Assembly (NCBI RefSeq): GCF_039655865.1
Contig: NZ_JBBYXL010000001.1
Coordinates: forward strand, 310,001-374,000
Direction: 5' to 3'
From: Prosthecobacter sp. SYSU 5D2
GTDB taxonomy: Bacteria > Verrucomicrobiota > Verrucomicrobiia > Verrucomicrobiales > Verrucomicrobiaceae
Length of the DNA: 64,000 bases
Shown: piece after piece, positions 1 through 64,000 of the stretch
Layout: every line of letters starts with the position of its first letter
Position numbering within the stretch: position 1 is the first letter of the stretch
Position numbers and translations under genes: made by a program
Notes under the pieces: model-generated
The model's database searches: none
What the model saw: only the letters and a program-made list of their open reading frames with translations
What the model was told of the DNA's origin: nothing

Positions 1-699
1 GGCAAAAAGCATGATGGCCACCATCGCGTAGCGCCAGGTGGACTTCATGATGCGGAAGTTCAGGATGTCCAGCTTCACCAGGGCCATGACCAGCACGGGC
101 AGCTCAAAGGCAATCCCAAAAACCAGGATAAAGCGGGTGCTGAAGGTGACGTAGTTGCTGAGCTCCCACATCTGTTTTGTGCCCAGGCTCTGAGCGAATT
201 CATCGAAGAAAAGGAGCGCCCGTGGCAGCACCACCCAAAAGGCAAAACTGACTCCACCCAAAAACAGCCCTGTGCCAATGCCGATAGCCGGGAACAGGAG
301 CTTCTTCTCTGTGTCCTTGAGACCCGGCAGGATGAACTGCAACAGGAAAATGAGCAGCAGGGGAAAGGACACGATGACTGCGGCGATCAACGCCACGTTC
401 ACCGCCATCATGAACGGCCCTGCAATGTCGGTATTGATCAGATAACCGGACTCTGTCGCCTGCTCGATGGACTCGACCAGTCCAGACAGCACCAGCGGAT
501 ACTGGATCCCTTTGAAGAGCTCCTTGTAGAAAATAAACGTCACGACGGCCACGGTGAGCAGCGTGGTGGCCATGCGGATAAGCATGGTGCGGAGATCATC
601 CAGGTGCTCCAGGAACGGCTTTTCCTCGTCCTCTTTGTTGAGGTTCATCGCGACTTTTTCGCGCACTTGAAAGACTTTGTTCAGGATGCCTTGCCACAT
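1..699 (-). CDS. tatC: Sec-independent protein translocase TatC (partial, C-terminus outside window)
   Basis: Multi-spanning inner-membrane receptor of the twin-arginine translocase, which exports folded proteins. The visible 233 residues start MWQGILNKVF and read FLEHLDDLRTMLIRMA near residues 30-45, the conserved TatC N-terminal segment, followed by about four to five hydrophobic segments, among them FILPGLKDTEKKLLFP. The frame is open to base 1, so the C-terminus lies beyond the window. The gene sits 35 bp after the NUDIX gene and is probably co-transcribed with argH. A likely Tat substrate in the window is the DUF1552 protein at 19.6 kb. No tatA is visible. Confidence 0.93.
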   Translation of the reverse strand, partial: MWQGILNKVFQVREKVAMNLNKEDEEKPFLEHLDDLRTMLIRMATTLLTVAVVTFIFYKELFKGIQYPLVLSGLVESIEQATESGYLINTDIAGPFMMAVNVALIAAVIVSFPLLLIFLLQFILPGLKDTEKKLLFPAIGIGTGLFLGGVSFAFWVVLPRALLFFDEFAQSLGTKQMWELSNYVTFSTRFILVFGIAFELPVLVMALVKLDILNFRIMKSTWRYAMVAIMLFA

Positions 700-734
700 A
701 TCAGGTGAAGTTTTTGGAGGTTTTGGTTAACGCC

Positions 735-1352
735 TCAAACCGTTCCCTTGGCCGCCATCCGCGCATACAAGGCCAGCGTCAGGGCGGTGGTGATCTCATT
801 GGCAGCGATCATCCTCCGCAATTCTCCTGAACTGACCAAGCGCACGTCGCTGATGTGCTCGCTTCCATCCGGGGTGGGACGGCTGACGACGCACACGGGC
901 TTCGCTTGAAATAAGTAAACGTGCTCGTCGGTAAAACCTTGCGAAGGAAGAAACCAGCCGAGGGGTTCGAGTTCGGCACCGGGGGCGAGGGCGTAGCCGG
1001 TCTCTTCCAGCAGCTCGCGCATGGCGGTGTCCACAATGATGTCCGGCGTGATCGCGTCCAGGGGGACGTCAATCTGGCCGGCGGGGAATTCCCACAGGGT
1101 CTGCTGCACGGGGATGCGCTCCTGGGAAATGAGCACAAACTGGCCGTCCTCGGTGACAGGGGCGATGGCCACGGCGGCCTTTCTTTGCACCACCAGCCAG
1201 GGCACGGCCTTCTCCTGCCGGTGCGGGGTCAGGCATTCCACCTTGTCCACACTGATGTGGGGATTGTCAAAAAGGCGCTCATTGGACACGCGTTTCCAGC
1301 CGTCGCGGTCCTCGACTTTGAACAGGGGGAAATCGGTGGCGTCCAGGCTCAT
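735..1352 (-). CDS. NUDIX hydrolase (ADP-ribose pyrophosphatase-like)
   Basis: Predicted hydrolase of nucleoside-diphosphate-linked compounds, about 205 aa. The Nudix box is visible: a glycine in FPAGQID and, after an inserted loop, RELLEETGY with the catalytic glutamates. The order beta strand (AVAIAPVTEDGQFVLISQ), Nudix box, then GWFLPSQGFTDEHVYLF fits the ADP-ribose pyrophosphatase/NudF subgroup, which is known to act on ADP-ribose; the substrate here is inferred. The start is placed at MSLDATDFP because its ATG overlaps the argH stop as ATGA. A longer reading upstream would run through argH and is unlikely. Confidence 0.85.
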   Translation of the reverse strand: MSLDATDFPLFKVEDRDGWKRVSNERLFDNPHISVDKVECLTPHRQEKAVPWLVVQRKAAVAIAPVTEDGQFVLISQERIPVQQTLWEFPAGQIDVPLDAITPDIIVDTAMRELLEETGYALAPGAELEPLGWFLPSQGFTDEHVYLFQAKPVCVVSRPTPDGSEHISDVRLVSSGELRRMIAANEITTALTLALYARMAAKGTV

Positions 1353-2716
1353 TCGCTGAGGGCTTCTTTCCAGAAGGCGATCTGCGCCGCCACGTTTTTG
1401 GGTGAAGGTGCGCCGATGCCTTTGCGGGCGGCCAGGGCAGTATCCAGATTGAGACAATCGAAGAGATCGGCCTCAAAAGCGGGGGAGAATGCCTGGTATT
1501 GGGCCAGGGGAATATCGGCAAAGGCGACCTTCTCCGCGATGGAATGGGCGACGAGCTTGCCGATGACCTCGTGTGCCTGACGGAAAGGTACGCCGTGATT
1601 GACCAGGTAATCCGCCAGATCCGTGGCGAGCAGCATGGGGTCGCTGGTGGCGGCGCGGGTGCGGGTTTCATTCACCTCCATGCCGGAGATCATTTCCGCA
1701 AAGACGGACAGGGCGGCCTGGATGGTATCCAGAGAATCAAAGAGGGGTTCTTTGTCCTCCTGCATGTCGCGATTGTAAGTCATGGGCAGCCCTTTGAGAA
1801 GGGTCAGCAGCGCCATGAGATTGCCGACGAGGCGGCCGGATTTGCCACGGGTCAGCTCAGCCACGTCCGGGTTCTTTTTCTGCGGCATCAGGCTGGAGCC
1901 GGTGGTGTGGGCATCACTGAGGGTGACGAAGCCAAACTCGGCGCTGCACCAGAGGATGATGTCCTCGCTCAGGCGGGAGAGATGCACGCCGCAGAGCGCG
2001 ATGGCGAAGAGGACCTCGGCAGCGAAGTCGCGGTCGCTGACGGCATCCATACTGTTTTGGGAGACGGAATCGAAGTCCAGCAGTTCGGCGACGTATTCAC
2101 GGTCCAGGATGATGGTGGACCCGGCGAGGGCGCCTGAGCCCAGGGGCATGACATTGAGGCGGTCATTCGCATCCAGCAAGCGCTGGGCGTCCCGCTCCAG
2201 CATCTCCACATAAGCCAGGAGATGATGGGCGAAGAGGACGGGCTGCCCGCGCTGGAGGTGGGTATACCCGGGAACGACGGCGGGGCCTGCGCGCTCGGCA
2301 GCCTCAACGAGGGAACGCTGGAGACCGGCGACGAGGTCAACGATCTCCGTAACGGCATCGCGGGTGTAAAGCCGCACATCGGTGGCGACTTGGTCATTGC
2401 GACTGCGGGCGGTGTGCAGCTTGGCCCCGGCCGGGCCGATGCGGCGCGTCAGCTCGGACTCGATGTTCATGTGCACGTCCTCCAGGGACTTCTTGAACTC
2501 GAACTTGCCGGTCTCAATTTCGGCACGGATTTCGAGGAGACCATTTTCAATCGCGGCCTGCTCTTCATCCGTCAGGATGCCCGCCTTCACGAGGCCTTTG
2601 GAATGGGCAATGGAGCCGCGAATGTCATGCGCGAAAAGCCTCCAGTCAAAGGACACGGACTCTCCATAACTCTGCACGAGCTGGCTGGTTTCTTGGGCAA
2701 AACGACCTTTCCACAT
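1349..2716 (-). CDS. argH: Argininosuccinate lyase
   Basis: Cytosolic enzyme that splits argininosuccinate into arginine and fumarate, the last step of arginine synthesis. The 455-residue length is normal. The fumarase/aspartase signature GSSLMPQKKNPD is present around residue 270, and HTARSRNDQVATD (the ArgH-specific substrate loop) and TYNRDMQEDKEPLFDS are also visible. The start MWKGRFAQETSQ is chosen over an upstream in-frame alternative because the extra residues are low-complexity and not family-like. It overlaps the NUDIX gene by 4 bp and probably leads an argH-NUDIX-tatC transcript. Confidence 0.97.
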   Translation of the reverse strand: MWKGRFAQETSQLVQSYGESVSFDWRLFAHDIRGSIAHSKGLVKAGILTDEEQAAIENGLLEIRAEIETGKFEFKKSLEDVHMNIESELTRRIGPAGAKLHTARSRNDQVATDVRLYTRDAVTEIVDLVAGLQRSLVEAAERAGPAVVPGYTHLQRGQPVLFAHHLLAYVEMLERDAQRLLDANDRLNVMPLGSGALAGSTIILDREYVAELLDFDSVSQNSMDAVSDRDFAAEVLFAIALCGVHLSRLSEDIILWCSAEFGFVTLSDAHTTGSSLMPQKKNPDVAELTRGKSGRLVGNLMALLTLLKGLPMTYNRDMQEDKEPLFDSLDTIQAALSVFAEMISGMEVNETRTRAATSDPMLLATDLADYLVNHGVPFRQAHEVIGKLVAHSIAEKVAFADIPLAQYQAFSPAFEADLFDCLNLDTALAARKGIGAPSPKNVAAQIAFWKEALSE

Positions 2717-2776
2717 AGACGGGGCGGAGATGGTAGCGGCAATGCGGGCCGGTGCAAGCCTGGGGGTGGATTTTGG

Positions 2777-2798
2777 GGGCGGGCGAAAAGCCCGGCCC
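2777..2798 (-). terminator. GC-rich hairpin downstream of the PEP-CTERM gene
   Basis: Arms GGGCGGGC (2777-2784) and GCCC-G-GCCC (2790-2798) pair around a 5-base loop, just past the stop of the large repeat protein and before argH. There is no clean T-tract on the minus strand, so intrinsic termination is uncertain. Confidence 0.35.
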
Positions 2799-2828
2799 AC
2801 TTTCTGGCCAGCACAGTGGCTCGATAAC

Positions 2829-5800
2829 TCACACCTGCCGCCGACGGCGCATCAGAGTCGTGGCGAGACCGAGGCACACAAGGAGGGCACGGGAGGGCTC
2901 AGGAATGATGGCGATGGTGCCGGAAAGGGTGAAGCGGCTGACGTCCCAAAAGAAGCCGGAAGCACTGATATCAGGAAGGTTGAACTGGGCCAGATCATCG
3001 CCGGAGCCGTCACGGTTCACACCAGCATCGAAGAGCGAGAAGTCAGCGTTGAGCAGCTCGGACCAGTCCAGCAGATTGTAAACCTGGCCGTAGGCAGGGG
3101 TGAAATCCGTGGCGGTGACTTCCAGGCCGCCGCTGAAAGTGAGGGTTGAACCGGCGCTACCATTGAAGACAAGGAGGTCATGGCTGCCGCTGCCAATGCC
3201 CGTCAGGCTGTCCAGATAGGCATTGTATTCCGGAGTGCCTGGGCTGTGCCCGCCGAAGGGTAGGGCTAGGTCGGCCTGATTGGTGGCGGTGGAAAGGCTG
3301 AGCAGGGTGCTGGACCCGGCCTGGAAGTTAAAGGTGGCGACTCCCTCAGGAGCAAACGTCAGGATGCCATTGCCGGTGAGGGTGCCGGTGGTAATATCTC
3401 CTGCCTGCAGGGTGGCGCCGCTCTGCAAGGTAAAGGCGGAGCTCTGGACGGTGCCCGTACCGGTGAGCTGCGCACCGGTGGCGATGGTGGTGGCTCCCGC
3501 GCCGCTGCTCCCCTGCCCTGCCAGGCCAACCTGGAGGATGCCGGCGCTGACCGTGGTGCTGCCGCTGTGCGTGCTGGCACCGCTGAGGATGAGAGTGCCT
3601 GGGCCGGTCTTGGTCAAATTTCCCTCCCCTGTGACAGGCGTGGCCAATGTGAGCGCATGTGTGTCTTCGACATGGACGGTGCTGGCTACAGGGCCGAAGG
3701 TAATGCCGCGATTTTCATCATCCATGGTGAAGGTGGCATAGGCCGAAAGGGTGCCGCCATTCAGCGTGAGCTGAGCCGGATTGAAGGCAGCTGGACTGCC
3801 GCCCAGGTTGAATTCGGCATTTAGGCGCAGGGTGCCGCCATTGACCGTGGTGGAGCCGGTGATGAAACCTTCTGTGCCACTTGCCACCGTATTGGTTCCG
3901 CTAGTGAAGGTGACGGTTCCGGGACCGTTGATGATGATGCTGGCATCGTATGAGCTGGTGCGGCGCTGGATGAAACTCAGGGTGGTGTCACCGCTGCCGC
4001 TGAAGGCAAAGGCCATGTTCCCGCTGCCGCTGCTGCGGTGATACATCATGCCCGCATCAAAAGAGAGTGTGCCTTCATTGACGATGTCAAACTGCCCAAT
4101 ATTACCGTTGCGCGGCCGCACCGCGACGGTGAAGCGCTGAGTGCCACCGAGGACCTGGATGATGCTGCCATGGGCATACAGCACGCCACCGCTGCCGCGG
4201 CTGATGGTATGGTTGGACTCGCCGCTGAAAAACATGTCCCTGACGCTCTTGTCAGCATTGAGGAGGTGCGAGAGGTTTTGCGTGCCTGCATTGAAAAAGA
4301 CATCGGTGGAGGCAGAGGGCACGGTCCCTGCCTCCCAGTTGCCAGCATTGGCCCAGGAATTGTCCACGGCTCCGGTCCATGTGTGGTTGAGCGCCGTTTT
4401 TTCGATGGAAATGATGCCTGTGGTCAGAACGGCCGATGTATTCCACTCATAGCCGCTGGCCAGCCGGAAGGTGGGCAGGTCATAGGAGAGGCCCCCTGCC
4501 AGCGTGGCGGTGCCGATGCCGCTCCAGTCTATTAACTGCCAGCTCCCGGCCTGCAGCAGGCGCGGGGCGGCATCGGCCACCGTGAGCGTGCCGCCCAGCG
4601 TGACCGTGGGGGCGGTCGTTTGCAGGACAAGACGGTCAGAAGAGCTTCCGAATAGATCAAACTGCAGGTTGCCAGCGAGGGTGAGTGCGACATCCGCCAT
4701 GCTGCCAAGAGTGAGCTGGCCGGGGGCGCTGCTGGTGCCGGCAGGACCGGCCGTGCCGACCTGCTGCCCATGGGTGGTGCCTACGATGAGTCGGTTGGTT
4801 TCTCCCATGGTGATGCTCCGGCCAGCGGAAGCAGTCACGATCCCTGTTCCTCCCAGCGCACCCGTTCCCGAAAGGATGACATCCCCGGTCCCGGTTGCTG
4901 AGCCGGTGGTATTGAGAACCAGAAGGGTACCAGCAGAGATGGTGGTGCCGCCGTAGTAGTTGTTAGCGTTGGAAAGTGCCCAGGTGCCGGTGCCATCTTT
5001 GACAAGGGAGGTGTTAGTGGCAGTGGCCGGGGAGGCCACCGTACCGCCGATGACGCCGCTCATAAGGCCATCCCCCACACCGGTAAGATTCAGCTTGGAG
5101 ACATGCGCAGCTGTGCTGCTGGTGGCGCGCACCGTGCCGCTCAGGGCCAGGGTCTGCCCGGCCACAGTATTATTAATACGGCCGTTTCCTGAGCTGGCGC
5201 CCGCCCCATTGCTGAGGGTGAAATCGCGGTTGCTGGAGCCGCCAGAAAGACCGGTGAATTCCAGACGCCCCACCGTGCCGCTAGACTGGCTGAGGCGGAT
5301 GGTGTTCCCGCTTCCCAGGGGAGAATCCACACCAACGTCGGCAATGCTGGCAATGCGAAAGGCACCGTCGGAAATACCCACATCTCCGCTAAAGGTATTG
5401 ATCCGGTTCAGATTCACGACGCCACTGTCCGTCCGGCTGATGCCGCCACTGCCAGTGATGACCGTATCCACATGGAAAGCCCGCCCGCCCCGGAAAGTGA
5501 GATTGCCATTAAGCTGGATCGTGCCGGTGAGAGTGACATCACCAGAACCGCTGGCGTAAAAAACACCGCCATTGCTGATGATGCTGCGGTCTGTACTGGT
5601 GGCGGAACCGGTGTATTTAAACTGGGCATTGGAATTCAGATTGATGACACTGCCGGCCCCAATGGCACTGTTCACGCCTGCGTTCGTCATGGAATCCACA
5701 ATCAGAGTGCCGTTACCAATGGTGGTGGGGCCGGTATAGCTGTTAGCTGCATTCGTGATGGTCCAGGCACCCAGACTGCCACCGGAAGGCCCGGTCACTG

Positions 5801-6473
5801 AGATGCCCAGCCCGCCTGCCGCGCCACCATCGGAGACGAGACCGCTGAGAACATTGGCAGAGGGATTGTGGGTACGGTTTCCAGCGGTGCCGCCGAGTGT
5901 CAATGTAATGGTGCTGGATGTCGTCCCTCCGGTAATATCCCCTAAAAGGTTGATCTTATAAGTATTCGTATCGGAATTTACATTCGTAGCCGAGGTGGAA
6001 TTGTTTGTGATGGTGTAAGTACCGGCCGTGGTGGAACTGGCAGGCTGGAGGATCAAGGGAGCATGTACTGTCAGGGCCGTGGTGGTATTCAAAGGCATCG
6101 TCATGTTGCCGCCGCTGCTGAGGCTCAACGCCTCCCCAAGATTGATCCCGGCGCTGCCCAATGTGTACAAACCGGCCGTGTTCTGGCCGTTGAAGGTCAT
6201 GGTGCGGATGATGCGACCAGCATCAATGGTGATGAAGGCCGCGCCTGTATTGCTGCCAAAGGTTGCCGTATCCGCATTCGTGCTGCCCGAGGTGGAACCT
6301 GGAATGATGCCTCCGGTCCAGTTGGCCCCATCCGCCCAATTCTGCGTGCCCGTCTGGCCGCTGAGCCAGGACCCGTTTGCTGCATTTAAGGACGGCCCAA
6401 AGATGGATAACGCCAAAATGGAAAGTGCCTGGAGACAAGCGGCAATGACTCTGCGGGGTTGGGGGGAACGCAT
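2829..6473 (-). CDS. Autotransporter-associated beta-strand repeat protein with PEP-CTERM tail
   Basis: About 1,214 aa, exported and probably surface-anchored. An N-terminal signal peptide (RSPQPRR, then a hydrophobic run to about LNA) leads into a long Gly/Thr/Ser/Asn-rich beta-helix made of many PATR-type repeats (for example TWALSNANNYYGGTTISAGT and TGPGTLILSGASTHSGST). The end, IPEPSRALLVCLGLATTLM followed by RRRR, is a PEP-CTERM sorting signal: PEP motif, hydrophobic segment, basic tail. No C-terminal autotransporter barrel is present, so it is not a classical type V protein. Known PEP-CTERM proteins are processed by an exosortase, which is not in this window. Starts at 6491 (ATG) or 6500 (GTG) are also possible; no strong Shine-Dalgarno decides. 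Function is probably extracellular matrix or adhesion (inference). Confidence 0.85.
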   Translation of the reverse strand: MRSPQPRRVIAACLQALSILALSIFGPSLNAANGSWLSGQTGTQNWADGANWTGGIIPGSTSGSTNADTATFGSNTGAAFITIDAGRIIRTMTFNGQNTAGLYTLGSAGINLGEALSLSSGGNMTMPLNTTTALTVHAPLILQPASSTTAGTYTITNNSTSATNVNSDTNTYKINLLGDITGGTTSSTITLTLGGTAGNRTHNPSANVLSGLVSDGGAAGGLGISVTGPSGGSLGAWTITNAANSYTGPTTIGNGTLIVDSMTNAGVNSAIGAGSVINLNSNAQFKYTGSATSTDRSIISNGGVFYASGSGDVTLTGTIQLNGNLTFRGGRAFHVDTVITGSGGISRTDSGVVNLNRINTFSGDVGISDGAFRIASIADVGVDSPLGSGNTIRLSQSSGTVGRLEFTGLSGGSSNRDFTLSNGAGASSGNGRINNTVAGQTLALSGTVRATSSTAAHVSKLNLTGVGDGLMSGVIGGTVASPATATNTSLVKDGTGTWALSNANNYYGGTTISAGTLLVLNTTGSATGTGDVILSGTGALGGTGIVTASAGRSITMGETNRLIVGTTHGQQVGTAGPAGTSSAPGQLTLGSMADVALTLAGNLQFDLFGSSSDRLVLQTTAPTVTLGGTLTVADAAPRLLQAGSWQLIDWSGIGTATLAGGLSYDLPTFRLASGYEWNTSAVLTTGIISIEKTALNHTWTGAVDNSWANAGNWEAGTVPSASTDVFFNAGTQNLSHLLNADKSVRDMFFSGESNHTISRGSGGVLYAHGSIIQVLGGTQRFTVAVRPRNGNIGQFDIVNEGTLSFDAGMMYHRSSGSGNMAFAFSGSGDTTLSFIQRRTSSYDASIIINGPGTVTFTSGTNTVASGTEGFITGSTTVNGGTLRLNAEFNLGGSPAAFNPAQLTLNGGTLSAYATFTMDDENRGITFGPVASTVHVEDTHALTLATPVTGEGNLTKTGPGTLILSGASTHSGSTTVSAGILQVGLAGQGSSGAGATTIATGAQLTGTGTVQSSAFTLQSGATLQAGDITTGTLTGNGILTFAPEGVATFNFQAGSSTLLSLSTATNQADLALPFGGHSPGTPEYNAYLDSLTGIGSGSHDLLVFNGSAGSTLTFSGGLEVTATDFTPAYGQVYNLLDWSELLNADFSLFDAGVNRDGSGDDLAQFNLPDISASGFFWDVSRFTLSGTIAIIPEPSRALLVCLGLATTLMRRRRQV

Positions 6474-6528
6474 GGAAAACGGGGGGACCATCGTATGCAC
6501 AGATCCATGACAGATCAGCGCAGGCTGA

Positions 6529-6566
6529 GGGCGGGGGGTGGTTGGGGGGTGCCTGTCCGGGGGGGG
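6529..6566 (+). other. G-tract cluster with G-quadruplex potential
   Basis: Four G-runs (GGG, GGGGGG, GGGGGG, GGGGGGGG) separated by 1, 5 and 9 bases lie between the PEP-CTERM gene and the Fur-family gene, about 60-90 bp upstream of the PEP-CTERM start. The G-rich strand is the template strand for that gene. Confidence 0.55.
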
Positions 6567-6662
6567 AACGACGGCATGCTATAAAGGCCCCTTTTTAGAG
6601 GAATACAACTTTATTGATGGGCAGCATCCATCTTAATCATATGTCACCAACAAGAAGCGCCC

Positions 6663-7151
6663 TCAGTGGGCGTTTGCCAGGCTCAACTCGCGTTCCGTCT
6701 TGAATTTGCACTGGCCGGTTTTGGAAAATTCATCACAGTGGGCCTGGATGCGCATGGCTTTCATCTGTGGCTGGAAGCCAAGACGGCGGGTGATGCAGTC
6801 ATGCAGAACGGCGCTGTGGTCATCCTCAAATTCCACCACGCGGTCGCAATCCAGGCAGATGAGGTGGTTGTGCTGGGGCTTGTCGAGGAAGTTGGGGTCG
6901 TAATAGGTCTGGTCACGGCCCAGATCTACCTCGCGCAGCAGGTCGCAGTCCACCAGGAGCTGGAGGGTGCGGTAAACGGTGGCACGGGAGACCGTGCGAT
7001 CCAGCTTGCGAGCCTTTTCCAAAAGCTCTTCCGCATTGAAGTGATCATCCGTGGCGAAGGCGGCCTCGACAATGGTCTCCCGCTGACGCGTGCGGCGAAG
7101 GCCGGTGGCGGTCAGGTGAGCTTCCAGACGTTCTTTGACTCGTGGATCCAT
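6663..7151 (-). CDS. Fur-family metal-dependent repressor
   Basis: 162-aa winged-helix regulator. The N-terminal part reads GLRRTRQRETIVEAAF and VSRATVYRTLQLLVD (DNA-recognition helix). The dimerisation part has HNHLICLDCDRVVEFED, with metal-binding histidines and a CXXC site, and a later HCDEF/GQC segment. The family includes Fur (iron), Zur (zinc) and PerR (peroxide); the sequence alone does not tell which. The start MDPRVKERL is chosen because residues upstream are not family-like. It is divergent from the M23 peptidase gene with a 100-bp spacer. The zinc-sparing operon and haem genes elsewhere in the window are candidate targets, but no Fur or Zur box was recognised with confidence. Confidence 0.9.
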   Translation of the reverse strand: MDPRVKERLEAHLTATGLRRTRQRETIVEAAFATDDHFNAEELLEKARKLDRTVSRATVYRTLQLLVDCDLLREVDLGRDQTYYDPNFLDKPQHNHLICLDCDRVVEFEDDHSAVLHDCITRRLGFQPQMKAMRIQAHCDEFSKTGQCKFKTERELSLANAH

Positions 7152-7251
7152 ATTGAGAAACGTGTAACCTAATTGAGACTGAACGCAAGTTTGGATCACC
7201 TTTTGCTCATTTTGTTCGCACGAAGGCCGGAAACTGGAATCTTGGAATACC

Positions 7252-7941
7252 ATGCGTCTGTCCACTTTCATCACCTTCCTTTTGCTCGCCCTGCTGAGCT
7301 GGGTGGTATGGGAGGAAATCGGGCTGAAAGACTGGGTGGCGCGGTTAAAAGAGGAGCCTGCGAGACCATTGGACCCGGCTTTTCTGCGGCTGAGCCCGCT
7401 GGAGGTGGCAGCCCTGCCTTTGGCAGTGCGATTTGACCACCCGATGGGGTCACAAAACGCGGCGCTGACCTACAATGCGCAGCCGTTTCGCATCTCGCGG
7501 CATCTGGGGGATGACCTGAATGGCATCGGCGGGGGAAACTCTGATCTGGGAGATGGGGTGTATGCGGCCGGGACCGGACGGGTGGTATATGCAGGGATTC
7601 CGGGCCAGGGCTGGGGAAAGATGGTGATCCTGGCGCACCGGGTGCCGGATCTGGAGGATCTGACACAGGAGCGGGTTTACCAGACGGTGTATGCGCATCT
7701 GGATGAGATTTTGGTGGAGCCGGAGGCGCTGGTGCAGCGGGGGGAACAAATCGGCACGGTTGGCACCGGGGGCGGTTTATACCTGGCGCATCTGCACTTT
7801 GAAGTGCGAGAGGGGCCGTACGTCAATCCGGGCCAGGGGTATGCGGACAGTCCGCTGAATCGTGTCTCGCCAGAGACCTTCATCCGCCAGCGCCGGGGGG
7901 CACCGGACTGGCAGTTGAATGCGCCGCCGAATATTAAATGA
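7252..7941 (+). CDS. M23 family (LytM-type) metallopeptidase
   Basis: 229-aa exported or membrane-anchored peptidase with an N-terminal hydrophobic segment (TFITFLLLALLSWVVW). The LytM zinc site is visible as HLGDDLN (first His/Asp ligands, about residue 84) and HLHFEVRE (about residue 178), with GQGWGKMVILAHR and VYAHLDEI between. Known members cut peptidoglycan cross-bridges or act as amidase activators. The catalytic histidines look intact, so it is probably active on the cell wall. It stands alone between the Fur-family gene and transketolase. Confidence 0.88.
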   Translation: MRLSTFITFLLLALLSWVVWEEIGLKDWVARLKEEPARPLDPAFLRLSPLEVAALPLAVRFDHPMGSQNAALTYNAQPFRISRHLGDDLNGIGGGNSDLGDGVYAAGTGRVVYAGIPGQGWGKMVILAHRVPDLEDLTQERVYQTVYAHLDEILVEPEALVQRGEQIGTVGTGGGLYLAHLHFEVREGPYVNPGQGYADSPLNRVSPETFIRQRRGAPDWQLNAPPNIK

Positions 7942-7985
7942 GGGTTTTTATACCCGGCTGACGCCCCTGCATTCTGTTTTCTTTC

Positions 7986-8013
7986 TTGAATCCGCCCCCT
8001 GCGCCAGTAAATA
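7986..8013 (+). promoter_or_regulatory. Candidate promoter of transketolase
   Basis: TTGAAT (7986-7991) and TAAATA (8008-8013) with a 16-bp spacer lie about 72 bp upstream of the transketolase ATG. This is a sequence match only. Confidence 0.35.
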
Positions 8014-8084
8014 GCGCCCTCCCGCGCGCCTGGCCGCCTCTAGCCGCACTTTTTTGAAATCCTGATCCAAGACAGACATCTGAC

Positions 8085-10061
8085 ATGAATAAAGCCATCC
8101 TCGCTCAAGCCGCCAATGAAGCCCGTGGTCTCGCCATGGACGCAGTGCACAAGTGCTCCTCCGGCCACCTCGGTCTGCCCCTCGGCTCGGCTGAGATCGG
8201 CGCGGTTCTTTTTGGCGACTCCCTCCAGTGCAATCCGGACGAGCCGAAGTGGCTGAACCGCGACCGTTTCATCCTCTCCGCCGGTCACGGCTCCATGTTC
8301 ATTTACTCCTGGCTGCACCTGAGCGGCTATGCAGTGACGATTGAAGATGTGTCGAATTTCCGCGTGCTGCATTCCATCACGCCGGGGCACCCTGAGTTTC
8401 ATGAAACACCAGGCGTGGAGTCCACCACGGGACCTCTGGGCCAGGGCATCGGCAATGCGGTGGGCTATGCGCTCTCTGGCAAGATGGCCGCTGCGAAGTA
8501 CAACACGGCTGAGCACAAGATCATTGATAACCACATCATCGCCCTGGCTGGCGACGGCTGCCTTCAGGAAGGCGTGGCCCGTGAAGCCGTTGCCTTTGCC
8601 GCCCACAACAAGCTGGACAACCTCATCATCATTTTTGACTCCAACGATGTCACGCTGGATGCCATGGCCAAGGTGACGCAGAGCGAAGACACGCAGGCAC
8701 TTTTCCTGGCCCTCGGCTGGAACGCAGTGACCATTGACGGTCACGATCTGGACGCCGTGAAGTCCGCCATTGAAGACGCCAAGAAGAGCGACAACGGCAA
8801 GCCTTCCATCATCATCGCCAAGACCATCATTGGCAAAGGCATCCCGGAAGTGGCAGGCACCGCCAAGGGCCACGGTGAAGGCGGAGCCAAGTTTGTGGAC
8901 GCGGCCAAAAAAGGCCTCGGCATCCCTGAGGGCACGCATTTCTACGTCAGCGATGAAGTGAAGGCTTACTTCGCCGACCTCAAGTCGCAACGCGCTTCCG
9001 CCTATGCGGAGTGGAACCAGAGCTTCTCCGCCTGGAGCGCCGCCAATCCCGGCCTGGCCGCTGAGCTGGAAGCCGCCCGCCATGGCAGCCTGAGCGCTGA
9101 AGAACTGCTGAAGTCCATCCCGGAATATCCGGCAGAAGGCAAAGCCGCCACCCGCAACAGCGGCGGCGAGATCCTGAACGCCCTGGCCAAGGCGGTGCCG
9201 CATCTCATCACCGGCAGTGCCGACCTCTTCGGCTCCACGAAAAACTACATCAAAGACGGTGGTGATTTCAGCGGTGAAAATCCCCTGGGACGTAACATTT
9301 GGTTCGGCATCCGTGAGCACGCCATGGGCGCGATTTGCAACGGCATCGCCTATGACGGCCTGTTCCTGGGCAGCTGCGCGACCTTCCTCGTCTTCGCGGA
9401 TTACTGCCGCCCAAGCATCCGTCTGGCCGCCCTGGCCAAGCTGCCTGTCACCTATATTTTCACGCATGACTCTGTGGGGGTGGGTGAAGACGGCCCGACC
9501 CACCAGCCGGTGGAAACCGTCAGTGGCCTGCGCGTGATCCCGAACCTGGATGTCATCCGTCCGGGCGATGCGGAAGAAGCTGCCGCTGCCTTTGCCGCCG
9601 CCTTCAGCCGCACGGACGGACCGACTTTGCTGGCCCTCAGCCGCCAGGACCTGCCCCACCAGGGCGTGGCCAGTGTGAAGACCCGCCGCGAAGGCACCCT
9701 GAAGGGCGGCTACATCCTGATCAAGGAAAGCGGCCCGCTTGAGGCCATCGTCATCGCCACCGGTTCCGAAGTCCAGTGGGCTGTGGAAGGTGCCAAGGGC
9801 AAGTCCGGTGTCCGTGTCGTCAGCATGCCGTGCATGGAGCGCTTCGACCGCCAGGACGCTGCTTATCGTGAGTCCGTCCTGCCTGCCGCCTGCACCAAGC
9901 GCGTGGCCATCGAAGCCGGCGTGTCCGGTCTCTGGTGGAAATACGTCGGCACCCACGGCCAGATCATCGGCATTGACCGCTTCGGCATCAGCGCCCCCGG
10001 CAACATCGTCTTTAAAGAGCTCGGCATCACGGGTGAAGCGGTGGCCAAGGCTCTGGCGTGA
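8085..10061 (+). CDS. tkt: Transketolase
   Basis: 658-aa thiamine-diphosphate enzyme of the non-oxidative pentose phosphate pathway, moving C2 units between sugar phosphates. Visible signatures: [12 protein letters not shown] near the N-terminus, [19 protein letters not shown], the ThDP motif [13 protein letters not shown] to DSND (about residues 155-185), the pyrimidine-domain segment [17 protein letters not shown], and [15 protein letters not shown]. Length is normal. It is followed by a clear terminator, so probably monocistronic. Its partner transaldolase is in the same window at 31.8 kb. Confidence 0.97.
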
Positions 10062-10068
10062 TTGGAGC

Positions 10069-10086
10069 GCGGACACTCTTGTCCGC
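10069..10086. repeat. Short perfect palindrome (GCGGACA / TGTCCGC)
   Basis: Seven-base arms with a CTCT loop start 7 bp after the transketolase stop. The form resembles a REP-like hairpin, but only one copy is seen in the window. Confidence 0.45.
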
Positions 10087-10111
10087 CTTCCCCTTATCGA
10101 ATCAATACTCC

Positions 10112-10144
10112 AAGGGAGGCTGGCAACAGCCTCCCTTATTGTTT
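10112..10144 (+). terminator. Rho-independent terminator of transketolase
   Basis: Perfect 11-bp arms (AAGGGAGGCTG and CAGCCTCCCTT) with a 4-base loop, followed by ATTGTTT. It is placed 50 bp after the stop codon. Confidence 0.85.
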
Positions 10145-10190
10145 CCATCCTTCAGCTTGGCGAAGGCTGAAAGTTCTGCCATTAAATCCC

Positions 10191-10724
10191 ATGACCCGTG
10201 TCCTCATCCTCTTTGCCCATCCGGCGTTACATCGCTCCCGCATCAATGCGGCGTTGATCGAGGCGGTGCAGGGGATGGAAGGGGTGACGTTTCGGGATCT
10301 TTATGAGGAGTATCCGAATCTGAACATTGATTTTGAAACGGAGCAGGAGCTGTTGCTGGAGCATGACATCATTGTCTGGCAGCATCCGTTTTACTGGTAC
10401 TCTGCCCCGGCCATCCTGAAGGAATGGCTGGATGTGGTGCTGGAATACGGCTTTGCCTATGGTGAAGGTGGCACGCGCCTGGCGGGAAAAAAAGTGATGA
10501 GCGCGCTGACCACGGGCGGACCGGCGGAGGCCTATCAGCGCGGCGGATACAATCACTATACCCTGAAGGAACTGCTGGCCCCTTTTGACCAGACAGCCAG
10601 GCTCTGCGGCATGGAGTATCTGGAGCCTTTTGTGATTCAGAACGTGCGCCAGCTTACGAATGAGGAAGTGCAAAAGTGGGCGGCGTTATACCGGCAGCGG
10701 GTTCTCGAGTTGAGGAACCTTTGA
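10191..10724 (+). CDS. NAD(P)H-dependent oxidoreductase, KefF/KefG-like flavodoxin fold
   Basis: 177-aa flavodoxin-fold quinone reductase. It begins TRVLILFAHPALHRSRIN, the FMN-phosphate loop typical of the KefF/NQO family, followed by DIIVWQHPFYWYSAPAILKEW and GKKVMSALTTGGP. The size matches KefF (about 176 aa). In enterobacteria KefF/KefG are cytosolic partners of KefC/KefB potassium efflux pumps and reduce quinones. No Kef channel is adjacent here, so a free quinone or electrophile reductase is equally likely. The start is taken at the ATG whose product opens with the family's first beta strand. Confidence 0.85.
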   Translation: MTRVLILFAHPALHRSRINAALIEAVQGMEGVTFRDLYEEYPNLNIDFETEQELLLEHDIIVWQHPFYWYSAPAILKEWLDVVLEYGFAYGEGGTRLAGKKVMSALTTGGPAEAYQRGGYNHYTLKELLAPFDQTARLCGMEYLEPFVIQNVRQLTNEEVQKWAALYRQRVLELRNL

Positions 10725-10735
10725 CCTGGTTTTGG

Positions 10736-11962
10736 TCAGTCTGGCCACAGCCGCCAAGCGACCAGCGAGGTGTCTGACCGCGCATAGATGCGGTTACCTA
10801 CGAAAGCCGGATGCGCCCAGGTCTTGCCGATGATCTGGTGGCGGGCGAGTTCCTCAAAGCCGTCGGGTTTCAGGCGCACATAGACCAGCTCTCCGCTGGC
10901 GTTCAGCAGTGCGGCGAGGCCTACGGATTCGCGCAGCCAGACGAGGCTCATTTGGGGGTTGCGGTCCTTGGGGGTCAGGGTGTTGTCATCGCTCCAAAGG
11001 ATCTTGCCGGTGGCCAGTTCGATGGCCTGGAGGCCGGTCTTTTTATCCAGCAGATAGACGGTGCCGTCTTTGTACAAGGGGGATGACATGAGGCCGCACA
11101 TGTCCTTTTCATTTTCCCAAAGCAAGGTTGGTTGGGCGTCGGGACGCAGAGCCTTGGTGCCGTGCCAGTAGCCGGAGACCAGCAGGATGCCATCGCGATA
11201 CAATGGCTGGGCGATGCTGACGCCATACGTGATCTTATAAGGATAAGTCCAAAGGGTGGCCCCGGTCTCCGGGTTCAGGCTCTGGATGTGCTCCGGGCCC
11301 CAGGCGATAATCTGGCGCGTGCCTTCATGCGTGATGATCTCCGGGGTGCTATAACCGGCAGGGTCCGGGCCGCCCTGCCAGACGGGTTTGCCGGTGGCCT
11401 GATCCAGTGCAATGACGCTGCCATCCGGCTGGGCACCGACATGCAGCAGCACCCGTTTTTCATCCAGCACGGGGGAGGCGGCAAAGCCCCAGGTGGGCAC
11501 GATGGCTCCATGGTCCTTCACGGTATCCACCTGCCACACAACCTTGCCCGAGGCGGCCTCCAGGCACATAGCCATGCCTGCGGCTCCGAGCACGTAAGCC
11601 CGTCCCTCATGAACCGTGACGGAGGATCGTGGGCCAGTGCCATACTCCATCCGCCCATAAACTGCCGGCCATTGATGTGACCAGAGGTGCTTGCCGCCTT
11701 CCGCGGCATAACAAAGGATGCGTTCAATGTCCGCAGGTTCTTTGGGCCGGTCCAGCACATACACGCGGCCATCGCTTACTGTCACGCCACCGTAGCCGCC
11801 GCCGATGTCCGCCTGCCAGAGCTCCTGCGGCTGCTGGGCGGCAAAATCCGCGGGCACCTTTTCCGGATTCCACACGCCATCGCCTGATGCGCCGCGCCAG
11901 CGCGGCCAATCGCCAGCCTGGATGGACAGACTGAAAGCGAGAAGGAGAAACACATTTTTCAT
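10736..11962 (-). CDS. Exported PQQ-binding-like beta-propeller repeat protein
   Basis: 408 aa with a signal peptide (FLLLAFSLSIQA then GDWPRWRG). The body has repeated propeller blades: GRVYVLDRP, GRAYVLGAAGMAMCLEAASG, GSVIALDQATGKPVW, LNPETGATLWTYP, GTVYLLDKKTGLQAIELATGKILW. WPRWRG at the mature N-terminus is a common opening of such proteins in planctomycetes and verrucomicrobia. No quinoprotein-dehydrogenase catalytic residues were recognised, so it may be a scaffold or sensor rather than an enzyme. It is convergent with the KefF-like gene and divergent from the flavodoxin gene. Confidence 0.85.
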   Translation of the reverse strand: MKNVFLLLAFSLSIQAGDWPRWRGASGDGVWNPEKVPADFAAQQPQELWQADIGGGYGGVTVSDGRVYVLDRPKEPADIERILCYAAEGGKHLWSHQWPAVYGRMEYGTGPRSSVTVHEGRAYVLGAAGMAMCLEAASGKVVWQVDTVKDHGAIVPTWGFAASPVLDEKRVLLHVGAQPDGSVIALDQATGKPVWQGGPDPAGYSTPEIITHEGTRQIIAWGPEHIQSLNPETGATLWTYPYKITYGVSIAQPLYRDGILLVSGYWHGTKALRPDAQPTLLWENEKDMCGLMSSPLYKDGTVYLLDKKTGLQAIELATGKILWSDDNTLTPKDRNPQMSLVWLRESVGLAALLNASGELVYVRLKPDGFEELARHQIIGKTWAHPAFVGNRIYARSDTSLVAWRLWPD

Positions 11963-12058
11963 GGTGGGGAGCCTGTATATACGGACATCGGAGCCAGGTC
12001 ATTTCCACTACAATTCATGACAAACCAGCAGCAGCGCGACTCTGGGACCGGAGGAAGA

Positions 12059-12541
12059 ATGGGGCATCAAGAAACTATGTCCAAGCCACTGCTCATCCTC
12101 TTCGGCACCTTCTCAGGAAACTCGGAATCCTGTGCAGAAAATGCGGCCCGTGCCGCCCGGCAGCGCGGGTATGATCCGGTCCTGGAAAACATGATGGACT
12201 CCACGGCGGATGTGCTGCTGCAGTTTGACACCGCATTACTCATCACCAGCACTTATGGCGATGGCGATCCGCCGGACGGCACGGAGAGTTTTTATGAGGA
12301 GGTGGTGAACCGCCCGCGTCTGCGGCTGGACCATCTGCGATATGCGGTGCTCGCTCTGGGGGATTCCTGCTATGACCGCTTCTGCCAATGCGGGAAGGAT
12401 TACGATGAGGCGCTGGAGGCCCAGGGGGCCATCCGGTTCCACTCCCGTGTGGACTGCGACATTGACTATGACGAGCCCTGCGAGGCCTGGATCGAAGGTG
12501 TCTTCGCCGCGCTGGCGGAGGAACGGATGCTTGCCGCCTAA
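12059..12541 (+). CDS. Flavodoxin-domain protein
   Basis: About 160-aa single flavodoxin domain resembling the FMN domain of sulfite reductase or MioC. The three FMN loops are visible: FGTFSGNSE (phosphate loop), STYGDGDPPD and LGDSCYDRFCQCGKDYDE. It probably carries electrons to a redox partner. The start at 12059 is chosen because GGAGGA lies a few bases upstream; 12077 (MSKPLL) is the alternative. It lies 23 bp before the HemS/ChuX-like gene on the same strand. Flavodoxins are known electron donors in several haem-degrading systems, so a joint role in haem use is plausible (inference). Confidence 0.88.
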   Translation: MGHQETMSKPLLILFGTFSGNSESCAENAARAARQRGYDPVLENMMDSTADVLLQFDTALLITSTYGDGDPPDGTESFYEEVVNRPRLRLDHLRYAVLALGDSCYDRFCQCGKDYDEALEAQGAIRFHSRVDCDIDYDEPCEAWIEGVFAALAEERMLAA

Positions 12542-12564
12542 CAATACTTCATAAAACCACCTTC

Positions 12565-13587
12565 ATGGATTCGACCTCCCATCCTTCGCCGCGCATCGCG
12601 TATAGCTTTCCCTCGTTCACCTTTGATCTGCGCCGGGTGAGGGCGGAGTGGTGTTTTGAGGCGGATGGCGGCGCGGCGCAGGCCATTCATCTGGATGGCG
12701 ATTGGGCAGGCTTTTTCAAGAATCTGCGTGAGCTGGGACTAGTAATGGTGACGGCGGCGCGCGGTCCCGTGAGCATGGCCACTGCGTGGGAGAAGCCTGT
12801 CTTCCAAAGCTATCCTGGCAGTGATGAATGGCTGTGCCTGGAATCCGGCACGGAGATCCGCCCGGCGGCTTTTGGCGGTGCCATGGCGGTCGTAGAGGAC
12901 GTGGGTGACCAGCAGGTGGCCAGCTTTCAATTTTTCGACCGCAGTGGCGAGGGATGCCTGAAGATCCTCGTCACCAACTGGTCTGACCATGAGGTTTTTG
13001 AAGACCTCGTCGCCCGCCACGCCAGCGGGCGGCGGTCCATCTCATTTGGCCAGAAGCCTGGAACCAGGAAGGAGACGCCTGCACCTGATGCGAAGACGGT
13101 GCGGCAGCTCTGGAACGGACTTTCGCGCAGCCTGCCTGACACCGTTTTTCCCGGTCTGGAGGGCGTTTCACGCCTCTCTGCACTGGAAGCTGTGGGGCAG
13201 GATCTGGCCTGGCGTCTGCCGCGCAGGGTGGTGCGGCAGGCGCTACAATCTATGACGCTCAGCCAGGTGCCGCTGGGCGGAGCGATACGCAATGAAGCCG
13301 TGTTCATGCCCACCGGTTTTTACTCCACCCACTGGGGGGAATGCGGATGCGGCATCACGTTTTTTGGCGAGGCCTCGCAGCTCACCCTGCGCGGGTGCGG
13401 GCATCGCGGACAGACCTGGGCCACCCGTTTTGTGCTGGGAGGTGAGGAGATTATATGCATCGAGATGTATGATGTCCGGGGCGACTTCGCCGCCGGTATC
13501 GGTCTGCGGCCTGAGGCCGGCAAGTGGCAGCGTGAGCCATGGGCCGATGTGCTGCGGAGCGTACAGTACTCATCACTCTCCGAGTGA
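12565..13587 (+). CDS. HemS/ChuX-like hemin-utilisation domain protein
   Basis: 340 aa. Two stretches resemble the HemS/HmuS/ChuX fold: ELGLVMVTAARGPVSMAT and SFQFFDRSGEGCLKILVTN followed by FEDLVARH, typical of the family's first half. The second half (GAIRNEAVFMPTGFYSTHWG, TLRGCGHRG, CIEMYDVRGDFAAGI) is more divergent. Known members bind, transfer or degrade haem in the cytoplasm. No haem transporter or TonB receptor is adjacent. The last eight residues (VQYSSLSE) and the stop codon are encoded by a palindromic repeat (13561-13589), so the native C-terminus may have been replaced. Assignment is moderate because similarity is judged by eye. Confidence 0.6.
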   Translation: MDSTSHPSPRIAYSFPSFTFDLRRVRAEWCFEADGGAAQAIHLDGDWAGFFKNLRELGLVMVTAARGPVSMATAWEKPVFQSYPGSDEWLCLESGTEIRPAAFGGAMAVVEDVGDQQVASFQFFDRSGEGCLKILVTNWSDHEVFEDLVARHASGRRSISFGQKPGTRKETPAPDAKTVRQLWNGLSRSLPDTVFPGLEGVSRLSALEAVGQDLAWRLPRRVVRQALQSMTLSQVPLGGAIRNEAVFMPTGFYSTHWGECGCGITFFGEASQLTLRGCGHRGQTWATRFVLGGEEIICIEMYDVRGDFAAGIGLRPEAGKWQREPWADVLRSVQYSSLSE

Positions 13588-13589
13588 TG
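13561..13589 (-). repeat. REP-like element, short form (copy 1)
   Basis: On the minus strand: CATCACTCGGAGAGTGATG, then tail AGTACTGTAC. Arms CATCACTC/GAGTGATG form a hairpin. It overlaps the end of the HemS-like gene and points away from the long copy at 13641, giving an inverted pair with tails outward. Confidence 0.8.
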
Positions 13590-13623
13590 AGATCCAGGAA
13601 TGATGTCTTTTCGGCAATTAAGC

Positions 13624-14568
13624 TTACCTGTCACCATTCGCATCACTCGGATCACCGCAGTCGCGGGACAGGTAGTGATGAGTACTGTATCCCAGCCCTC
13701 GTAAAACACGCACCGTAGCGGCCGCTTTGTTCAGGGTATAAAAATGGATGCCGGCCGCCTCATGGTCCAGCAGATCTGCACACTGCATCACCGCATGATG
13801 AATGCCAATCTCCTGAAAGGCCTCTGCATCATCCCCTGCCCTTTTCAATGACCGCAACAAACGCGCCGGATACCGGGATCCTGCCGCCAGCTCCGCCATG
13901 CGGCGCAGGCTGCCGGGCTGGGTCAGCGGCAGGATGCCGGCCAGGATGGGCAAGCGGATGCCTGCAAGATCACAACGGGCGCGGAAGTCATGAAAGTCGT
14001 GATTGTCGAAGAAGACCTGGGTGCACATCCAGTCCGCCCCGGCATCCACCTTGGCCTTCAGATAATCCATTTCCAACATCCGGTTAGGTGTGGCAGGGTG
14101 TCCTTCAGGGAAACAGGCCACGCCGATGCCAAAGCCTTGTGGACCGGGATGCAGGCCGCGCTCATTGAACCGGCGGATGAAGCGCACCAGATCGGCGGCG
14201 GTTTTAAAATCGCCCTCAGCTACGGGCTGACCGGGCAGGTCGCCGCGCAGGGCCAGCAGGTTGCTGACCCCGGCAGCGGCGTAGCCCTCCAGAAGGCGCA
14301 TGATGTCGGCCTCCGTGTGCCCCACACAGGTGAGATGAGGCACGGGATCAAAGACATCCGACTGGCGCAGCTCCCCAACCAGGGCCTGCGTGCGGTCCCG
14401 TGTGCCGCCGCCTGCACCGTAGGTGACGCTGACAAAGTCAGGCCGCCAGGGCGCGAGCTGGTTCAGGGATTCCTGCAGGTCCTTCACCGCCTCCGGGCTG
14501 CGGGGCGGAAAGAACTCGAAGGAGAAAGTGGGGCGGTCTGCGCCGGCCAGGATGTCTTTGATGTGCAT
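13624..14568 (-). CDS. metF: Methylenetetrahydrofolate reductase
   Basis: 314-aa flavoenzyme that reduces 5,10-methylene-THF to 5-methyl-THF for methionine synthesis. Visible family motifs: TFSFEFFPPRSPEA, DFVSVTYGAGGGTRDRT, HLTCVGHTEADI, NLLALRGDLPG, GVACFPEGHP, DAGADWMCTQVFFDN, GIHFYTLNKA. The normal family end is near FYTLN...VLRGLG. Here 21 further residues (YSTHHYLSRDCGDPSD, then five more) come largely from an inserted palindromic repeat. The gene starts 4 bp after the metE stop, so metE and metF are co-transcribed. Confidence 0.95.
   Translation of the reverse strand: MHIKDILAGADRPTFSFEFFPPRSPEAVKDLQESLNQLAPWRPDFVSVTYGAGGGTRDRTQALVGELRQSDVFDPVPHLTCVGHTEADIMRLLEGYAAAGVSNLLALRGDLPGQPVAEGDFKTAADLVRFIRRFNERGLHPGPQGFGIGVACFPEGHPATPNRMLEMDYLKAKVDAGADWMCTQVFFDNHDFHDFRARCDLAGIRLPILAGILPLTQPGSLRRMAELAAGSRYPARLLRSLKRAGDDAEAFQEIGIHHAVMQCADLLDHEAAGIHFYTLNKAAATVRVLRGLGYSTHHYLSRDCGDPSDANGDR
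13641..13690 (+). repeat. REP-like element, long form (copy 2)
   Basis: A 40-bp core opens CATCACTCGG, has an inner dyad CCGC-AGTC-GCGG, and closes AGTGATG, followed by the tail AGTACTGTAT. The outer arms CATCACT/AGTGATG are perfect. It differs from the copy at 25365 at two of 40 core positions. It encodes most of the last 21 residues of MetF on the minus strand. Confidence 0.85.
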
Positions 14569-14572
14569 ATTG

Positions 14573-16912
14573 TTAGACCAATGCAGGTTTTTCCACACGC
14601 AGGCGGCGGGCCGTTTCCACCAGATGCAGGAGAGAGGTTTTCACCTCTGCCCAGCCACGGGTTTTCAGTCCGCAGTCAGGATTGATCCAGAGCTGCGCCC
14701 TCGGGATGACGGCCTCCGCCTTGCGCATCAGCGCCACCATTTCTTCCACCGCCGGGATTCGGGGGGAGTGGATGTCATAGACGCCGGGGCCGATTTCATT
14801 CAGATACTTGAAGTCCACAAAAGCCTCCAGCAGCTCCATGTTGGAGCGGGAGGTCTCGATGGTGATGACATCCGCATCCAGAGCAGCGATGGATTCGATG
14901 ATGTCGTTGAACTCGGCATAGCACATGTGCGTGTGGATCTGTGTTTCATCACGCACACCGCTGGCGCACAGGCGGAAGGCATTCACGGCCCAGTCCAGAT
15001 ACGCGGCCCAGTCGCTGCGGCGCAGGGGCAGGCCTTCGCGGATGGCGGGTTCGTCAATCTGGATGGCGGCGATCCCTGCCGCCTCCAGGTCCACGACTTC
15101 ATCACGGATGGCCAGGGCGATCTGACGCGTGGTTTCTGAGCGCGGCTGGTCATCGCGCACAAAGCTCCATTGCAGGATGGTCACCGGCCCTGTGAGCATG
15201 CCCTTCATCGGACGGTCCGTCAGCGACTGCGCATAGCGTGACCAGCGAACGGTCATCGGCGCAGGCCGGCTGACATCACCAAAGATCACAGGCGGTTTGA
15301 CATACCGTGAGCCGTAGCTTTGCACCCAACCGTTTTGGGTGAAGGAGAAACCGTCAAGCTGCTCGCCAAAGTATTCCACCATGTCGTTGCGCTCGAACTC
15401 GCCATGCACAGGCATGTCAATGCCCGCCTCGTCCTGGAAGCTCACGCAGTGGCGGATCTCCTGCTGGAGGAAGACCTCATAGGATTCGGTGCTGAGTTCC
15501 CCCTTCTTCCAGCGGGCGCGCATGGCCCGCACCTCCGCTGTTTGCGGGAAGGAGCCGATGGTCGTCGTGGGAAACTCGGGGAGCTTCAGTTTCTGCTGCT
15601 GCAAAGGTCTCCGCTGGGCGAAGGGCGACTGCCGCTCAGAGTCCGCAGGCTTCACCGCTGCCAGGCGCGCCTTTACCGCCGCACGATGGATGCGCGGGCT
15701 TTCACGACGGGACTGGATGGCTGACTGATTCGCCGTCAGCAAGGCCGCATCCGCCGTGCCGCGCAGGAGGCCGTTCAAGATCACGACCTCCTCCAGCTTC
15801 TCATCCGCAAAGGCCATCCAGCTTTTCAATTCCGCATCCAGCGCCGGTTCATTCGCCAGGGTGATGGGAGCGTGCTGGAGAGAGCAAGAAGGGGCCAGCC
15901 AGAGGCGATCGGCCCCCACTGCATGCCTGGCTTTTTCCAAAAGGGCCAGCGACTTGGAGAAATCATTTTTCCAGATATTCCGTCCGTTCACGACGCCCAG
16001 GGAAAGGATCTTGTCCTTGGGAAACCGGGTGAGCAAAGCCTCCAGCTCAGCACTGCCCCGCACCGCATCATAATGCAGTGCCTGCACCGGCAGGGAAAGG
16101 AAGAGCGGCAGGTTTTCGTGCAGTTCGCTGAAGTAGCTCGTCACCAGGATCTTCAGCCCCGGTGCCGCCCTGGAAAGCCGCTCCCAGGATGAAAGCAGGG
16201 CATCCTTCTGCACCGGCGAAAGGTCCAGTCCAAAGACCGGCTCATCTATCTGCACCCACTCCGCCCCCTGCGTGGCCAGGCGCTGAAGGATCTGCACGTA
16301 AACATCCACCAGACCGTCAAGCAGGGTGTAGCGGTCAAAGTTGGGGTGGTCCTCATCCTGCACCTTGCCTAACGTCAAGTACGTCACGGGTCCAGGGAGC
16401 ACCGGCTTGACTTTATGCCCGAGGCCGGCGGCCTCCTCGAATTCACGGAAGACCTTGTCTCCCACCAGTTGAAAACGGGTGTCGGCGCGGAATTCCGGGA
16501 CGATGTAATGGTAGTTGGTGTCGAACCACTTGGTCATCTCACAGGCAAAGGAGGGCTGGTGGGAGCAGCCGCTGCCGCAGGTTTCCCGCGCTTCACCTCG
16601 CGAGCCACGGGCCATCAGGAACAGGGTGTCCAGGTCCATGCCCTCCCCCTTCCAGCCGAAACGTGGCGGCACATTGCCGATGAGGCAGGAGAAATCCAGC
16701 ATCTGGTCATAAAAGGTGAAGTCGTTGCAGGGCAGCAGGTCAATGCCAGCGGCCTGCTGCCGGGCCCAGTTGTCCTGCCGCAGGCGGCGGCCTGTGGCCT
16801 CCAGTTCCTCACGGGACAGGCGTCCGTGCCAGTAGGCTTCGGTGGCTTTTTTCAGTTCGCGTTGCTGCCCGATACGCGGGTAGCCCAGGTTGTGTGTATG
16901 GATGTCGCTCAT
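14573..16912 (-). CDS. metE: Cobalamin-independent methionine synthase
   Basis: 779 aa, transferring the methyl group of 5-methyl-THF-polyglutamate to homocysteine without B12. The N-terminal half opens MSDIHTHNLGYPRIGQQRELKKA with the family GYPRIG motif. The C-terminal catalytic half has the zinc ligands in HTHMCYAEF (His-X-Cys), a Glu in the following VITIETSRS segment, and CGLKTRGW (Cys). The start MSDIHTHN fits family proteins; an upstream in-frame ATG would run into the promoter. It is divergent from metR across 84 bp that carry a LysR-type box, matching MetR control in other bacteria. Confidence 0.97.
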   Translation of the reverse strand: MSDIHTHNLGYPRIGQQRELKKATEAYWHGRLSREELEATGRRLRQDNWARQQAAGIDLLPCNDFTFYDQMLDFSCLIGNVPPRFGWKGEGMDLDTLFLMARGSRGEARETCGSGCSHQPSFACEMTKWFDTNYHYIVPEFRADTRFQLVGDKVFREFEEAAGLGHKVKPVLPGPVTYLTLGKVQDEDHPNFDRYTLLDGLVDVYVQILQRLATQGAEWVQIDEPVFGLDLSPVQKDALLSSWERLSRAAPGLKILVTSYFSELHENLPLFLSLPVQALHYDAVRGSAELEALLTRFPKDKILSLGVVNGRNIWKNDFSKSLALLEKARHAVGADRLWLAPSCSLQHAPITLANEPALDAELKSWMAFADEKLEEVVILNGLLRGTADAALLTANQSAIQSRRESPRIHRAAVKARLAAVKPADSERQSPFAQRRPLQQQKLKLPEFPTTTIGSFPQTAEVRAMRARWKKGELSTESYEVFLQQEIRHCVSFQDEAGIDMPVHGEFERNDMVEYFGEQLDGFSFTQNGWVQSYGSRYVKPPVIFGDVSRPAPMTVRWSRYAQSLTDRPMKGMLTGPVTILQWSFVRDDQPRSETTRQIALAIRDEVVDLEAAGIAAIQIDEPAIREGLPLRRSDWAAYLDWAVNAFRLCASGVRDETQIHTHMCYAEFNDIIESIAALDADVITIETSRSNMELLEAFVDFKYLNEIGPGVYDIHSPRIPAVEEMVALMRKAEAVIPRAQLWINPDCGLKTRGWAEVKTSLLHLVETARRLRVEKPALV

Positions 16913-16939
16913 GGCGACAAGACAACTATCGCCAGAGTG

Positions 16940-16968
16940 AATATAAACAATCCACAGAGTTTTGTGGA
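16940..16968 (-). promoter_or_regulatory. Candidate metE promoter
   Basis: On the minus strand TCCACA (16968-16963), a 17-bp spacer and TATATT (16945-16940), about 28 bp before the metE ATG. The -35 element lies directly beside the LysR-type dyad, a usual position for activation. Confidence 0.45.
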
Positions 16969-16993
16969 TCATCATTCAAATGAGTTATGATGA
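16969..16993. promoter_or_regulatory. LysR-type operator (T-N11-A dyad) between metR and metE
   Basis: Perfect 7-bp arms TCATCAT (16969-16975) and ATGATGA (16987-16993) around 11 bases, exactly the T-N11-A form of LysR-family boxes. It lies 3 bp before the metR ATG and upstream of the metE promoter, so it could serve autorepression and metE activation. Confidence 0.65.
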
Positions 16994-16996
16994 GCT

Positions 16997-17914
16997 ATGC
17001 TCGAAGTCCGCCATCTCCAGGCCCTCATCGCCCTTTCTGAAACAGGCAACCTGTCCAAGGCAGGCCGCCGCCTGCACCTTTCCCAGCCAGCGCTATCCCA
17101 CCAGATCAAGGCGGTGGAGGAGCATCTGGGCGTGGAGCTTTTCCAGCGCAAGAGCAGCCCGCTGCGGCTCAGCCCCGCCGGCGAGCGTTTGTTAGGCACG
17201 GCCTATGAGGTGATGAAAACCATGCAGCAGTGCGAGCGCGATGTGGCCCGCATTGCCGAGGGAAAGGCCGGCCAGCTCCGCATCGCGGTCGAATGCCACT
17301 CGTGCTTCGACTGGCTGATGCCCGCCATGGACCGCTTCCGCGAATCCTGGCCGGAGGTGGAGATGGACCTCGTTTCCGGCTTCCAGCCTGACCCCACCGG
17401 CCTCCTGCTGGAGGACCAGGCGGATCTTGTCATCGTCTCCAAGGCCCCTTCGCGCAAGGATGTCGTCTATCACCCTCTTTTTCGTTACGAAGTGCTGGCC
17501 CTCATCGCCCGCAAGCACCCGCTCGCCCGCAAGACCTTCCTCACGGCGCAGGACTTCGCCAAAGAAACGCTCATCACCTATCCCATTCCCGATGATCGCA
17601 TTGACATTGTGCGGGAGGTTTTAGGCCCCGTTGGCGTCAACCCCGTGCGCCGCACCGCCATGCTCACCGTGGCCATTTTGCAGCTTGTGGCCAGCCATCG
17701 TGGCATCGCCGCCATGCCCGGCTGGGCCGTGCAGCCTTATCTTGAAAAAGGCTATGTCGAATCCCGTCCCGTGCGCAAACAAGGCCTCTTTGCCAACCTC
17801 CACGCCGCCACCACCCGCAGCCTTTCCCAGACTGCTTATATGAGGGAATTCATTTCCGTGATGAAACAGGTCAGCTTTGATTCCTTGAAAAGAATCTCAC
17901 CCGTCAGCAAGTGA
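16997..17914 (+). CDS. metR: LysR-family regulator MetR
   Basis: 305 aa. The N-terminal winged HTH is clear: LQALIALSETGNLSKAGRRL, HLSQPALSHQIKAVEEHLG, ELFQRKSSPLRLSPAG. The effector domain begins LRIAVECHSCFDWLMPAMD, characteristic of MetR, which uses homocysteine as co-inducer. The divergent metE gene supports the assignment. Known MetR activates metE and in some species metF or glyA. A 44-bp hairpin follows the stop. Confidence 0.93.
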   Translation: MLEVRHLQALIALSETGNLSKAGRRLHLSQPALSHQIKAVEEHLGVELFQRKSSPLRLSPAGERLLGTAYEVMKTMQQCERDVARIAEGKAGQLRIAVECHSCFDWLMPAMDRFRESWPEVEMDLVSGFQPDPTGLLLEDQADLVIVSKAPSRKDVVYHPLFRYEVLALIARKHPLARKTFLTAQDFAKETLITYPIPDDRIDIVREVLGPVGVNPVRRTAMLTVAILQLVASHRGIAAMPGWAVQPYLEKGYVESRPVRKQGLFANLHAATTRSLSQTAYMREFISVMKQVSFDSLKRISPVSK

Positions 17915-17937
17915 TGCGGGCACTACGCCTGCAATGT

Positions 17938-17981
17938 TTTGAAGGTGCGGGGGCAGAAAATCTGCCTCTCGCACCTTCAAA
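17938..17981. terminator. Long hairpin between convergent metR and VOC genes
   Basis: 12-bp perfect arms TTTGAAGGTGCG / CGCACCTTCAAA enclose an inner GGCAGA / TCTGCC stem. Its position between convergent genes suggests a bidirectional terminator, though T-runs are short. Confidence 0.65.
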
Positions 17982-17992
17982 TCCTGGTGACC

Positions 17993-18364
17993 TCAGACCA
18001 TGCTGTGCAGGCCCACGACATTGCCCTCGGTGTCCTCAAAAATGCCGATGAAACCATGAGGAGGAATGGGCAGACGGCCACGGACCACTTTCCCCCCGGC
18101 ATCGGGGATGCGAGAAAGGACGGCATCCAGATCACCCTCCACATTCAGGTAAACAAGGGTGCCGCCAGGGCCGGGCTGGCAGCCTTCCATGACCGTGAGC
18201 GCACCGCCGATGCCCTGCATGTTGTCATAGGGAAAAATGGCCATTTCACAGCCTTCCATAGCGGCATCCTGGAGCTTGGTATGGAGGATGGTTTCATAAA
18301 AGCTGCGGGCGCGGGAGAGGTCGGTAACGTAGAGTTCGAACCAGTTGATGGCGTTGGTTTTCAT
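17993..18364 (-). CDS. VOC (glyoxalase/bleomycin resistance) family protein
   Basis: 123 aa, one VOC module pair. NWFELYVTDLSRARSFYE at the N-terminus and GFIGIFEDTEGNVVGLHS at the C-terminus are the usual beta-alpha-beta-beta-beta units. The D-x-E-G-N turn near the end is typical. Substrate is unknown; family members include glyoxalases, dioxygenases and antibiotic-binding proteins. It is transcribed toward metR with a hairpin between. Confidence 0.85.
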   Translation of the reverse strand: MKTNAINWFELYVTDLSRARSFYETILHTKLQDAAMEGCEMAIFPYDNMQGIGGALTVMEGCQPGPGGTLVYLNVEGDLDAVLSRIPDAGGKVVRGRLPIPPHGFIGIFEDTEGNVVGLHSMV

Positions 18365-18483
18365 AAAGGTACGGATGTGTGTTTGGTTTGATCGCCCTCC
18401 ATTTTGGAGGTCGGAGGCATAAAAGCAGGGACCGCTGACAACCCTATGTCAGGAGGGTTTTACAAGAGTGAAATAATTTTCAT

Positions 18484-19428
18484 TCAGGCATGAGCCTGGG
18501 CGATCTTCACCGCCATCTCATGCATCGTGGCCCGCATCTCCGGCGGATGCAGCACCTGGGCCTGAGGGCCGAGGCTGAGCAGCCAGCCCACCAGCCAGTC
18601 CTGCGAATAAGCCACCATCTCCACACGCACCCGGCCATCCGGAAGGGGCTCCTCGGTCACTTGCGGGCACATCATCTCCCGCCGGACCCGATCCATGACG
18701 GAAGGATGAAAAACGATGGTGACGCGGGTGGGCTCCTGCTCATGGAGCACACTGGCCAGAAAGGTCTTCACGGAGAAGTCATCATGACCGCTGAAGACCT
18801 CCGGCAGCACCTCCCAGCTCACCACTCTGTCCAGGCGAAAATCGCGGAAATCCCCCCGCAGGCGGCAGTAGGCAATGAGGTGCCATTCCCGCGCATAAAA
18901 CATCATGCCCAGCGGTTCCACCGTGCGGGTGGTGTGCTCCCCGCGCCCGCCGGCATTGTAGCACAGGGCCACGCAGCGGCGTTGCACCAGTGCCTGCTGC
19001 AGCGGCATGAGGGAGCGCCCTTCTTCCTCCTTCAGCGGCGAGCTGATCCACACCCCGACGGATTTTTTCAGCTTGCTCAGATGATCCTGGCGCTCCTTGG
19101 GCAGCACCGCGCGGACTTTTAATAAAGCCGAACGCAGAGCCCCGCGAAGGGAGTCATCCGCCACCTGCTCCGTCACCTCCCCGCTCATGAAAAGGGCCGC
19201 CGCTTCATGTTCCGTAAACATGACCGGCGGGATGTGGTAACCGCGCATGAGGCTGTAACCCACGCCTGCCTCCGCCACAATGGGCACCCCCGCCTCCCCC
19301 AGCGCCGCCAGGTCCCGGTACACCGTGCGCACGCTCATCTCATAATGCGCGGCGATCTGTTCTGCCGTAATGACACGGTGGCTTTGCAGCAGCAGGATCA
19401 TGCCGGTAAGCCGGTCAATGCGGTTCAT
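18484..19428 (-). CDS. HTH/WYL-domain transcriptional regulator (YafY type)
   Basis: 314 aa. N-terminal helix-turn-helix: RLTGMILLLQSHRVITAEQIAAH and MSVRTVYRDLAAL. The middle WYL-type ligand domain reads MMFYAREWHLIAYCRLRGDFRDFRLDR, followed by a WCX C-terminal extension. WYL regulators respond to nucleic-acid or nucleotide ligands in known cases. The target is unknown; an inverted repeat lies about 100-135 bp upstream and could be its operator. Confidence 0.88.
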   Translation of the reverse strand: MNRIDRLTGMILLLQSHRVITAEQIAAHYEMSVRTVYRDLAALGEAGVPIVAEAGVGYSLMRGYHIPPVMFTEHEAAALFMSGEVTEQVADDSLRGALRSALLKVRAVLPKERQDHLSKLKKSVGVWISSPLKEEEGRSLMPLQQALVQRRCVALCYNAGGRGEHTTRTVEPLGMMFYAREWHLIAYCRLRGDFRDFRLDRVVSWEVLPEVFSGHDDFSVKTFLASVLHEQEPTRVTIVFHPSVMDRVRREMMCPQVTEEPLPDGRVRVEMVAYSQDWLVGWLLSLGPQAQVLHPPEMRATMHEMAVKIAQAHA

Positions 19429-19524
19429 AGGCGGGAGAGGTCAGCCCGGAAATTGCGAAGGATCAGCCGCTGCACAAGGCCGCAGTTTCAGGGCGAAGGG
19501 AATGGCAGTTCCCTGTTCTTTCAC

Positions 19525-19563
19525 CAAGTGACATGATGAGTATATTACCCATGATGTCACTTG
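19525..19563. promoter_or_regulatory. Inverted repeat upstream of the WYL regulator
   Basis: Perfect 10-bp arms CAAGTGACAT and ATGTCACTTG separated by 19 bases containing an AT-rich centre. It lies in the 199-bp gap between the WYL regulator and the DUF1552 gene. It could be an autoregulatory operator. Similarity to the REP-like tails nearby is too weak to claim. Confidence 0.45.
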
Positions 19564-19627
19564 ATAGAATCCAGGGCTGAAGGGACGCTGTTTGGGAAGC
19601 GAATGCCCGCATCACTTTAATCGCCCC

Positions 19628-20965
19628 TCACACCAGATCCGGCAGCGGATTGTCCGCATCGCCAAACTGGCTGGTCTTCACGCCCATGCGGTCCATCATG
19701 GCCAGGTGCAGGCGGCAGAGTTTGCGGTTGGGGTCCTTGCTGTAATCGAAGTAGCGTCCGCCGCGCAGCGTGCCGCCACCGCCACCGGCGAGGATGAGGG
19801 GAAGCTGGGTGGAGTCGTGGGCATTGCCATCATACAGGCTGGAGGTGAGCATGATCATGCTGTTGTCCAAAAGGGTGCGTTCACCCTCCTGGGTGGCTTC
19901 CATTTTTTGCAGGGCCTCAGACCACACCTTTACCATGTATTCATTGGCCTTCTGGTAGGAGGCCAGGCGGTCGGCATCATTGGCGTGATGGGAAAGCTCA
20001 TGCTGGCCACCTTTGATGCCCAGGAAACCGAAGTTCATGTTGGAAAGGTCATTGGTCAGCATGTTTGTCACCACGCGGGTGCGGTCCATCTGGAAGGCCA
20101 GGACCATGATGTCCAGCATCAGCTTCACATGCTCTTCCTGCTGCGCAGGGATGCCGGAGGCGGGGCGTGCCAGCCAGGGCTTGGTCACACTTGGATGCCA
20201 GCCGCGCGTGGTGGCCTCAGCAGTGCTGAGTTTTTCAGAGCGCTCGATGCGCTGCTCCAGGTCTCGCACGGAGGTGAGGTATTCGTCCAGCTTCTGGCCG
20301 TCGCGGCGGCTCAGTTTGCCGCGCAGGCTGCTGGCATCCTGCATCACCAGGTCCAGCACACTCTTGTCACGGGCGCGTTTGCTGCCGTCATCAAAGAGCT
20401 GGTCGAAGGCCTGCTGCGGATAGATCTCCTTGGGCGCAGGCGTCGTCGGGCTGCTCCAGGAAAGGTAGGCGGAGTAAAGGGAGGTATAACCGCTGTCGGT
20501 GCTGTAGCGGGGGCCCTCGGTACCAATGGCCAGGCTGGCCACGGGTGTCTGCTGGCCGATCTTGTTGGCGATGATCTGATCCATCGTCAGGCCCACTTCC
20601 ACATCCGTCGTCGTCTGCTTCACCTTCAGGCCGGAGAGGATGTTCATCTTCGGATAATGCCCGCCGGGACCTGCAACGGTGGACGGATTCCACAGGCCTT
20701 TGAAGACCATCACTTTATTCTTCACCGGCTCCAGCGGCTTCAGCGTTTGCAGAAACTCCAGGCCGCCAGGGCCGTTCGAGGCACCCCAATGATGCGGGTT
20801 CACCCCATTGCCGAAAAAGCAGATGCCCAGACGCCGTGGAGCCTGCGGCGTACCTTTGACCACCGGAGCGCCAAAGGACGAAACCGACTCAAACCACGGC
20901 AGGCCGAGCAGGATGCCTGCACCACGCAGGAACTGACGACGGGAAGACTGGGAAGAATTTTTCAT
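19628..20965 (-). CDS. Tat-exported DUF1552 protein
   Basis: 445 aa. The N-terminus has a twin-arginine signal (SSRRQFLRGAGILLGLPWF). The mature region opens RRLGICFFGNGVNPHHW, typical of DUF1552, a family abundant in planctomycetes and verrucomicrobia. In known genomes DUF1552 genes are usually paired with a DUF1592/DUF1587-type cytochrome protein. Here none is adjacent, so this is an isolated copy. A sulfatase-like or DUF1501-like extracellular function is often assumed, but no activity is established. Confidence 0.88.
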   Translation of the reverse strand: MKNSSQSSRRQFLRGAGILLGLPWFESVSSFGAPVVKGTPQAPRRLGICFFGNGVNPHHWGASNGPGGLEFLQTLKPLEPVKNKVMVFKGLWNPSTVAGPGGHYPKMNILSGLKVKQTTTDVEVGLTMDQIIANKIGQQTPVASLAIGTEGPRYSTDSGYTSLYSAYLSWSSPTTPAPKEIYPQQAFDQLFDDGSKRARDKSVLDLVMQDASSLRGKLSRRDGQKLDEYLTSVRDLEQRIERSEKLSTAEATTRGWHPSVTKPWLARPASGIPAQQEEHVKLMLDIMVLAFQMDRTRVVTNMLTNDLSNMNFGFLGIKGGQHELSHHANDADRLASYQKANEYMVKVWSEALQKMEATQEGERTLLDNSMIMLTSSLYDGNAHDSTQLPLILAGGGGGTLRGGRYFDYSKDPNRKLCRLHLAMMDRMGVKTSQFGDADNPLPDLV

Positions 20966-21158
20966 GAAGGGGGGACCAAGAGACTACGTGCCTCACAGGC
21001 GCAAGATTTCGGCCAATCTACACGCTGTAGCCGCTTTGGGCAAGGTGTGTGGATGTCCTCTCCATTATCTGAAAGGAGATGCCAGCCTTCCAAAACGACG
21101 CCTAAATTCCCAAAAAACGCGCAGTGTTTCCCAGATAATACCGTATCGTGTATCCTGC

Positions 21159-23396
21159 ATGACCACCGACGCTCCTCCCTCAAACTCCTGGAGCCAGGCG
21201 CTCGCCGATTTCCTTTTGGAGCAGCAGGGCGTGGAGGCCATCCGGGTGAATCCAGACGAGCGCAGTGTCCAGATTGCCACGCTGGGGCAGGTGGATGCGG
21301 AGCTTTTGCAGGCGCAGCTTAACCAGGTATTGCGCTCCCTGGACGCCAGCCTGCTGACGGAGTCCCCAGGCAGCACAGTCAGCGGTCTGAAAATGAGCAG
21401 CCATGATGGCGAACTGACCCTGCAAAAACCAAGCTGCATTACTGCACCGAAGTTCTGGAAATGGCGCGATTTCGAATGGCCGGAGGCCGAGGAATTGGAG
21501 CGTCAAAGCGCCGAGGAATGGCGAATGATGGCCGTGCAGGCCGCCATCTGCGGGGTGGCCTTGGTGGCGGGATATGTGGCCGAAAATGCATTCGCCGTAC
21601 CGGAGTGGATGGTGCGCTGTTTCTATGGTGTGGCGCTCATCAGCGGCGGCTGGGATGCGGCCAAGGACGCTTGGGAAAACATCCAAGAAAAGCGCCTGGA
21701 TGTGCACTTCCTCATGCTCGCCGTGGCGACTGGAGCCGTGGCCATCGGCGCTTGGGAAGAGGGTGCTCTGTTGCTCTTCCTGTTCTCCACCTCCGGCGCA
21801 TTGGAGCACTACGTCCTACACCGCACGCATCGTGAAATCAATGCCCTCACCAAGGCCGCACCCAAGCTCGCTCGCGTCGTGTTGCCGGATGGCAAAACGG
21901 AGGAACGAGCCGTCTCCGGCCTGCGTGTGGGCGATGTCCTCCAGGTGCGTCCGGCGGAGCTTTTCCCGGTGGATGGCACCGTCACGACCGGCGAGTCCGC
22001 AGCAGATGAATCCACCCTCACGGGCGAGGCCGTGCCCATTGACAAAGGCGTTGGCGCGGAGGTCTTCGGCGGAACGCTGAATCTGTGGGGCCTGATTCAA
22101 ATGCGTGTGGACCGCCCGGCCACTCAGAGCGCCCTGGCGCGGATCATCACCATGATCCAGACCGCCCAGCATCTGCGTGCGCCCAGCCAGCGCTTCACGG
22201 ACCGATTCGGCACCCGCTACACCCTCTTCACCCTGGCCAGCGTTCTGCTCATGTTTTTCGTCTGGTGGCTGGTCATCGGCATCCCCCCGTTTGAAAACAC
22301 AGAGGTTTCCAAATCCTCCTTTTACCGTGCCATGACGCTACTGGTGGTCATGAGCCCCTGTGCGCTCGTGCTTTCCATCCCGTCGGCCATCCTCGCGGCC
22401 ATCGCCTGGGGCGCACGCAGGGGCATCCTTTTCCGAGGTGGAGCGGCCATTGAAAAACTGGCGGAGGTGGACGTCATCGCCATGGATAAAACCGGCACAC
22501 TTACCGAGGGCAACCTGCGCGTGGCCCAGGTGGAAAGTTTCCCTCCGGGCAAGGAAACGGAGGTGCTACGCCTATGTGTGACCCTGGATGCGAACTCTAA
22601 CCACCCCATCGCCCACGCCATCACCCGGCATGCGAAGGAACAGGGCATCGAGCCTGGCACGCTGCTCGAATTTCACTCCATCCCCGGCCAGGGGCTGCGC
22701 GGCCTAACCAAAGATGGCATCACCTACGTGGGCCGCCGCGAACTCATGGACCAGGGCGACTTCGCCAAATGGCTGAAGGATGTGCCGGATGCCCCGCTGG
22801 GCTTTTCTGAAGTGTGGGTGCTGAATGCCCAAACCATGGGCCGCGTGCTGCTGAAGGATGAGATCCGCAGCGGCAGTAAGGCCGTGCTTGCCGCCCTGGC
22901 GGAGCAAAACGTCCGCACCATCATGCTCACCGGCGACCGTCGCGCCGCTGCCATCCAGGTGGCGGAGGAGCTGGGCGTAGCGGATGTCCGCGCCGGACTG
23001 CATCCGGAGGATAAAGTCAGCGCCATCCGCGAGCTGACCCTCCAGGGTAAAAAAGTGGCGATGGTGGGTGATGGCGTCAACGATGCCCCCAGCCTCGCCG
23101 CCGCGTATGTCAGCATCGCCATGGGCGCGCGCGGCAGTGATGCGGCCCTGGAGCAGGCGGATGTCGTGCTCATGCAGGACAAGATTGAAAAGCTCCTCTC
23201 TGCCCGCCACATCAGCCAGCAGGCCCGCCGCATCATCCGGCAAAATCTCGCCATCTCCCTCGGCTCCGTCGTCATCATGGCCGTCGCCTCCCTCTTCGGC
23301 ATCGTCCCGCTGACGCTCGGCGTGCTCACCCATGAAGGCAGCACCGTGGTGGTGTGCCTGAACAGCCTGCGTCTCCTTTTCGTCAAAGAACGTTAG
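21159..23396 (+). CDS. P1B-4-type heavy-metal-translocating P-type ATPase
   Basis: 745-aa membrane pump. Catalytic motifs: DKTGTLTEG (phosphorylated Asp), MLTGDRR, GDGVNDAPSLAAA, and the NHPIAHAI dipeptide region. The transmembrane metal site reads MSPCALVLS, that is SPC rather than CPC, and the last helices contain THEGSTVVVCLNSLRLL. SPC plus HEG(S/G)T marks the P1B-4 group, known for Co(II)/Fe(II)/Zn(II) efflux. The first 100 residues look like an HMA fold (GVEAIRVNPDERSVQIAT) without a CXXC, so it probably does not bind metal there. The start is placed at MTTDAPPS; upstream residues are not protein-like. It is divergent from the DUF1552 gene. Confidence 0.9.
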   Translation: MTTDAPPSNSWSQALADFLLEQQGVEAIRVNPDERSVQIATLGQVDAELLQAQLNQVLRSLDASLLTESPGSTVSGLKMSSHDGELTLQKPSCITAPKFWKWRDFEWPEAEELERQSAEEWRMMAVQAAICGVALVAGYVAENAFAVPEWMVRCFYGVALISGGWDAAKDAWENIQEKRLDVHFLMLAVATGAVAIGAWEEGALLLFLFSTSGALEHYVLHRTHREINALTKAAPKLARVVLPDGKTEERAVSGLRVGDVLQVRPAELFPVDGTVTTGESAADESTLTGEAVPIDKGVGAEVFGGTLNLWGLIQMRVDRPATQSALARIITMIQTAQHLRAPSQRFTDRFGTRYTLFTLASVLLMFFVWWLVIGIPPFENTEVSKSSFYRAMTLLVVMSPCALVLSIPSAILAAIAWGARRGILFRGGAAIEKLAEVDVIAMDKTGTLTEGNLRVAQVESFPPGKETEVLRLCVTLDANSNHPIAHAITRHAKEQGIEPGTLLEFHSIPGQGLRGLTKDGITYVGRRELMDQGDFAKWLKDVPDAPLGFSEVWVLNAQTMGRVLLKDEIRSGSKAVLAALAEQNVRTIMLTGDRRAAAIQVAEELGVADVRAGLHPEDKVSAIRELTLQGKKVAMVGDGVNDAPSLAAAYVSIAMGARGSDAALEQADVVLMQDKIEKLLSARHISQQARRIIRQNLAISLGSVVIMAVASLFGIVPLTLGVLTHEGSTVVVCLNSLRLLFVKER

Positions 23397-23428
23397 GCAC
23401 AGTCATTGATTATCTGCGACCTGCGATT

Positions 23429-25252
23429 TCAGGCGGCAAGGGGTGCATCGAACCAGCGGCCATGCTCTTTGATGAGGTCCACAAGGCGCTCAACGGCTTC
23501 CTCTTCAGGGATGTTGAATTTGACGGCGGTTTTGCCGACGTAGAGATTGATCTTGCCGGGTGCGCCGCCGACATAGCCAAAGTCGGCATCGGCCATCTCG
23601 CCGGGGCCGTTGACGATGCAACCCATGACGGCGATGCGAACGCCTTTGAGGTGACCGGTGGAGGCGCGGATCTTCTGGGTGGTGCTTTGCAGATTGAATA
23701 GTGTGCGGCCACAGCTCGGGCAGGCGACATAGTCGGTCTTGAAGATGCGGACACCGGCGGCCTGCAGGATGTTGTAGCTCAGGCGGAGGGACTGGCCAGG
23801 GGCTTCCTCACCCTGGACCAGGATGGCATCGCCAATGCCGTCGCAGAGGAGGGAGCCGATGTTGGTGGCGGCGGTGAGAAGATTGGCGGTGAAGTCGGAG
23901 TCCGTATTCGGTGTTCCGTTTTCAGTTTTCAGTTCTGAGGGCTCTGCCTGTGACAGGGTATCCTTGAGCAGGATGGAGTGGCGGGCGTCGAGCTTGGCGG
24001 CGAGGAGGCGGAAGGCGTGGATGGGGGCGAGATCGAGACCGTCGGCGATGGTGACGAGGGCGGGGCCGACGGAGGCATTGAGGTCGTGCAGGGCGCTGTC
24101 CTGGCGGGGGTCAATGGCGATGACGCCGCTGTCTTCGAGGATGACCTCGGGTTTGAAGTCGCCCAGTTTGTCCATTTTGTGGGAAACGGCATCCCATTTG
24201 CGGCGGGAGGTGAAGACGGCGACGGTCGCGCCGCCGCCGATCTCGACGCCGTTGATAGTGAGGCGGTCGGTGGCGCGGCGGCTGTAGGTGAAGGGATCGT
24301 AGCTGATGGGCAGGCTGGTGCTGGTGGCTCCGCAATGGCCATCGCGAACACCGGCGAGCACGGATTTCACCAGGGCCTGGGCCACGGGGATCTCATAGAT
24401 GGCGTCCTCAGTGAGGGAGACGCGGATAGTATCGCCAATGCCATCGGAAAGGAGGGAGCCGATGCCGATGGCGCTCTTGATGCGGCCGTCTTCGCCATCG
24501 CCAGCCTCGGTGACGCCGAGGTGGATGGGGTAGTTCCAGTCGCTGCCGAGGTCATTCAAATGGGCGACGAGGAGGCGGTAGGCCTCGATCATGACCTTGG
24601 GGTTGCTGGCCTTCATCGAGAAGAGGAAGTTATGGAAATCGTTGGCGCGGGCGATGCGGGCAAATTCCAGGGCGCTTTCCACCATGCCATGGGGGGTGTC
24701 CCCATGGCGGTTCATGATGCGGTCGCTTAGGCTGCCGTGATTGGTGCCGATGCGCATGGCGCGGCCAAGACGTTTACACTCCTGCACCAGGGGCACGAAC
24801 TGGGCCTCCATGTAGGCCACTTCTTCGGCGTATTGCTCGTCCGTGTATTCCTTGACGGCGAACTTCTTTTTGTCGGCGTAGTTGCCAGGATTGACGCGAA
24901 CTTTTTCCACCCACTTGACGGCCTCCATGGCGGCATCGGGCTTGAAATGGATGTCGGCGACGAGAGGGACATCACAACCGGCGGCGCGAATGCCGTCACG
25001 GATGTGCTGGAGATTTTCAGCAATGACTCGGGTCTGCGCGGTGATGCGAACGATCTCGCACCCGGCGGCGGCCAGATCCAAAGACTGGCGGACGCAAGCC
25101 TCAACATCGCGCGTATCGCTGGTGATCATGGATTGCACGCGGATGGGGTTGCCGCCGCCGATGCCGACATTGCCCACGGTCACCAGGCGCGTCTCACGGC
25201 GCTGGTAATGGTAAAGGTCAGGGCAGTAACGGAGCAGGCTGGTGGCGGTCAT
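23429..25252 (-). CDS. ispG: 4-hydroxy-3-methylbut-2-en-1-yl diphosphate synthase, three-domain form
   Basis: 607-aa iron-sulfur enzyme of the MEP isoprenoid pathway. The N-terminal TIM barrel reads VGIGGGNPIRVQSMITSDT, VPLVADIHFKP, RVNPGNYADKK, RIGTNHGSLSD. A large insert of roughly 260 residues follows, then the 4Fe-4S domain with YVACPSCGRTLFNLQ and GCIVNGPGEMADADFGYVGG. The insert makes this the long form known from plants, chlamydiae and Bacteroidetes, against about 370 aa for E. coli. It lies downstream of rseP on the same strand, an old gene neighbourhood, but with a Uma2 gene between. Confidence 0.95.
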   Translation of the reverse strand: MTATSLLRYCPDLYHYQRRETRLVTVGNVGIGGGNPIRVQSMITSDTRDVEACVRQSLDLAAAGCEIVRITAQTRVIAENLQHIRDGIRAAGCDVPLVADIHFKPDAAMEAVKWVEKVRVNPGNYADKKKFAVKEYTDEQYAEEVAYMEAQFVPLVQECKRLGRAMRIGTNHGSLSDRIMNRHGDTPHGMVESALEFARIARANDFHNFLFSMKASNPKVMIEAYRLLVAHLNDLGSDWNYPIHLGVTEAGDGEDGRIKSAIGIGSLLSDGIGDTIRVSLTEDAIYEIPVAQALVKSVLAGVRDGHCGATSTSLPISYDPFTYSRRATDRLTINGVEIGGGATVAVFTSRRKWDAVSHKMDKLGDFKPEVILEDSGVIAIDPRQDSALHDLNASVGPALVTIADGLDLAPIHAFRLLAAKLDARHSILLKDTLSQAEPSELKTENGTPNTDSDFTANLLTAATNIGSLLCDGIGDAILVQGEEAPGQSLRLSYNILQAAGVRIFKTDYVACPSCGRTLFNLQSTTQKIRASTGHLKGVRIAVMGCIVNGPGEMADADFGYVGGAPGKINLYVGKTAVKFNIPEEEAVERLVDLIKEHGRWFDAPLAA

Positions 25253-25364
25253 GGGATAGCGGGTATGAAACCCCCAAGGTGGCACGTGTGCAATGGGGGA
25301 TTGGGGATCGAAGAGGGATTGGGGCGGTGGGGTGTGATGGGTATGGGGCCGACCCGGGGGGGCA

Positions 25365-25415
25365 CATCACTCGGATCGCCGCAGTCGCGGGACAGGGAGT
25401 GATGGATACCTGTAC
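25365..25415 (+). repeat. REP-like element, long form (copy 3)
   Basis: Same 40-bp core as at 13641 (CATCACTCGG ... CCGC-AGTC-GCGG ... AGTGATG), with two substitutions, followed by the tail GGATACCTGTAC. It lies between ispG and the Uma2-family gene, 38 bp before the Uma2 start. Confidence 0.85.
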
Positions 25416-25452
25416 GGCTTGCGAGATGGGGGAGAAGAAGCAATTTAGAGGT

Positions 25453-26037
25453 ATGATTGATTTGCTGACCAAGCCCGCTTTTCAAAAGCGTGCCTTGCCA
25501 TTATCCGTGGCGGCGTGGCATGGATTAATCACCAAGAACTTGGTGCCGAAGAGGTCTGAACTCATCCGCGGAATGATTGTTGAGAAGACGCCTAAATCCA
25601 TTCTGCATGTGAAACTGGTCGGGCGGCTGCTGCAGTTGTTGCAAACTTGGGTGGGCAGCACTCACTGGGTGCGCAAGGAAGACCCGCTCACATTGACCGA
25701 TTCGGAGCCGGAATCAGATGTGTCAGGACACGAAACTGATTATGTGGCTCATCCTGCCACCGCTCTACTGACGGTGGAGGTCTCCGTTTCCACGCTGGAG
25801 GAGGACCGGGAGATGGCGTTGATTTATGCTGAGGCCGGAGTGGCTGAGTTTTGGATCGTGAATGTCCGGCAGCAGGCGATTGAGGTTTACCGGGAGCCGA
25901 CCCCGGCGGGATACATCAAGGTTGAAAGCATTCCGCTGGAGGGAACGGTTGTTTGCGAGAGCCTTCCGGGGGTGAGGGTGGCGGTGCGGGAGCTTTTTGA
26001 AGGGCTGGTGCCGGGTGAACAAGCGGAGCGGGTCTAA
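25453..26037 (+). CDS. Uma2-family putative endonuclease (DUF820)
   Basis: 194 aa, a predicted PD-(D/E)XK-fold nuclease. Family features: KRALPLSVAAWHGLI, SELIRGMIVEKTPKSILH, DSEPESDVSG (acidic site), LLTVEVSVSTLEEDRE (E-V-S motif) and LIYAEAGVAEFWIVNV. Biochemical function of the family is not settled. The start MIDLLTKPAFQ is chosen because the preceding in-frame residues are encoded by the repeat at 25365. The gene faces opposite to rseP and ispG and is bracketed by two same-orientation repeat copies, suggesting it arrived as a small cassette. Confidence 0.82.
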   Translation: MIDLLTKPAFQKRALPLSVAAWHGLITKNLVPKRSELIRGMIVEKTPKSILHVKLVGRLLQLLQTWVGSTHWVRKEDPLTLTDSEPESDVSGHETDYVAHPATALLTVEVSVSTLEEDREMALIYAEAGVAEFWIVNVRQQAIEVYREPTPAGYIKVESIPLEGTVVCESLPGVRVAVRELFEGLVPGEQAERV

Positions 26038-26119
26038 AGATGGCAGGTTGAAATGCCAGCTTCACCTCTGCTTGGAGTGGTTAAGCATTCATGGGCTCGG
26101 GGTGGACGCAGGGGAATCG

Positions 26120-26173
26120 CATCACTCGGAGAGTGATGAATACTGTACTTCGGGGAGTGCTGATTACTGCACG
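26120..26173 (+). repeat. REP-like element, short form, with degenerate tandem copy (copy 4)
   Basis: CATCACTCGGAGAGTGATG (26120-26138) with tail AATACTGTAC is the same as copy 1. Directly after it, GGGAGTGCTGATTACTGCAC (about 26153-26172) is a decayed second copy of the 3' half. The decayed copy contains the rseP stop codon on the minus strand. Confidence 0.75.
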
Positions 26174-27681
26174 GGGCGCTGGTCTTTGGGGAGCCATTTG
26201 AGCTCTTCAGCAGGGGCAGGTTTTTTATTGCCGCCAATGAAGATGTCGCCGAGATCCTTGAAGGTGACGAAGAAGATGAATCCGAAAAGGGTGAGGGCGC
26301 AGGCGGTCTGGACCCACTCAAGGGCGCGGGAGTGGAGGGGCTTGCGGCGGATGGCCTCGGCAATGGCCATGGTGATATGGCCGCCGTCCAGCACGGGGAA
26401 AGGCAGCATGTTCATGATGGCGAGGTTGATGTTCAGGACGACGCTGAACCAGAGGATCTGCAGGAGGGCTGCGGGATCCTGAAGGAGATTGTAATACACC
26501 CGTCCAATGCCGACAGGGCCGCTCATGTGGGCGGGGCTGATGTCGGAATTACCGGACACCAGTTTGCTGATCATGCTGAACATGCTGCGAGCGGCATCGG
26601 AGATCTGCTCAGAGACAGGGGGGTACGCCAGCTTGCGCTCGCCCGTGGCGTGCCACTCAATCCCGATCATGGGGCGGTTGTAGGCTTCTCCTTCGGGACG
26701 CTTGTCAGGAAAACGCGGGGTCAGCGTGACGGAAATCTCGTTGGTGGTGGCGGTCGTGGCCTTTTTATCCTTCCGGCGCACCAGGAGCTGAACGGGCTGT
26801 CCGGCTTTGTCTTCGAGGTATTTGGAAAGCTGGATGGGGCCAAGAAGGGGGGTGCCGTCCACGCTGAGGACTTCGTCAAGGGGCTGGAGTCCGGCATCGG
26901 CGGCGGGGCTGTTTTCCTGTACTTTGCCAACCATGGGCGTGGACTTGCCCATGATGCCGACCTCGCGAAGGACGGGACGCTCGAAGATGCTTTTCCACCA
27001 GGAACTGGGTTTTTTGTCCACATCGGGCCATTGGGCCGCAACGGGGATTTTTTTGATGCCTTCACCCGGACGCTCGACTTCGAAGAGGATTTCGCTGCCT
27101 TCGCTGGCGATGACGCCCCAGCGGACGCTGTCCACAAACCCTTCGAAACGGCGGATGGGAAGTCCGTCAATGGTCTTGATGACATCGCCGGGCTTGAGAC
27201 CTGCTTCCGCAGAGGGGCTGCCCTCGGCGACGTAACCGATGGTGGTGGTGACGAAGGCTTCTGACTGGGGTTTGCCGAGCCAGCTCACCAGGAGGGCGAA
27301 GACACAGGCGAGGCCGAAGCTGAAGAGGGGACCGGCGAAAGCGACGATCATTTTGTCTAGCGGCTTGATGGGCGGGAGGGGCTCCTCGGAGGTGGATTCG
27401 CCTTCGATAGCACCCATGGGAGCCATTTGAGGGAGTTTGACGAAACCGCCGGCTGGGATGCTGCCGAGGCCGTACTCAACGCCGTTGATGGTTTTTTTCC
27501 AGAGGGGCTTGCCGAACCAAATGTAGAAGGCCTCCACTTTGAGGCCGCGCCAGCGGGCGGCGAGGAAATGCCCCCACTCGTGGACGAGGATCATCAAATT
27601 GAAGACGAGGAGCACCTCAAAAATAAGGATGATGATGCGGAGCACTTCACCGACGGTGCCAAGAGAGGAAAGCCATTGCAT
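26164..27681 (-). CDS. rseP: Site-2 protease RseP (intramembrane zinc metalloprotease)
   Basis: 505-aa M50 protease in the cytoplasmic membrane. The first helix carries the zinc site LVHEWGHFLAARW (HEXXH), and the C-terminal part has the second site FPVLDGGHITMAIAE. Two PDZ domains lie between: TIGYVAEGSPSAEAGLKPGD and VQENSPAADAGLQPLDEV. Known RseP cleaves anti-sigma factors such as RseA and remnant signal peptides, releasing ECF sigma factors; two ECF sigma factors are encoded in this window. The start MQWLSSLGTV is chosen as the first methionine before the membrane helix. In many bacteria it neighbours dxr and ispG. Confidence 0.95.
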   Translation of the reverse strand: MQWLSSLGTVGEVLRIIILIFEVLLVFNLMILVHEWGHFLAARWRGLKVEAFYIWFGKPLWKKTINGVEYGLGSIPAGGFVKLPQMAPMGAIEGESTSEEPLPPIKPLDKMIVAFAGPLFSFGLACVFALLVSWLGKPQSEAFVTTTIGYVAEGSPSAEAGLKPGDVIKTIDGLPIRRFEGFVDSVRWGVIASEGSEILFEVERPGEGIKKIPVAAQWPDVDKKPSSWWKSIFERPVLREVGIMGKSTPMVGKVQENSPAADAGLQPLDEVLSVDGTPLLGPIQLSKYLEDKAGQPVQLLVRRKDKKATTATTNEISVTLTPRFPDKRPEGEAYNRPMIGIEWHATGERKLAYPPVSEQISDAARSMFSMISKLVSGNSDISPAHMSGPVGIGRVYYNLLQDPAALLQILWFSVVLNINLAIMNMLPFPVLDGGHITMAIAEAIRRKPLHSRALEWVQTACALTLFGFIFFVTFKDLGDIFIGGNKKPAPAEELKWLPKDQRPVQ

Positions 27682-27791
27682 AAGGAAAGAGAAATCTATA
27701 CGCGCCAAACCGGCGCGCGGACGGAAAGCTAACATCCCAGGCGGCAAGGGCAATCAGCCAATGGTGATTTTATGGATTTTCCAAGGCTGGG

Positions 27792-28958
27792 CTACCTGCG
27801 GCGGGCGACGAGGATGCTGGTGGTGGCGCGATTGTAGAGGTAGCCGAAGCCGAAATCCACGGGCTGGACGCGATGCTGGCCGCTGCGGTAGGCGGCCATT
27901 AGGTCGGGCTGCTGCTGGCCGAAGATGCCGAGGGTGCCCTGGTAGTTGCCGTAAAGATCCACGGTGAGGCCGGCCTGGATGAGATCACGATAGGGGATGC
28001 CAGAGGGGTCCTGGACGATGCCGGGAGTGCCATGAAGGAGGTAGTGGCGGATGTTGGAGAAGCCGCTGTCGTGCATGAGGTAAGAGGCGCTCTTGACAAG
28101 GGCGGGCGGGGTGCCCTGCTTGGCAACGAAGGTGAGGAAGGGGCCGCCGGGCTTGGTGCTGCCATTGGAGAGGTCCTGCCGGAAGTAAAAGAGGCGCTTC
28201 ATGCCGCCGGAGCCGGAGCGAAAGCGGATCATCAGTCCAGGGGCGGAGCCATTGCTGACGGTCGTCAGAACTGGGGTGCCGGTGCCGTCAAGGCGGACAA
28301 TGTCCACACTCTCGACGGAGGCACCGGTGCGGGCAAGGAAGGCGAGGAGGACGGGAAGTGTGCCCCGGAAGCGGGTGGACTGGAGGTCGCTGCGCATGTC
28401 CTTGGTGATGAAGTAACCAGCACCCAGGATGCTGGCGAGGGACTGGCGTAGGCCGTTGAGGCCTATGGCGATCTCCCCTTCCGTGAGGGTGCGGAGATCT
28501 GGAAGAGGCTCGGCGGGCTCGAGGCCGCAAAGAATGTAGGTTTCCGCTGACGGGAAGAGCTGGTGAGCAAAGAGATAATCTGGGCCGCTGAAGGGGTAGA
28601 AGAGGGCTCGGTAGCGTTGCAAATCACTGATCTCCTGAGTGGCCCAGGTGCGGACGCGCTGGCCGCGGCCAAGCTCGTGCCGCTGCCACATGGCATTCAT
28701 CTGCTGCTGGTGGTAAGGCCAGGCGGAGGACTGGCGGCCGGATGACTCCAGCCCGGCGAGCATGCGGGCGACGTCATTGATGGCGGAGGCGCGCAGGGGG
28801 ACGTTGAGGGCCGCGGCACCCGTGTAGAGGCTGGTCCGGCCTGCAGCTTCCGCCCGGCGGACGGTGGTGATGCCTTCCTCAGGAAGCTGGCAACTGCTGA
28901 GCAAAAGGGCGACGCAGGAGGAGAGCAGGAGCGTGCGTTGGGTGAATTCAGGCAGCAT
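27792..28958 (-). CDS. Putative lipoprotein, function unknown
   Basis: 388 aa. The N-terminus has a lipobox (LLLSSC with Cys at about residue 23, after a hydrophobic run), so it is probably lipid-anchored. The rest is soluble and reads like an enzyme or binding domain: YRALFYPFSGPDYLFAHQLFP, YILCGLEPAEPLP, a conserved-looking KRLFYFRQDLSNG and a closing VDFGFGYLYNRATTSILVARR. I do not recognise a named family. It is 110 bp from rseP on the same strand and may share its transcript. Confidence 0.7.
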   Translation of the reverse strand: MLPEFTQRTLLLSSCVALLLSSCQLPEEGITTVRRAEAAGRTSLYTGAAALNVPLRASAINDVARMLAGLESSGRQSSAWPYHQQQMNAMWQRHELGRGQRVRTWATQEISDLQRYRALFYPFSGPDYLFAHQLFPSAETYILCGLEPAEPLPDLRTLTEGEIAIGLNGLRQSLASILGAGYFITKDMRSDLQSTRFRGTLPVLLAFLARTGASVESVDIVRLDGTGTPVLTTVSNGSAPGLMIRFRSGSGGMKRLFYFRQDLSNGSTKPGGPFLTFVAKQGTPPALVKSASYLMHDSGFSNIRHYLLHGTPGIVQDPSGIPYRDLIQAGLTVDLYGNYQGTLGIFGQQQPDLMAAYRSGQHRVQPVDFGFGYLYNRATTSILVARRR

Positions 28959-29166
28959 AGGCCTGAAAATGTAACAAGAGGTGTGCCTTCTGAAACTGAC
29001 GATTAAAGGAGGAAGGTGCGTTTATTTCGAGTGAGTTTGGTGATTGTGGTAATTCGATGGAATTTTTTTAGGCTGGTTGATCATCAGGTGTAGCCGGAGG
29101 TGAAGTTTATGGGAATGAGGGGAAGAGTTGGTTGCGGGCAATGGGCTGTTTTTCCCTGATAAAAAT
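28959..29166. other. Intergenic stretch between lipoprotein and repeat cluster
   Basis: No coding signal on either strand. It is more AT-rich than its surroundings, with a T7 run near 29065. It probably holds the promoter of the minus-strand lipoprotein gene; no firm -35/-10 pair could be assigned. Confidence 0.4.
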
Positions 29167-29299
29167 CAGTTGCGGCGCAGCAGTGCTACGTGGCTCAGTT
29201 GGGCTCCAACTGAGGTTTGGGGATGCTGCGGGCGAAAATTTGCAAAAGTGCTGCGGATATCCGGGATGTCAGTTGCGGCGCAACTGAGCTACAGGGCGC
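29167..29299. repeat. Cluster of GTAG-type REP-like palindromes
   Basis: Two copies of a unit: 29167-29189 and 29270-29292 (plus strand CAGTTGCGGCGCA ... GCTAC; minus strand starts GTAGC). The second copy forms a perfect hairpin CAGTTGC-GGC-GCAACTG. Between them CTCAGTTGG-GCT-CCAACTGAG (29194-29214) is another perfect palindrome. A GTAG head followed by a hairpin is the classical REP form. The second copy encodes the last residues and stop of moaE. Confidence 0.75.
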
Positions 29300-29658
29300 T
29301 TCCAGATGGGGACGCGCGTCTTGATCTCATGGAGGTACCAGCGGCAGAGGTCGAAGGCGGCGGCACTGTGCTTGGTACGCACCCAGATGAGAATGGAAGG
29401 CTGGGCAGCGGGGACGAAGCCGAGCCGGTGCTGGATGAAGACCTGGTGGGAGCCGTGGTCCTGCTGGCCCTGGGCGATGAGCTCTTCCAACATGCGGGAG
29501 GCCATGGGGAGGTAGGCAGTGTAATCTATACCGGTGATTTCCTGGTCAGCCTCCAGCTCGCGGACGACGCCAAGGAATCGTACCTCTGCACCGAGACCGG
29601 GGCCGAAGGGGGAGGTGGTATCCGGGATGGGATCGGTGGAGAGGAGGAAGGGGGGCAT
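29269..29658 (-). CDS. moaE: Molybdopterin synthase catalytic subunit MoaE
   Basis: 129 aa. Makes the dithiolene of molybdopterin with sulfur supplied by MoaD. Visible: AEVRFLGVVRELE, IDYTAYLPMASRMLEEL, VFIQHRLGFVPAAQ, WVRTKHSAAAFDLCRWYL and the end motif KTRVPIWKR. It is a little short for the family (about 140-150 aa). After IWKR the residues PVAQLRRN and the stop come from the repeat at 29270, where family members usually have an acidic end. No moaD or other Mo-cofactor gene is in the window. Confidence 0.85.
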   Translation of the reverse strand: MPPFLLSTDPIPDTTSPFGPGLGAEVRFLGVVRELEADQEITGIDYTAYLPMASRMLEELIAQGQQDHGSHQVFIQHRLGFVPAAQPSILIWVRTKHSAAAFDLCRWYLHEIKTRVPIWKRPVAQLRRN

Positions 29659-29728
29659 GGGGCGGGGATTTTATAACTGCGGCTTGTGCAAAATCCATCC
29701 GATGCTGGAAATGAAGGCAGGGCTGGCC

Positions 29729-30127
29729 ATGGATAGGGGCATGGATGCTGTAGGCAATTTATATCATGAACTGGGCGAGGAACGGCTGCGGATGCTGGTG
29801 GGGGCGTTTTATAGACGGGTGCGGGAGGATGATCTGATCGGCAAGATGTATCCGCCAGATGACTGGGAGGGGGCGGAGAAGAGGCTGGCGGACTTTTTGA
29901 TCTACCGATTTGGCGGGCCGCAGACATACATTGAGGAACGGGGACATCCGAGGCTGCGGGGGCGGCACATGCCGTTTTCCATCGGGGTGGCGGAGAGGGA
30001 CCGGTGGCTGGACCTGATGGGGGCGGCGATGCGGGAGGTTGAGATGCCGGTGGAACTGGTGCCGGTGGTGGGAGCGTTTTTTGCGCAGACGGCGGACTTC
30101 ATGCGGAACCGGGAGGAGCAGCCATGA
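29729..30127 (+). CDS. Group II truncated haemoglobin (trHbO-like)
   Basis: About 132 aa with a 2-over-2 globin fold. LYHELGEERLRMLVGAFYRRV (helix B region with Tyr at B10), MYPPDDWEGAEKRLADFLIYRFGGPQTYIEERGHPRLRGRH, the proximal-histidine region HMPFSIG, and RDRWLDLMG (Trp at G8) define the family. Known members bind O2 or NO, or detoxify reactive species. The start is uncertain among 29711, 29729 and 29741. The stop overlaps the next gene as ATGA, so translational coupling with the 2-hydroxyacid dehydrogenase is likely. Confidence 0.88.
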   Translation: MDRGMDAVGNLYHELGEERLRMLVGAFYRRVREDDLIGKMYPPDDWEGAEKRLADFLIYRFGGPQTYIEERGHPRLRGRHMPFSIGVAERDRWLDLMGAAMREVEMPVELVPVVGAFFAQTADFMRNREEQP

Positions 30128-31065
30128 AACCAGACGTACTGGTGCTGGCGGCGCTGCCGGATTTTTTGATGGAGCCGCTGAGGGCGGTGGCGGTATGTCA
30201 TGATTTTTGGCAGGCGGATGATGCGGACAAAGAAGCACTGCTGACGGAGGCGGGGCCGCGAATCCGAGGTGTGGTGATGGCGGGGGGAAGTGTGGCACCG
30301 GTGGAGATGCTGGAGAGGCTGCCTGCACTGGAGATCGTCAGCGTCTTTGGCGTGGGCTATGACGGGGTGCCGGTGGGCTACTGTGAAAAGCGCGGCATCC
30401 GGGTGACGAATACGCCGGATGTGCTGACGGATGATGTGGCGGACATTGCGGTGGCACTGGTGCTGATGACCAGCAGGCGGCTGGCAGCGGCGGAGCGGTT
30501 TGTGCGGAACGGGGAGTGGATGAAGGGGGCTTTTCCGCTGGCACATGCGCTGCGGGGGAAGACGGCGGGGATCCTGGGCCTGGGGAGGATCGGCAAGGCA
30601 ATCGCGGAGCGGCTGAGGGCGCATGGGATGCAGGTGGCCTATCACGGGCGGAAGGCGCAGGCGGTGGCATACCGGTTTTGTGACAGCCTGAAGGAGCTGG
30701 CGGAGGTGGCGGATTTCCTGATCGTGGCCTGCCCGGGCGGACCGGGGACGCGGCACCTGGTGGATGCGGATATTTTGTCTGCGCTGGGGCCGGACGGGAC
30801 GCTGATCAACATCGCCCGCGGGAGCGTGGTGGATGAAGGGGCACTGGTGGCGGCTCTGGAAAAGGGGAGCCTGAGAGGGGCGGGGCTGGATGTTTTTGAG
30901 CATGAACCGGCGGTGCCGGAGGCGCTGCTGAAAAGTGAGCGGGTGGTGCTGCTGCCGCATGTGGGCAGCGGGACGCAGGAGACGCGGCGGGAAATGGCGC
31001 GGCTGTGTGTGGGGAATGTGGCAGCGCACTTCGCGGGAGAGGCGCTGCTGACGCCAGTGGTGTGA
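30124..31065 (+). CDS. D-2-hydroxyacid dehydrogenase (glyoxylate/hydroxypyruvate reductase-like)
   Basis: 313-aa NAD(P)-dependent oxidoreductase. The Rossmann fingerprint GILGLGRIGKAIAERL (about residues 145-160) is clear. The catalytic triad is visible as Arg in NIARGSVVDE, Glu in DVFEHEPAVP and His in LLPHVGSGT. GVGYDGVPVGYCEKRGIRVTNTPDV is the substrate-domain hinge. Substrate is inferred as glyoxylate/hydroxypyruvate from overall type; other 2-oxoacids are possible. It overlaps the haemoglobin gene by 4 bp. Confidence 0.92.
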   Translation: MKPDVLVLAALPDFLMEPLRAVAVCHDFWQADDADKEALLTEAGPRIRGVVMAGGSVAPVEMLERLPALEIVSVFGVGYDGVPVGYCEKRGIRVTNTPDVLTDDVADIAVALVLMTSRRLAAAERFVRNGEWMKGAFPLAHALRGKTAGILGLGRIGKAIAERLRAHGMQVAYHGRKAQAVAYRFCDSLKELAEVADFLIVACPGGPGTRHLVDADILSALGPDGTLINIARGSVVDEGALVAALEKGSLRGAGLDVFEHEPAVPEALLKSERVVLLPHVGSGTQETRREMARLCVGNVAAHFAGEALLTPVV

Positions 31066-31110
31066 AAATGGCAGGTTGTCAGATTTGCCGGGGCGTTGCA
31101 GGATAAACCC

Positions 31111-31704
31111 ATGAAAGTCATTCTTGCTGCACTGCTGGCCGCGATTGTTTCCTTTGCCTGGGGTGCCTGCTCCTGGATGGTCATGGACTGGCATGAGCAG
31201 GGGCTGCATGATTTTAAAGACGAAGCGGCGGTGGCGGAGGTGATCAAGGCGAATGCGACCCATGGGACGGGCATTTATACCCTGCCCTTCCCGCGCAAGC
31301 CGGTAAGCTATGCGGACCCGGCTGAAAAGGAGCGGCTAAATGACACCCTCATCGAACGCAAAGAGGCTGGACCGTATGTGTATGCGACGGTGCGGCCAGG
31401 GAAACTGGAGGCGAATTTGTATGAAAGCCTGGGGTGGAGCTTTGGGCGGTCCTTCCTGGCGGCGCTTCTGCTGGGGGCGTTGCTGCACCAGACGGTGCTG
31501 GCTTTCCCGGCACGGCTGGCTTTCTGTGCGGGCGCGGGGCTGTTTGCGGCAGTGGTGTGCATCGTGCCGGAGCGGATCTGGTTTGAGCTGCCGCTGCGGG
31601 AGGTGGTCGTGGGGATGGCGGATTGTGTGATCGAATGGACGCTTGCGGGGGTGGTTTTGGCGCTGATGCTGGGCAAGGAGCCGACGGACCGGGACGTGAG
31701 CTGA
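31111..31704 (+). CDS. Membrane protein of unknown function
   Basis: 197 aa. One N-terminal hydrophobic segment (VILAALLAAIVSFAWGACSWMVM), a roughly 80-residue extracytoplasmic region rich in charged residues, then three more hydrophobic segments from about residue 110. The start ATG has AGGA about 8 bp upstream. No named family recognised. It lies 45 bp after the dehydrogenase and may be in the same transcript. Confidence 0.75.
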   Translation: MKVILAALLAAIVSFAWGACSWMVMDWHEQGLHDFKDEAAVAEVIKANATHGTGIYTLPFPRKPVSYADPAEKERLNDTLIERKEAGPYVYATVRPGKLEANLYESLGWSFGRSFLAALLLGALLHQTVLAFPARLAFCAGAGLFAAVVCIVPERIWFELPLREVVVGMADCVIEWTLAGVVLALMLGKEPTDRDVS

Positions 31705-31785
31705 GCCGGCTCAATTTGAGGCCGTATTCACCACTACTTGCATCCGGGCGGCATGGACGTATTCTGCCTGCCCAAAATACCAAGT

Positions 31786-32739
31786 ATGAACCAGCTCGAT
31801 CAGCTCAAGCAGCACACCACCGTTGTGGCGGACACTGGCGACTTTGAGGCCATGAAGGCCTATAAGCCGCAGGACGCGACCACGAACCCCTCCCTCATCC
31901 TCCAGGCCTCCCAGAAGGCGGAGTATAAATCGCTGGTGGACCAGGCGATCGCTGAATACAAAGGCGGCACACTTTCCGGAGCGGCGAAGGTGGAAGCGAT
32001 CATGGACCGGATTTTGATCCTGTTTGGCGCAGAAATTTTGAAGATCGTGCCAGGCCGCGTCTCCACGGAAGTGGATGCCCGCCTGTCCTTTGACACCCAG
32101 GGGAATGTGGACAAGGCCCGCCACCTCATCGGCATGTATGAAAAGGAAGGCATCGGCCGCGAGCGCGTGCTGATCAAGATCGCCTCCACCTGGGAAGGCA
32201 TCAAGGCGGCGGAGATCCTGCAGAAGGAAGGCATCAACTGCAACCTGACGCTGCTGTTCAGCCTGGCGCAGGCAGTGGCGTGCGCAGAGGGCGGCATCAA
32301 GCTCATCTCCCCCTTTGTGGGCCGCATCCTGGACTGGCACAAGAAAAGCACGGGCAAAGACTACGCACCAAGCGAAGACCCTGGTGTGGAATCCGTGACG
32401 CAGATCTACAATTACTACAAGCACTTCGGCTACCAGACGGAAGTGATGGGTGCCAGCTTCCGCAACAAGGGCGAGATCACCGAACTGGCCGGCTGCGACC
32501 TGCTGACCATCAGCCCCGGTCTGCTGGGTGAGCTGGCGGCGGCTGAAGAGCCGATCACGGCCAAGCTGAACGTGGAAAACGCGAAGTCCCTGAAGATTGA
32601 CCGCATCGGCAGCGACGAGAAGACCTTCCGCTGGCTGTTCAACGAAGACGCGATGGCGACGGAGAAGACAGCCGAAGGCATCCGCAACTTTGGCAAGGAC
32701 ATCGTGAAGCTGGAAAAGCTGATCGAAGCGAACTTGTAA
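31786..32739 (+). CDS. tal: Transaldolase
   Basis: 317-aa class I enzyme of the pentose phosphate pathway. Motifs: [20 protein letters not shown] with TTNPSLI, the Schiff-base lysine in [63 protein letters not shown]. Length and pattern match TalA/TalB. The start at [11 protein letters not shown] matches family N-termini. A strong terminator follows. It complements transketolase at 8.1 kb. Confidence 0.97.
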
Positions 32740-32782
32740 TCTAAAAGCGGATTTTTCCGCTGACTGAGAACGAAAAAAGTGG

Positions 32783-32811
32783 GCGCGATTCCAAAAGGGA
32801 TCGCGCTTTTT
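32783..32811 (+). terminator. Rho-independent terminator of transaldolase
   Basis: Arms GCGCGATTCC and GGGATCGCGC (one mismatch) with a short A-rich loop, then TTTTT. It lies 44 bp after the stop. A smaller AGCGG/CCGCT hairpin precedes it at about 32746-32761. Confidence 0.88.
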
Positions 32812-32846
32812 CGTGGGTTGAGGGGGCGGGGCAGGTGAGGTAATTC

Positions 32847-32948
32847 CTGACTCTCAATCCAGGAAAAGTTTCCCGTGAAGAACTGAAACAACTGTGCGAA
32901 CAGTTAGGCACACCTGAACTGGCCATCCGACTGGCGGCGTTTTTATGA
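32847..32948 (+). pseudogene. 5'-truncated coding remnant
   Basis: A 33-codon open stretch reads LTLNPGKVSREELKQLCEQL and then GTPELAIRLAAFL, with strong coding character (helical, charged). Its TGA overlaps the next ATG as ATGA. An in-frame TAA lies 6 bases before CTG 32847 and no ATG is available, so the 5' end seems lost. It is probably the tail of a former upstream partner of the next small gene. Family unknown. Confidence 0.5.
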
Positions 32949-33133
32949 AAATTGACTTCGATTTCGAGCTTCCTGATTGTGCAGGACCTGACTTTGAAAC
33001 ACCGCGTCTGAATACGGAACACTATGAGCGGTTTATCGAATTCAACCAAACGGTGATCCGGGAAAACGGGCTGATTGAGCAGGTGCTGGCGGCACGGTCT
33101 CAGCCGGTAGATGCGGTGTTTTCTCTCGATTGA
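32945..33133 (+). CDS. Small protein of unknown function
   Basis: 62 aa, acidic, no signal peptide: it begins KIDFDFELPDCAGPDFETPR and ends VDAVFSLD. It overlaps the preceding remnant by ATGA, the typical joint of a two-gene unit such as a toxin-antitoxin pair. I do not recognise the family. With its partner truncated, expression is doubtful. Confidence 0.5.
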   Translation: MKIDFDFELPDCAGPDFETPRLNTEHYERFIEFNQTVIRENGLIEQVLAARSQPVDAVFSLD

Positions 33134-33154
33134 GTGGGGGCAATCTGCCGCCCC

Positions 33155-35371
33155 TCACCGGCGGAGGACGAATTCCTTGGCGTTGATGAGGGACCAGGCG
33201 ATGTCCTCCAGGGCGGCGCGGCGATCTTGGGCGGAGGAGAGGAGGGACTCCATGACGGTGGACTCATCGCGGCTAGGGGCGCGGGTCAGGAGGGCCCAGT
33301 AGAGGTCGCGGACGACGGCGGCGGAGTCGTTGTTTTTGTCGAGGGAGGCGAGGCGGTTGTCCTTGTCGCTGAGGAGCCGGCCCACGATGGGGCCGCTGAT
33401 GAACTGAAAGATCTGGCCGAGATTGGTATCGCTGGCGCGCTCGCACTCGCAGCTCAGCTCGCGCTTGGGACGGCCGAACTGGACGAGGAAAGCCTCCGGG
33501 GACATGGGGTCGGGGCTGCCGCGACCGCCTTTGGGGCCGGCGAGCTGCCCGGCACGGGTGCCCTGTTTATCCAATGAGGGGCGGACGCCGAGGGCGAGGT
33601 GCAGGGAATCAAAAAGCTGCTCGGCACTGAGGCGGCGGGGGAGGTTGTGGGAGTAGTTGATCTCATCGGCGGCATTCGTGCTGCTGGGCTTGCTGTCCAG
33701 CTGATAGGTGCGGCTGAGCATGATGGTGCGGATCAGGTGGCGGAGATCGAAACCGCTTTTGACGAAATCCTGGGCGAGGTCATCCAGCAGAGCGGGATGG
33801 CTGGCGGGGTTGGTGAGTCGGAAGTCATCCACAGGGTCCACGAGACCACGGCCCATGAGATGATACCAGATGCGGTTGACCTGGGATTTGGCGAAAAGGG
33901 GATTCTCCGGTCCGGTGAGCCAGACGGAGGCGGCCTGGAGGGAATCCTGACCTCCGGCGAGCTTGGGCATATCGGCACCGAGGAAGCGGGGGCTGGCTTT
34001 TTCCCCAGTGCGGGGATTGTCCACGGACAGCTTGGGATTCAAGAAGACGATTTGCTCGCCGTTGAACTCGTGCTTGTCATTTTTGTCACGCCTTTTGTTA
34101 TCCCCAATGATTTTGTAATCCACCTGGCTGAAGACGGCGGACCAGTTGTAGTAGTCGTCCTGGGTCCAGCGGTCAAAGGGGTGGTTATGGCATTCGGCGC
34201 ACTGGAGTCGGGTGCCGAGGAAGACCTGGGCGGCGGCGACGGCGCGGGCGGCGGGGGTGCGGTTGGCGCGGTAAAAATTAGACGGGGCTTCTTTGTAGGT
34301 GCTGCCGCGGGCGGCGACCATGTCCCGCACCATGGAATCCACAGGCCGGTTTTGGGCGATGCAGTCGCGGATCCAGCCATGGAAGGCTTTGAGGCCGGTG
34401 TCATCCAGGGTGCGGCCTTCGGCCTTGAGGACATCGGCCCATTTGAGGGCCCAGAAGTCTGCGAATTCCTGGCGAACCAGAAGTTTGTCCACAAGACGGG
34501 CGCGTTTGTCCGGGCGCTTGTCGGCGGCAAAGGTGCGGGCTTCTTCGGCAGTGGGGACCATGCCGAGGAGATCCAGCGAGGCCCGGCGGAGGAAGACATC
34601 ATCGGAGCAGACGGCGCTAGGATTGATGCGCAGGGTCTTCAGCTTGGTGAAGATGTGGCCGTCCACATAGTTATCGCGGCGAGGGCGGGCCCAGACAAAG
34701 TCCGGACTGGCGCGGAGGAAGGTGAGGCGGACGGGGACGCTCTGGTCCAGGAAGCGGACGAGGACGGTGGGCTCGCCAAATTCGAGGCGCTTGACGAGGC
34801 CGCCGTGGGAGACTTCCACGAGGCCGTTTTGCAAAGGTTCATAGACGGCCTGGGCGGTGACATCGCGCTGGCTGCCATCGGAAAAAGTGACTTTGGCGGT
34901 CAGTTGGACGGTGTCCTGGGCTTCATCAAGAATGGCTTCAGGCGGGGTGACTTCTAGTTTTTTGACGCGCAGGTCCTTGGCTCTGGCAGGGGGCATGCCG
35001 TAGGCAATCCAATCCCGGAGGACCCGATATTCCCAACCCTTGGGGTCCAGACGCTTGCCGCCTTCGTGGGCCAGTTTGTTGCTGCCTTTGACCAAGATGA
35101 GACTGTCATCCGGAGAGAAGGCATTGACGCGGCGGCCAGAGACGTCGCGGCTGAGGGCCGTAAAATCATAGTCCATGTCCTGACCGCGCAGGGAGAGCTT
35201 GAAGCCGCCTTTGCCGGTGGCATTGCCATGACAGGTGCCGAGGTTGCAACCGGCCTTGGAAATGGCGGCCATGACATCATTGCGAAAGGAGGGGGCGTCT
35301 TTTCCATGAGCGGCGACTGCCCCGAGGGCAAGCAAGGTTAACAGACGCAATGATGATAGCGGAACTGGCAT
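33155..35371 (-). CDS. DUF1549/DUF1553 protein with cytochrome-like sites
   Basis: 738 aa with a signal peptide (SSLRLLTLLALGAVAAHG). The N-terminal domain carries AGCNLGTCHGNATGKGGFKL, a CX4CH site of the PSCyt1-like type. A bacterial Ig-like region follows (about 140-225: VQLTAKVTFSDGSQRDVTAQ). The DUF1549 part contains CAECHNHPFDRWTQDDYY (CXXCH), and the DUF1553 part runs to the end (NRIWYHLMGRGLVDPVDDFR). Such proteins are typical of planctomycetes and verrucomicrobia; a role in carbohydrate or sulfatase-linked redox work is proposed but unproven. The ATG at 35371 is preferred to the TTG two codons upstream. Confidence 0.9.
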   Translation of the reverse strand: MPVPLSSLRLLTLLALGAVAAHGKDAPSFRNDVMAAISKAGCNLGTCHGNATGKGGFKLSLRGQDMDYDFTALSRDVSGRRVNAFSPDDSLILVKGSNKLAHEGGKRLDPKGWEYRVLRDWIAYGMPPARAKDLRVKKLEVTPPEAILDEAQDTVQLTAKVTFSDGSQRDVTAQAVYEPLQNGLVEVSHGGLVKRLEFGEPTVLVRFLDQSVPVRLTFLRASPDFVWARPRRDNYVDGHIFTKLKTLRINPSAVCSDDVFLRRASLDLLGMVPTAEEARTFAADKRPDKRARLVDKLLVRQEFADFWALKWADVLKAEGRTLDDTGLKAFHGWIRDCIAQNRPVDSMVRDMVAARGSTYKEAPSNFYRANRTPAARAVAAAQVFLGTRLQCAECHNHPFDRWTQDDYYNWSAVFSQVDYKIIGDNKRRDKNDKHEFNGEQIVFLNPKLSVDNPRTGEKASPRFLGADMPKLAGGQDSLQAASVWLTGPENPLFAKSQVNRIWYHLMGRGLVDPVDDFRLTNPASHPALLDDLAQDFVKSGFDLRHLIRTIMLSRTYQLDSKPSSTNAADEINYSHNLPRRLSAEQLFDSLHLALGVRPSLDKQGTRAGQLAGPKGGRGSPDPMSPEAFLVQFGRPKRELSCECERASDTNLGQIFQFISGPIVGRLLSDKDNRLASLDKNNDSAAVVRDLYWALLTRAPSRDESTVMESLLSSAQDRRAALEDIAWSLINAKEFVLRR

Positions 35372-35437
35372 GGACAACTGAAACCTACGCAGCTTCTGGG
35401 CCTGATTTTGCGCAAGACGGGAAGATGCCCCCGATGA

Positions 35438-36229
35438 TCAGCTTTCGACCGTATTGGTGCTCTCGATGACGGCCCAGGCGTTGTGATTGTGGATGGACTC
35501 GTAGTTTTCAGCCTCCACCCGGAACCATTTGATCTTTTTGTGCGCAGAGGCCTTCTGGGCAATGCTGCGGACGAGGTCTTCGACGAAAACGGGATTGTCG
35601 TAGGCGGCCTCGGTGACGTATTTTTCGTCTGGACGCTTGAGGACACTGTAGAGCTGGCTGCTGGCGCTGGCTTCGACAAGCTCAATCATGTCCTCAATCC
35701 AGATGGGCTGGCGGAAACGGACGGAAAAAGTGACGGTGCCACGCTGGTTATGGGCACCGCGCTCGCTGATGGCTTTGGAGCAGGGGCAGAGGGTGGTGAC
35801 GGGAACCTCGACGGTGACCACGTAGTCTATTTCATCACCTTCGGCATCCACGGCAAAGATCACGCCATAATCCAGCAGGCCTTCAGCCTTGGTGATGGGC
35901 GCGCGCTTGGCCCGAAAGTAGGGGAAGCGCATCTCGACATGGGCCTTGCGGGCATTGAGCCGGGCCAGCAGCTCCTTGGGCATGGCAGCAATGCTGGCGA
36001 CGGTGAGCTCGCGGCCATGGGCGTGGAGAATCTCCACAAACCGGCTCATGTGAGTGCCCTTGTAGTGATGAGGGAGGTCCACCGCCATGGTCACGGTGGC
36101 CACAGTGTGCTGCTGGGCCTGGTCGCGATCCCGAATGCGCAGAGGGAAGCGCAGGTTTTTCACGCCAACGCGGTCAATGGCGATCTTGCGGTCGTCCCGC
36201 TCGTTCTGGGTGTCTTTGAGATTGGGCAT
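35438..36229 (-). CDS. folE2: GTP cyclohydrolase FolE2 (type IB)
   Basis: 263 aa. Converts GTP to dihydroneopterin triphosphate for folate synthesis. Family signatures: FPLRIRDRDQAQQHTVATVTMAVDLPHHYKGTHMSRF (split here across the N-terminal third), EVPVTTLCPCSKAISERGAHNQRG with the metal-site cysteine, and a final ENYESIHNHNAWAVIES. FolE2 is the variant that works with Mn or Fe instead of requiring Zn, and in many bacteria is Zur-controlled. It sits just downstream of the rpsR terminator, next to other proteins lacking zinc ligands. Confidence 0.95.
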   Translation of the reverse strand: MPNLKDTQNERDDRKIAIDRVGVKNLRFPLRIRDRDQAQQHTVATVTMAVDLPHHYKGTHMSRFVEILHAHGRELTVASIAAMPKELLARLNARKAHVEMRFPYFRAKRAPITKAEGLLDYGVIFAVDAEGDEIDYVVTVEVPVTTLCPCSKAISERGAHNQRGTVTFSVRFRQPIWIEDMIELVEASASSQLYSVLKRPDEKYVTEAAYDNPVFVEDLVRSIAQKASAHKKIKWFRVEAENYESIHNHNAWAVIESTNTVES

Positions 36230-36241
36230 CCGGGGTAATAC

Positions 36242-36283
36242 GAAACAAAATTTCCCACTGCCGCAGCGAGCAACAGTGGGAAA
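36242..36283 (-). terminator. Terminator after rpsR
   Basis: Perfect 10-bp arms TTTCCCACTG / CAGTGGGAAA (36251-36260 and 36274-36283). On the minus strand it is followed by TTTTGTTTCG. It separates the dksA-like/rpmG/rpsR operon from folE2. Confidence 0.85.
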
Positions 36284-36310
36284 TGAATGATGAAACGGCT
36301 ATGGATCTGC

Positions 36311-36550
36311 TCAAGGGAGCAGGTTCACAGCGCGGGCACGCTTCACTTCGCGGGTGACCTTGCGATGCAGCCAGGCCGGGAGACCGGTGGTGCGGCGGGG
36401 GATCAGCTTGCCTGTTTCCGTGAGGAAGCGGGTAAGCAGCTCAGGGTTGGTGTAGATGAGCTTCTCGACCGGAATGTCCATCCGGCGGCGGGGCATCCGG
36501 CGGTTGTTCTTGCGGAGGGAGATGAGGCGTTCGGTAGTCTTGGGTTGCAT
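36311..36550 (-). CDS. rpsR: Ribosomal protein S18, cysteine-free form
   Basis: 79-aa small-subunit protein. Core: YTNPELLTRFLTETGKLIPRRTTGLPAWLHRKVTREVKRARAVNLLP, given here only as pattern: TGK-IPRR-TG then KRAR--NLLP (the S18 signature). The N-terminal cysteine-containing stretch of zinc-binding S18 forms is replaced by SLRKNNRRMPRRRMD; the protein has no cysteine at all. It is last in an operon with rpmG and the DksA-like gene. Confidence 0.93.
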   Translation of the reverse strand: MQPKTTERLISLRKNNRRMPRRRMDIPVEKLIYTNPELLTRFLTETGKLIPRRTTGLPAWLHRKVTREVKRARAVNLLP

Positions 36551-36568
36551 GACAGGGAAGGCAGCAGA

Positions 36569-36742
36569 TTAGCGGATCTCGCGGTGCAGGGTGCGACGCT
36601 TGAGGAAGTGGTTGAATTTCACTTTTTCAAGACGGCCGGGAGTGCGGGGGCTTTTTTTGTTGCGAGTGCTGACGTAACGGGACGTGGGCATGCCCTCCGC
36701 CTTAGCTTCCGTGCATTCGAGGATGATGATTTCGCGTGCCAT
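36569..36742 (-). CDS. rpmG: Ribosomal protein L33, zinc-independent form
   Basis: 57-aa large-subunit protein: AREIIILECTEAKAEG, then SRYVSTRNKKSPRTPGRLE and a closing FNHFLKRRTLHREIR. Zinc-binding L33 has two CXXC pairs; here only one cysteine remains (ECTEA) and the second pair is replaced by NHFL. It starts 23 bp after the DksA-like stop and ends 18 bp before rpsR. The gene lies in a compact operon. Confidence 0.93.
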   Translation of the reverse strand: MAREIIILECTEAKAEGMPTSRYVSTRNKKSPRTPGRLEKVKFNHFLKRRTLHREIR

Positions 36743-36765
36743 AAAATTGGGGTCGGGAGACTAGA

Positions 36766-37767
36766 CTACTCTTTGCTGAAGTCAAGCGACTCATTACTAT
36801 TGCCGCTGGAAGAGGTCGTGGTTTCCTCTTCGTCGCGGTCGTCGTCGGCGTCGTCGGCGGCCTCATCGAGGCCGAAAAGGGAGCGGACGGGACGGTTCCA
36901 ACGGCCGCCACGCTGTTCACGCTCAAGGCGTTCCTGGCAGACGACGGTGAAGCGGGTGAAGGGAAGGGCTTCGAGGCGTTCCTCGGAGATGGTCTCACCG
37001 GACATTTCGCAAATTCCATACATGCCGACATCAATACGCTTTAGGGCCTCATTGATTTCGTAAATGGCGTCCTGCTCCTTGGCCAGGAGGCTGAGGGCGA
37101 AATCGCGGTCATAAGCATCGCTGCCGGCATCCGCCTGGTGCATGCCGAAAGCGGAGGAATCCCCGCCTTCATTGCCACGCAGGTTTTCTTTGGTCACGCC
37201 TTCAGCGGAATTGAGGTAGGCATCGCGAAGTTCAGCGAGGCGCTGGCGCTGCTTTTTGAGGAAGGCGGCGGGAAGAACCGGTTTCTTCGGCGGAGACTCC
37301 ATGGTGATGCCTTCATCCTCAGCGCGGCCGGTGCGGCGGACGTTGGTGATTTTCGGAGCTGGCGGCGCGGCCTTGCTCTTGACAGGTGCGGCAGCTTTTT
37401 CAGGCTTGGGGGCCGGGGCGGCTTTTTTGGCAGTCACAGGCTTGGCTACAACGGCTTTTTTTGCCGGAGCCTCAGCTTTGACCGGAGCTTCTTTTTTGGC
37501 AGGGGCTTTTTTCACAGCCTCTTTTTTGGCCGGAGCAGTTTTTGTCGCAGCCGTCTTGGCAGCAGGTTTCGAGGCAGTTTTGGCAGGGGCTTTCTTCACA
37601 GGGGGAGATTTCTTGGGCGCGGGTTTCGCCGCCTTCTTCACGGGCTGGGCCGGGGGTTTGGGAGCGGATTTGACGCCCTTGACCACCTTTTTGGAGGTTG
37701 GTTTGACAGGGGCTTTTTTCGCAGCTTTGGCCGGAGCTTTGGGCGCTGGCTTCTTTTTCGCAGGCAT
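36766..37767 (-). CDS. DksA/TraR-family protein with long Ala/Lys/Pro-rich N-terminus
   Basis: 333 aa. Residues 1 to about 150 are a low-complexity, histone-H1-like tail of AKK/PAK/KKAP repeats. The C-terminal part is DksA-like: a coiled coil (LKKQRQRLAELRDAYLNSA ... LLAKEQDAIYEINEAL), then MYGICEMSGETISEERLEAL and FTRFTVVCQERLE. The four zinc cysteines are reduced to two (CXXS ... TXXC), as in zinc-independent DksA paralogues. An acidic tail ends the protein. DksA binds the RNA polymerase secondary channel; the basic tail may bind nucleic acid (inference). It leads the operon with rpmG and rpsR. Confidence 0.85.
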   Translation of the reverse strand: MPAKKKPAPKAPAKAAKKAPVKPTSKKVVKGVKSAPKPPAQPVKKAAKPAPKKSPPVKKAPAKTASKPAAKTAATKTAPAKKEAVKKAPAKKEAPVKAEAPAKKAVVAKPVTAKKAAPAPKPEKAAAPVKSKAAPPAPKITNVRRTGRAEDEGITMESPPKKPVLPAAFLKKQRQRLAELRDAYLNSAEGVTKENLRGNEGGDSSAFGMHQADAGSDAYDRDFALSLLAKEQDAIYEINEALKRIDVGMYGICEMSGETISEERLEALPFTRFTVVCQERLEREQRGGRWNRPVRSLFGLDEAADDADDDRDEEETTTSSSGNSNESLDFSKE

Positions 37768-37915
37768 GGCTCGTGAGGTTGGTGGCGTTGTTTCGCTAAC
37801 ATTCCGCCAGTCTTGTTACGGGCGGAAAAGAGCGCGGATAGTGAAGTGCTTTGGTAAAAATGGCAACCGGAATCCCTCGCAGAATTTACCTCCGCTTTGT
37901 AAGAAGGCAGAAAAA

Positions 37916-38470
37916 TCAGCGTGTGGCGCTGATTTCCCGGTGGAGCCAGGCACGGGCATACGCCCAGTCCCGCTTGGCGGTGGGCTCCGATACGCCGAGA
38001 ACTTCCGCCGCTTCGGCAAAGGTGAGACCGACGAAATAGTGCAGTTTCACCAGCTCGGCCTTGCGGGCATCTTCGGCGGCGAGCTTGTCCAGAGCGTCAT
38101 GCACGGCCAGCAGTTCATCATCCTGGACGGCGGGGGCGGCGATCTGCAAAGAGTCCTCCAGCTCGACATGCTCCTTCCCTGCCCCGTGGCGGACGGCCTG
38201 GCGCTTGCGGGCACGATCAATCAAAATCCGGCGCATGGCCTCCGCCGCCGCTCCGAAGAAGTGGGAGCGGTTTTGGAATCTGGCATCGCCGAGGCGGAGC
38301 CAGGCTTCATGAACCAGAGCAGTGGCCTGCAGTGTCTGGCCTGGCAGCTCACGCGCCATCTTGGCGGCGGCGACGCGGCGCAGCTCGGCATAGACTTCTG
38401 CCAGCAGCTGGTTAGGCGCATCCGCATGGCCCTGCTGGCAGGACTGGAGGAGGAGGGTAATCTGGTTCAT
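37916..38470 (-). CDS. ECF RNA polymerase sigma factor
   Basis: 184 aa. Region 2: LLAEVYAELRRVAAAKMAREL and ATALVHEAWLRLGDARFQNRSHFFGAAAEAMRRILIDRARKR, typical of the planctomycete/verrucomicrobial/acidobacterial ECF group. Region 4: HYFVGLTFAEAAEVLGVSEPTAKRDWAYARAWLHREI (HTH). It is 11 bp downstream of a small membrane-protein gene that could be its partner. No recognised anti-sigma domain is adjacent. Start at MNQITLLL. Confidence 0.88.
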   Translation of the reverse strand: MNQITLLLQSCQQGHADAPNQLLAEVYAELRRVAAAKMARELPGQTLQATALVHEAWLRLGDARFQNRSHFFGAAAEAMRRILIDRARKRQAVRHGAGKEHVELEDSLQIAAPAVQDDELLAVHDALDKLAAEDARKAELVKLHYFVGLTFAEAAEVLGVSEPTAKRDWAYARAWLHREISATR

Positions 38471-38481
38471 GACGGCGGCAT

Positions 38482-38811
38482 TCAAACCCAAAGGGAGGCG
38501 GAGACCAAGGCCAAACCGAGCAGACCAGTACTAAGCAGGGAGACGGCCACACGACGCTGCCGCACGGCGGTGACGAGACTCTGCAAGGCGAGACCGAGGC
38601 CGGGCAGGCCGCAAAAGAGCCAGGCGGCGAGGGCGAAGGGCTGGACGAGGAGGATCATGAGCAGCCTATGATGGACGGTTTCAAATCCTGTGAGAAAGAG
38701 AGACTGGCAGGCCAGCCAGCCGCCGGCCAGGGAGAGGGTGAGAAGGAGCAGGCTGGTGATGAGATCACGGGCCAGGCGCGGAGAGGCGGCAGTATAGGTT
38801 TCGAGGTTCAT
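38482..38811 (-). CDS. Small membrane protein
   Basis: 109 aa with three hydrophobic segments (LITSLLLLTLSLAGGWLAC, LLMILLVQPFALAAWLFCGL, SLLSTGLLGLALVSASLWV). No family recognised. It lies 11 bp upstream of the ECF sigma gene on the same strand, so co-expression is expected and a role in control of that sigma factor is possible but unsupported by motifs. Confidence 0.7.
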   Translation of the reverse strand: MNLETYTAASPRLARDLITSLLLLTLSLAGGWLACQSLFLTGFETVHHRLLMILLVQPFALAAWLFCGLPGLGLALQSLVTAVRQRRVAVSLLSTGLLGLALVSASLWV

Positions 38812-38863
38812 GCCTCCTCATGCGTGGACGATGGAAGAAGCGGATCATCCGTCTGAGATTTTC

Positions 38864-41581
38864 TTATGCAGGCAGCACGCCGGCCAGTTTTTGCGCATAG
38901 GCCAGGGTGTCAATATCCTCGGGCCCCTTGTCTGTACGGATGGCCTTGATGCGGGGAAAGCGGAGGGAGAGACCGCTGTCATGACGGGTGCTGGCCTGGA
39001 TGGAATCAAAGGCGATCTCCAGGACGGTGTCCGGGATGACGGTGCGCACGCTGCCTTTCTGCGCGAGGGTGGTGGAAGTGAAGTGCTCGGTAAGGGTCTC
39101 GATCTCCGCATCGGTGAGGCCGGAATAAGCCTTGCCGATGATGCGGTGGGCACCGTGCTCATCGCGGACGGCAAAGGTATAGTCACTGAGCACATGGCTG
39201 CGCTTGCCATGACCCTGCTCCGCTTTAACCACGACGACATCCAGGGTGGCGAAGGCTTTTTTGAGCTTCAGCCAGGACTTGCCGCGACGGCCGGGGGAAT
39301 AAGGGCTGGCGGGGTCTTTGGCAATGAGGCCTTCGTTATTGCGACGGCGGGCGGCCATGAAGGCGGCCTCGATCTCCACTTCCGAACATGCCTGGTGGAC
39401 CTCGATCAAAGACAGGCCCGCAGGCAAGGCGAGGGATTCGAGAGCGAGGCGCCTTTGGGTGAGAGGCTGCTCCAGCAAGGAGCTGCCATTTTTCCAAAGC
39501 AGGTCAAAGACGACGTAACGGACGCTGATGTCGCTAGGCAGGAAGAGGTCCGCCTGGTCCCGGCGGCCTAACCGCTTTTGCAAATCAAAAAATGAGAGCT
39601 TTTTATCCTCAGCATAGGCGATGATCTCGCCATCGAGAATCACCTCATCTTGAAGCCGGTCAGCGGCCTGGAGGATTTCCGGAAATTGGGCGCTGACGAG
39701 TTTTAAATCGCGCGTGAAGATTTCTATCTGTGTGGCGCTGCGATGAAGCTGCGCACGGATGCCATCGTATTTGTCCTCCAGCCAGATTTGGGCGGGAGCG
39801 CCTGGCTCTGCGGCCGTAAGACGCTGCCAGATGTCGGCGGCGGTTTCTTCCGGGGAGGCGAGCATGACCTTGAGCGGCACGAGGGGGCGCGGGGCGGCCT
39901 CATGCAGGCGGGCGTCTTTGGCCAGCAGGGCGGCGTGGCCGATATCACCGGTGAGCATGGCGGCTTCCCGGACGGCATCCGCAGGCTGCTGGAAGGCGGC
40001 GGCGACGGCTTCTTCAATGAGCCCTTCTTTGGATCCCATGCGCAGCTCCCCGGTCATGAGACGGACGAGCCAGGAGCCGGTGTGCGGGCTGAGGGTGACG
40101 AGGCGCTCGCGCAGGAGTTTTGCCTTTGGCACGGGCCCGCGTGCCTCACGCAAGGCGCGGAAGAACTGGTCTGTGGCCTGAAGGTCCATGGGCTCAGGCG
40201 TCAGGGGAACGCGGCCCAAGACGAGGAAGGCGGTGCGGCCGGCATCGGCCTGGCTGCGGGAGAGGGTGCGGTATTCAGCATCGCTGAGGCCGGAGAGCTC
40301 CTGCAAGGCACGGCGGATGATGGCCCAGCCGGTGTTCAAGGGACCTTCCGGGCTAGCGGGATCAAACAGCAGGCCAGCGCAGTAACGGACCGCCAATGGC
40401 AAGTCGGCCTCCTGCGGCAAGGCGCGGAGGTAATCCGCCAGCACGGTCACCTTTTTTAAGCGGGATGATTCCGCAGCGGCGAGCGCGCAGACCTGGGCCC
40501 AGCGGGCGAAACTTTCCGGGACTTCTTCGCCGGATTCAGGCATTTGCGATGACTCCGGAGCCAGAGCCGTTTTTTGAACAATGTTTTCTAATGGTATCTC
40601 TAACTGGTCAGCGCGTTCGAGTGTCCAGGCTTCATAACCTCGGGCGCGGAGATCGGCGGCGAACTCCTGGGTATAACCATGGACGAGATACACCCGGCGC
40701 GGACATACGGTCTCCACGGTTTCCAGGAGTTCCGGGTAGTCGGCGTGGTCGCTGAGGGGGAAAACTTCATCCACCTGGTAGCGGTATTTGGCCCCGGGCT
40801 GCATGGCCCAGCCGCTGAGCATGGCGGTGCGGCAGGTCTTGAGCTTGCGCAGGGCCAGGCTGCGCGCGCCGCTGGGGGGAAAGAGGAGCACATGGCCCGC
40901 GGCCTGGGCGGGATCGAACAGGCGGTAGCGGGGCAGTTTGCCCAAAAGGGGTGCCACAACTTCAGTCATTTCCAGGATGGCTTTGTGGACCATGACCGGC
41001 AGCCCGGCGTCCCCCAGGGCGCAGAGGATCTCCTGGGCCTTGCCTAACGAATAACCTAACAAGACCGGAATGCCGCCGTCATCCAGCGTTTCATGCACCC
41101 ACTTCAGCATGGCGGCCACGGTTTCCGCCGTCGGCGGGAAATGGAACTGCGGGAGGCCAAAAGTGGTCTCCATAATGAGGGTGTCCGCCGGAAGGAGCTC
41201 GCACCGCTCGGAACTGAGGCCCTGGCGCAGCTTGTAATCCCCGGTGTAAAGCAGCGTGGCGCCATCCGCAACACGGGTCAGGTGCAGCATGGCGGACCCG
41301 ACAATGTGCCCCGCCGGAAAAAGTCGCAGCTGCCAGCCCTCCCACTCAAAGACCTGCCGCATGGGCAGCGCCTGAAAGGAACTGCTATCGCTCACGCCAT
41401 ACCGGGCCCTCATCAGTTCCAGCGTCAGCTCCGATGAAAAAGTGAGCCGGTGTCGCGCCACGTGGTCACTGTGCGCATGTGAGATGAACGCCCGCTCCAC
41501 GCCAAAATGCGGGTCCAGCCACAAGTCCGCCTCCGGCAGATAGATGCCTTTGCGGTGAGTGACGGTGAGGAGGGGAGACAT
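38864..41581 (-). CDS. Fusion of MBL-fold DNA exonuclease and ATP-dependent DNA ligase
   Basis: 905 aa. Residues 1 to about 330 are a metallo-beta-lactamase-fold nuclease: SHAHSDHVARH (HXHXDH zinc motif), GHIVGSAMLHL, LYTGDYKL, FPLSDHADYPELL. From about 350 on is an ATP-dependent ligase: a DNA-binding part, nucleotidyl lysine in LEDKYDGIRAQLH (KXDG), VILDGEIIAY, FDLLWKNG, EGLIAKDP and SWLKLKK. In most bacteria these are two adjacent genes of the ligase-associated repair set (with an Lhr-type helicase and a phosphoesterase). Here they are one polypeptide and the helicase is absent nearby. Role is probably DNA end repair (inference). Confidence 0.92.
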   Translation of the reverse strand: MSPLLTVTHRKGIYLPEADLWLDPHFGVERAFISHAHSDHVARHRLTFSSELTLELMRARYGVSDSSSFQALPMRQVFEWEGWQLRLFPAGHIVGSAMLHLTRVADGATLLYTGDYKLRQGLSSERCELLPADTLIMETTFGLPQFHFPPTAETVAAMLKWVHETLDDGGIPVLLGYSLGKAQEILCALGDAGLPVMVHKAILEMTEVVAPLLGKLPRYRLFDPAQAAGHVLLFPPSGARSLALRKLKTCRTAMLSGWAMQPGAKYRYQVDEVFPLSDHADYPELLETVETVCPRRVYLVHGYTQEFAADLRARGYEAWTLERADQLEIPLENIVQKTALAPESSQMPESGEEVPESFARWAQVCALAAAESSRLKKVTVLADYLRALPQEADLPLAVRYCAGLLFDPASPEGPLNTGWAIIRRALQELSGLSDAEYRTLSRSQADAGRTAFLVLGRVPLTPEPMDLQATDQFFRALREARGPVPKAKLLRERLVTLSPHTGSWLVRLMTGELRMGSKEGLIEEAVAAAFQQPADAVREAAMLTGDIGHAALLAKDARLHEAAPRPLVPLKVMLASPEETAADIWQRLTAAEPGAPAQIWLEDKYDGIRAQLHRSATQIEIFTRDLKLVSAQFPEILQAADRLQDEVILDGEIIAYAEDKKLSFFDLQKRLGRRDQADLFLPSDISVRYVVFDLLWKNGSSLLEQPLTQRRLALESLALPAGLSLIEVHQACSEVEIEAAFMAARRRNNEGLIAKDPASPYSPGRRGKSWLKLKKAFATLDVVVVKAEQGHGKRSHVLSDYTFAVRDEHGAHRIIGKAYSGLTDAEIETLTEHFTSTTLAQKGSVRTVIPDTVLEIAFDSIQASTRHDSGLSLRFPRIKAIRTDKGPEDIDTLAYAQKLAGVLPA

Positions 41582-41672
41582 GGAGAAGGACTATGTTACG
41601 TATGGCTTAGGCGGCGGGATGAATACGCACGACGGCTGTATGGGAATCGCTCTTCGCCACGTTAGAGGGCGG

Positions 41673-42542
41673 ATGAAATTTTATATTGGAACCGTCCTGC
41701 TCCTGACCTCCAGCCTGCTTGCCCAGACGCCACCCCTGCCTGACCTTTACGCAATACCTGAGGATCTGGTTATTCCACCCGTCACAGAAGGAGCACCGTC
41801 AGCAGGCCACCGGGTGCGCCAGACCACCGCAGGCTGGGAGGGCACGGAGGTCCACCATGTGCTGTATCTGCCCCGCGACTGGGAGGCGGGAAAGACGTGG
41901 CCGGTCATTGTGGAGTATGCGGGCAATGGCGGGTATAGCAACAAACATGGAGACGTGAGCCATGGCACCGTGGATGGCAGCCGGCTGGGCTATGGGGTGA
42001 GCGGGGGCGAAGGCTGCCTGTGGCTGTGCCTGCCGTATGTGGAAAAGACGGAAGGCACGAAGCAAAATGCCATCAAATGGTGGGGGGATGTAGAGGAGAC
42101 GAAACGTTACTGCCATGCGACACTGAAGAACGTGTGCGCCAAGTATGGCGGCGACCCGGAGCGGGTGGTGCTAGCGGGATTTTCGCGCGGCAGCATCGCA
42201 TGCAATTACATTGGGCTGCATGATGATGAGGTTGCGAAACTCTGGTGCGGATTCATCTGTCACAGCCATTACGACGGCGTGCTTACAAGCTGGCCATATG
42301 GAGGGGCGGACCGTGAGGCAGCGCTGGTGCGGCTGAAGCGGCTGAAAGGCAGGCCGCAGTTCATCAGCCATGAGGGCAGTGTGCAGGCCACTGAGAATTG
42401 GCTGCGCAGCACGCGGGAGACGGCAGACTGGACTTTTGTGCCACTGCCCTTTCGCAATCACACGGATGCCTGGGTGCTGCGGGATCTGCCGGAGCGGAAA
42501 CGGCTGCGGGACTGGTTTTCAAGGGTGGTGGAAAAAAAGTGA
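41673..42542 (+). CDS. Exported alpha/beta-hydrolase-like protein
   Basis: 289 aa with a signal peptide (FYIGTVLLLTSSLLAQ). The nucleophile elbow LAGFSRGSIACNYIG (GXSXG) and a late FRNHTDAWVLRD (candidate catalytic His) suggest an esterase or PHB-depolymerase-like fold; an early YLPRDWEAGKTWPVIVEYAG is the usual first strand. Substrate unknown. AGAGGG precedes the ATG at good spacing, which decides the start. Confidence 0.8.
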   Translation: MKFYIGTVLLLTSSLLAQTPPLPDLYAIPEDLVIPPVTEGAPSAGHRVRQTTAGWEGTEVHHVLYLPRDWEAGKTWPVIVEYAGNGGYSNKHGDVSHGTVDGSRLGYGVSGGEGCLWLCLPYVEKTEGTKQNAIKWWGDVEETKRYCHATLKNVCAKYGGDPERVVLAGFSRGSIACNYIGLHDDEVAKLWCGFICHSHYDGVLTSWPYGGADREAALVRLKRLKGRPQFISHEGSVQATENWLRSTRETADWTFVPLPFRNHTDAWVLRDLPERKRLRDWFSRVVEKK

Positions 42543-42649
42543 AAAACTTTGAGGGGTCAACGAGGCGGCGGGGTAGCACCCCATGAAGACGCACCAACCG
42601 GCGGCTTCAACCAACCAACCCAAACAAACTAAACCACCTAACTACAACC

Positions 42650-42898
42650 ATGAAGAAACTGACCCTCTCCTTTGCCGCTGCCGCCCTGATGATGACCGGC
42701 GTGAGCTGCTCCACCCCGAACACGGATTCTGGCGGCCGCCGCTATCACACCTCTCCCATCCCGATCAAAAACCGCACAGGCATCAGCTGGACGGACACGC
42801 GCACCCAGACACCGGCTTACCAAAACAGCCAGGTGCGCTATCACCACTCCTCTGCGCCGATCGCCAGCAAAACTGGGCTCCAGATCGCCCGCCGCTAA
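42650..42898 (+). CDS. Small lipoprotein
   Basis: 82 aa. KKLTLSFAAAALMMTGVSC is a lipoprotein signal with the lipidated Cys at about residue 20. The mature part is polar with repeated RYHTSPIPIKNRTG / RYHHSSAPIASKTG, an internal duplication of about 14 residues. No family recognised. It is 56 bp before the CnrY-like gene and possibly unrelated to it. Confidence 0.7.
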   Translation: MKKLTLSFAAAALMMTGVSCSTPNTDSGGRRYHTSPIPIKNRTGISWTDTRTQTPAYQNSQVRYHHSSAPIASKTGLQIARR

Positions 42899-42954
42899 GT
42901 GCTTGCGCCCTGAGCCTAGCCGACTTGTGTGATGCTTATCCCCTTTCACCTGCC

Positions 42955-43260
42955 ATGAACACACCCGACGATCCCCTCGACGAGCTGCTGTCGCAATGGC
43001 AGGTGCATGGGGAGGCCCAGCCTTCTTTTCAAAGGAAGGTATGGGCGCGCATCGCCGCCGGGGAGGCGGATCCGGGCCTGTGGGACAGGCTGGCCGCATT
43101 TCTCATCCAGCCGCGCGGCTGGATGGTGGCGGCAGCAGCCTCAGTGCTCATCGGAGCCAGCGTAGCCTGGATGGAGACAAGGCCAAGCGGGCTGAACCCT
43201 CATGAGGCATATGTGCGGTCCATCAGCCCCTTTGCCTCCCAGCATCTGGCATCGCACTGA
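42955..43260 (+). CDS. Single-pass membrane protein, CnrY-like candidate anti-sigma factor
   Basis: 101 aa. The N-terminal half is cytoplasmic and acidic (DDPLDELLSQWQVHGEAQPSF), followed by one transmembrane segment (GWMVAAAASVLIGASVAW) and a short outer tail. This matches the size and layout of CnrY-type anti-sigma factors, which are about 95 aa with a short cytoplasmic sigma-binding helix. Identity rests on the gene order with the next two genes (CnrX-like sensor, ECF sigma), as sequence similarity of CnrY proteins is low. Confidence 0.6.
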   Translation: MNTPDDPLDELLSQWQVHGEAQPSFQRKVWARIAAGEADPGLWDRLAAFLIQPRGWMVAAAASVLIGASVAWMETRPSGLNPHEAYVRSISPFASQHLASH

Positions 43261-43268
43261 GGCATGGC

Positions 43269-43742
43269 ATGAAAGTACGCGAAAAACTGTTCTTCATGGC
43301 CCTGGCCGTCATTATCCTGGCCTATGGGACGCATGAACTGGTGATCTACCTGAGGCCCGCACCCCCCTCCCCGCGCCAGATCGGCCTGGAGTGGCTGCGG
43401 CAGGAGTACAAGATCCCAGATGAGGCGTATGAAAAAATCGCCGCTTTGCACCAGGAGTATTTCGTCCGCTGTGACGAGATGTGCGCAACCATGGAACGCG
43501 CCCACCGCCCGCTGCTCCAGCGCAGCCGCAAACCCGTCTCCCAGGAGATGCAGGCCGCCGCGATAAAGCGCGAAAAAGCCGTGTGCGAAAACTGCCTGGA
43601 GAACATGGTTCTCCATCTAAACACGGTGGCCGCGCTCATGCCCCCTGCCGAGGGCGAGCGCTTTCTCAAAGACATCCTGCCTGAAGTCATCAACCCTCCC
43701 GAGCTGCAAAAACTGCGCTCCCAGGTGAACCCCCTTCAATGA
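43269..43742 (+). CDS. Periplasmic metal sensor, CnrX-like
   Basis: 157 aa. An N-terminal membrane anchor (LFFMALAVIILAYGTHELVIY) leads to a helical periplasmic domain: LEWLRQEYKIPDEAYEKIAALHQEYFVRCDEMC (shown here in part), then KAVCENCLENMVLHLNTVAALMPP and GERFLKDILPEVI. The pattern of His/Glu/Cys-containing helices matches the CnrX/Metal_resist family. Known CnrX binds Ni(II) or Co(II) and relieves CnrY. It ends overlapping the sigma gene as ATGA. Confidence 0.75.
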   Translation: MKVREKLFFMALAVIILAYGTHELVIYLRPAPPSPRQIGLEWLRQEYKIPDEAYEKIAALHQEYFVRCDEMCATMERAHRPLLQRSRKPVSQEMQAAAIKREKAVCENCLENMVLHLNTVAALMPPAEGERFLKDILPEVINPPELQKLRSQVNPLQ

Positions 43743-44314
43743 CTGCACCCGAGGACGACGAGGACATCCATCTCATGATCGCCCTGGCGGGAGGCAATGA
43801 CCCTGCTCTGAACGTCCTGATGCGCCGCTGGCACGTGCGCCTCACCGGCTACCTGGACCGCCTCTGCGGCAGCCATGCCACGGCCTGCGACCTGGCACAG
43901 GAAACTTTCGTCCGGGTGTACAAACACAGGCACCGCTTCCGCCCCGCGCAGAAGTTTTCCACCTGGCTCTTCGCCATCGCCACAAACCTAGCACGCAACC
44001 ATGCACGGTGGCAAAAACGCCATCCCGTAACGCTTATGGAGCCGGAGCAGGTCTCTGGCCTGCCGCTAGAATGCGAACTCCCCTGCCCCAGCGGCAGCCT
44101 GGAACAGCAGGAGCGCGCCGCCGCCGTGCGGGATGCGATTCTTAAACTGCCCCCGGAACAAAAGGAAACGCTCATCCTCTCCACCTATGAAGGCATGAGC
44201 CATGCGGAAATCGCCGAAATCATGGACACCACTGAAAAAGTGGTGGAAATGCGGCTGTACCGGGCAAGGAAGCACCTGAAGGAGCTGTTGCAGCCCTTTT
44301 TGAAAAGCGCCTGA
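43739..44314 (+). CDS. ECF RNA polymerase sigma factor, CnrH-like
   Basis: 191 aa, the same length as known CnrH. Region 2: RLCGSHATACDLAQETFVRVYKHRHRFRPAQKFSTWLFAIATNLARNH (shown as one span of key residues: DLAQETFVRVYKH and FSTWLFAIATN). Region 4: LPPEQKETLILSTYEGMSHAEIAEIMDT. Translational coupling with the CnrX-like gene (ATGA) indicates one operon. The sigma factor lies last, as in cnrYXH, unlike most ECF operons where sigma comes first. Confidence 0.88.
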   Translation: MTAPEDDEDIHLMIALAGGNDPALNVLMRRWHVRLTGYLDRLCGSHATACDLAQETFVRVYKHRHRFRPAQKFSTWLFAIATNLARNHARWQKRHPVTLMEPEQVSGLPLECELPCPSGSLEQQERAAAVRDAILKLPPEQKETLILSTYEGMSHAEIAEIMDTTEKVVEMRLYRARKHLKELLQPFLKSA

Positions 44315-44402
44315 AAATGGCTGACGTTTCCGTCACAAACCCAAGCCGCCCATTGACAGAGGGGGCCAGTCCCCGGTAACTCAAGGGAGTCTCCCGCCCA
44401 TC

Positions 44403-44981
44403 ATGAACCTGCCCAATAAGCTCACCCTCGCACGCCTTGTGCTGACGGGGTTTTTTGTGGCCTGTTTCTATCTGCCATGGGCGAATTCGTATTCGATTGC
44501 GGTCATCATTTTTGGCATTGCTAGCTACACGGATTATCTGGATGGCAAAATCGCCAGGGACAGAAATCTGGTGACCAATTTTGGCAAACTCTTTGATCCC
44601 CTGGCGGACAAGATCCTCATCGCGGCGGCTTTTATTTTGCTGTCCGTGGACAAGACCATTCCCTCATGGATAACCATTGCCATCCTCTCGCGGGAGTTCT
44701 TCGTCACCGGCATCCGCCAGATCGCCGCCGGCCAGGGGGCTGTGCTGGCAGCGGAAAAACTGGGCAAGCACAAGATGGTCTGGCAGATCATCACCGTCCT
44801 CTTCTTTATGCTCACCGCCGCCTCCAACGAGCCCCTGTTTGGCTTTCTGAAACCCGTCCTGGCCCCTTCCGCCGTGCATGACTGGGTCGGCGGCTTCATC
44901 ATTTATTTCACTACGGCGCTGACGCTGGTTTCCGGGTTCAGCTACTTTTGGAAAAACCGGCACTTGTTTAACGATGCGTGA
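44403..44981 (+). CDS. pgsA: CDP-diacylglycerol-glycerol-3-phosphate 3-phosphatidyltransferase
   Basis: 192-aa inner-membrane enzyme of phosphatidylglycerol synthesis. It opens MNLPNKLTLARLVL and has the CDP-alcohol phosphatidyltransferase signature DYLDGKIARDRNLVTNFG ... FDPLADK (D-X2-D-G-X2-A-R-X8-G-X3-D-X3-D), followed by four or more hydrophobic segments. Length is normal. It stands apart from the sigma operon by 88 bp. Confidence 0.95.
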   Translation: MNLPNKLTLARLVLTGFFVACFYLPWANSYSIAVIIFGIASYTDYLDGKIARDRNLVTNFGKLFDPLADKILIAAAFILLSVDKTIPSWITIAILSREFFVTGIRQIAAGQGAVLAAEKLGKHKMVWQIITVLFFMLTAASNEPLFGFLKPVLAPSAVHDWVGGFIIYFTTALTLVSGFSYFWKNRHLFNDA

Positions 44982-45013
44982 CACACAGGTAGAAATATGC
45001 TAGGTATTCAGTA

Positions 45014-45229
45014 ATGGTTGTGGAATCCATTCCAGCATTGTCACAACTGACATCTGACGAGCGCCTCATCCTCGCGGCGGAGCTTTGGCGGGAAAATGCC
45101 GTCACCACGGATGACGAAGCCGATCCGAAAATCGTCAACATGCTTCGCGAGCGGCTCGAACGTTATCAGACGCGTCCTGAGGCCGTTTCCACGTGGGCTG
45201 AGGTCAAAGCCAGACTTGCGGCTCAATGA
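45014..45229 (+). CDS. Putative addiction-module antitoxin
   Basis: 71 aa: SIPALSQLTSDERLILAAELW is the typical opening of the short addiction-module component family (TIGR02574-like), ending STWAEVKARLAA. It overlaps the following ParE/RelE-like reading frame by ATGA. The antitoxin looks intact, while its toxin is interrupted. Confidence 0.8.
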   Translation: MVVESIPALSQLTSDERLILAAELWRENAVTTDDEADPKIVNMLRERLERYQTRPEAVSTWAEVKARLAAQ

Positions 45230-45537
45230 CACGACCTGAGCTGATCTGGACAGCGGATGGAGAGGCCGATCTTCAAAAGCTTTAGGAATGGATGGAAGAC
45301 CACTCCGATGGAGCGGGAGACCATTTCATTGTCGTGGTGGACAGCGCCCTTGAACTGCTACGCTCTTTTCCCGAAATGGCACCCATGTATGCTCACCCCT
45401 TCCGGAGGCTGCTCATCGGCAAGCGTGGGATAGGCCTCTTTTATGCCATCGAAGGACGGCGAATCGTTGTCCACGCGATCACCTTCCTAAGTGGCGACAG
45501 TTCACAGATTCAGCGGCGGCTTGGATTGTGGTCTTGA
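45226..45537 (+). pseudogene. ParE/RelE-like toxin interrupted by an in-frame TAG
   Basis: The frame starts at ATG 45226 (TRPELIWTADGEADLQKL), hits TAG at 45283-45285 (codon 20), and continues in the same frame with EWMEDHSDGAGDHF, LELLRSFPEMAPMYAHPFRRL and GIGLFYAIEGRRIVVHAITF, which is ParE/RelE-like. No frameshift is needed, so a single base change (for example from CAG or TAT) explains it. Internal start at ATG 45292 would lack the first helix. Suppression or reinitiation cannot be excluded. Confidence 0.8.
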
Positions 45538-45568
45538 GATTATTGACGGACTTCGTTATTTTCAGGAA

Positions 45569-46033
45569 ATGTCCGCCGAAGCCCAACTCACTGCCCTGGA
45601 AATCACGCTGCCTCCTGCTCCGCCGAAGGGGGGGATTTATAAGCCGGTCGTCGTGGTCGGAAACATTGCCTACCTTTCGGGCCATGGACCTTATCTGGCG
45701 GATGGCGGGATGATCCGCGGGCGCGTGGGCGAGGACCTTGACCTGGCCGAGGCGAATGCAGCGGCACGTCAAACAGGACTCGCCATGCTGGCCACGCTGC
45801 AAAAGGAACTGGGCAGCCTGGACCGCATCAAGCGGGTGGTGAAACTGCTGGGCATGGTCAATTCCACCCCGGAATTCTCCGACCATCCCAAGGTCATCAA
45901 CGGCTGCAGCGAACTCTTTGCCCAGGTTTGGGGCGATGAAAACGGCATCGGTGCCCGCAGTGCCGTGGGCATGGGCTCGTTGCCCGGACAGATCGCCGTG
46001 GAGATCGAAGGCATCTTTGAGTTGCATCCGTGA
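45569..46033 (+). CDS. RidA family protein (YjgF-like)
   Basis: 154 aa. YKPVVVVGNIAYLSGHGPY, LATLQKELGSLDRIKRVVKL, FSDHPKVINGCSELFAQVWG and GARSAVGMGSLPGQIAVEIEG follow the RidA pattern, including the conserved Arg in GARSAVGM. Known members deaminate reactive enamine/imine intermediates; this longer subgroup (about 150 aa) is less studied. Its stop overlaps the next GTG start (GTGA). Confidence 0.9.
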   Translation: MSAEAQLTALEITLPPAPPKGGIYKPVVVVGNIAYLSGHGPYLADGGMIRGRVGEDLDLAEANAAARQTGLAMLATLQKELGSLDRIKRVVKLLGMVNSTPEFSDHPKVINGCSELFAQVWGDENGIGARSAVGMGSLPGQIAVEIEGIFELHP

Positions 46034-46974
46034 GCGCTGATAAAAATCGGCGGATCCTGCGGCATCTTCTGTGTCTGACCAGCCTGGCGCTGTTTTCCTT
46101 GGTTCTTCAGGCTGCGGCTCTCACTCCGGCGGAGACTTCTTTGAAAAAGCTTCTCGGCGAGGACACTCCCGATCCCATCCCTCTCTGGCCGGAAAAACCA
46201 CCGCGTTTCACTGAAAAGGCGCCGCCGGAAAAGGTGAATAAAAACGCGCAGATTACGATGATCTCCGTGCCCACGATCACGCCCTATCTGGCACCCAAAG
46301 AATCGCGCACCGGCATGGCCATCATCATCTGTCCGGGCGGCGGATATGGTGCCATGGACTGGCGCACGCATGTGGTGTATGCGGCGCAGGTATTCAATCC
46401 CATGGGTGTGTCCGTCATCGGACTCAAGTATCGCACACGTCCGCCGAACATGGGCAAAAACGAGGACATTCAGGCCATCGCTCTCCTGGATGCAAAACGC
46501 GCCATCCGCACCGTACGGCACCACGCGAAGGACTGGGGCATTGATCCGCAAAAGGTCGGCATCGCCGGCTACTCCGCAGGAGGGAATATCAGCATGAACC
46601 TCGCCGCTAATTTTGACATTGGCGACCCGGCAGCGGCGGACCGCATCGAACGCCAGAGCAGCCGTCCTGATTTTGCCGTGGGCCTGGCCATCTGGCACTG
46701 GCGGCAAAAGACCTCCCCATTCGTCTTCCGCAAAGATGGCCCCCCTGTGTTTCTCGTTCACGCCACCAATGACGGGATCACCGGCGGCGCTCCGATTGAG
46801 CTGCCGCGACAGATCAAAGCGGACCTGGAAAAGTTGGGTGTGCCAGTGCATATGGCGGTCTTTGATGAAGGCGCGCACGGCGTGGGCAACCTGATCCCGC
46901 AACGTGTGAAAAACGGCTTCCCTCCGGCGAAGTGGCCGGAGCTGCTGGCAGAGTGGCTCAAAACCCTTCGTTAG
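46030..46974 (+). CDS. Exported alpha/beta-hydrolase (esterase/lipase family)
   Basis: 314 aa with a signal peptide (LLCLTSLALFSLVLQAAA). The oxyanion loop IICPGGGYGAMDWR, the nucleophile motif GIAGYSAGGNISMNLAA (GXSXG) and a C-terminal DEGAHGVGN (catalytic His) are visible; VFLVHATNDGI supplies the Asp. This resembles acetyl-xylan-esterase-type enzymes common in polysaccharide users. Starts at GTG overlapping the RidA stop, so the two are translationally coupled. Confidence 0.88.
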   Translation: MSADKNRRILRHLLCLTSLALFSLVLQAAALTPAETSLKKLLGEDTPDPIPLWPEKPPRFTEKAPPEKVNKNAQITMISVPTITPYLAPKESRTGMAIIICPGGGYGAMDWRTHVVYAAQVFNPMGVSVIGLKYRTRPPNMGKNEDIQAIALLDAKRAIRTVRHHAKDWGIDPQKVGIAGYSAGGNISMNLAANFDIGDPAAADRIERQSSRPDFAVGLAIWHWRQKTSPFVFRKDGPPVFLVHATNDGITGGAPIELPRQIKADLEKLGVPVHMAVFDEGAHGVGNLIPQRVKNGFPPAKWPELLAEWLKTLR

Positions 46975-46998
46975 GCCAACCTGGCCTCATGACGTGGC

Positions 46999-47181
46999 TC
47001 AGTCATTCAGACCATAGGCCAGGCCCACGACCTCGCCATCCTCTTCATCAAAGGAGATGCGCATGGGGCGGCAGCAGACTTCGCAGTCATAATCCACATC
47101 GCAGGGCGTTTCGGTGACGAAAGGCGCAGGGACCTCGAACTCCTCAAAGCATGAGGGGCAGGTGACAGGAACAGTATTCAT
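46999..47181 (-). CDS. CPXCG-motif cysteine-rich small protein
   Basis: 60 aa. Two cysteine pairs: VTCPSCFEEFEVP and YDCEVCCRPM, a small zinc-ribbon-like protein family. Function unknown. It lies 3 bp after the SRPBCC gene stop on the same strand, so the two are probably one transcript. Confidence 0.88.
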   Translation of the reverse strand: MNTVPVTCPSCFEEFEVPAPFVTETPCDVDYDCEVCCRPMRISFDEEDGEVVGLAYGLND

Positions 47182-47184
47182 AGC

Positions 47185-47646
47185 TCAGTTACCGAAACGT
47201 TTTAACAGTTCCTGCTGGCGGTAGCGAAACACTTTTTCGTGCATCGGCTGCACATACATCGCATGGGCGATCTCACTAAATGGCCAAAAGGGCAGTGCAT
47301 ACACCACATGATCGGAGACCTCCGTGTGGGTCTCTGAGACAGCCCGGAAGCTGTGCCGGTGATGCCACAGTTTATAAGGGCCGAAGCGCTGCTCATCCAG
47401 AAAGTACTCGCGAGGCACAACCTGCTTGATTTCCGTCACCCAGGTCCGGTAAATGAAGGGTGCGAGCTGTAAACGATACCAGATAAGCTGGCCCGGATGC
47501 ACGGGCCCCAAATCTCCGCCCAGAGTCTGGAACCGCATGTCCGGCGGGGTGATCTCGTTGAGATTCGCCGGATTGGAAAAGAAGGCCCAGGCCTGCTCCA
47601 GCGGGATGGGAAGGACCTGGGACTGGCGGAATTCGCGGAGATGCAT
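47185..47646 (-). CDS. SRPBCC family protein
   Basis: 153 aa with the START/Bet v1-like ligand-binding fold: SQVLPIPLEQAWAFFSNPANL at the N-terminus, then LIWYRLQLAPFIYRTWVTEI, REYFLDEQRFGPYKLWHHRH and SDHVVYALPFWPFSEIAH. Ligand unknown. It precedes the CPXCG gene by 3 bp. Confidence 0.87.
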   Translation of the reverse strand: MHLREFRQSQVLPIPLEQAWAFFSNPANLNEITPPDMRFQTLGGDLGPVHPGQLIWYRLQLAPFIYRTWVTEIKQVVPREYFLDEQRFGPYKLWHHRHSFRAVSETHTEVSDHVVYALPFWPFSEIAHAMYVQPMHEKVFRYRQQELLKRFGN

Positions 47647-47687
47647 GTCACCTTTACGTGGCTGGAGAGGCGACGGGCGGAAATGGT

Positions 47688-49925
47688 TTATTGAGGAGGC
47701 TGCAGGCGGTCCGGGACATTGTCATCCTCCTGGTCAAAGGGCAGCATATCTTCAGAATCGGCAGCGGGGCTGGCGTTTGGTATCCATTCTTCGCTGAGAC
47801 AAAGAGCACGCCAGAGGTGCTGGGCGCATTCCGCCCGCGTTAGCGGATGGTCGCGTCGGTCTTTGTCCAGCAGTCCTGGCGATGCAGGCAGCCCCAGCGC
47901 CGTGAGCCAGCCATGCAGCGTGCTCCAGGTGACTTCTGCGTCAGGATCAAAGGAAGACTTTTGAGGGCCAAAGTCACCCCAGGAAATGAGGGCTTCAATG
48001 AACACGCGATCTGGTTTATTGACAGGCACATCGCTAAACTTAGCGTCAGCTAATTCTGGCCAGTCTTTCGCCTGGCGGGTGGCCCGGTGCAGCCTGGTCA
48101 GGGTGCAGGCCAGTTCACGGCGGGTCACGGTTTTGGCAGGCTTGAAAAATACGCTGTCCACCTCCGGCACCCAGACGCGCCGCACGGCGAGCAGGTTGGC
48201 TGCTTCAAAATGCGCATCATCCGGCAGCACATCCTGCCAGGGGAAAATGAGCACACCCGGACCGCCGTGGCCGCACACGAGTTTATGCTGAAGTTCACGC
48301 ACCTGCGCCATGGAGGCCGCCACCTCACGCGGCTGACGTTCCTCCCGCAGGGACATCCAGGCCAGAGTGGCACTGGCCTGCCCGATGAGCATCATCTGGT
48401 TATGCAGCCGCAGGGCCGACTGCACCACGCTGCTGACGCCGATGTTTTTCCCTGCGCCTAACAAGCCGTTCATCTCCACCGGCACCAGGCCGCGCAGCGG
48501 AAACACGGCGCGGTCCGTATCCGTATGCCAGCCACGGGATTCCGTATGCACATACTGCCAGGCCCCGCTGCGGTCATCGGAAAGGAATTTCCGGCGGGTG
48601 GGGTGGAAATCAATATTGAACTGGAAACCCAGGATGGCATCCACCGGCAGCACCTTGGCCCATTTCGGCTCTTTGGCATCGGCACGGATGTGAGTTTCAC
48701 TGAGCATGGCCAGGGCTTCCAGCCGCAGTCCCTCGCGGATGTAGGGTTTCGGCGGCAGCCGGTCGGCGGTGCCAAATTCATCCGTCAGCTCCATGTAGCG
48801 GAAAGACTGGGAAAAGTCGCCCACACGCTCATGCACCTTCGTCTGCAGATGATGCAGAAAACTGAGCGAATGAGCTTTGGCATCGTCAAAAATGATCCTC
48901 CTCTGAGCGGGTGTGAGCTCAACGATGTTCTTTTTCGATGCTCCCTTTTCAGTCTTTTCCAGCGCATCCACCACCGGTTGCGGGAGCTGGCATAACGGAT
49001 AGTCTTGTACCGGCCAGTTTAAAAAAGTGGCCTCCGTCCCCGGGGCGAACTCGTTGTGCCAGCGGTCCACCAACCGACGGTGAGTGTAAATGCTCCAGCC
49101 GCTTTTCGCATAGATGCCCGCGCTCATGTCGCTGTCCACCCACGGCGGTGTTCTGTCCACGGCGGCAAATGAACGCGGATCATAAGTGGCAGGTGCCGGT
49201 ATGACACTGTCCTTTCCCGCCTCACGCAAAACCACGCACCAGGAAAGCGGGTTCATCTCCTGGCGGCCCGCTTCATCAAAGGCCTCCGGCGCACTCGGTT
49301 CATTGAAGCGTGAACGCAGATCCGGCCCGGCTCCATACCGAGCCCCGCTGAGGCGGATGACATCGCCCCAGTCTGACGCATCCATGGTTAGGCTCGCCTT
49401 CACGGTCAGTGGTGACCGCTTGCCATCTGTGTGCTGAAAATCCACCCCGGTCACCTTTACATCCGCGACATGGACTTTCACCGGCTCCCAGCCGCGCTCG
49501 ATCCGCAATACCCCGCTCTCCACATACGGCTTTAGAAGATCCTCAAAAATAGCCGCCGCCGCCGCAGGCTCAATGGTATCGGTTCCGCAATAGGCATTGC
49601 CAGGGGTTGCCTTTCCATAGGTGGCGGAATTGTGCGCACGGATGCGCTGCACCACTTCAGCAAACAGGCCGCTGCGAGGAAAATTCACCCGCTTGCCTTC
49701 CACCGTGGTCCATTCATCCAGGCAGCCCACTCCCTCCGCGCTGAACTGCCCGCCTAACCACCGGATGTCATTCACCAGCACGATTTTCTTCACCCCCAAC
49801 CGCGCCGCCTGCACCGCCGCCGCACAGGCTGATTCATTGCCCCCGACGATGAGCAGATCCGCCTGCACGATCTCTGTGCGAGCCACGGTGGTTAGCAGAA
49901 ATAGAAAAAATAGAACGGGTTTCAT
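47688..49925 (-). CDS. Exported FAD-dependent oxidoreductase with C-terminal repeat region
   Basis: 745 aa. A signal peptide (VLFFLFLLTTVARTE) precedes the FAD-binding DLLIVGGNESACAAAVQAARLG (GXGXXG variant) and RWLGGQFSAEGVGCLDEW. A later GLVPVEMNGLLGAGKNIGVSS is the second FAD contact typical of the family. The last 200 residues (from about VTRRELACTLTRL) look like S-layer-homology-type repeats, with three RAEC/RREL/WSTL-like segments. Extracellular redox enzymes of this type are frequent in planctomycetes and verrucomicrobia; substrate unknown. The start overlaps the SDR stop as ATGA. Confidence 0.88.
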   Translation of the reverse strand: MKPVLFFLFLLTTVARTEIVQADLLIVGGNESACAAAVQAARLGVKKIVLVNDIRWLGGQFSAEGVGCLDEWTTVEGKRVNFPRSGLFAEVVQRIRAHNSATYGKATPGNAYCGTDTIEPAAAAAIFEDLLKPYVESGVLRIERGWEPVKVHVADVKVTGVDFQHTDGKRSPLTVKASLTMDASDWGDVIRLSGARYGAGPDLRSRFNEPSAPEAFDEAGRQEMNPLSWCVVLREAGKDSVIPAPATYDPRSFAAVDRTPPWVDSDMSAGIYAKSGWSIYTHRRLVDRWHNEFAPGTEATFLNWPVQDYPLCQLPQPVVDALEKTEKGASKKNIVELTPAQRRIIFDDAKAHSLSFLHHLQTKVHERVGDFSQSFRYMELTDEFGTADRLPPKPYIREGLRLEALAMLSETHIRADAKEPKWAKVLPVDAILGFQFNIDFHPTRRKFLSDDRSGAWQYVHTESRGWHTDTDRAVFPLRGLVPVEMNGLLGAGKNIGVSSVVQSALRLHNQMMLIGQASATLAWMSLREERQPREVAASMAQVRELQHKLVCGHGGPGVLIFPWQDVLPDDAHFEAANLLAVRRVWVPEVDSVFFKPAKTVTRRELACTLTRLHRATRQAKDWPELADAKFSDVPVNKPDRVFIEALISWGDFGPQKSSFDPDAEVTWSTLHGWLTALGLPASPGLLDKDRRDHPLTRAECAQHLWRALCLSEEWIPNASPAADSEDMLPFDQEDDNVPDRLQPPQ

Positions 49926-50650
49926 AGCTGTGTCATGGGCTGCACCATGGGCCAGAGGGTGAGTTCTTCAGTCACCAGATGATCCGGTGCATCGGCCAGA
50001 TCCACAATCACCCGCCCCAGGTCCGCCGGGGAGATGCAGCGCGCCAGAATGTCCGCGTCTCGCGGAGGCAGACCGGCGGCGTCCGTGAAGTCCGTCTGGC
50101 CCCAGGAGGGCAGAATGCTCGTCACCCTCACCCCATGCGGGCGCAACTCCGTGAGCAGGCATTTGCTAAACATGAGCAATCCAGCCTTGGCAGCCGAATA
50201 CACGCTCCACCCCGGCCAGGCATGTTTGGAGCAGGCGCTGCCAATGTTAACAATCAATCCGCTCCCCTGCTTCTGCATGATGCCCGCCGCCCTTGCGCAG
50301 CCCAGCATGGCCCCGGTCAGATTGCTGGCGATGGACTGGACGATGTTCCCATCCTGGAGGCCGCTTACCGGGCCTATTTGCACCCCTTCCCCGGCGTTGT
50401 TCACCAGCACATCCAGCCGGCCCGTTTCAGTCATCACCGTTTCCATTAGCCGGTCCCAGGCTGCTCCATCTGCCACATCGGCGACAAAGGCTTGCGCACC
50501 GATGCGCCCGGCAGCCGCATTCAGCACCTGTTCATTGCGCCCGGTGATCCACACCCGCGCCCCCGCCTTAACAAAGGCTTCCGCAATGCCGGCTCCATAA
50601 CCGCGTGAGCCACCCGTGACGATGACTGTTTTGTTGTTCATTGAGCTCAT
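49922..50650 (-). CDS. Short-chain dehydrogenase/reductase
   Basis: 242 aa. Cofactor motif VTGGSRGYGAGIAEAF (TGXXXGXG), NNAGEGVQIGPV, active-site Ser in VNIGSACSKHAW, and YSAAKAGLLMFSK (YXXXK). Classical SDR; substrate unknown. Alternative start at 50641. Coupled by 4-bp overlap to the FAD oxidoreductase, so the two may act on the same compound. Confidence 0.92.
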   Translation of the reverse strand: MSSMNNKTVIVTGGSRGYGAGIAEAFVKAGARVWITGRNEQVLNAAAGRIGAQAFVADVADGAAWDRLMETVMTETGRLDVLVNNAGEGVQIGPVSGLQDGNIVQSIASNLTGAMLGCARAAGIMQKQGSGLIVNIGSACSKHAWPGWSVYSAAKAGLLMFSKCLLTELRPHGVRVTSILPSWGQTDFTDAAGLPPRDADILARCISPADLGRVIVDLADAPDHLVTEELTLWPMVQPMTQL

Positions 50651-50907
50651 GGTTGAAAAGATATATCGCGACAAACCGATCTGTTTTCAGAAAAAAGGCT
50701 CATCCCGTGGCGGTGCCGTGGATTTCAGGACCGGTGGACCGCCAGCCGATTCGTTCGCTGGTCAAGTATGGCCGCATCGTGCAACGCCATGCCGGGACTC
50801 TGTCTCAAAAACTAGGCTGGTCCGGCTGATAAAGCGCACTGAATTTGCCGAATCACCAAACCAAGGTTGTCGCCGCGCTCGTAACGTGGCAGGATTCGCC
50901 CACCACC

Positions 50908-51249
50908 ATGCCACTCGCTGTTTATCACATCCTCCACATCGTCGGTCTCATCCTCGTTTTCATCGGCTTCGGAGCGCTGCTTTCTTCTGAAGGAGCCAAG
51001 TCCTCCATGAAATGGCACGGCACCGGCCTGCTGCTCAGCTTGGTCTCCGGCTTCGGCATGCTCGCCAAGATGGGTATCATGGGTGCCATGCCCGTGTGGG
51101 TATACATCAAGCTGGGCCTGTGGCTCGTGCTGGGCGTCCTGCCGGTGTTGGCCAAGCGCCGAGTGGTGAAACCTGTGGTCGTGGTCTTCGTCGCCGCCAT
51201 GATTGGTGCCTTCATGGGTTACCTGGGCTATTTGAAGCCCGTCTGGTAA
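50908..51249 (+). CDS. Small four-helix membrane protein
   Basis: 113 aa, mostly hydrophobic: PLAVYHILHIVGLILVFIGF, LLLSLVSGFGMLAKMGI, YIKLGLWLVLGVLPVLA and VVVVFVAAMIGAFMGYLGYL. No family recognised. The ATG is preceded by AGGA about 13 bp upstream. A strong terminator follows. Confidence 0.78.
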   Translation: MPLAVYHILHIVGLILVFIGFGALLSSEGAKSSMKWHGTGLLLSLVSGFGMLAKMGIMGAMPVWVYIKLGLWLVLGVLPVLAKRRVVKPVVVVFVAAMIGAFMGYLGYLKPVW

Positions 51250-51272
51250 TCCCCTGTCCGCTTTCTATTTGG

Positions 51273-51315
51273 AAACGCACGAAGTGGACGCCGCTTCGTG
51301 CGTTTACCTTTTTAT
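51273..51315 (+). terminator. Rho-independent terminator
   Basis: Perfect 12-bp arms AAACGCACGAAG / CTTCGTGCGTTT (51273-51284, 51294-51305), then ACCTTTTTAT. It separates the small membrane protein gene from the oligopeptidase gene. Confidence 0.88.
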
Positions 51316-51330
51316 CCAGTGACCGTAGTT

Positions 51331-53433
51331 ATGAAAACGCTCTTTTTCTGCCTGATGTCCGCCACCGCACTCGCCCAGCCTCTGACCTACCCTGAAACCC
51401 GCCAGGACAAGTCCGTGGTGGACACCTACCACGGCACCGAGGTGGCCGATCCCTTCCGCTGGCTGGAGGATGACAACAGCGAGGAAACCAAGGCCTGGGT
51501 GAAGGCACAAAACGAGGTCACTTTTGGTTACCTCAACAAGCTGCCCAAGCGCGACGAGCTGCGCGCCCGTCTGGAAAAGCTGTGGAACTACGAGCGTGTA
51601 GGAGCCCCCTTTGAAGAAGGCGGACGCTGGTTTTTCAACCGCAATTCCGGCCTGCAAAACCAGAGCGTCTTTTATGTGACGGAAAGCCTGGATGCCGAAC
51701 CGCGCATTTTGTTAGACCCGAATACGCTTTCCAAAGACGGCACCACCTCCCTGACCGAGACCGCCCCCAGCCCGAATGGCAAACTGCTGGTCTATGGTCT
51801 GTCCAAAGCCGGCAGCGACTGGCAGGAGTTCCGCGTCAAGGACATTGATACTGGCAAGGACCGAGAGGACGTGCTGGAGTGGATCAAGTTCAGCGGAGCC
51901 TCCTGGGCCAAGGACAGCAGCGGTTTTTACTACAGCCGCTATCCGCAGCCTGCCGAAGGCGCCGCCCTGACCGAGGCCAACAAAAACCAGAAGGTCTATT
52001 TCCACAAGCTCGGCACACCGCAGAGCGAGGACCGCCTGGTGTATGAACGCCCGGACCAGCCCGACTGGGGCCTTCACGCTTACGTCACCGATGACGGCCA
52101 TTACCTTACCTTCACCGTCACCGAAGGCACAGACCCGAAGAAGCGCATTTTCTACAAAGACCTCACCGAGGCCGATGGCAAGGTCATTGAGCTGCTGAAT
52201 GACTTCGATGCCTCTTATGGCTTCATTGACAACGTCGGCACGGTCTTCTATTTCCGCACAGACCTTGACGCGCCCCGCTACCGCGTCATCGCCATTGACG
52301 TGACCCAACCCGCCCGTGAAAACTGGCGCGAGATCCTCCCTCAGACGGCAGACAAACTCGACGGAGTCTCCATCGTCGGCGACCAGATCCTCTGCGAATA
52401 CCTGAAGGATGCCCGCTCACACATGCGCGCCTTTGATCTGGAAGGCAAACTCATCCGCGACATCGAGCTGCCCGGCATCGGCACCGTCGGCGGTTTTGGT
52501 GGCCGCCGCCGCGACAAAACCACCTTCTACGCATTCACCAGCTTCACCACGCCAGGTGCCATTTACCGCTACGACATCGACAGCGGCAAGAGCACCCTTT
52601 ATCGCGAGCCCAAGGTGGACTTCGACGGCAGTCTGTACGAGACCAAACAAGTCTTCGCCACCAGCAAAGACGGCACCCGCGTGCCCATGTTCATCGTCCA
52701 TAAAAAAGGCCTCAAGCTGGACGGCAACAACGCCACCCTGCTTTACGGTTACGGAGGTTTCAACATCAGCCTCACGCCCAGCTTTTCCATCGGCCGCAGC
52801 GTGTGGCTGGAAATGGGTGGAGTCTATGCCATGGCCAACCTGCGCGGCGGCGGCGAATACGGCGCCGACTGGCACCAGGCTGGCACCAAACTGACCAAAC
52901 AGAACGTCTTCGATGACTTCATCGCCTGTGCGGAGCATCTCCAAAAAGAAGGTTATACCTCCCCGAAAAAACTGGCCATCATGGGGGGCAGCAACGGCGG
53001 CCTGCTCGTCGGTGCCTGCATGACACAGCGTCCGGAACTCTTCGGCGCGGCCCTGCCTGCCGTCGGCGTCATGGACATGCTGCGCTTCCATAACTTCACC
53101 ATCGGCTGGGCCTGGAAGAGCGACTACGGCAGCAGCGAAAACGCCGACCAGTTCAAAGCCCTCTACGCCTACTCCCCGCTGCACAATTTAAAACCCGGCA
53201 CCCGTTACCCCGCCACGATGGTCACCACCGCCGACCATGACGACCGCGTCGTCCCCGCCCACAGTTTTAAATTCGCCGCCCGCCTCCAGGAATGCCAGGC
53301 CAATGACGGCCCGCCCGTGCTCATCCGCATCGAGACCAGCGCCGGCCACGGTGCCGGAACCGCCCTCACCAAGGTCATCGAAGAAACCGCCGATGAATGG
53401 GCGTTTTTGCATGAGGTGCTGGGGATGGAGTGA
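51331..53433 (+). CDS. Prolyl oligopeptidase family serine peptidase (S9A)
   Basis: 700 aa with a signal peptide (TLFFCLMSATALAQ). N-terminal YPETRQDKSVVDTYHGTEVADPFRWLEDD is diagnostic (shown here only by its DPFRWLEDD core), followed by a beta-propeller. The catalytic part has GGSNGGLLVGACMTQRP (Ser), TTADHDDRVVPAHSFKF (Asp) and ETSAGHGAGT (His). Cleaves after proline in short peptides; probably periplasmic here. Length is normal. Confidence 0.95.
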   Translation: MKTLFFCLMSATALAQPLTYPETRQDKSVVDTYHGTEVADPFRWLEDDNSEETKAWVKAQNEVTFGYLNKLPKRDELRARLEKLWNYERVGAPFEEGGRWFFNRNSGLQNQSVFYVTESLDAEPRILLDPNTLSKDGTTSLTETAPSPNGKLLVYGLSKAGSDWQEFRVKDIDTGKDREDVLEWIKFSGASWAKDSSGFYYSRYPQPAEGAALTEANKNQKVYFHKLGTPQSEDRLVYERPDQPDWGLHAYVTDDGHYLTFTVTEGTDPKKRIFYKDLTEADGKVIELLNDFDASYGFIDNVGTVFYFRTDLDAPRYRVIAIDVTQPARENWREILPQTADKLDGVSIVGDQILCEYLKDARSHMRAFDLEGKLIRDIELPGIGTVGGFGGRRRDKTTFYAFTSFTTPGAIYRYDIDSGKSTLYREPKVDFDGSLYETKQVFATSKDGTRVPMFIVHKKGLKLDGNNATLLYGYGGFNISLTPSFSIGRSVWLEMGGVYAMANLRGGGEYGADWHQAGTKLTKQNVFDDFIACAEHLQKEGYTSPKKLAIMGGSNGGLLVGACMTQRPELFGAALPAVGVMDMLRFHNFTIGWAWKSDYGSSENADQFKALYAYSPLHNLKPGTRYPATMVTTADHDDRVVPAHSFKFAARLQECQANDGPPVLIRIETSAGHGAGTALTKVIEETADEWAFLHEVLGME

Positions 53434-53472
53434 GTGAGCATCCAGCCCAAGCACCGTCCTGGTGACCTGTTC

Positions 53473-55323
53473 CTAGAACGCAAAACAATCGCAGCCTGAT
53501 CCCCACAGCTGTCCCATCGGCTTGGGTTCGGTCGCAGCGCCGCTTCTCCGCATCACCCTCGGGGTGGCCCAGGGTGCAAACGAGATCGCCCGTTCATTGC
53601 GGATAAAACCCGGTGCTCCATACCCGCCAAACTTCGCCACAGGTGACCAGTCTGGGGTCACCGGCAGCTCTGGCGGGGCAAGGTCTTTAAACTCCCCTTC
53701 CCCCCAAACCGGCTGACCACCCAGCAAAGTAAGCACGCTGTGCAGTCCTTTGATCTCCTCGTCAGGCACGCTGAAAAAATCGCCACTGAGCACAATCAGA
53801 TCCGCCAGTTGCCCAGGCTTCAGAGTGCCCTTCTTCTCCTCATCCCGGCTGAACCAGGCACTGCCCTGGGTATAAAGGCGCAGCGCCTCTTCACGGCTCA
53901 GGCAGTTCTTTTCAGGATACAGACCCAGCCCTCCCACCGTCCTGCCCGTGACCAGCCAGTATAGCGAATTCCAGGGATTGTAGTTGGCCACGCGGGTGGC
54001 ATCCGTCCCCGCTCCCACCGGCACGCCCATCTCCAGCATGCGCCGCACCGGCGGTGTCCGCTCCGCCGCAGCCGCCCCGTAACGGTCCACATAATATTCC
54101 CCCTGAAACGCCATGCGGTGCTGGATGGCAATACCTCCACCCAATGCCTTTACCCGCTCGATATTCTTGTCGCTGATCGTCTCGCAATGATCAAAGAACC
54201 AGTGCAACCCCTCGAGTGGTGCCTCCTGGTTCACCTCCTCAAAAACATTCAGAAACCGCGTGATGCTCTCGTCATACGTGGCATGCAGACGAAATGGCCA
54301 GCGGTTCCTGGCCAGCAGCGCCACCACGTCCTTCAATTCAGTCTCCAGCGTCGGCGGCAGGTCCGGGCGTGGCTCCAAAAAGTCCTCAAAATCCGCCGCG
54401 CTAAACACCAGCATCTCACCGGCACCGTTCACCCGGTAATAATCATCTCCCGCATCCGGCTTGGTCATCCCAATCCAGCGGGCAAAGTCATCCTTCTCCT
54501 GCCCCTTGTTTTGCGTGAACAGATTGTAAGCGATGCGCAGCGTCAGCTCACCTCTCTTGTGCAGTTCCGTCACCACTTCGTAGTCATCGGGATAGTTCTG
54601 AAACCCGCCGCCTGCATCACAAACACTGGTTAGGCCCAGCCGGTTCAGTTCCCGCATGAAATGACGCGTGGAATTGTACTGATACTCGATCGGCAGCTTT
54701 GGCCCCTTCGCCAGCGTGGCATACAGGATCATCGCATTCGGCCGCGCGATCAGTAGCCCGGTCGGGTCGCCATTTTTGTCCCGCTGGATTTCACCGCCGG
54801 GCGGATTTGGCGAGTTCCGGTCATACCCCACCGCCTTTAGTGCTGCACGGTTCAGCATCGCGTGGCAGTACAGATGCAGAATGAAAACCGGCGTGTCCGG
54901 CGCCGCCTTGTTGATCTCCTCCAGCGTCGGCATCCGCCTTTCCGCAAACTGGAACTCGCTCCACCCGCCCACCACCCGCACCCACTGGGGCGCAGGCGTG
55001 CGCTCTGCCTGGATCTTCAGCAAGGCCAGCGCATCAGACAGAGAGGTCACCCCATCCCAACGCAGCTCCAGGTTGTAGTTCAGCCCTCCCCGGATCACGT
55101 GCAGATGGCTGTCGTATAACCCAGGCACCACACGGCGTCCTTTCAGGTCTATACGCCTTGTTTGCGGTGTTGAAATGTCAGCGTACTCTTCCCCTTCATC
55201 CAGCCCCAAAATACGCCCTCCACCAATCGCCAGATTGCTTGCCTCCGGATAATCTGGATCCAGCGTGGTGATGCGTCCATTGTATAAAATGAGGTCAGCT
55301 TGGGTTGTGGTATCGAGGGACAT
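53473..55323 (-). CDS. Amidohydrolase family protein (YtcJ-like)
   Basis: 616 aa. Motifs: ADLILYNGRITTLDPDYP, VVPGLYDSHLHVIRGGLN (HXH metal site), HLYCHAMLNRAALKA, LHWFFDHCETIS and PVGAGTDATRV (metal Asp). No signal peptide. The family hydrolyses amides or related bonds; the substrate is unknown. It is the last gene of a four-gene minus-strand cluster led by the isochorismatase-type hydrolase. Confidence 0.92.
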   Translation of the reverse strand: MSLDTTTQADLILYNGRITTLDPDYPEASNLAIGGGRILGLDEGEEYADISTPQTRRIDLKGRRVVPGLYDSHLHVIRGGLNYNLELRWDGVTSLSDALALLKIQAERTPAPQWVRVVGGWSEFQFAERRMPTLEEINKAAPDTPVFILHLYCHAMLNRAALKAVGYDRNSPNPPGGEIQRDKNGDPTGLLIARPNAMILYATLAKGPKLPIEYQYNSTRHFMRELNRLGLTSVCDAGGGFQNYPDDYEVVTELHKRGELTLRIAYNLFTQNKGQEKDDFARWIGMTKPDAGDDYYRVNGAGEMLVFSAADFEDFLEPRPDLPPTLETELKDVVALLARNRWPFRLHATYDESITRFLNVFEEVNQEAPLEGLHWFFDHCETISDKNIERVKALGGGIAIQHRMAFQGEYYVDRYGAAAAERTPPVRRMLEMGVPVGAGTDATRVANYNPWNSLYWLVTGRTVGGLGLYPEKNCLSREEALRLYTQGSAWFSRDEEKKGTLKPGQLADLIVLSGDFFSVPDEEIKGLHSVLTLLGGQPVWGEGEFKDLAPPELPVTPDWSPVAKFGGYGAPGFIRNERAISFAPWATPRVMRRSGAATEPKPMGQLWGSGCDCFAF

Positions 55324-55354
55324 AATGTGTGGAGGTTGTATGGTTAAAAGACTT

Positions 55355-56716
55355 TCAAAATTCCAGCCGTGCCGCGATCTGCAGATAGTCCACGCTCTTA
55401 CCGCCCACCGCCGTGAGCGAGAGCCCGGCCTCATGATGAGTGTACCCTATCGCCACATTAAAAGCCGGGTGTGGATCCCAGCTCAGGGCCAGATTGTAGG
55501 CAGTGCCCAGATACCTTTCCCCCTGGGGAGCCGCACCCGCCAGAGCGTTTAGCGGCGGTCCATAAACCGCATCATCGGAATCATACCGCCAAAGAAAGTT
55601 CACCCCCACGGTCAGGGCCAGCGTGTGATGAATCTCCAGAATGAGATAAGGGTTCAGGTTCCAAAGATTGGAAGGCGAGACAAATCCCCCTTCGTTGAAA
55701 TAGTTGTTCGCCTGAAAAAGCGGATTGAAGGTGTGGCTGTGACCGCCGCCCTGGCCACCCGTTATCAGGTCTCCCTTAAAGCCCAGCAACGGCCTCAACA
55801 TTGCCTCCTTGAAAATCCTCCCCACGCCCAGGCTGGCCGCACCGGCCAGGATTTCCTTTTCTCCGCTTCTTCCCGCCTGAAAAATGAACTCGTTGTTATA
55901 CCGCCACCGCTCCGTACTGCCAGCCCAGCGCATGCCAAACGTATGCCGGATCTCCGCCATGCCCGGACTCAGCGGGGCATCGTCCTGTCTCAGTCCTAGA
56001 TAGTACAAATCCACCTCGTGACCTTGACCAAACGGAGACGGCCCCGTCGCATACAGCCCCCAGAGCCGGGTCTGGTGAAAATAGGAGCTGTTGTCAAACG
56101 CTCCTGGGGAGATCTTCACTGGCGAGGCCAGCAAAGCATCCACCCGCCAGCCCTCTGACCGCCAGGATAGCCTCAATGCATCATGACTTAGCCTTTGATT
56201 GGCACCCTCCCGGTGTGCCAGAAGCCGGCCTGATCCATAATAAAGCACCTGTCTTCCCGCCCGCATCACCAGCTCACCTTCTCCCAGTTCCCACCTTGTC
56301 TGTACATACATTTGCAGCAGATCCAGCCCGTCCTCATCCACCGGGGCCAGTGCTGCCCGTTTCCCCTGCATCTCCCCCCACGTTAGCTCAGCCGCCAGCG
56401 TAAACTCCCGCTCATAGGCCAACGACATGAACGCCTGAATCCGATGATGCACCCAGGCATCCTTGCTCAATCCAACAAACCCAAAGTCTGGATTCCGATA
56501 GGCCTCGGCCATTGTCCTCGCATGCCCGGCCAGGTGTGCCTGCCAGCTTTTGCTTTCCAGTGGGCTCCATTCCTGCACAAATAAAGATTCAGCCGGTGGG
56601 GGCACCTTGTCCCAGGGCTCCAGCATAACCGTTTGCCCTTGTGTCCCTACGGTAACCGCAGCACCCAGCAGTGCCCAAAGAGGCCTGCAGATTCGTGCGG
56701 GTATGCGCAGTTTCAT
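55355..56716 (-). CDS. Alginate-export-family outer-membrane porin
   Basis: 453 aa with signal peptide and beta-barrel character: alternating aromatic strands (RAGRQVLYYGSGRLLAHREG, ALRLSWRSEGWRVDALLASP, EVDLYYLGLRQDD) and a C-terminal Phe (IAARLEF), as usual for outer-membrane barrels. Known family members export alginate, but most genomic copies appear to be general uptake porins next to catabolic genes. It lies 31 bp upstream of the amidohydrolase. Confidence 0.85.
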   Translation of the reverse strand: MKLRIPARICRPLWALLGAAVTVGTQGQTVMLEPWDKVPPPAESLFVQEWSPLESKSWQAHLAGHARTMAEAYRNPDFGFVGLSKDAWVHHRIQAFMSLAYEREFTLAAELTWGEMQGKRAALAPVDEDGLDLLQMYVQTRWELGEGELVMRAGRQVLYYGSGRLLAHREGANQRLSHDALRLSWRSEGWRVDALLASPVKISPGAFDNSSYFHQTRLWGLYATGPSPFGQGHEVDLYYLGLRQDDAPLSPGMAEIRHTFGMRWAGSTERWRYNNEFIFQAGRSGEKEILAGAASLGVGRIFKEAMLRPLLGFKGDLITGGQGGGHSHTFNPLFQANNYFNEGGFVSPSNLWNLNPYLILEIHHTLALTVGVNFLWRYDSDDAVYGPPLNALAGAAPQGERYLGTAYNLALSWDPHPAFNVAIGYTHHEAGLSLTAVGGKSVDYLQIAARLEF

Positions 56717-56735
56717 GGTAACGGGTCATCATCAT

Positions 56736-57269
56736 TCATTCACTCGGATGCAGCCAGGAGTGCATCAGCTTCGTCACTGCCGGCATCACCAGCCAAGTCA
56801 GACACACCACCATGCATCCGGAGATGATCAGTGCGGCCAGCGGCTTCGGCAGACTGTGCAGTTGCGGGGCCAGGACCATGCCCAGCAGCAGGCTCGTCGG
56901 ATAAACCCCAGCCCAGGTCGCCAGGGCCATCTTCCACCGTGGCGGTCGCGGCGCATCCGGTTGGCGGAACCACGCCTCCAGCCCATGCAGATCCCGGAAA
57001 TCCGGGGCCCCGTCCGTCAGATGGGCGATCTCCTTTTCCCATTCCAAATAAAGTGCCGAGGCATAAAACGCATCCCGGTCCTGCGCCGTGGCAAACGTGC
57101 GCAGGATTCCATACTCAGGATGCTTCGCCCCCGGTGCCGGATGCAGCATCTGCACACCTTGGGTCCCCTTCACATCCAGAGACCGCCGGGCAAAATGACT
57201 CAGCCTTTCTTCAAACTCCGCCTCACTTCCTGGGCGGACGCGGCGGGTGATGGCGACATGGATGCTCAT
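56736..57269 (-). CDS. Antibiotic-biosynthesis-monooxygenase (ABM) domain protein with membrane tail
   Basis: 177 aa. The N-terminal ABM fold reads HVAITRRVRPGSEAEFEERL and GILRTFATAQDRDAFYAS; two hydrophobic segments follow (MALATWAGVYPTSLLLGMVLA and ALIISGCMVVCLTWLVMPA). Membrane-tethered ABM proteins occur next to aromatic or quinone catabolic genes. Activity unknown. Confidence 0.85.
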   Translation of the reverse strand: MSIHVAITRRVRPGSEAEFEERLSHFARRSLDVKGTQGVQMLHPAPGAKHPEYGILRTFATAQDRDAFYASALYLEWEKEIAHLTDGAPDFRDLHGLEAWFRQPDAPRPPRWKMALATWAGVYPTSLLLGMVLAPQLHSLPKPLAALIISGCMVVCLTWLVMPAVTKLMHSWLHPSE

Positions 57270-57358
57270 ATATAATTAGAGTTATGGAAAAACGGCAGGC
57301 GCGCAGAATCCGGCAGCAGTCAAGACAGCCCCGCATTCCGCGCGCCCTCGAAACGTGA

Positions 57359-58036
57359 TCAATGCTTCAAACCGCCCGTCACCACCTGCGGCACCTGGGC
57401 AGACTGCGCCGCTTTGTGTACCATCGTGTAGGCATACTCCACGCCCACGCCATAAGCCCCGCCCTGCTCTTTCAGGATGCTCATCAGGCTGTTGTAATGC
57501 TCACGGTTCTTCCAGTCCCGCTGCCATTCCAGCAGCGCCGGGATGCTCGTCACCCGTGTGGCTCCCGCCTGCACCATCCGGCTCATCGCCGCCTCATGCG
57601 CCGCTGGCGATGTCGCCCCGCAGCAGTCCTCCACCACATAAATGTTATACCCTGCACCGATCATCTCAATTGTTGGCCAGGTCACGCACACCTCCGTCCA
57701 CAGCCCGGTCATCAGGATGTTCTTCTTGCCCGTAGCCTCAATCGCCGCACGGAATCCCGCATCATCCCAGGAGTTCATGGATGTGCGCTCCACAATCGGC
57801 TGTCCTGGAAACACATCCAGCAGTTGCGGCCAGATGTAGCCGCTGAAGGATTCCGTCTCCACCGCTGTCAGCACTGCCGGCACATTAAATTCTTTGGCCA
57901 CCCGGGCCAGCAAAGTCACATTGTTGATGAGTGTCGCCCGGTCAATGTTGGCGACCCCGAAAGTCATCTGCGGCTGGTGGTCAATGAAAACCACGGCGGT
58001 ATCTTCAGCAGTATAGAGTTGGTGATAATGGCTCAT
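57359..58036 (-). CDS. Isochorismatase-family hydrolase (YcaC-like)
   Basis: 225 aa. Catalytic Asp in AVVFIDHQPQMTFG, Lys region SMNSWDD/KKNILMTGLWTEVCVTW with the nucleophile Cys in TEVCV, and VVEDCCGATSPAAHEAA. The family cleaves isochorismate, nicotinamide or similar; YcaC-type substrates are unknown. It leads the minus-strand cluster with the ABM, porin and amidohydrolase genes and faces the HxlR regulator. Confidence 0.92.
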   Translation of the reverse strand: MSHYHQLYTAEDTAVVFIDHQPQMTFGVANIDRATLINNVTLLARVAKEFNVPAVLTAVETESFSGYIWPQLLDVFPGQPIVERTSMNSWDDAGFRAAIEATGKKNILMTGLWTEVCVTWPTIEMIGAGYNIYVVEDCCGATSPAAHEAAMSRMVQAGATRVTSIPALLEWQRDWKNREHYNSLMSILKEQGGAYGVGVEYAYTMVHKAAQSAQVPQVVTGGLKH

Positions 58037-58110
58037 AGGACGGTGAATCGAATTGTTTTGATTTGACTGACTGCACTTCCATAATGACGCAGAACAAGAT
58101 CCGCACAATT

Positions 58111-58140
58111 AGGCACAAAAAAGTGCCTGCTTGCTGGCAC
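58111..58140. promoter_or_regulatory. Operator candidate between hydrolase cluster and HxlR gene
   Basis: Perfect palindrome AGGCAC-N6-GTGCCT (58111-58128) with a third half-site GGCAC (58136-58140). It lies in the 130-bp divergent spacer and is the likely HxlR-type regulator site. Confidence 0.6.
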
Positions 58141-58166
58141 CCTTAGCTCTGTGCTCATACACCCTT

Positions 58167-58520
58167 ATGAAGGAAACCAGAATTCAGTGTGACGTAGAGG
58201 AACTGCTGCGCCTCATCGGCGGCAGGTGGAAGGTGGTACTCATCCGTGAGCTGGAAAACGGCCCCCGCCGCCACGGCCAGCTCCTCCGCAGTCTCACCGG
58301 CATCACGCAGAAGATGCTCACCCAGCGCCTCCGTGAACTGGAAACCGACGGCCTCATTCAGCGCCGGGATTTTCTCGAAGGGCGTGTGAAACTGGTCGAG
58401 TATTCCCTCACGGAGTGGGGGTGCAATGTCATGGAAATCATCATGCACATCCACCATTGGGCCGCAGCCAACCATGACAGCCTCAGTGGCAAACAGGCAG
58501 CCGTGACACTCCATTCGTGA
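58167..58520 (+). CDS. HxlR-family transcriptional regulator
   Basis: 117-aa winged helix: [47 protein letters not shown] (recognition helix) and [14 protein letters not shown]. The conserved N-terminal Cys (QCDVEE), which senses reactive electrophiles in characterised HxlR/QorR proteins, is present. Divergent from the isochorismatase-type gene, whose cluster it probably controls. Confidence 0.93.
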
Positions 58521-58584
58521 TCACCCCACAAAACCCGAATCCTTTTTTGACAAAAGGCCTGCCGCACCATCGTTACCCACCGCC

Positions 58585-60054
58585 ATGCTACGCTCCTTCT
58601 TTTGCTTCCTCCTCCTGGCCGCCGCCTGCCACGCCGCAGACCGGCCTAACGTCCTGTTCGTTCTCTGCGATGACCTCCGTCAGGACGCCCTCGGCTGCTA
58701 CGGGTCCAAGCATGTCAAGACTCCCCACATTGACCGTCTGGCCAATGAGGGCGTCCTTTTCCAGAACGCTTTCTGCACCACCTCCCTCTGTTCTCCCAGC
58801 CGCGCCTCCATCCTCAGCGGACTTTATGCCCACACGCATGGCGTGACCAATAACTTCACTGAGTATCCCGCCGCCATGGACAGCTTCCCCCAGGTGCTGC
58901 AAAAGGCCGGCTATGCCACCGCCTACATCGGCAAATATCACATGGGCGAGGAAAACGATGAACCCCGCCCCGGCTATGATTATTTCGTCACCCACAAAGG
59001 CCAGGGCAAATACTTCGATACCGAGTTCAACTTCCACGGCAAGAAGCGCGAGGTCGTCAAAGGCTACTACACCACCGTCGTCACCGACATGACGCTGGAC
59101 TGGCTGAAGCAACAGAAGGCCTCCAAGCCCTGGTGCATGTTCCTCGGCCACAAGGCCCCCCACAGCTTCTACACCCCGGAGCCGAAATACGAGCACACCT
59201 TTGACGACGTCCGCGTCCCCTACCCTGCCACCGCCTTCCAGCTGGATGACAAGCCCAAGTGGATCAAAGAGCGCCTCTACACCTGGCACGGCATTTACGG
59301 CCCCCTCTTCGACTGGCGCAAAAAATTCCCCGATGACCGTCCCGAAGCTGTGAAGGACTTCGAAAACATGGTCCACGGCTACTGGGGCACCGTCCTCAGC
59401 GTGGATGACAGTATGGGCCGCCTGCGCGCCTATTTAGAAGAAACCGGCCAGCTCGATAACACCCTCATCGTCTTCATGGGCGACAACGGCCTGCTCGAAG
59501 GCGAGCACGGCATGGTGGACAAGCGCACCGCCCACGAGGCCAGCCTCAGCATTCCCATCGTAGCCCGCTATCCTGCCCTCACCAAAGCGGCCAAAAAGAT
59601 CCCCCAGCAGGTCCTCACCGTGGATATGGCCCCCAGTGTTCTGGAGCTTTGCGGCGCTCCCGCCCTCCCCAAAATCCATGGCAAATCCTGGGCCAAACTT
59701 GTCAAAGAAGGCGACCCCGACTGGCGCAAAAGCTGGTTCTACCACTACAACTACGAGAAACAGTTCCCCTACACCCCCAACGTCCGTGCCATCCGCACCG
59801 ACGAGTGGAAATACATCCATTACCCCCATGGCAACGGCAGCCCCGACCGCCACCTCGCCGAGCTTTACAATCTGAAGGACGATCCCGGCGAAACCAAAAA
59901 TCTCATCGGCAAGCCCGAACTCGCCAGCAAAGTCGCCAAGCTCCAGGCAGAGCTCGCCAAGCTCATGGCCGCCACCGGCCTCACCCCCGCCACCGACAAG
60001 ATGCCCCTGGACGAAGGAATCAAAACCGCCCTCCCCGACGCCAAAATCCGCTGA
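58585..60054 (+). CDS. Sulfatase (type I, S1 family)
   Basis: 489 aa with a signal peptide ([13 protein letters not shown]). [20 protein letters not shown] supplies metal Asp residues, [15 protein letters not shown] carries the Cys of the CXPXR motif that is converted to formylglycine, and [14 protein letters not shown] gives the second metal site. Exported sulfatases are abundant in planctomycetes and verrucomicrobia and act on sulfated polysaccharides. No maturase is in the window. Confidence 0.95.
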
Positions 60055-60342
60055 TCCAGCAAGGAGATGCCTTGCCAAGCGCCCTCTTACCCTGCCGCCA
60101 GGTGACCCCGCCCGCCAATCCTTGCACTCGCAGTTGCGAAGCATCCCTGAGTGCGGGGGAAGAGAAGCCCGGAGCCATCGGGCTTCGGCGACACCGCTTT
60201 CACCGGAGCGGATAATGTCCCTCCTCCCCCCCATCCGCCTGAAAGGCCCTGGCCAAACGACCTCCCTTGGTCACACCACCCGTTAGGCCATCAACTGCCT
60301 CCAAAGAAAAGCGGTGTGGCGCTCAATCGCTTCTCCGTCCTC
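60055..60342. other. Intergenic region with several hairpins
   Basis: No coding signal that matches the usual codon pattern on either strand. It holds GCAAGG/CCTTGC (60059-60075), TCGCA/TGCGA near 60128, and GAAGCCCG/CGGGCTTC (60164-60186) hairpins after the sulfatase stop. Confidence 0.4.
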
Positions 60343-60370
60343 CGTCATTCGTCATTCGTCATTCGTCATT
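60343..60370. repeat. Tandem heptamer (CGTCATT)4
   Basis: Four exact 7-bp units lie across the stop codon of the response-regulator gene; its last residues MTNDE are encoded by the array. A fifth single unit sits near 60858 just before the kinase stop. Confidence 0.8.
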
Positions 60371-60768
60371 CTGCCCCCCTTCTCTCTCACCGCCTCCGCC
60401 AGCAGCTCCCTCAGCGTCTCCTTGGAAAACGGCTTCAAAAGATGATGCCTGAACCCAGCCTCCCGGCTCTTGGCCCGGTCGCTTGCCATCCCATAGCCGC
60501 TCATGGCGATGGCATACACAGTCTGCTTCAGCCTGACTTCCTTCAGTAACTGCCAGCCGTCCCCGTCTGGCAGCCCGATGTCAGAGATCAGCACATCGCA
60601 GCCGGCAGCGGGCAGGTCCTCCAGCGCCTGCCTCATGCTCGTCGCACAGAGCACCTGATGGCCTTGCTTCACCAATTGCCGGGTCAGATACTTCAGGGTG
60701 TCCGCATTGTCCTCAACCACAAAAATGCAGAGGGTATTGTCGGAAGAACTGTTCAAAGCGTCACTCAC
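60352..60768 (-). CDS. Response-regulator receiver-domain protein
   Basis: 138 aa, receiver only. IFVVEDNADTLKYLTRQLVKQGH holds the acidic pocket, DVLISDIGLPDGDGW the phosphorylated Asp, AIAMSGYGMASD the Thr/Ser switch and HHLLKPFSKETL the conserved Lys. It starts at GTG. No output domain, so it probably relays phosphate. It lies 92 bp downstream of the hybrid kinase on the same strand and is its likely partner. The C-terminus is formed by a heptamer array. Confidence 0.9.
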   Translation of the reverse strand: MSDALNSSSDNTLCIFVVEDNADTLKYLTRQLVKQGHQVLCATSMRQALEDLPAAGCDVLISDIGLPDGDGWQLLKEVRLKQTVYAIAMSGYGMASDRAKSREAGFRHHLLKPFSKETLRELLAEAVREKGGRMTNDE

Positions 60769-60860
60769 ACCTGCAAATCGTATCTGCGCCGGCTCATGAG
60801 TGCAGAAAACTCAATCTCCCTCCCACCGGATTTCCGCTTCACGGAATCATTCTGCATTCG

Positions 60861-63800
60861 TCATTTTCCCTCCATCATCAATGGCAGTGTGACCACAAAA
60901 CAGCTCCCTTTGCCCCGGCCTTCGCTGGCCGCATGGATCGTCCCCTCATGCGCCAGCACCGTCGCCTGGGAGATCGCCAGGCCCAGGCCCAGGCCGCCAA
61001 ATTTCTTTTTAATGGTGGCATCCGCCTGGGTAAAAGGGCTGAACACATGCGCCAGCGCCTCAGCGCTGATGCCGATGCCAGTGTCCTCCACCTCCACCAC
61101 GATCCGGCCACCCTCATTGTAAGAGCGTACCCGGATGGAACCCTTCTTCGGCGTGAATTTACAGGCGTTTTTCACCAGGTTCCAGAACACCTGCTGAAGC
61201 CGCACAGAATCGCCCTCCACCTCATGCTCAGCGGCCTCCAGGGCCACCTCCACCCGGTGTTCCTTGCAGGCCAGCTCGCTCTGGCAGATGTTTACCGCCT
61301 CCTTCACTGCCGCATGCAGGTCCATGCGTTTCGGGGTGATCTCCATCTTTCCCCGGGTGATGCGTGTGATGTCCAGCAAGTCATCAATCAGATAGGTTTC
61401 CATCAGGATGTTCCGCTCGATCATCTGAAAAAGCTCCTTTAGCTCCTCGTTCAGATCCGGCTCCTCATTCGCCGCCTGTACCGCCATCAGCACCGGGGTT
61501 AAAGGTGTCCGCAGTTCGTGGGACAGCACCGCCAGGAAGTTGTTCTTCACCTGGTCCGCCTGTTCTGCCGCCTCCCGCGCCTGCCGGGTCTCATGCAGTG
61601 CGTTCAGTATCTCCCGGCGGGAGATTTCCAGCGCCTTCGCAGCTTCCACCCTCTGCGTCAGGTCCACTGTCACCGCCAGCACGGAGGAGGGTTGGTTACC
61701 GCTGTCTCCTAGCCGGCTCAGGCTGCTGCTCGCCGGCACCACGCTTCCGTCCGGCCTCACATATCGTTTGTCGATGGAAAGGGAATTCCCGCCTTCCAGC
61801 AGCTCTGTCCAGGCCTGCATGCAGGCTTCAATGTCATCAGGGTGCGTCACATCACTCACCGTCAGACTCAGCAGCTCTGCCCGCGTCCGGCCCAGGATGC
61901 GGCACAGTTCATCATTCACCCGCAAGAACCTTCCCTCCGGGTCAATCTCAGACTGACCCACCGCCGCCTGCTCAAAGATCGCCACCAGCCGCTCCTCACT
62001 CCTGCGCAGCGCCTCCTGCGCCTGCTTGGTCTCCGTGATGTCCACAAACGTCAGCACCACCCCGGCGATCTGGTCCTCTGTTGTCCGGTACGGCTGCATC
62101 TGGGTTAAAAACCACCGCCCATCGCGGTCACACACTTCCTGGCTCACGGGCAGCAGCCTGTCCAGCACCGCCTCCGCATCCCGCGTCAGCCCCTCATAGT
62201 CCAGCCGGTGACGAAGGTCCGCCAGCGGCCGTCCCACATCCGTGGAGATCAGGTTAAACAGCTTCACCGCCGAAGGCGTGTATCTTTTGATGCAGAGCTG
62301 CCTGTCCAGAAAGATCGTCGCTATGTGCGTGGAGGCCATCAGGTTTTGAAGGTCGCTGTTCGTATAGCTCAGCTCATGCACCTTGCTTTTCAGCTCCATG
62401 TTTACCGTCGTGATCTCCTCATTGATGGATTGCAGCTCCTCACGGCTGGTCTCCAGCTCCTCCGTCGCGGACCTCAGCTCCTCGTTCATCGCCTGCAGTT
62501 CTTCATTGGAGGCCTTCAGTTCTTCACTGGAGGCCTCATACTGCTCCACTGTTTGCCGAAGTTGCAGCTTCAAATGCTCGATCTCCTGCTCCAGATGATG
62601 CGTCACCCCCTGGACGGCCACAGGCGCCTCCTCCTCTCCGCTGGCAGCCGCCCTTTCCTCAAACACCACCAGGAAAAAATCCACCGCCCGGTCCTTCGCC
62701 GGCCGCACGCTGATGTCCACCAGCAGTCGCTGCCCGTTCACCTCCATGCGGACATCCCGCATTTGCACCGTTTCCTGCCCCTGGCTTGCTCTGAACAATG
62801 CCGCCCTAAGCTCGATCCTCAACGCCGGGTGCACCAGATGCAGCAGGTTCACCGTTGTCTTCCCGCCGGAAAATTGCAAAAACCGCCCGCACCCTTCTGA
62901 CAGGTGAATGATGTCATAGGCCGAATTCACAATCACCGATGGCGGTACAAAACCCTCCAGCAGCTTGAAGTGCAGCCCTTCCCAGGAAAACTGCCCCCCC
63001 TCTTCCGTTTCGCCACGAGCCGGACTTCTCAGCGGAATCAGGGTCGCCGCCTGCGGAATCACCGGGCCTTCCCCCATTCGCGCGTGCATGGATTGGAAGC
63101 TCGCATGCGGACTCATAAAAATCGGCAGCGCCAGCCGGCCCGTCGCTTTTTTTTCGAAGATCCGGTGTTCCTTGTTCACCGGCCCGAAAAGCAGCCTCGC
63201 CTCTTCGGCCGATTCCGATGAGCCCAGGAACAGCTTGCCCTGCTGCCCCAGCGCAAAGTGGAAGATATCAAACACCCGGCTCTGCGCTTCCCTCGTCAAA
63301 TAGATCAGCAAATTCCGGCAGGTAATCAGGTCCAACCGTGAAAAAGGCGAATCCTTTAGCACATTGTGAGAGGCAAACAGCACCATCTCACGGATTTCAC
63401 GCCGGATCCGGTACGCTCCTTGCTCATGGGTAAAAAACCGCCTCAGCCGTTCTTCGGATACATCCGCCAGGATCGTTTCCGGGTAACGTCCATCCCGCGC
63501 CACACTGATCGCCTCCTCATCAATGTCCGTCGCGAAGATCTGGATCGTCGGTTTGGATTCCAGCCGGTCCGCATACTCGGACATCAGCATCGCCACGGAA
63601 TACGCTTCTTCCCCAGTCGCGCAGGCCACCACCCACACCCGTACCAAGTCCCCTGACCGCTTACCTTCAAACAGGTCCGGCAAAGAGCTGTTCAGCCTCT
63701 CAAAGGACTCCTTGTCGCGGAAAAAATTCGTCACGCTGATCAGCAGATCCTGCAGCAGAGCCCCAGTCTCCCCTGGATGGGTGCGCAAAAAAGCCAGGTA

Positions 63801-64000
63801 CTCAGTCAGGCTCGTCACACTGTTCACCTGCATCCGCCGCGCCACCCTTCGCAACATCGTTGCCCGCTTGTAAGCGCTGAAGTCATGGCCCGTCCGCATG
63901 CACAGGAAGGCCAGCACCTCCCGCAGCTTCGCATCTCCCTGCGGTGCCTGCGCTTTAGCCTCTTCCTCCTCCTGCTCCAGTTCAGGCTCCAACGGCAGCC
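60861..64000 (-). CDS. CheR-PAS-histidine kinase hybrid (N-terminus outside window)
   Basis: The frame is open at the window edge; over 1,040 residues are visible. Order from the N-terminus: acidic linker, CheR methyltransferase (about 25-285; FLCMRTGHDFSAYKRATM, WVVACATGEEAYSVAML, NVLKDSPFSRLDLITCRNLLIYL), a PAS-like region (about 330-450), a long coiled coil (about 470-545; EELKASNEELQAMNEELRSA), two PAS domains, HisKA (FLAVLSHELRTPLTPVLMA with the phospho-His) and HATPase (NLVKNACKFTPKKG, DTGIGIS, GGLGLGLAIS). In related proteins a CheB methylesterase precedes CheR, so the missing part is probably CheB. It likely signals to the receiver protein downstream. Confidence 0.92.
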   Translation of the reverse strand, partial: LPLEPELEQEEEEAKAQAPQGDAKLREVLAFLCMRTGHDFSAYKRATMLRRVARRMQVNSVTSLTEYLAFLRTHPGETGALLQDLLISVTNFFRDKESFERLNSSLPDLFEGKRSGDLVRVWVVACATGEEAYSVAMLMSEYADRLESKPTIQIFATDIDEEAISVARDGRYPETILADVSEERLRRFFTHEQGAYRIRREIREMVLFASHNVLKDSPFSRLDLITCRNLLIYLTREAQSRVFDIFHFALGQQGKLFLGSSESAEEARLLFGPVNKEHRIFEKKATGRLALPIFMSPHASFQSMHARMGEGPVIPQAATLIPLRSPARGETEEGGQFSWEGLHFKLLEGFVPPSVIVNSAYDIIHLSEGCGRFLQFSGGKTTVNLLHLVHPALRIELRAALFRASQGQETVQMRDVRMEVNGQRLLVDISVRPAKDRAVDFFLVVFEERAAASGEEEAPVAVQGVTHHLEQEIEHLKLQLRQTVEQYEASSEELKASNEELQAMNEELRSATEELETSREELQSINEEITTVNMELKSKVHELSYTNSDLQNLMASTHIATIFLDRQLCIKRYTPSAVKLFNLISTDVGRPLADLRHRLDYEGLTRDAEAVLDRLLPVSQEVCDRDGRWFLTQMQPYRTTEDQIAGVVLTFVDITETKQAQEALRRSEERLVAIFEQAAVGQSEIDPEGRFLRVNDELCRILGRTRAELLSLTVSDVTHPDDIEACMQAWTELLEGGNSLSIDKRYVRPDGSVVPASSSLSRLGDSGNQPSSVLAVTVDLTQRVEAAKALEISRREILNALHETRQAREAAEQADQVKNNFLAVLSHELRTPLTPVLMAVQAANEEPDLNEELKELFQMIERNILMETYLIDDLLDITRITRGKMEITPKRMDLHAAVKEAVNICQSELACKEHRVEVALEAAEHEVEGDSVRLQQVFWNLVKNACKFTPKKGSIRVRSYNEGGRIVVEVEDTGIGISAEALAHVFSPFTQADATIKKKFGGLGLGLAISQATVLAHEGTIHAASEGRGKGSCFVVTLPLMMEGK

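Follow-up and report, generated by a model that had tools for sequence, protein, structure and literature searches.

A predicted CnrYXH-type sigma factor operon with a Cys/His periplasmic sensor and a leader lipoprotein gene in Prosthecobacter sp. SYSU 5D2

In silico analysis of 64,000 nucleotides of Prosthecobacter sp. SYSU 5D2 DNA (the whole stretch is referred to below as the window) points, with moderate confidence, to a four-gene, self-activating operon of the CnrYXH type, whose periplasmic sensor X would sense a soft, copper(I)-like metal and whose main output would be a small lipoprotein. The CnrYXH design is already known; the results suggest that the novelty lies in a Cys/His variant of the sensor placed on that design. 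As for the copy in the window, its control seems to be confined largely to the small operon of which it is part.

Organization of the operon and its surroundings

The transcription unit exceeds the three genes reported in the first-pass annotation, since a leader gene and a promoter-like element also belong to it. All of its parts lie on the forward strand. The conserved promoter-like element TTTGAGGG-N14-GGGGTAGCACC (42548..42580) was recognised as a footprint in the alignment of orthologue upstream regions. The operon is headed by the leader gene (42650..42898), an ORF with similar ORFs at related loci, which encodes a predicted lipoprotein of 82 aa. It is followed by the genes of Y (42955..43260), a one-helix membrane protein of 101 aa and the presumed anti-sigma factor, of X (43269..43742), a membrane-anchored periplasmic sensor of 157 aa with the CnrX fold and the residues H61, C68, C72, C106, C109 and H116, and of the ECF sigma factor H (43739..44314), of 191 aa. 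An 8-bp gap separates Y from X, and the X and sigma genes overlap by ATGA. The earlier description of three coupled genes of 101, 157 and 191 aa with the ECF sigma factor last was confirmed: the ORFs are all on the forward strand at the positions it gave, the Sigma70 domains are present, and the Y–X–sigma order recurs at related loci. In the mechanical ORF list the frame of Y starts at 42583 (225 aa), and the start at 42955 is backed by orthologues beginning with MNTPDD. This 225-aa open frame (42583-43260), which is in the same frame as Y and starts before the lipoprotein gene, is probably a chance overlap because the Y orthologues start at MNTPDD.

The sigma gene is followed at 44403 by a pgsA-type gene (CDP-OH_P_transf), in agreement with the earlier statement that pgsA comes next and that no Cnr pump adjoins the operon. 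As a candidate member of the operon pgsA was rejected, its cluster being present at only 5 of the 19 loci of the window type (defined below). The presence of a known RNA element was likewise rejected, as there are no Rfam matches in 41500-45200, and a scan of 42300-44600 for sigma-70-type promoters found none. Two genes on the reverse strand upstream of the operon may be mentioned. One, at 37916-38491 and about 4.5 kb ahead of Y, is a second ECF sigma gene (Sigma70_ECF, PF07638, 3.5e-51). The other, at 38864-41581, encodes a protein of 905 aa whose residues 274-319 match RMMBL (metallo-hydrolase), with the N-terminal, middle and C-terminal domains of an ATP-dependent DNA ligase behind them. 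Judged by these domains, the product is an apparent nuclease-ligase fusion.

Homologues of X were found at 60 places in 35 of the 56 genomes searched, own genome included. The analysis covers 57 of these loci, the window included, with the weak places G028:C82:14925, G015:C639 and G015:C20 left out; 19 loci are of the window type and the other 38, from 29 genomes, are not. They come mostly from one genus and hence are not independent. At 55 of the 57 loci a Y-like protein is encoded by an ORF of its own ahead of X, Y and X being fused at the other two, and a sigma ORF of a single cluster is present in 51 of the 57 regions; among the six regions without it, L037, L073 and L076 stop less than 300 bp from X. 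The genes around the cassettes were called by greedy ORF calling and the clusters were named from one representative each, and the region is shorter than 5 kb on one side at 6 of the 19 window-type and 9 of the 38 other loci. In the tree, the 19 window-type rows and the far row L124, itself of the window type, stand on one side of a branch with 100/99 support. The 38 other loci form no clade, and L052, L070 and L082 sit on very long branches. Of 288 genomes sampled across the phylum, 46 contain family members at E<=1e-6, and nine of these 46 lie outside the class. All five named records retrieved with the X pattern come from Prosthecobacter or Verrucomicrobiaceae metagenome assemblies. The own genome holds no second X (one X only at E<=10), and a search for plasmid-borne relatives gave no match at E<=0.01 for either the window X or the metal-linked X of L058.

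The sensor X, its partner Y and the sigma factor

Taken alone, the window X has only a chance-level Pfam match (Ima1_N, E 0.061, below cut-off) and no NCBIfam model, and it does not match Metal_resist (PF13801) at E<=10. At the level of the family, 38 of 52 X proteins match the Pfam model Metal_resist at E<=1, the best with 4.7e-12, and 23 of the 52 match the LTXXQ model at the same threshold. The profile built from 52 of the 57 sequences (leaving out the divergent L052, L070 and L082 and the fusions L083 and L086) gave ten matches to PDB sequences, with NccX on top (0.002) and six CnrX chains at 0.037-0.085; three matches are unrelated, and one of these, the coiled-coil protein bicaudal D, ranks between CnrX chains at 0.062. 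The AlphaFold model of X, made from six sequences (pLDDT 84.5), shows a helical hairpin preceded by a helix at the N-terminus. The comparison of a predicted structure of the 43269 product with CnrX, proposed in the first-pass annotation as a check, came out in favour of its CnrX-type assignment: the six top Foldseek ranks are all CnrX chains (probability 0.98-0.99, TM by target 0.65-0.70), with E-values of 0.2-0.4 at best, and Spy and ZraP-type chains appear further down the list. The fold match alone is not decisive, because VIA-align rates the unrelated STV (Z 7.9) like CnrX (Z 8.0) and helical bundles match easily. X is a CnrX relative as judged from the sequence profile and the modelled fold together, NccX and CnrX leading the searches with absolute scores that are weak.

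The cobalt and nickel ligands of CnrX are H42, H46, E63, H119 and M123. The profile alignment pairs H119 with H116 of the window X, the sole ligand kept of five. The window equivalents of H42, H46, E63 and M123 are L40, R44, H61 and V120, the H42 and H46 columns having been placed via the NccX row of the profile alignment; in the column of E63 and H61, the 2y3h chain has Q (E63Q). Residue counts per column cover all 57 X sequences. The H42 column holds Leu in 56 of the 57, the H46 column Arg in 29, Lys in 16, His in 7 and Gln in 4, and the M123 column Thr in 30, Val in 25, Ile in 2 and Met in none. According to the relevant passages of PMC7689651, M123 is required for signalling in CnrX, and M123C abolishes the nickel response. 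The cobalt- or nickel-type sensing assumed for X at first is thus unsupported, because most of the CnrX ligand positions have changed and what the family conserves is a set of Cys and His residues.

This set forms the family signature H-x6-C-x3-C ... C-x6-H, each position of which is kept in 54-57 of the 57 sequences (H61 in 55, C68 in 56, C72 in 57, C109 in 54 and H116 in 56). C106 and M71 are present in all 19 window-type X proteins, C106 being absent from the other 38 sequences, and the window type therefore carries four invariant Cys, arranged as C-x3-C and C-x2-C. By eye, H-x6-C-x3-C and C-x6-H are also kept in the distant L125, L126 and L128-L130, of the same family or class, and the distant L127 keeps the His and three Cys, with Glu replacing the last His. 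In the model of X the hairpin is made of two antiparallel helices, 51-79 and 92-122. The position numbers of the pairs 61/116, 68/109 and 72/106 add up to 177, 177 and 178, and since near-equal sums on antiparallel helices place residues opposite each other, we infer that H61 and H116, C68 and C109, and C72 and C106 face each other across the modelled hairpin. As a point against metal sensing, these periplasmic Cys could be disulfide-bonded.

Y is matched by no Pfam or NCBIfam model. Its profile, built from 32 of the 42 Y proteins extracted by script, found no match among PDB chains at E<=10; the Y-like ORFs at the rest of the 55 loci were identified by inspection of the regions. Y is predicted to cross the membrane with a single helix, and it has two conserved motifs, FxRxVWxRI on the cytosolic and AYVxSIxP on the periplasmic side. 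The low-confidence model (pLDDT 67) shows helices at 7-15, 23-34, 40-51, 53-75 and 82-100, of which 53-75 is the one membrane helix and the last would be periplasmic, in line with the earlier description of Y as a one-helix membrane protein. CnrY is a class II anti-sigma factor according to passages of PMC7406223 and PMC4598750, and the size of Y, its membrane helix and the short cytosolic helices of the model fit a protein of this kind. At two loci, L083 (G034:C2) and L086 (G019:C12), which come from two genomes close to that of the window, a Y-type N-terminus and X form one protein of 204/205 aa with the sigma gene next to it; this natural fusion supports Y and X as a single signalling unit.

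The third protein is a clear ECF sigma factor, with matches to Sigma70_r4_2 (1.1e-17) and Sigma70_r2 (6e-17). Among PDB chains it is matched by sigma-H (6in7, 2.9e-22), sigma-E (1or7, 9.6e-18) and CnrH (4cxf, 5.7e-13), and ten distinct PDB sequences outscore the CnrH chain.

Neighbour genes, leader lipoproteins and the promoter-like element

At least one member of the outer-membrane efflux, RND, CusB-type, multicopper-oxidase or heavy-metal-ATPase clusters lies within about 7 kb at 32 of the 38 other loci and at none of the 19 window-type loci. At the 38 other loci these comprise an outer-membrane efflux protein (16 loci), a CusA/CzcA RND pump (13; representative above cut-off), a CopA-like multicopper oxidase cluster (15; representative 414.5 bits, below the cut-off of 478.95), a CusB-type adaptor that contains a heavy-metal-binding domain (12) and a cluster of heavy-metal P-type ATPases (12), whose representative is above cut-off. 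That representative passes the cut-off for the Cd family and is just below the one for Cu (393.1 vs 397). Together with the multicopper oxidase, which falls short of its threshold, this score speaks against a firm choice of copper as the metal. A small secreted protein, weakly YHS-like (Pfam 6e-05, below cut-off), is found at 22 of the 38 other loci and at 0 of the 19 window-type loci. At L047, which is of the window type, a P-type ATPase gene stands about 2.2 kb downstream of X; it was left uncounted because it scores best with calcium-type models (681.5 bits, below cut-off) and is below cut-off for the heavy-metal model.

The leader protein of the window has a lipobox-like VSC|S and two RYHxSxxPIxxxTG repeats, both recognised by eye, and no clear paralogue in its own genome (next E 0.02 and 0.7). 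A leader-like ORF ahead of Y was extracted at 15 of the 19 window-type loci; the product contains a single Cys, that of the lipobox, in 14 cases and three Cys in L036. At the other loci, leaders with 5-6 Cys occur at twelve and one with 14 Cys at one (L049). This last leader, about 545 bp upstream of X, is a lipoprotein-like and metallothionein-like protein of 63 aa. From the neighbour counts and the leader Cys counts it follows that the window lineage keeps the switch and the Cys/His sensor without metal-efflux neighbours. The signal of the window copy may therefore have changed, as it has no metal neighbour and its leader has lost the Cys that the leaders of many relatives carry.

The block TTTGAGGG ... 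GGGGTAGCACC is nearly invariant in the alignment of seven orthologue upstream regions and lies about 70 bp before the leader gene. Perfect copies number 11, in 11 of the 56 genomes, each about 700 bp upstream of the X gene. A mismatch-pattern search for the element, which weaker sigma promoters could escape, listed 26 rows in the 56 genomes: 16 at window-type operons, five near L060, L064 (two), L072 and L082, and the last five elsewhere with 2-3 mismatches. The five stray rows are at noise level, because the control with the pattern reversed yielded 14 rows in these genomes. The relaxed form NTTGAGGGNT-N10-GCGGNGTTGCACC, at <=4 mismatches, has 17 matches in 17 of the 19 window-type regions and 38 matches in 19 of the 38 other regions, and 30 permuted motifs average 0.4 and 0.6, respectively; this enrichment is only descriptive, because the motif was partly derived from those same regions. 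The two window-type regions without it are L048, which starts near a contig end, and L035, which has a longer-spacing form. Sites at the other loci include positions ahead of a Cys-rich small secreted protein that precedes Y and positions behind the sigma gene, before another small secreted protein. L082 has a copy with 3 mismatches to the relaxed form, located about 2.66 kb upstream of X, and 42 bp after it a gene belonging to the multicopper-oxidase cluster begins. Several of the loci without a match to the relaxed form have another motif in common, AGGGTTTG ... GGTGTT, which was seen by eye upstream of Y at the metal-linked loci L051, L053, L058, L073, L078 and L079, and is perhaps the promoter of another sigma subgroup. 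As regards the element at 42548..42580, it is probably the sigma factor's own promoter: its sharing between sigma operons and nearby metal genes is what one would expect of a cognate sigma promoter, and the sigma factor would presumably bind to it.

The absence of a neighbouring pump had led to the view that the regulon must lie elsewhere and might include the P1B ATPase at about 21 kb. The product of the ORF at 20964-23396 is indeed a P-type ATPase of the heavy-metal kind, scoring 564.9 bits with TIGR01525 and passing its cut-off. The link of this ATPase to the sigma factor is unsupported, because at <=3 mismatches the element matches only 42548 in the 64-kb window. The genome-wide motif search proposed for a distant regulon yielded, beyond the operon, only 3-mismatch noise: the own genome contains one perfect element, and the other places need 3 mismatches and are no commoner than in the backward control. 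The one RND protein of this genome above the CusA/CzcA cut-off (C1:610009-613128) has no element match. A remote regulon is an unnecessary assumption, the operon's own leader lipoprotein being a candidate target.

Proposed mechanism, rival explanations and known systems

In the proposed mechanism, Y would act as a one-pass membrane anti-sigma factor holding the ECF sigma factor at the membrane, and the periplasmic hairpin of X would bind the periplasmic tail of Y (motif AYVxSISPF). X would sense a soft periplasmic metal ion, most likely copper(I)-like, via the His and Cys facing each other across the hairpin. Metal binding would alter the X–Y contact, upon which Y would release the sigma factor, and the freed sigma factor would start transcription of the operon that encodes it at the 42548 element, the lipoprotein being the main output. 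The topology, the X–Y and Y–sigma binding and the identity of the metal are predicted. A soft metal is assumed because of the Cys/His ligands and the metal-gene neighbours of the relatives.

The same residues may be read differently. If X were a periplasmic thiol-redox sensor, the disulfides C68-C109 and C72-C106 would zip the hairpin, and a redox change would alter the contact with Y and free the sigma factor. This is the main rival, and a serious one for the window type, because its X has four invariant Cys (C-x3-C and C-x2-C) on antiparallel helices and named metal-gene clusters adjoin none of the 19 loci. However, H61 and H116 are conserved as strongly as the Cys, the other 38 X sequences, without C106, are left with an odd three Cys, and the relatives adjoin metal genes; we regard a purely redox-driven switch as rather unlikely. 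Elements of both readings are joined in a tentative, possible view of the window clade (the 100/99 branch): a copper-type CnrX sensor would have been uncoupled from efflux, its four-Cys, two-His hairpin would read thiol redox or copper(I), and the system would mainly express its own operon, with the lipoprotein as the true effector of an envelope response.

An envelope-stress switch, in which X as a Spy/CpxP/ZraP-like adaptor detects misfolded material in the envelope and proteases break down Y, would agree with the Spy/ZraP-type chains in the fold list, with the LTXXQ matches and with a window-type leader lipoprotein that lacks a conserved set of metal ligands. It is improbable in view of the conserved Cys/His set, the metal-gene context of the relatives and the leading places of CnrX/NccX in the sequence search and of CnrX in the fold search. 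A classical CnrYXH system for cobalt or nickel shares the gene order, the fold and the His at the position of H119, but L40, R44, H61 and V120 occupy the ligand positions and none of the 57 sequences has the Met that CnrX needs for its nickel response (PMC7689651, in the passages cited above), which makes this explanation very improbable.

A literature search, with most subscription journals outside its scope, found no description of the sensor chemistry, the leader gene or the promoter-like element; this silence is weak evidence for novelty. The results suggest that the CnrYXH design, whose examples considered here sense cobalt and nickel in Cupriavidus, exists also in Verrucomicrobiota with a Cys/His sensor, and that relatives with this sensor often adjoin copper-type efflux genes there. 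The family would show how in nature a metal sensor can acquire a different chemistry while keeping its fold, with two His retained near the old site and Cys added about two helix turns away. The promoter-like element provides a handle for reading regulons from genomes, the two natural Y–X fusions support a signalling pair, and induction of the small lipoprotein is directly testable.

Among known systems, CnrYXH and NccYXH of Cupriavidus metallidurans share with the window the Y–X–sigma order, a small one-helix Y, the CnrX fold, the His at the H119 position and an ECF sigma factor. There are also differences, which relate to (i) the X protein, which has His in place of E63, is without H42, H46 and M123, and has a new Cys set; (ii) the leader lipoprotein gene, present in the window, where no efflux genes adjoin; (iii) the Y protein, without detectable PDB similarity; and (iv) the sigma factor, closer to sigma-H and sigma-E chains than to CnrH. 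The Metal_resist and LTXXQ families (PF13801, PF07813) have ZraP, CpxP and Spy among their members; in contrast to these, X sits between Y and a sigma gene, is membrane-anchored and bears its own Cys/His signature. CorE of Myxococcus is likewise an ECF sigma factor that carries Cys in its sensing part and is associated with the handling of copper (multicopper oxidase, ATPase). In passages of a survey from 2023 on copper signalling by marine bacteria (PMC10141476), CorE is given as the copper ECF factor, sensing copper by its own Cys-rich C-terminal extension and not via an anti-sigma factor, and CnrX is not mentioned. Unlike CorE, the system described here is predicted to rely on a separate periplasmic sensor.
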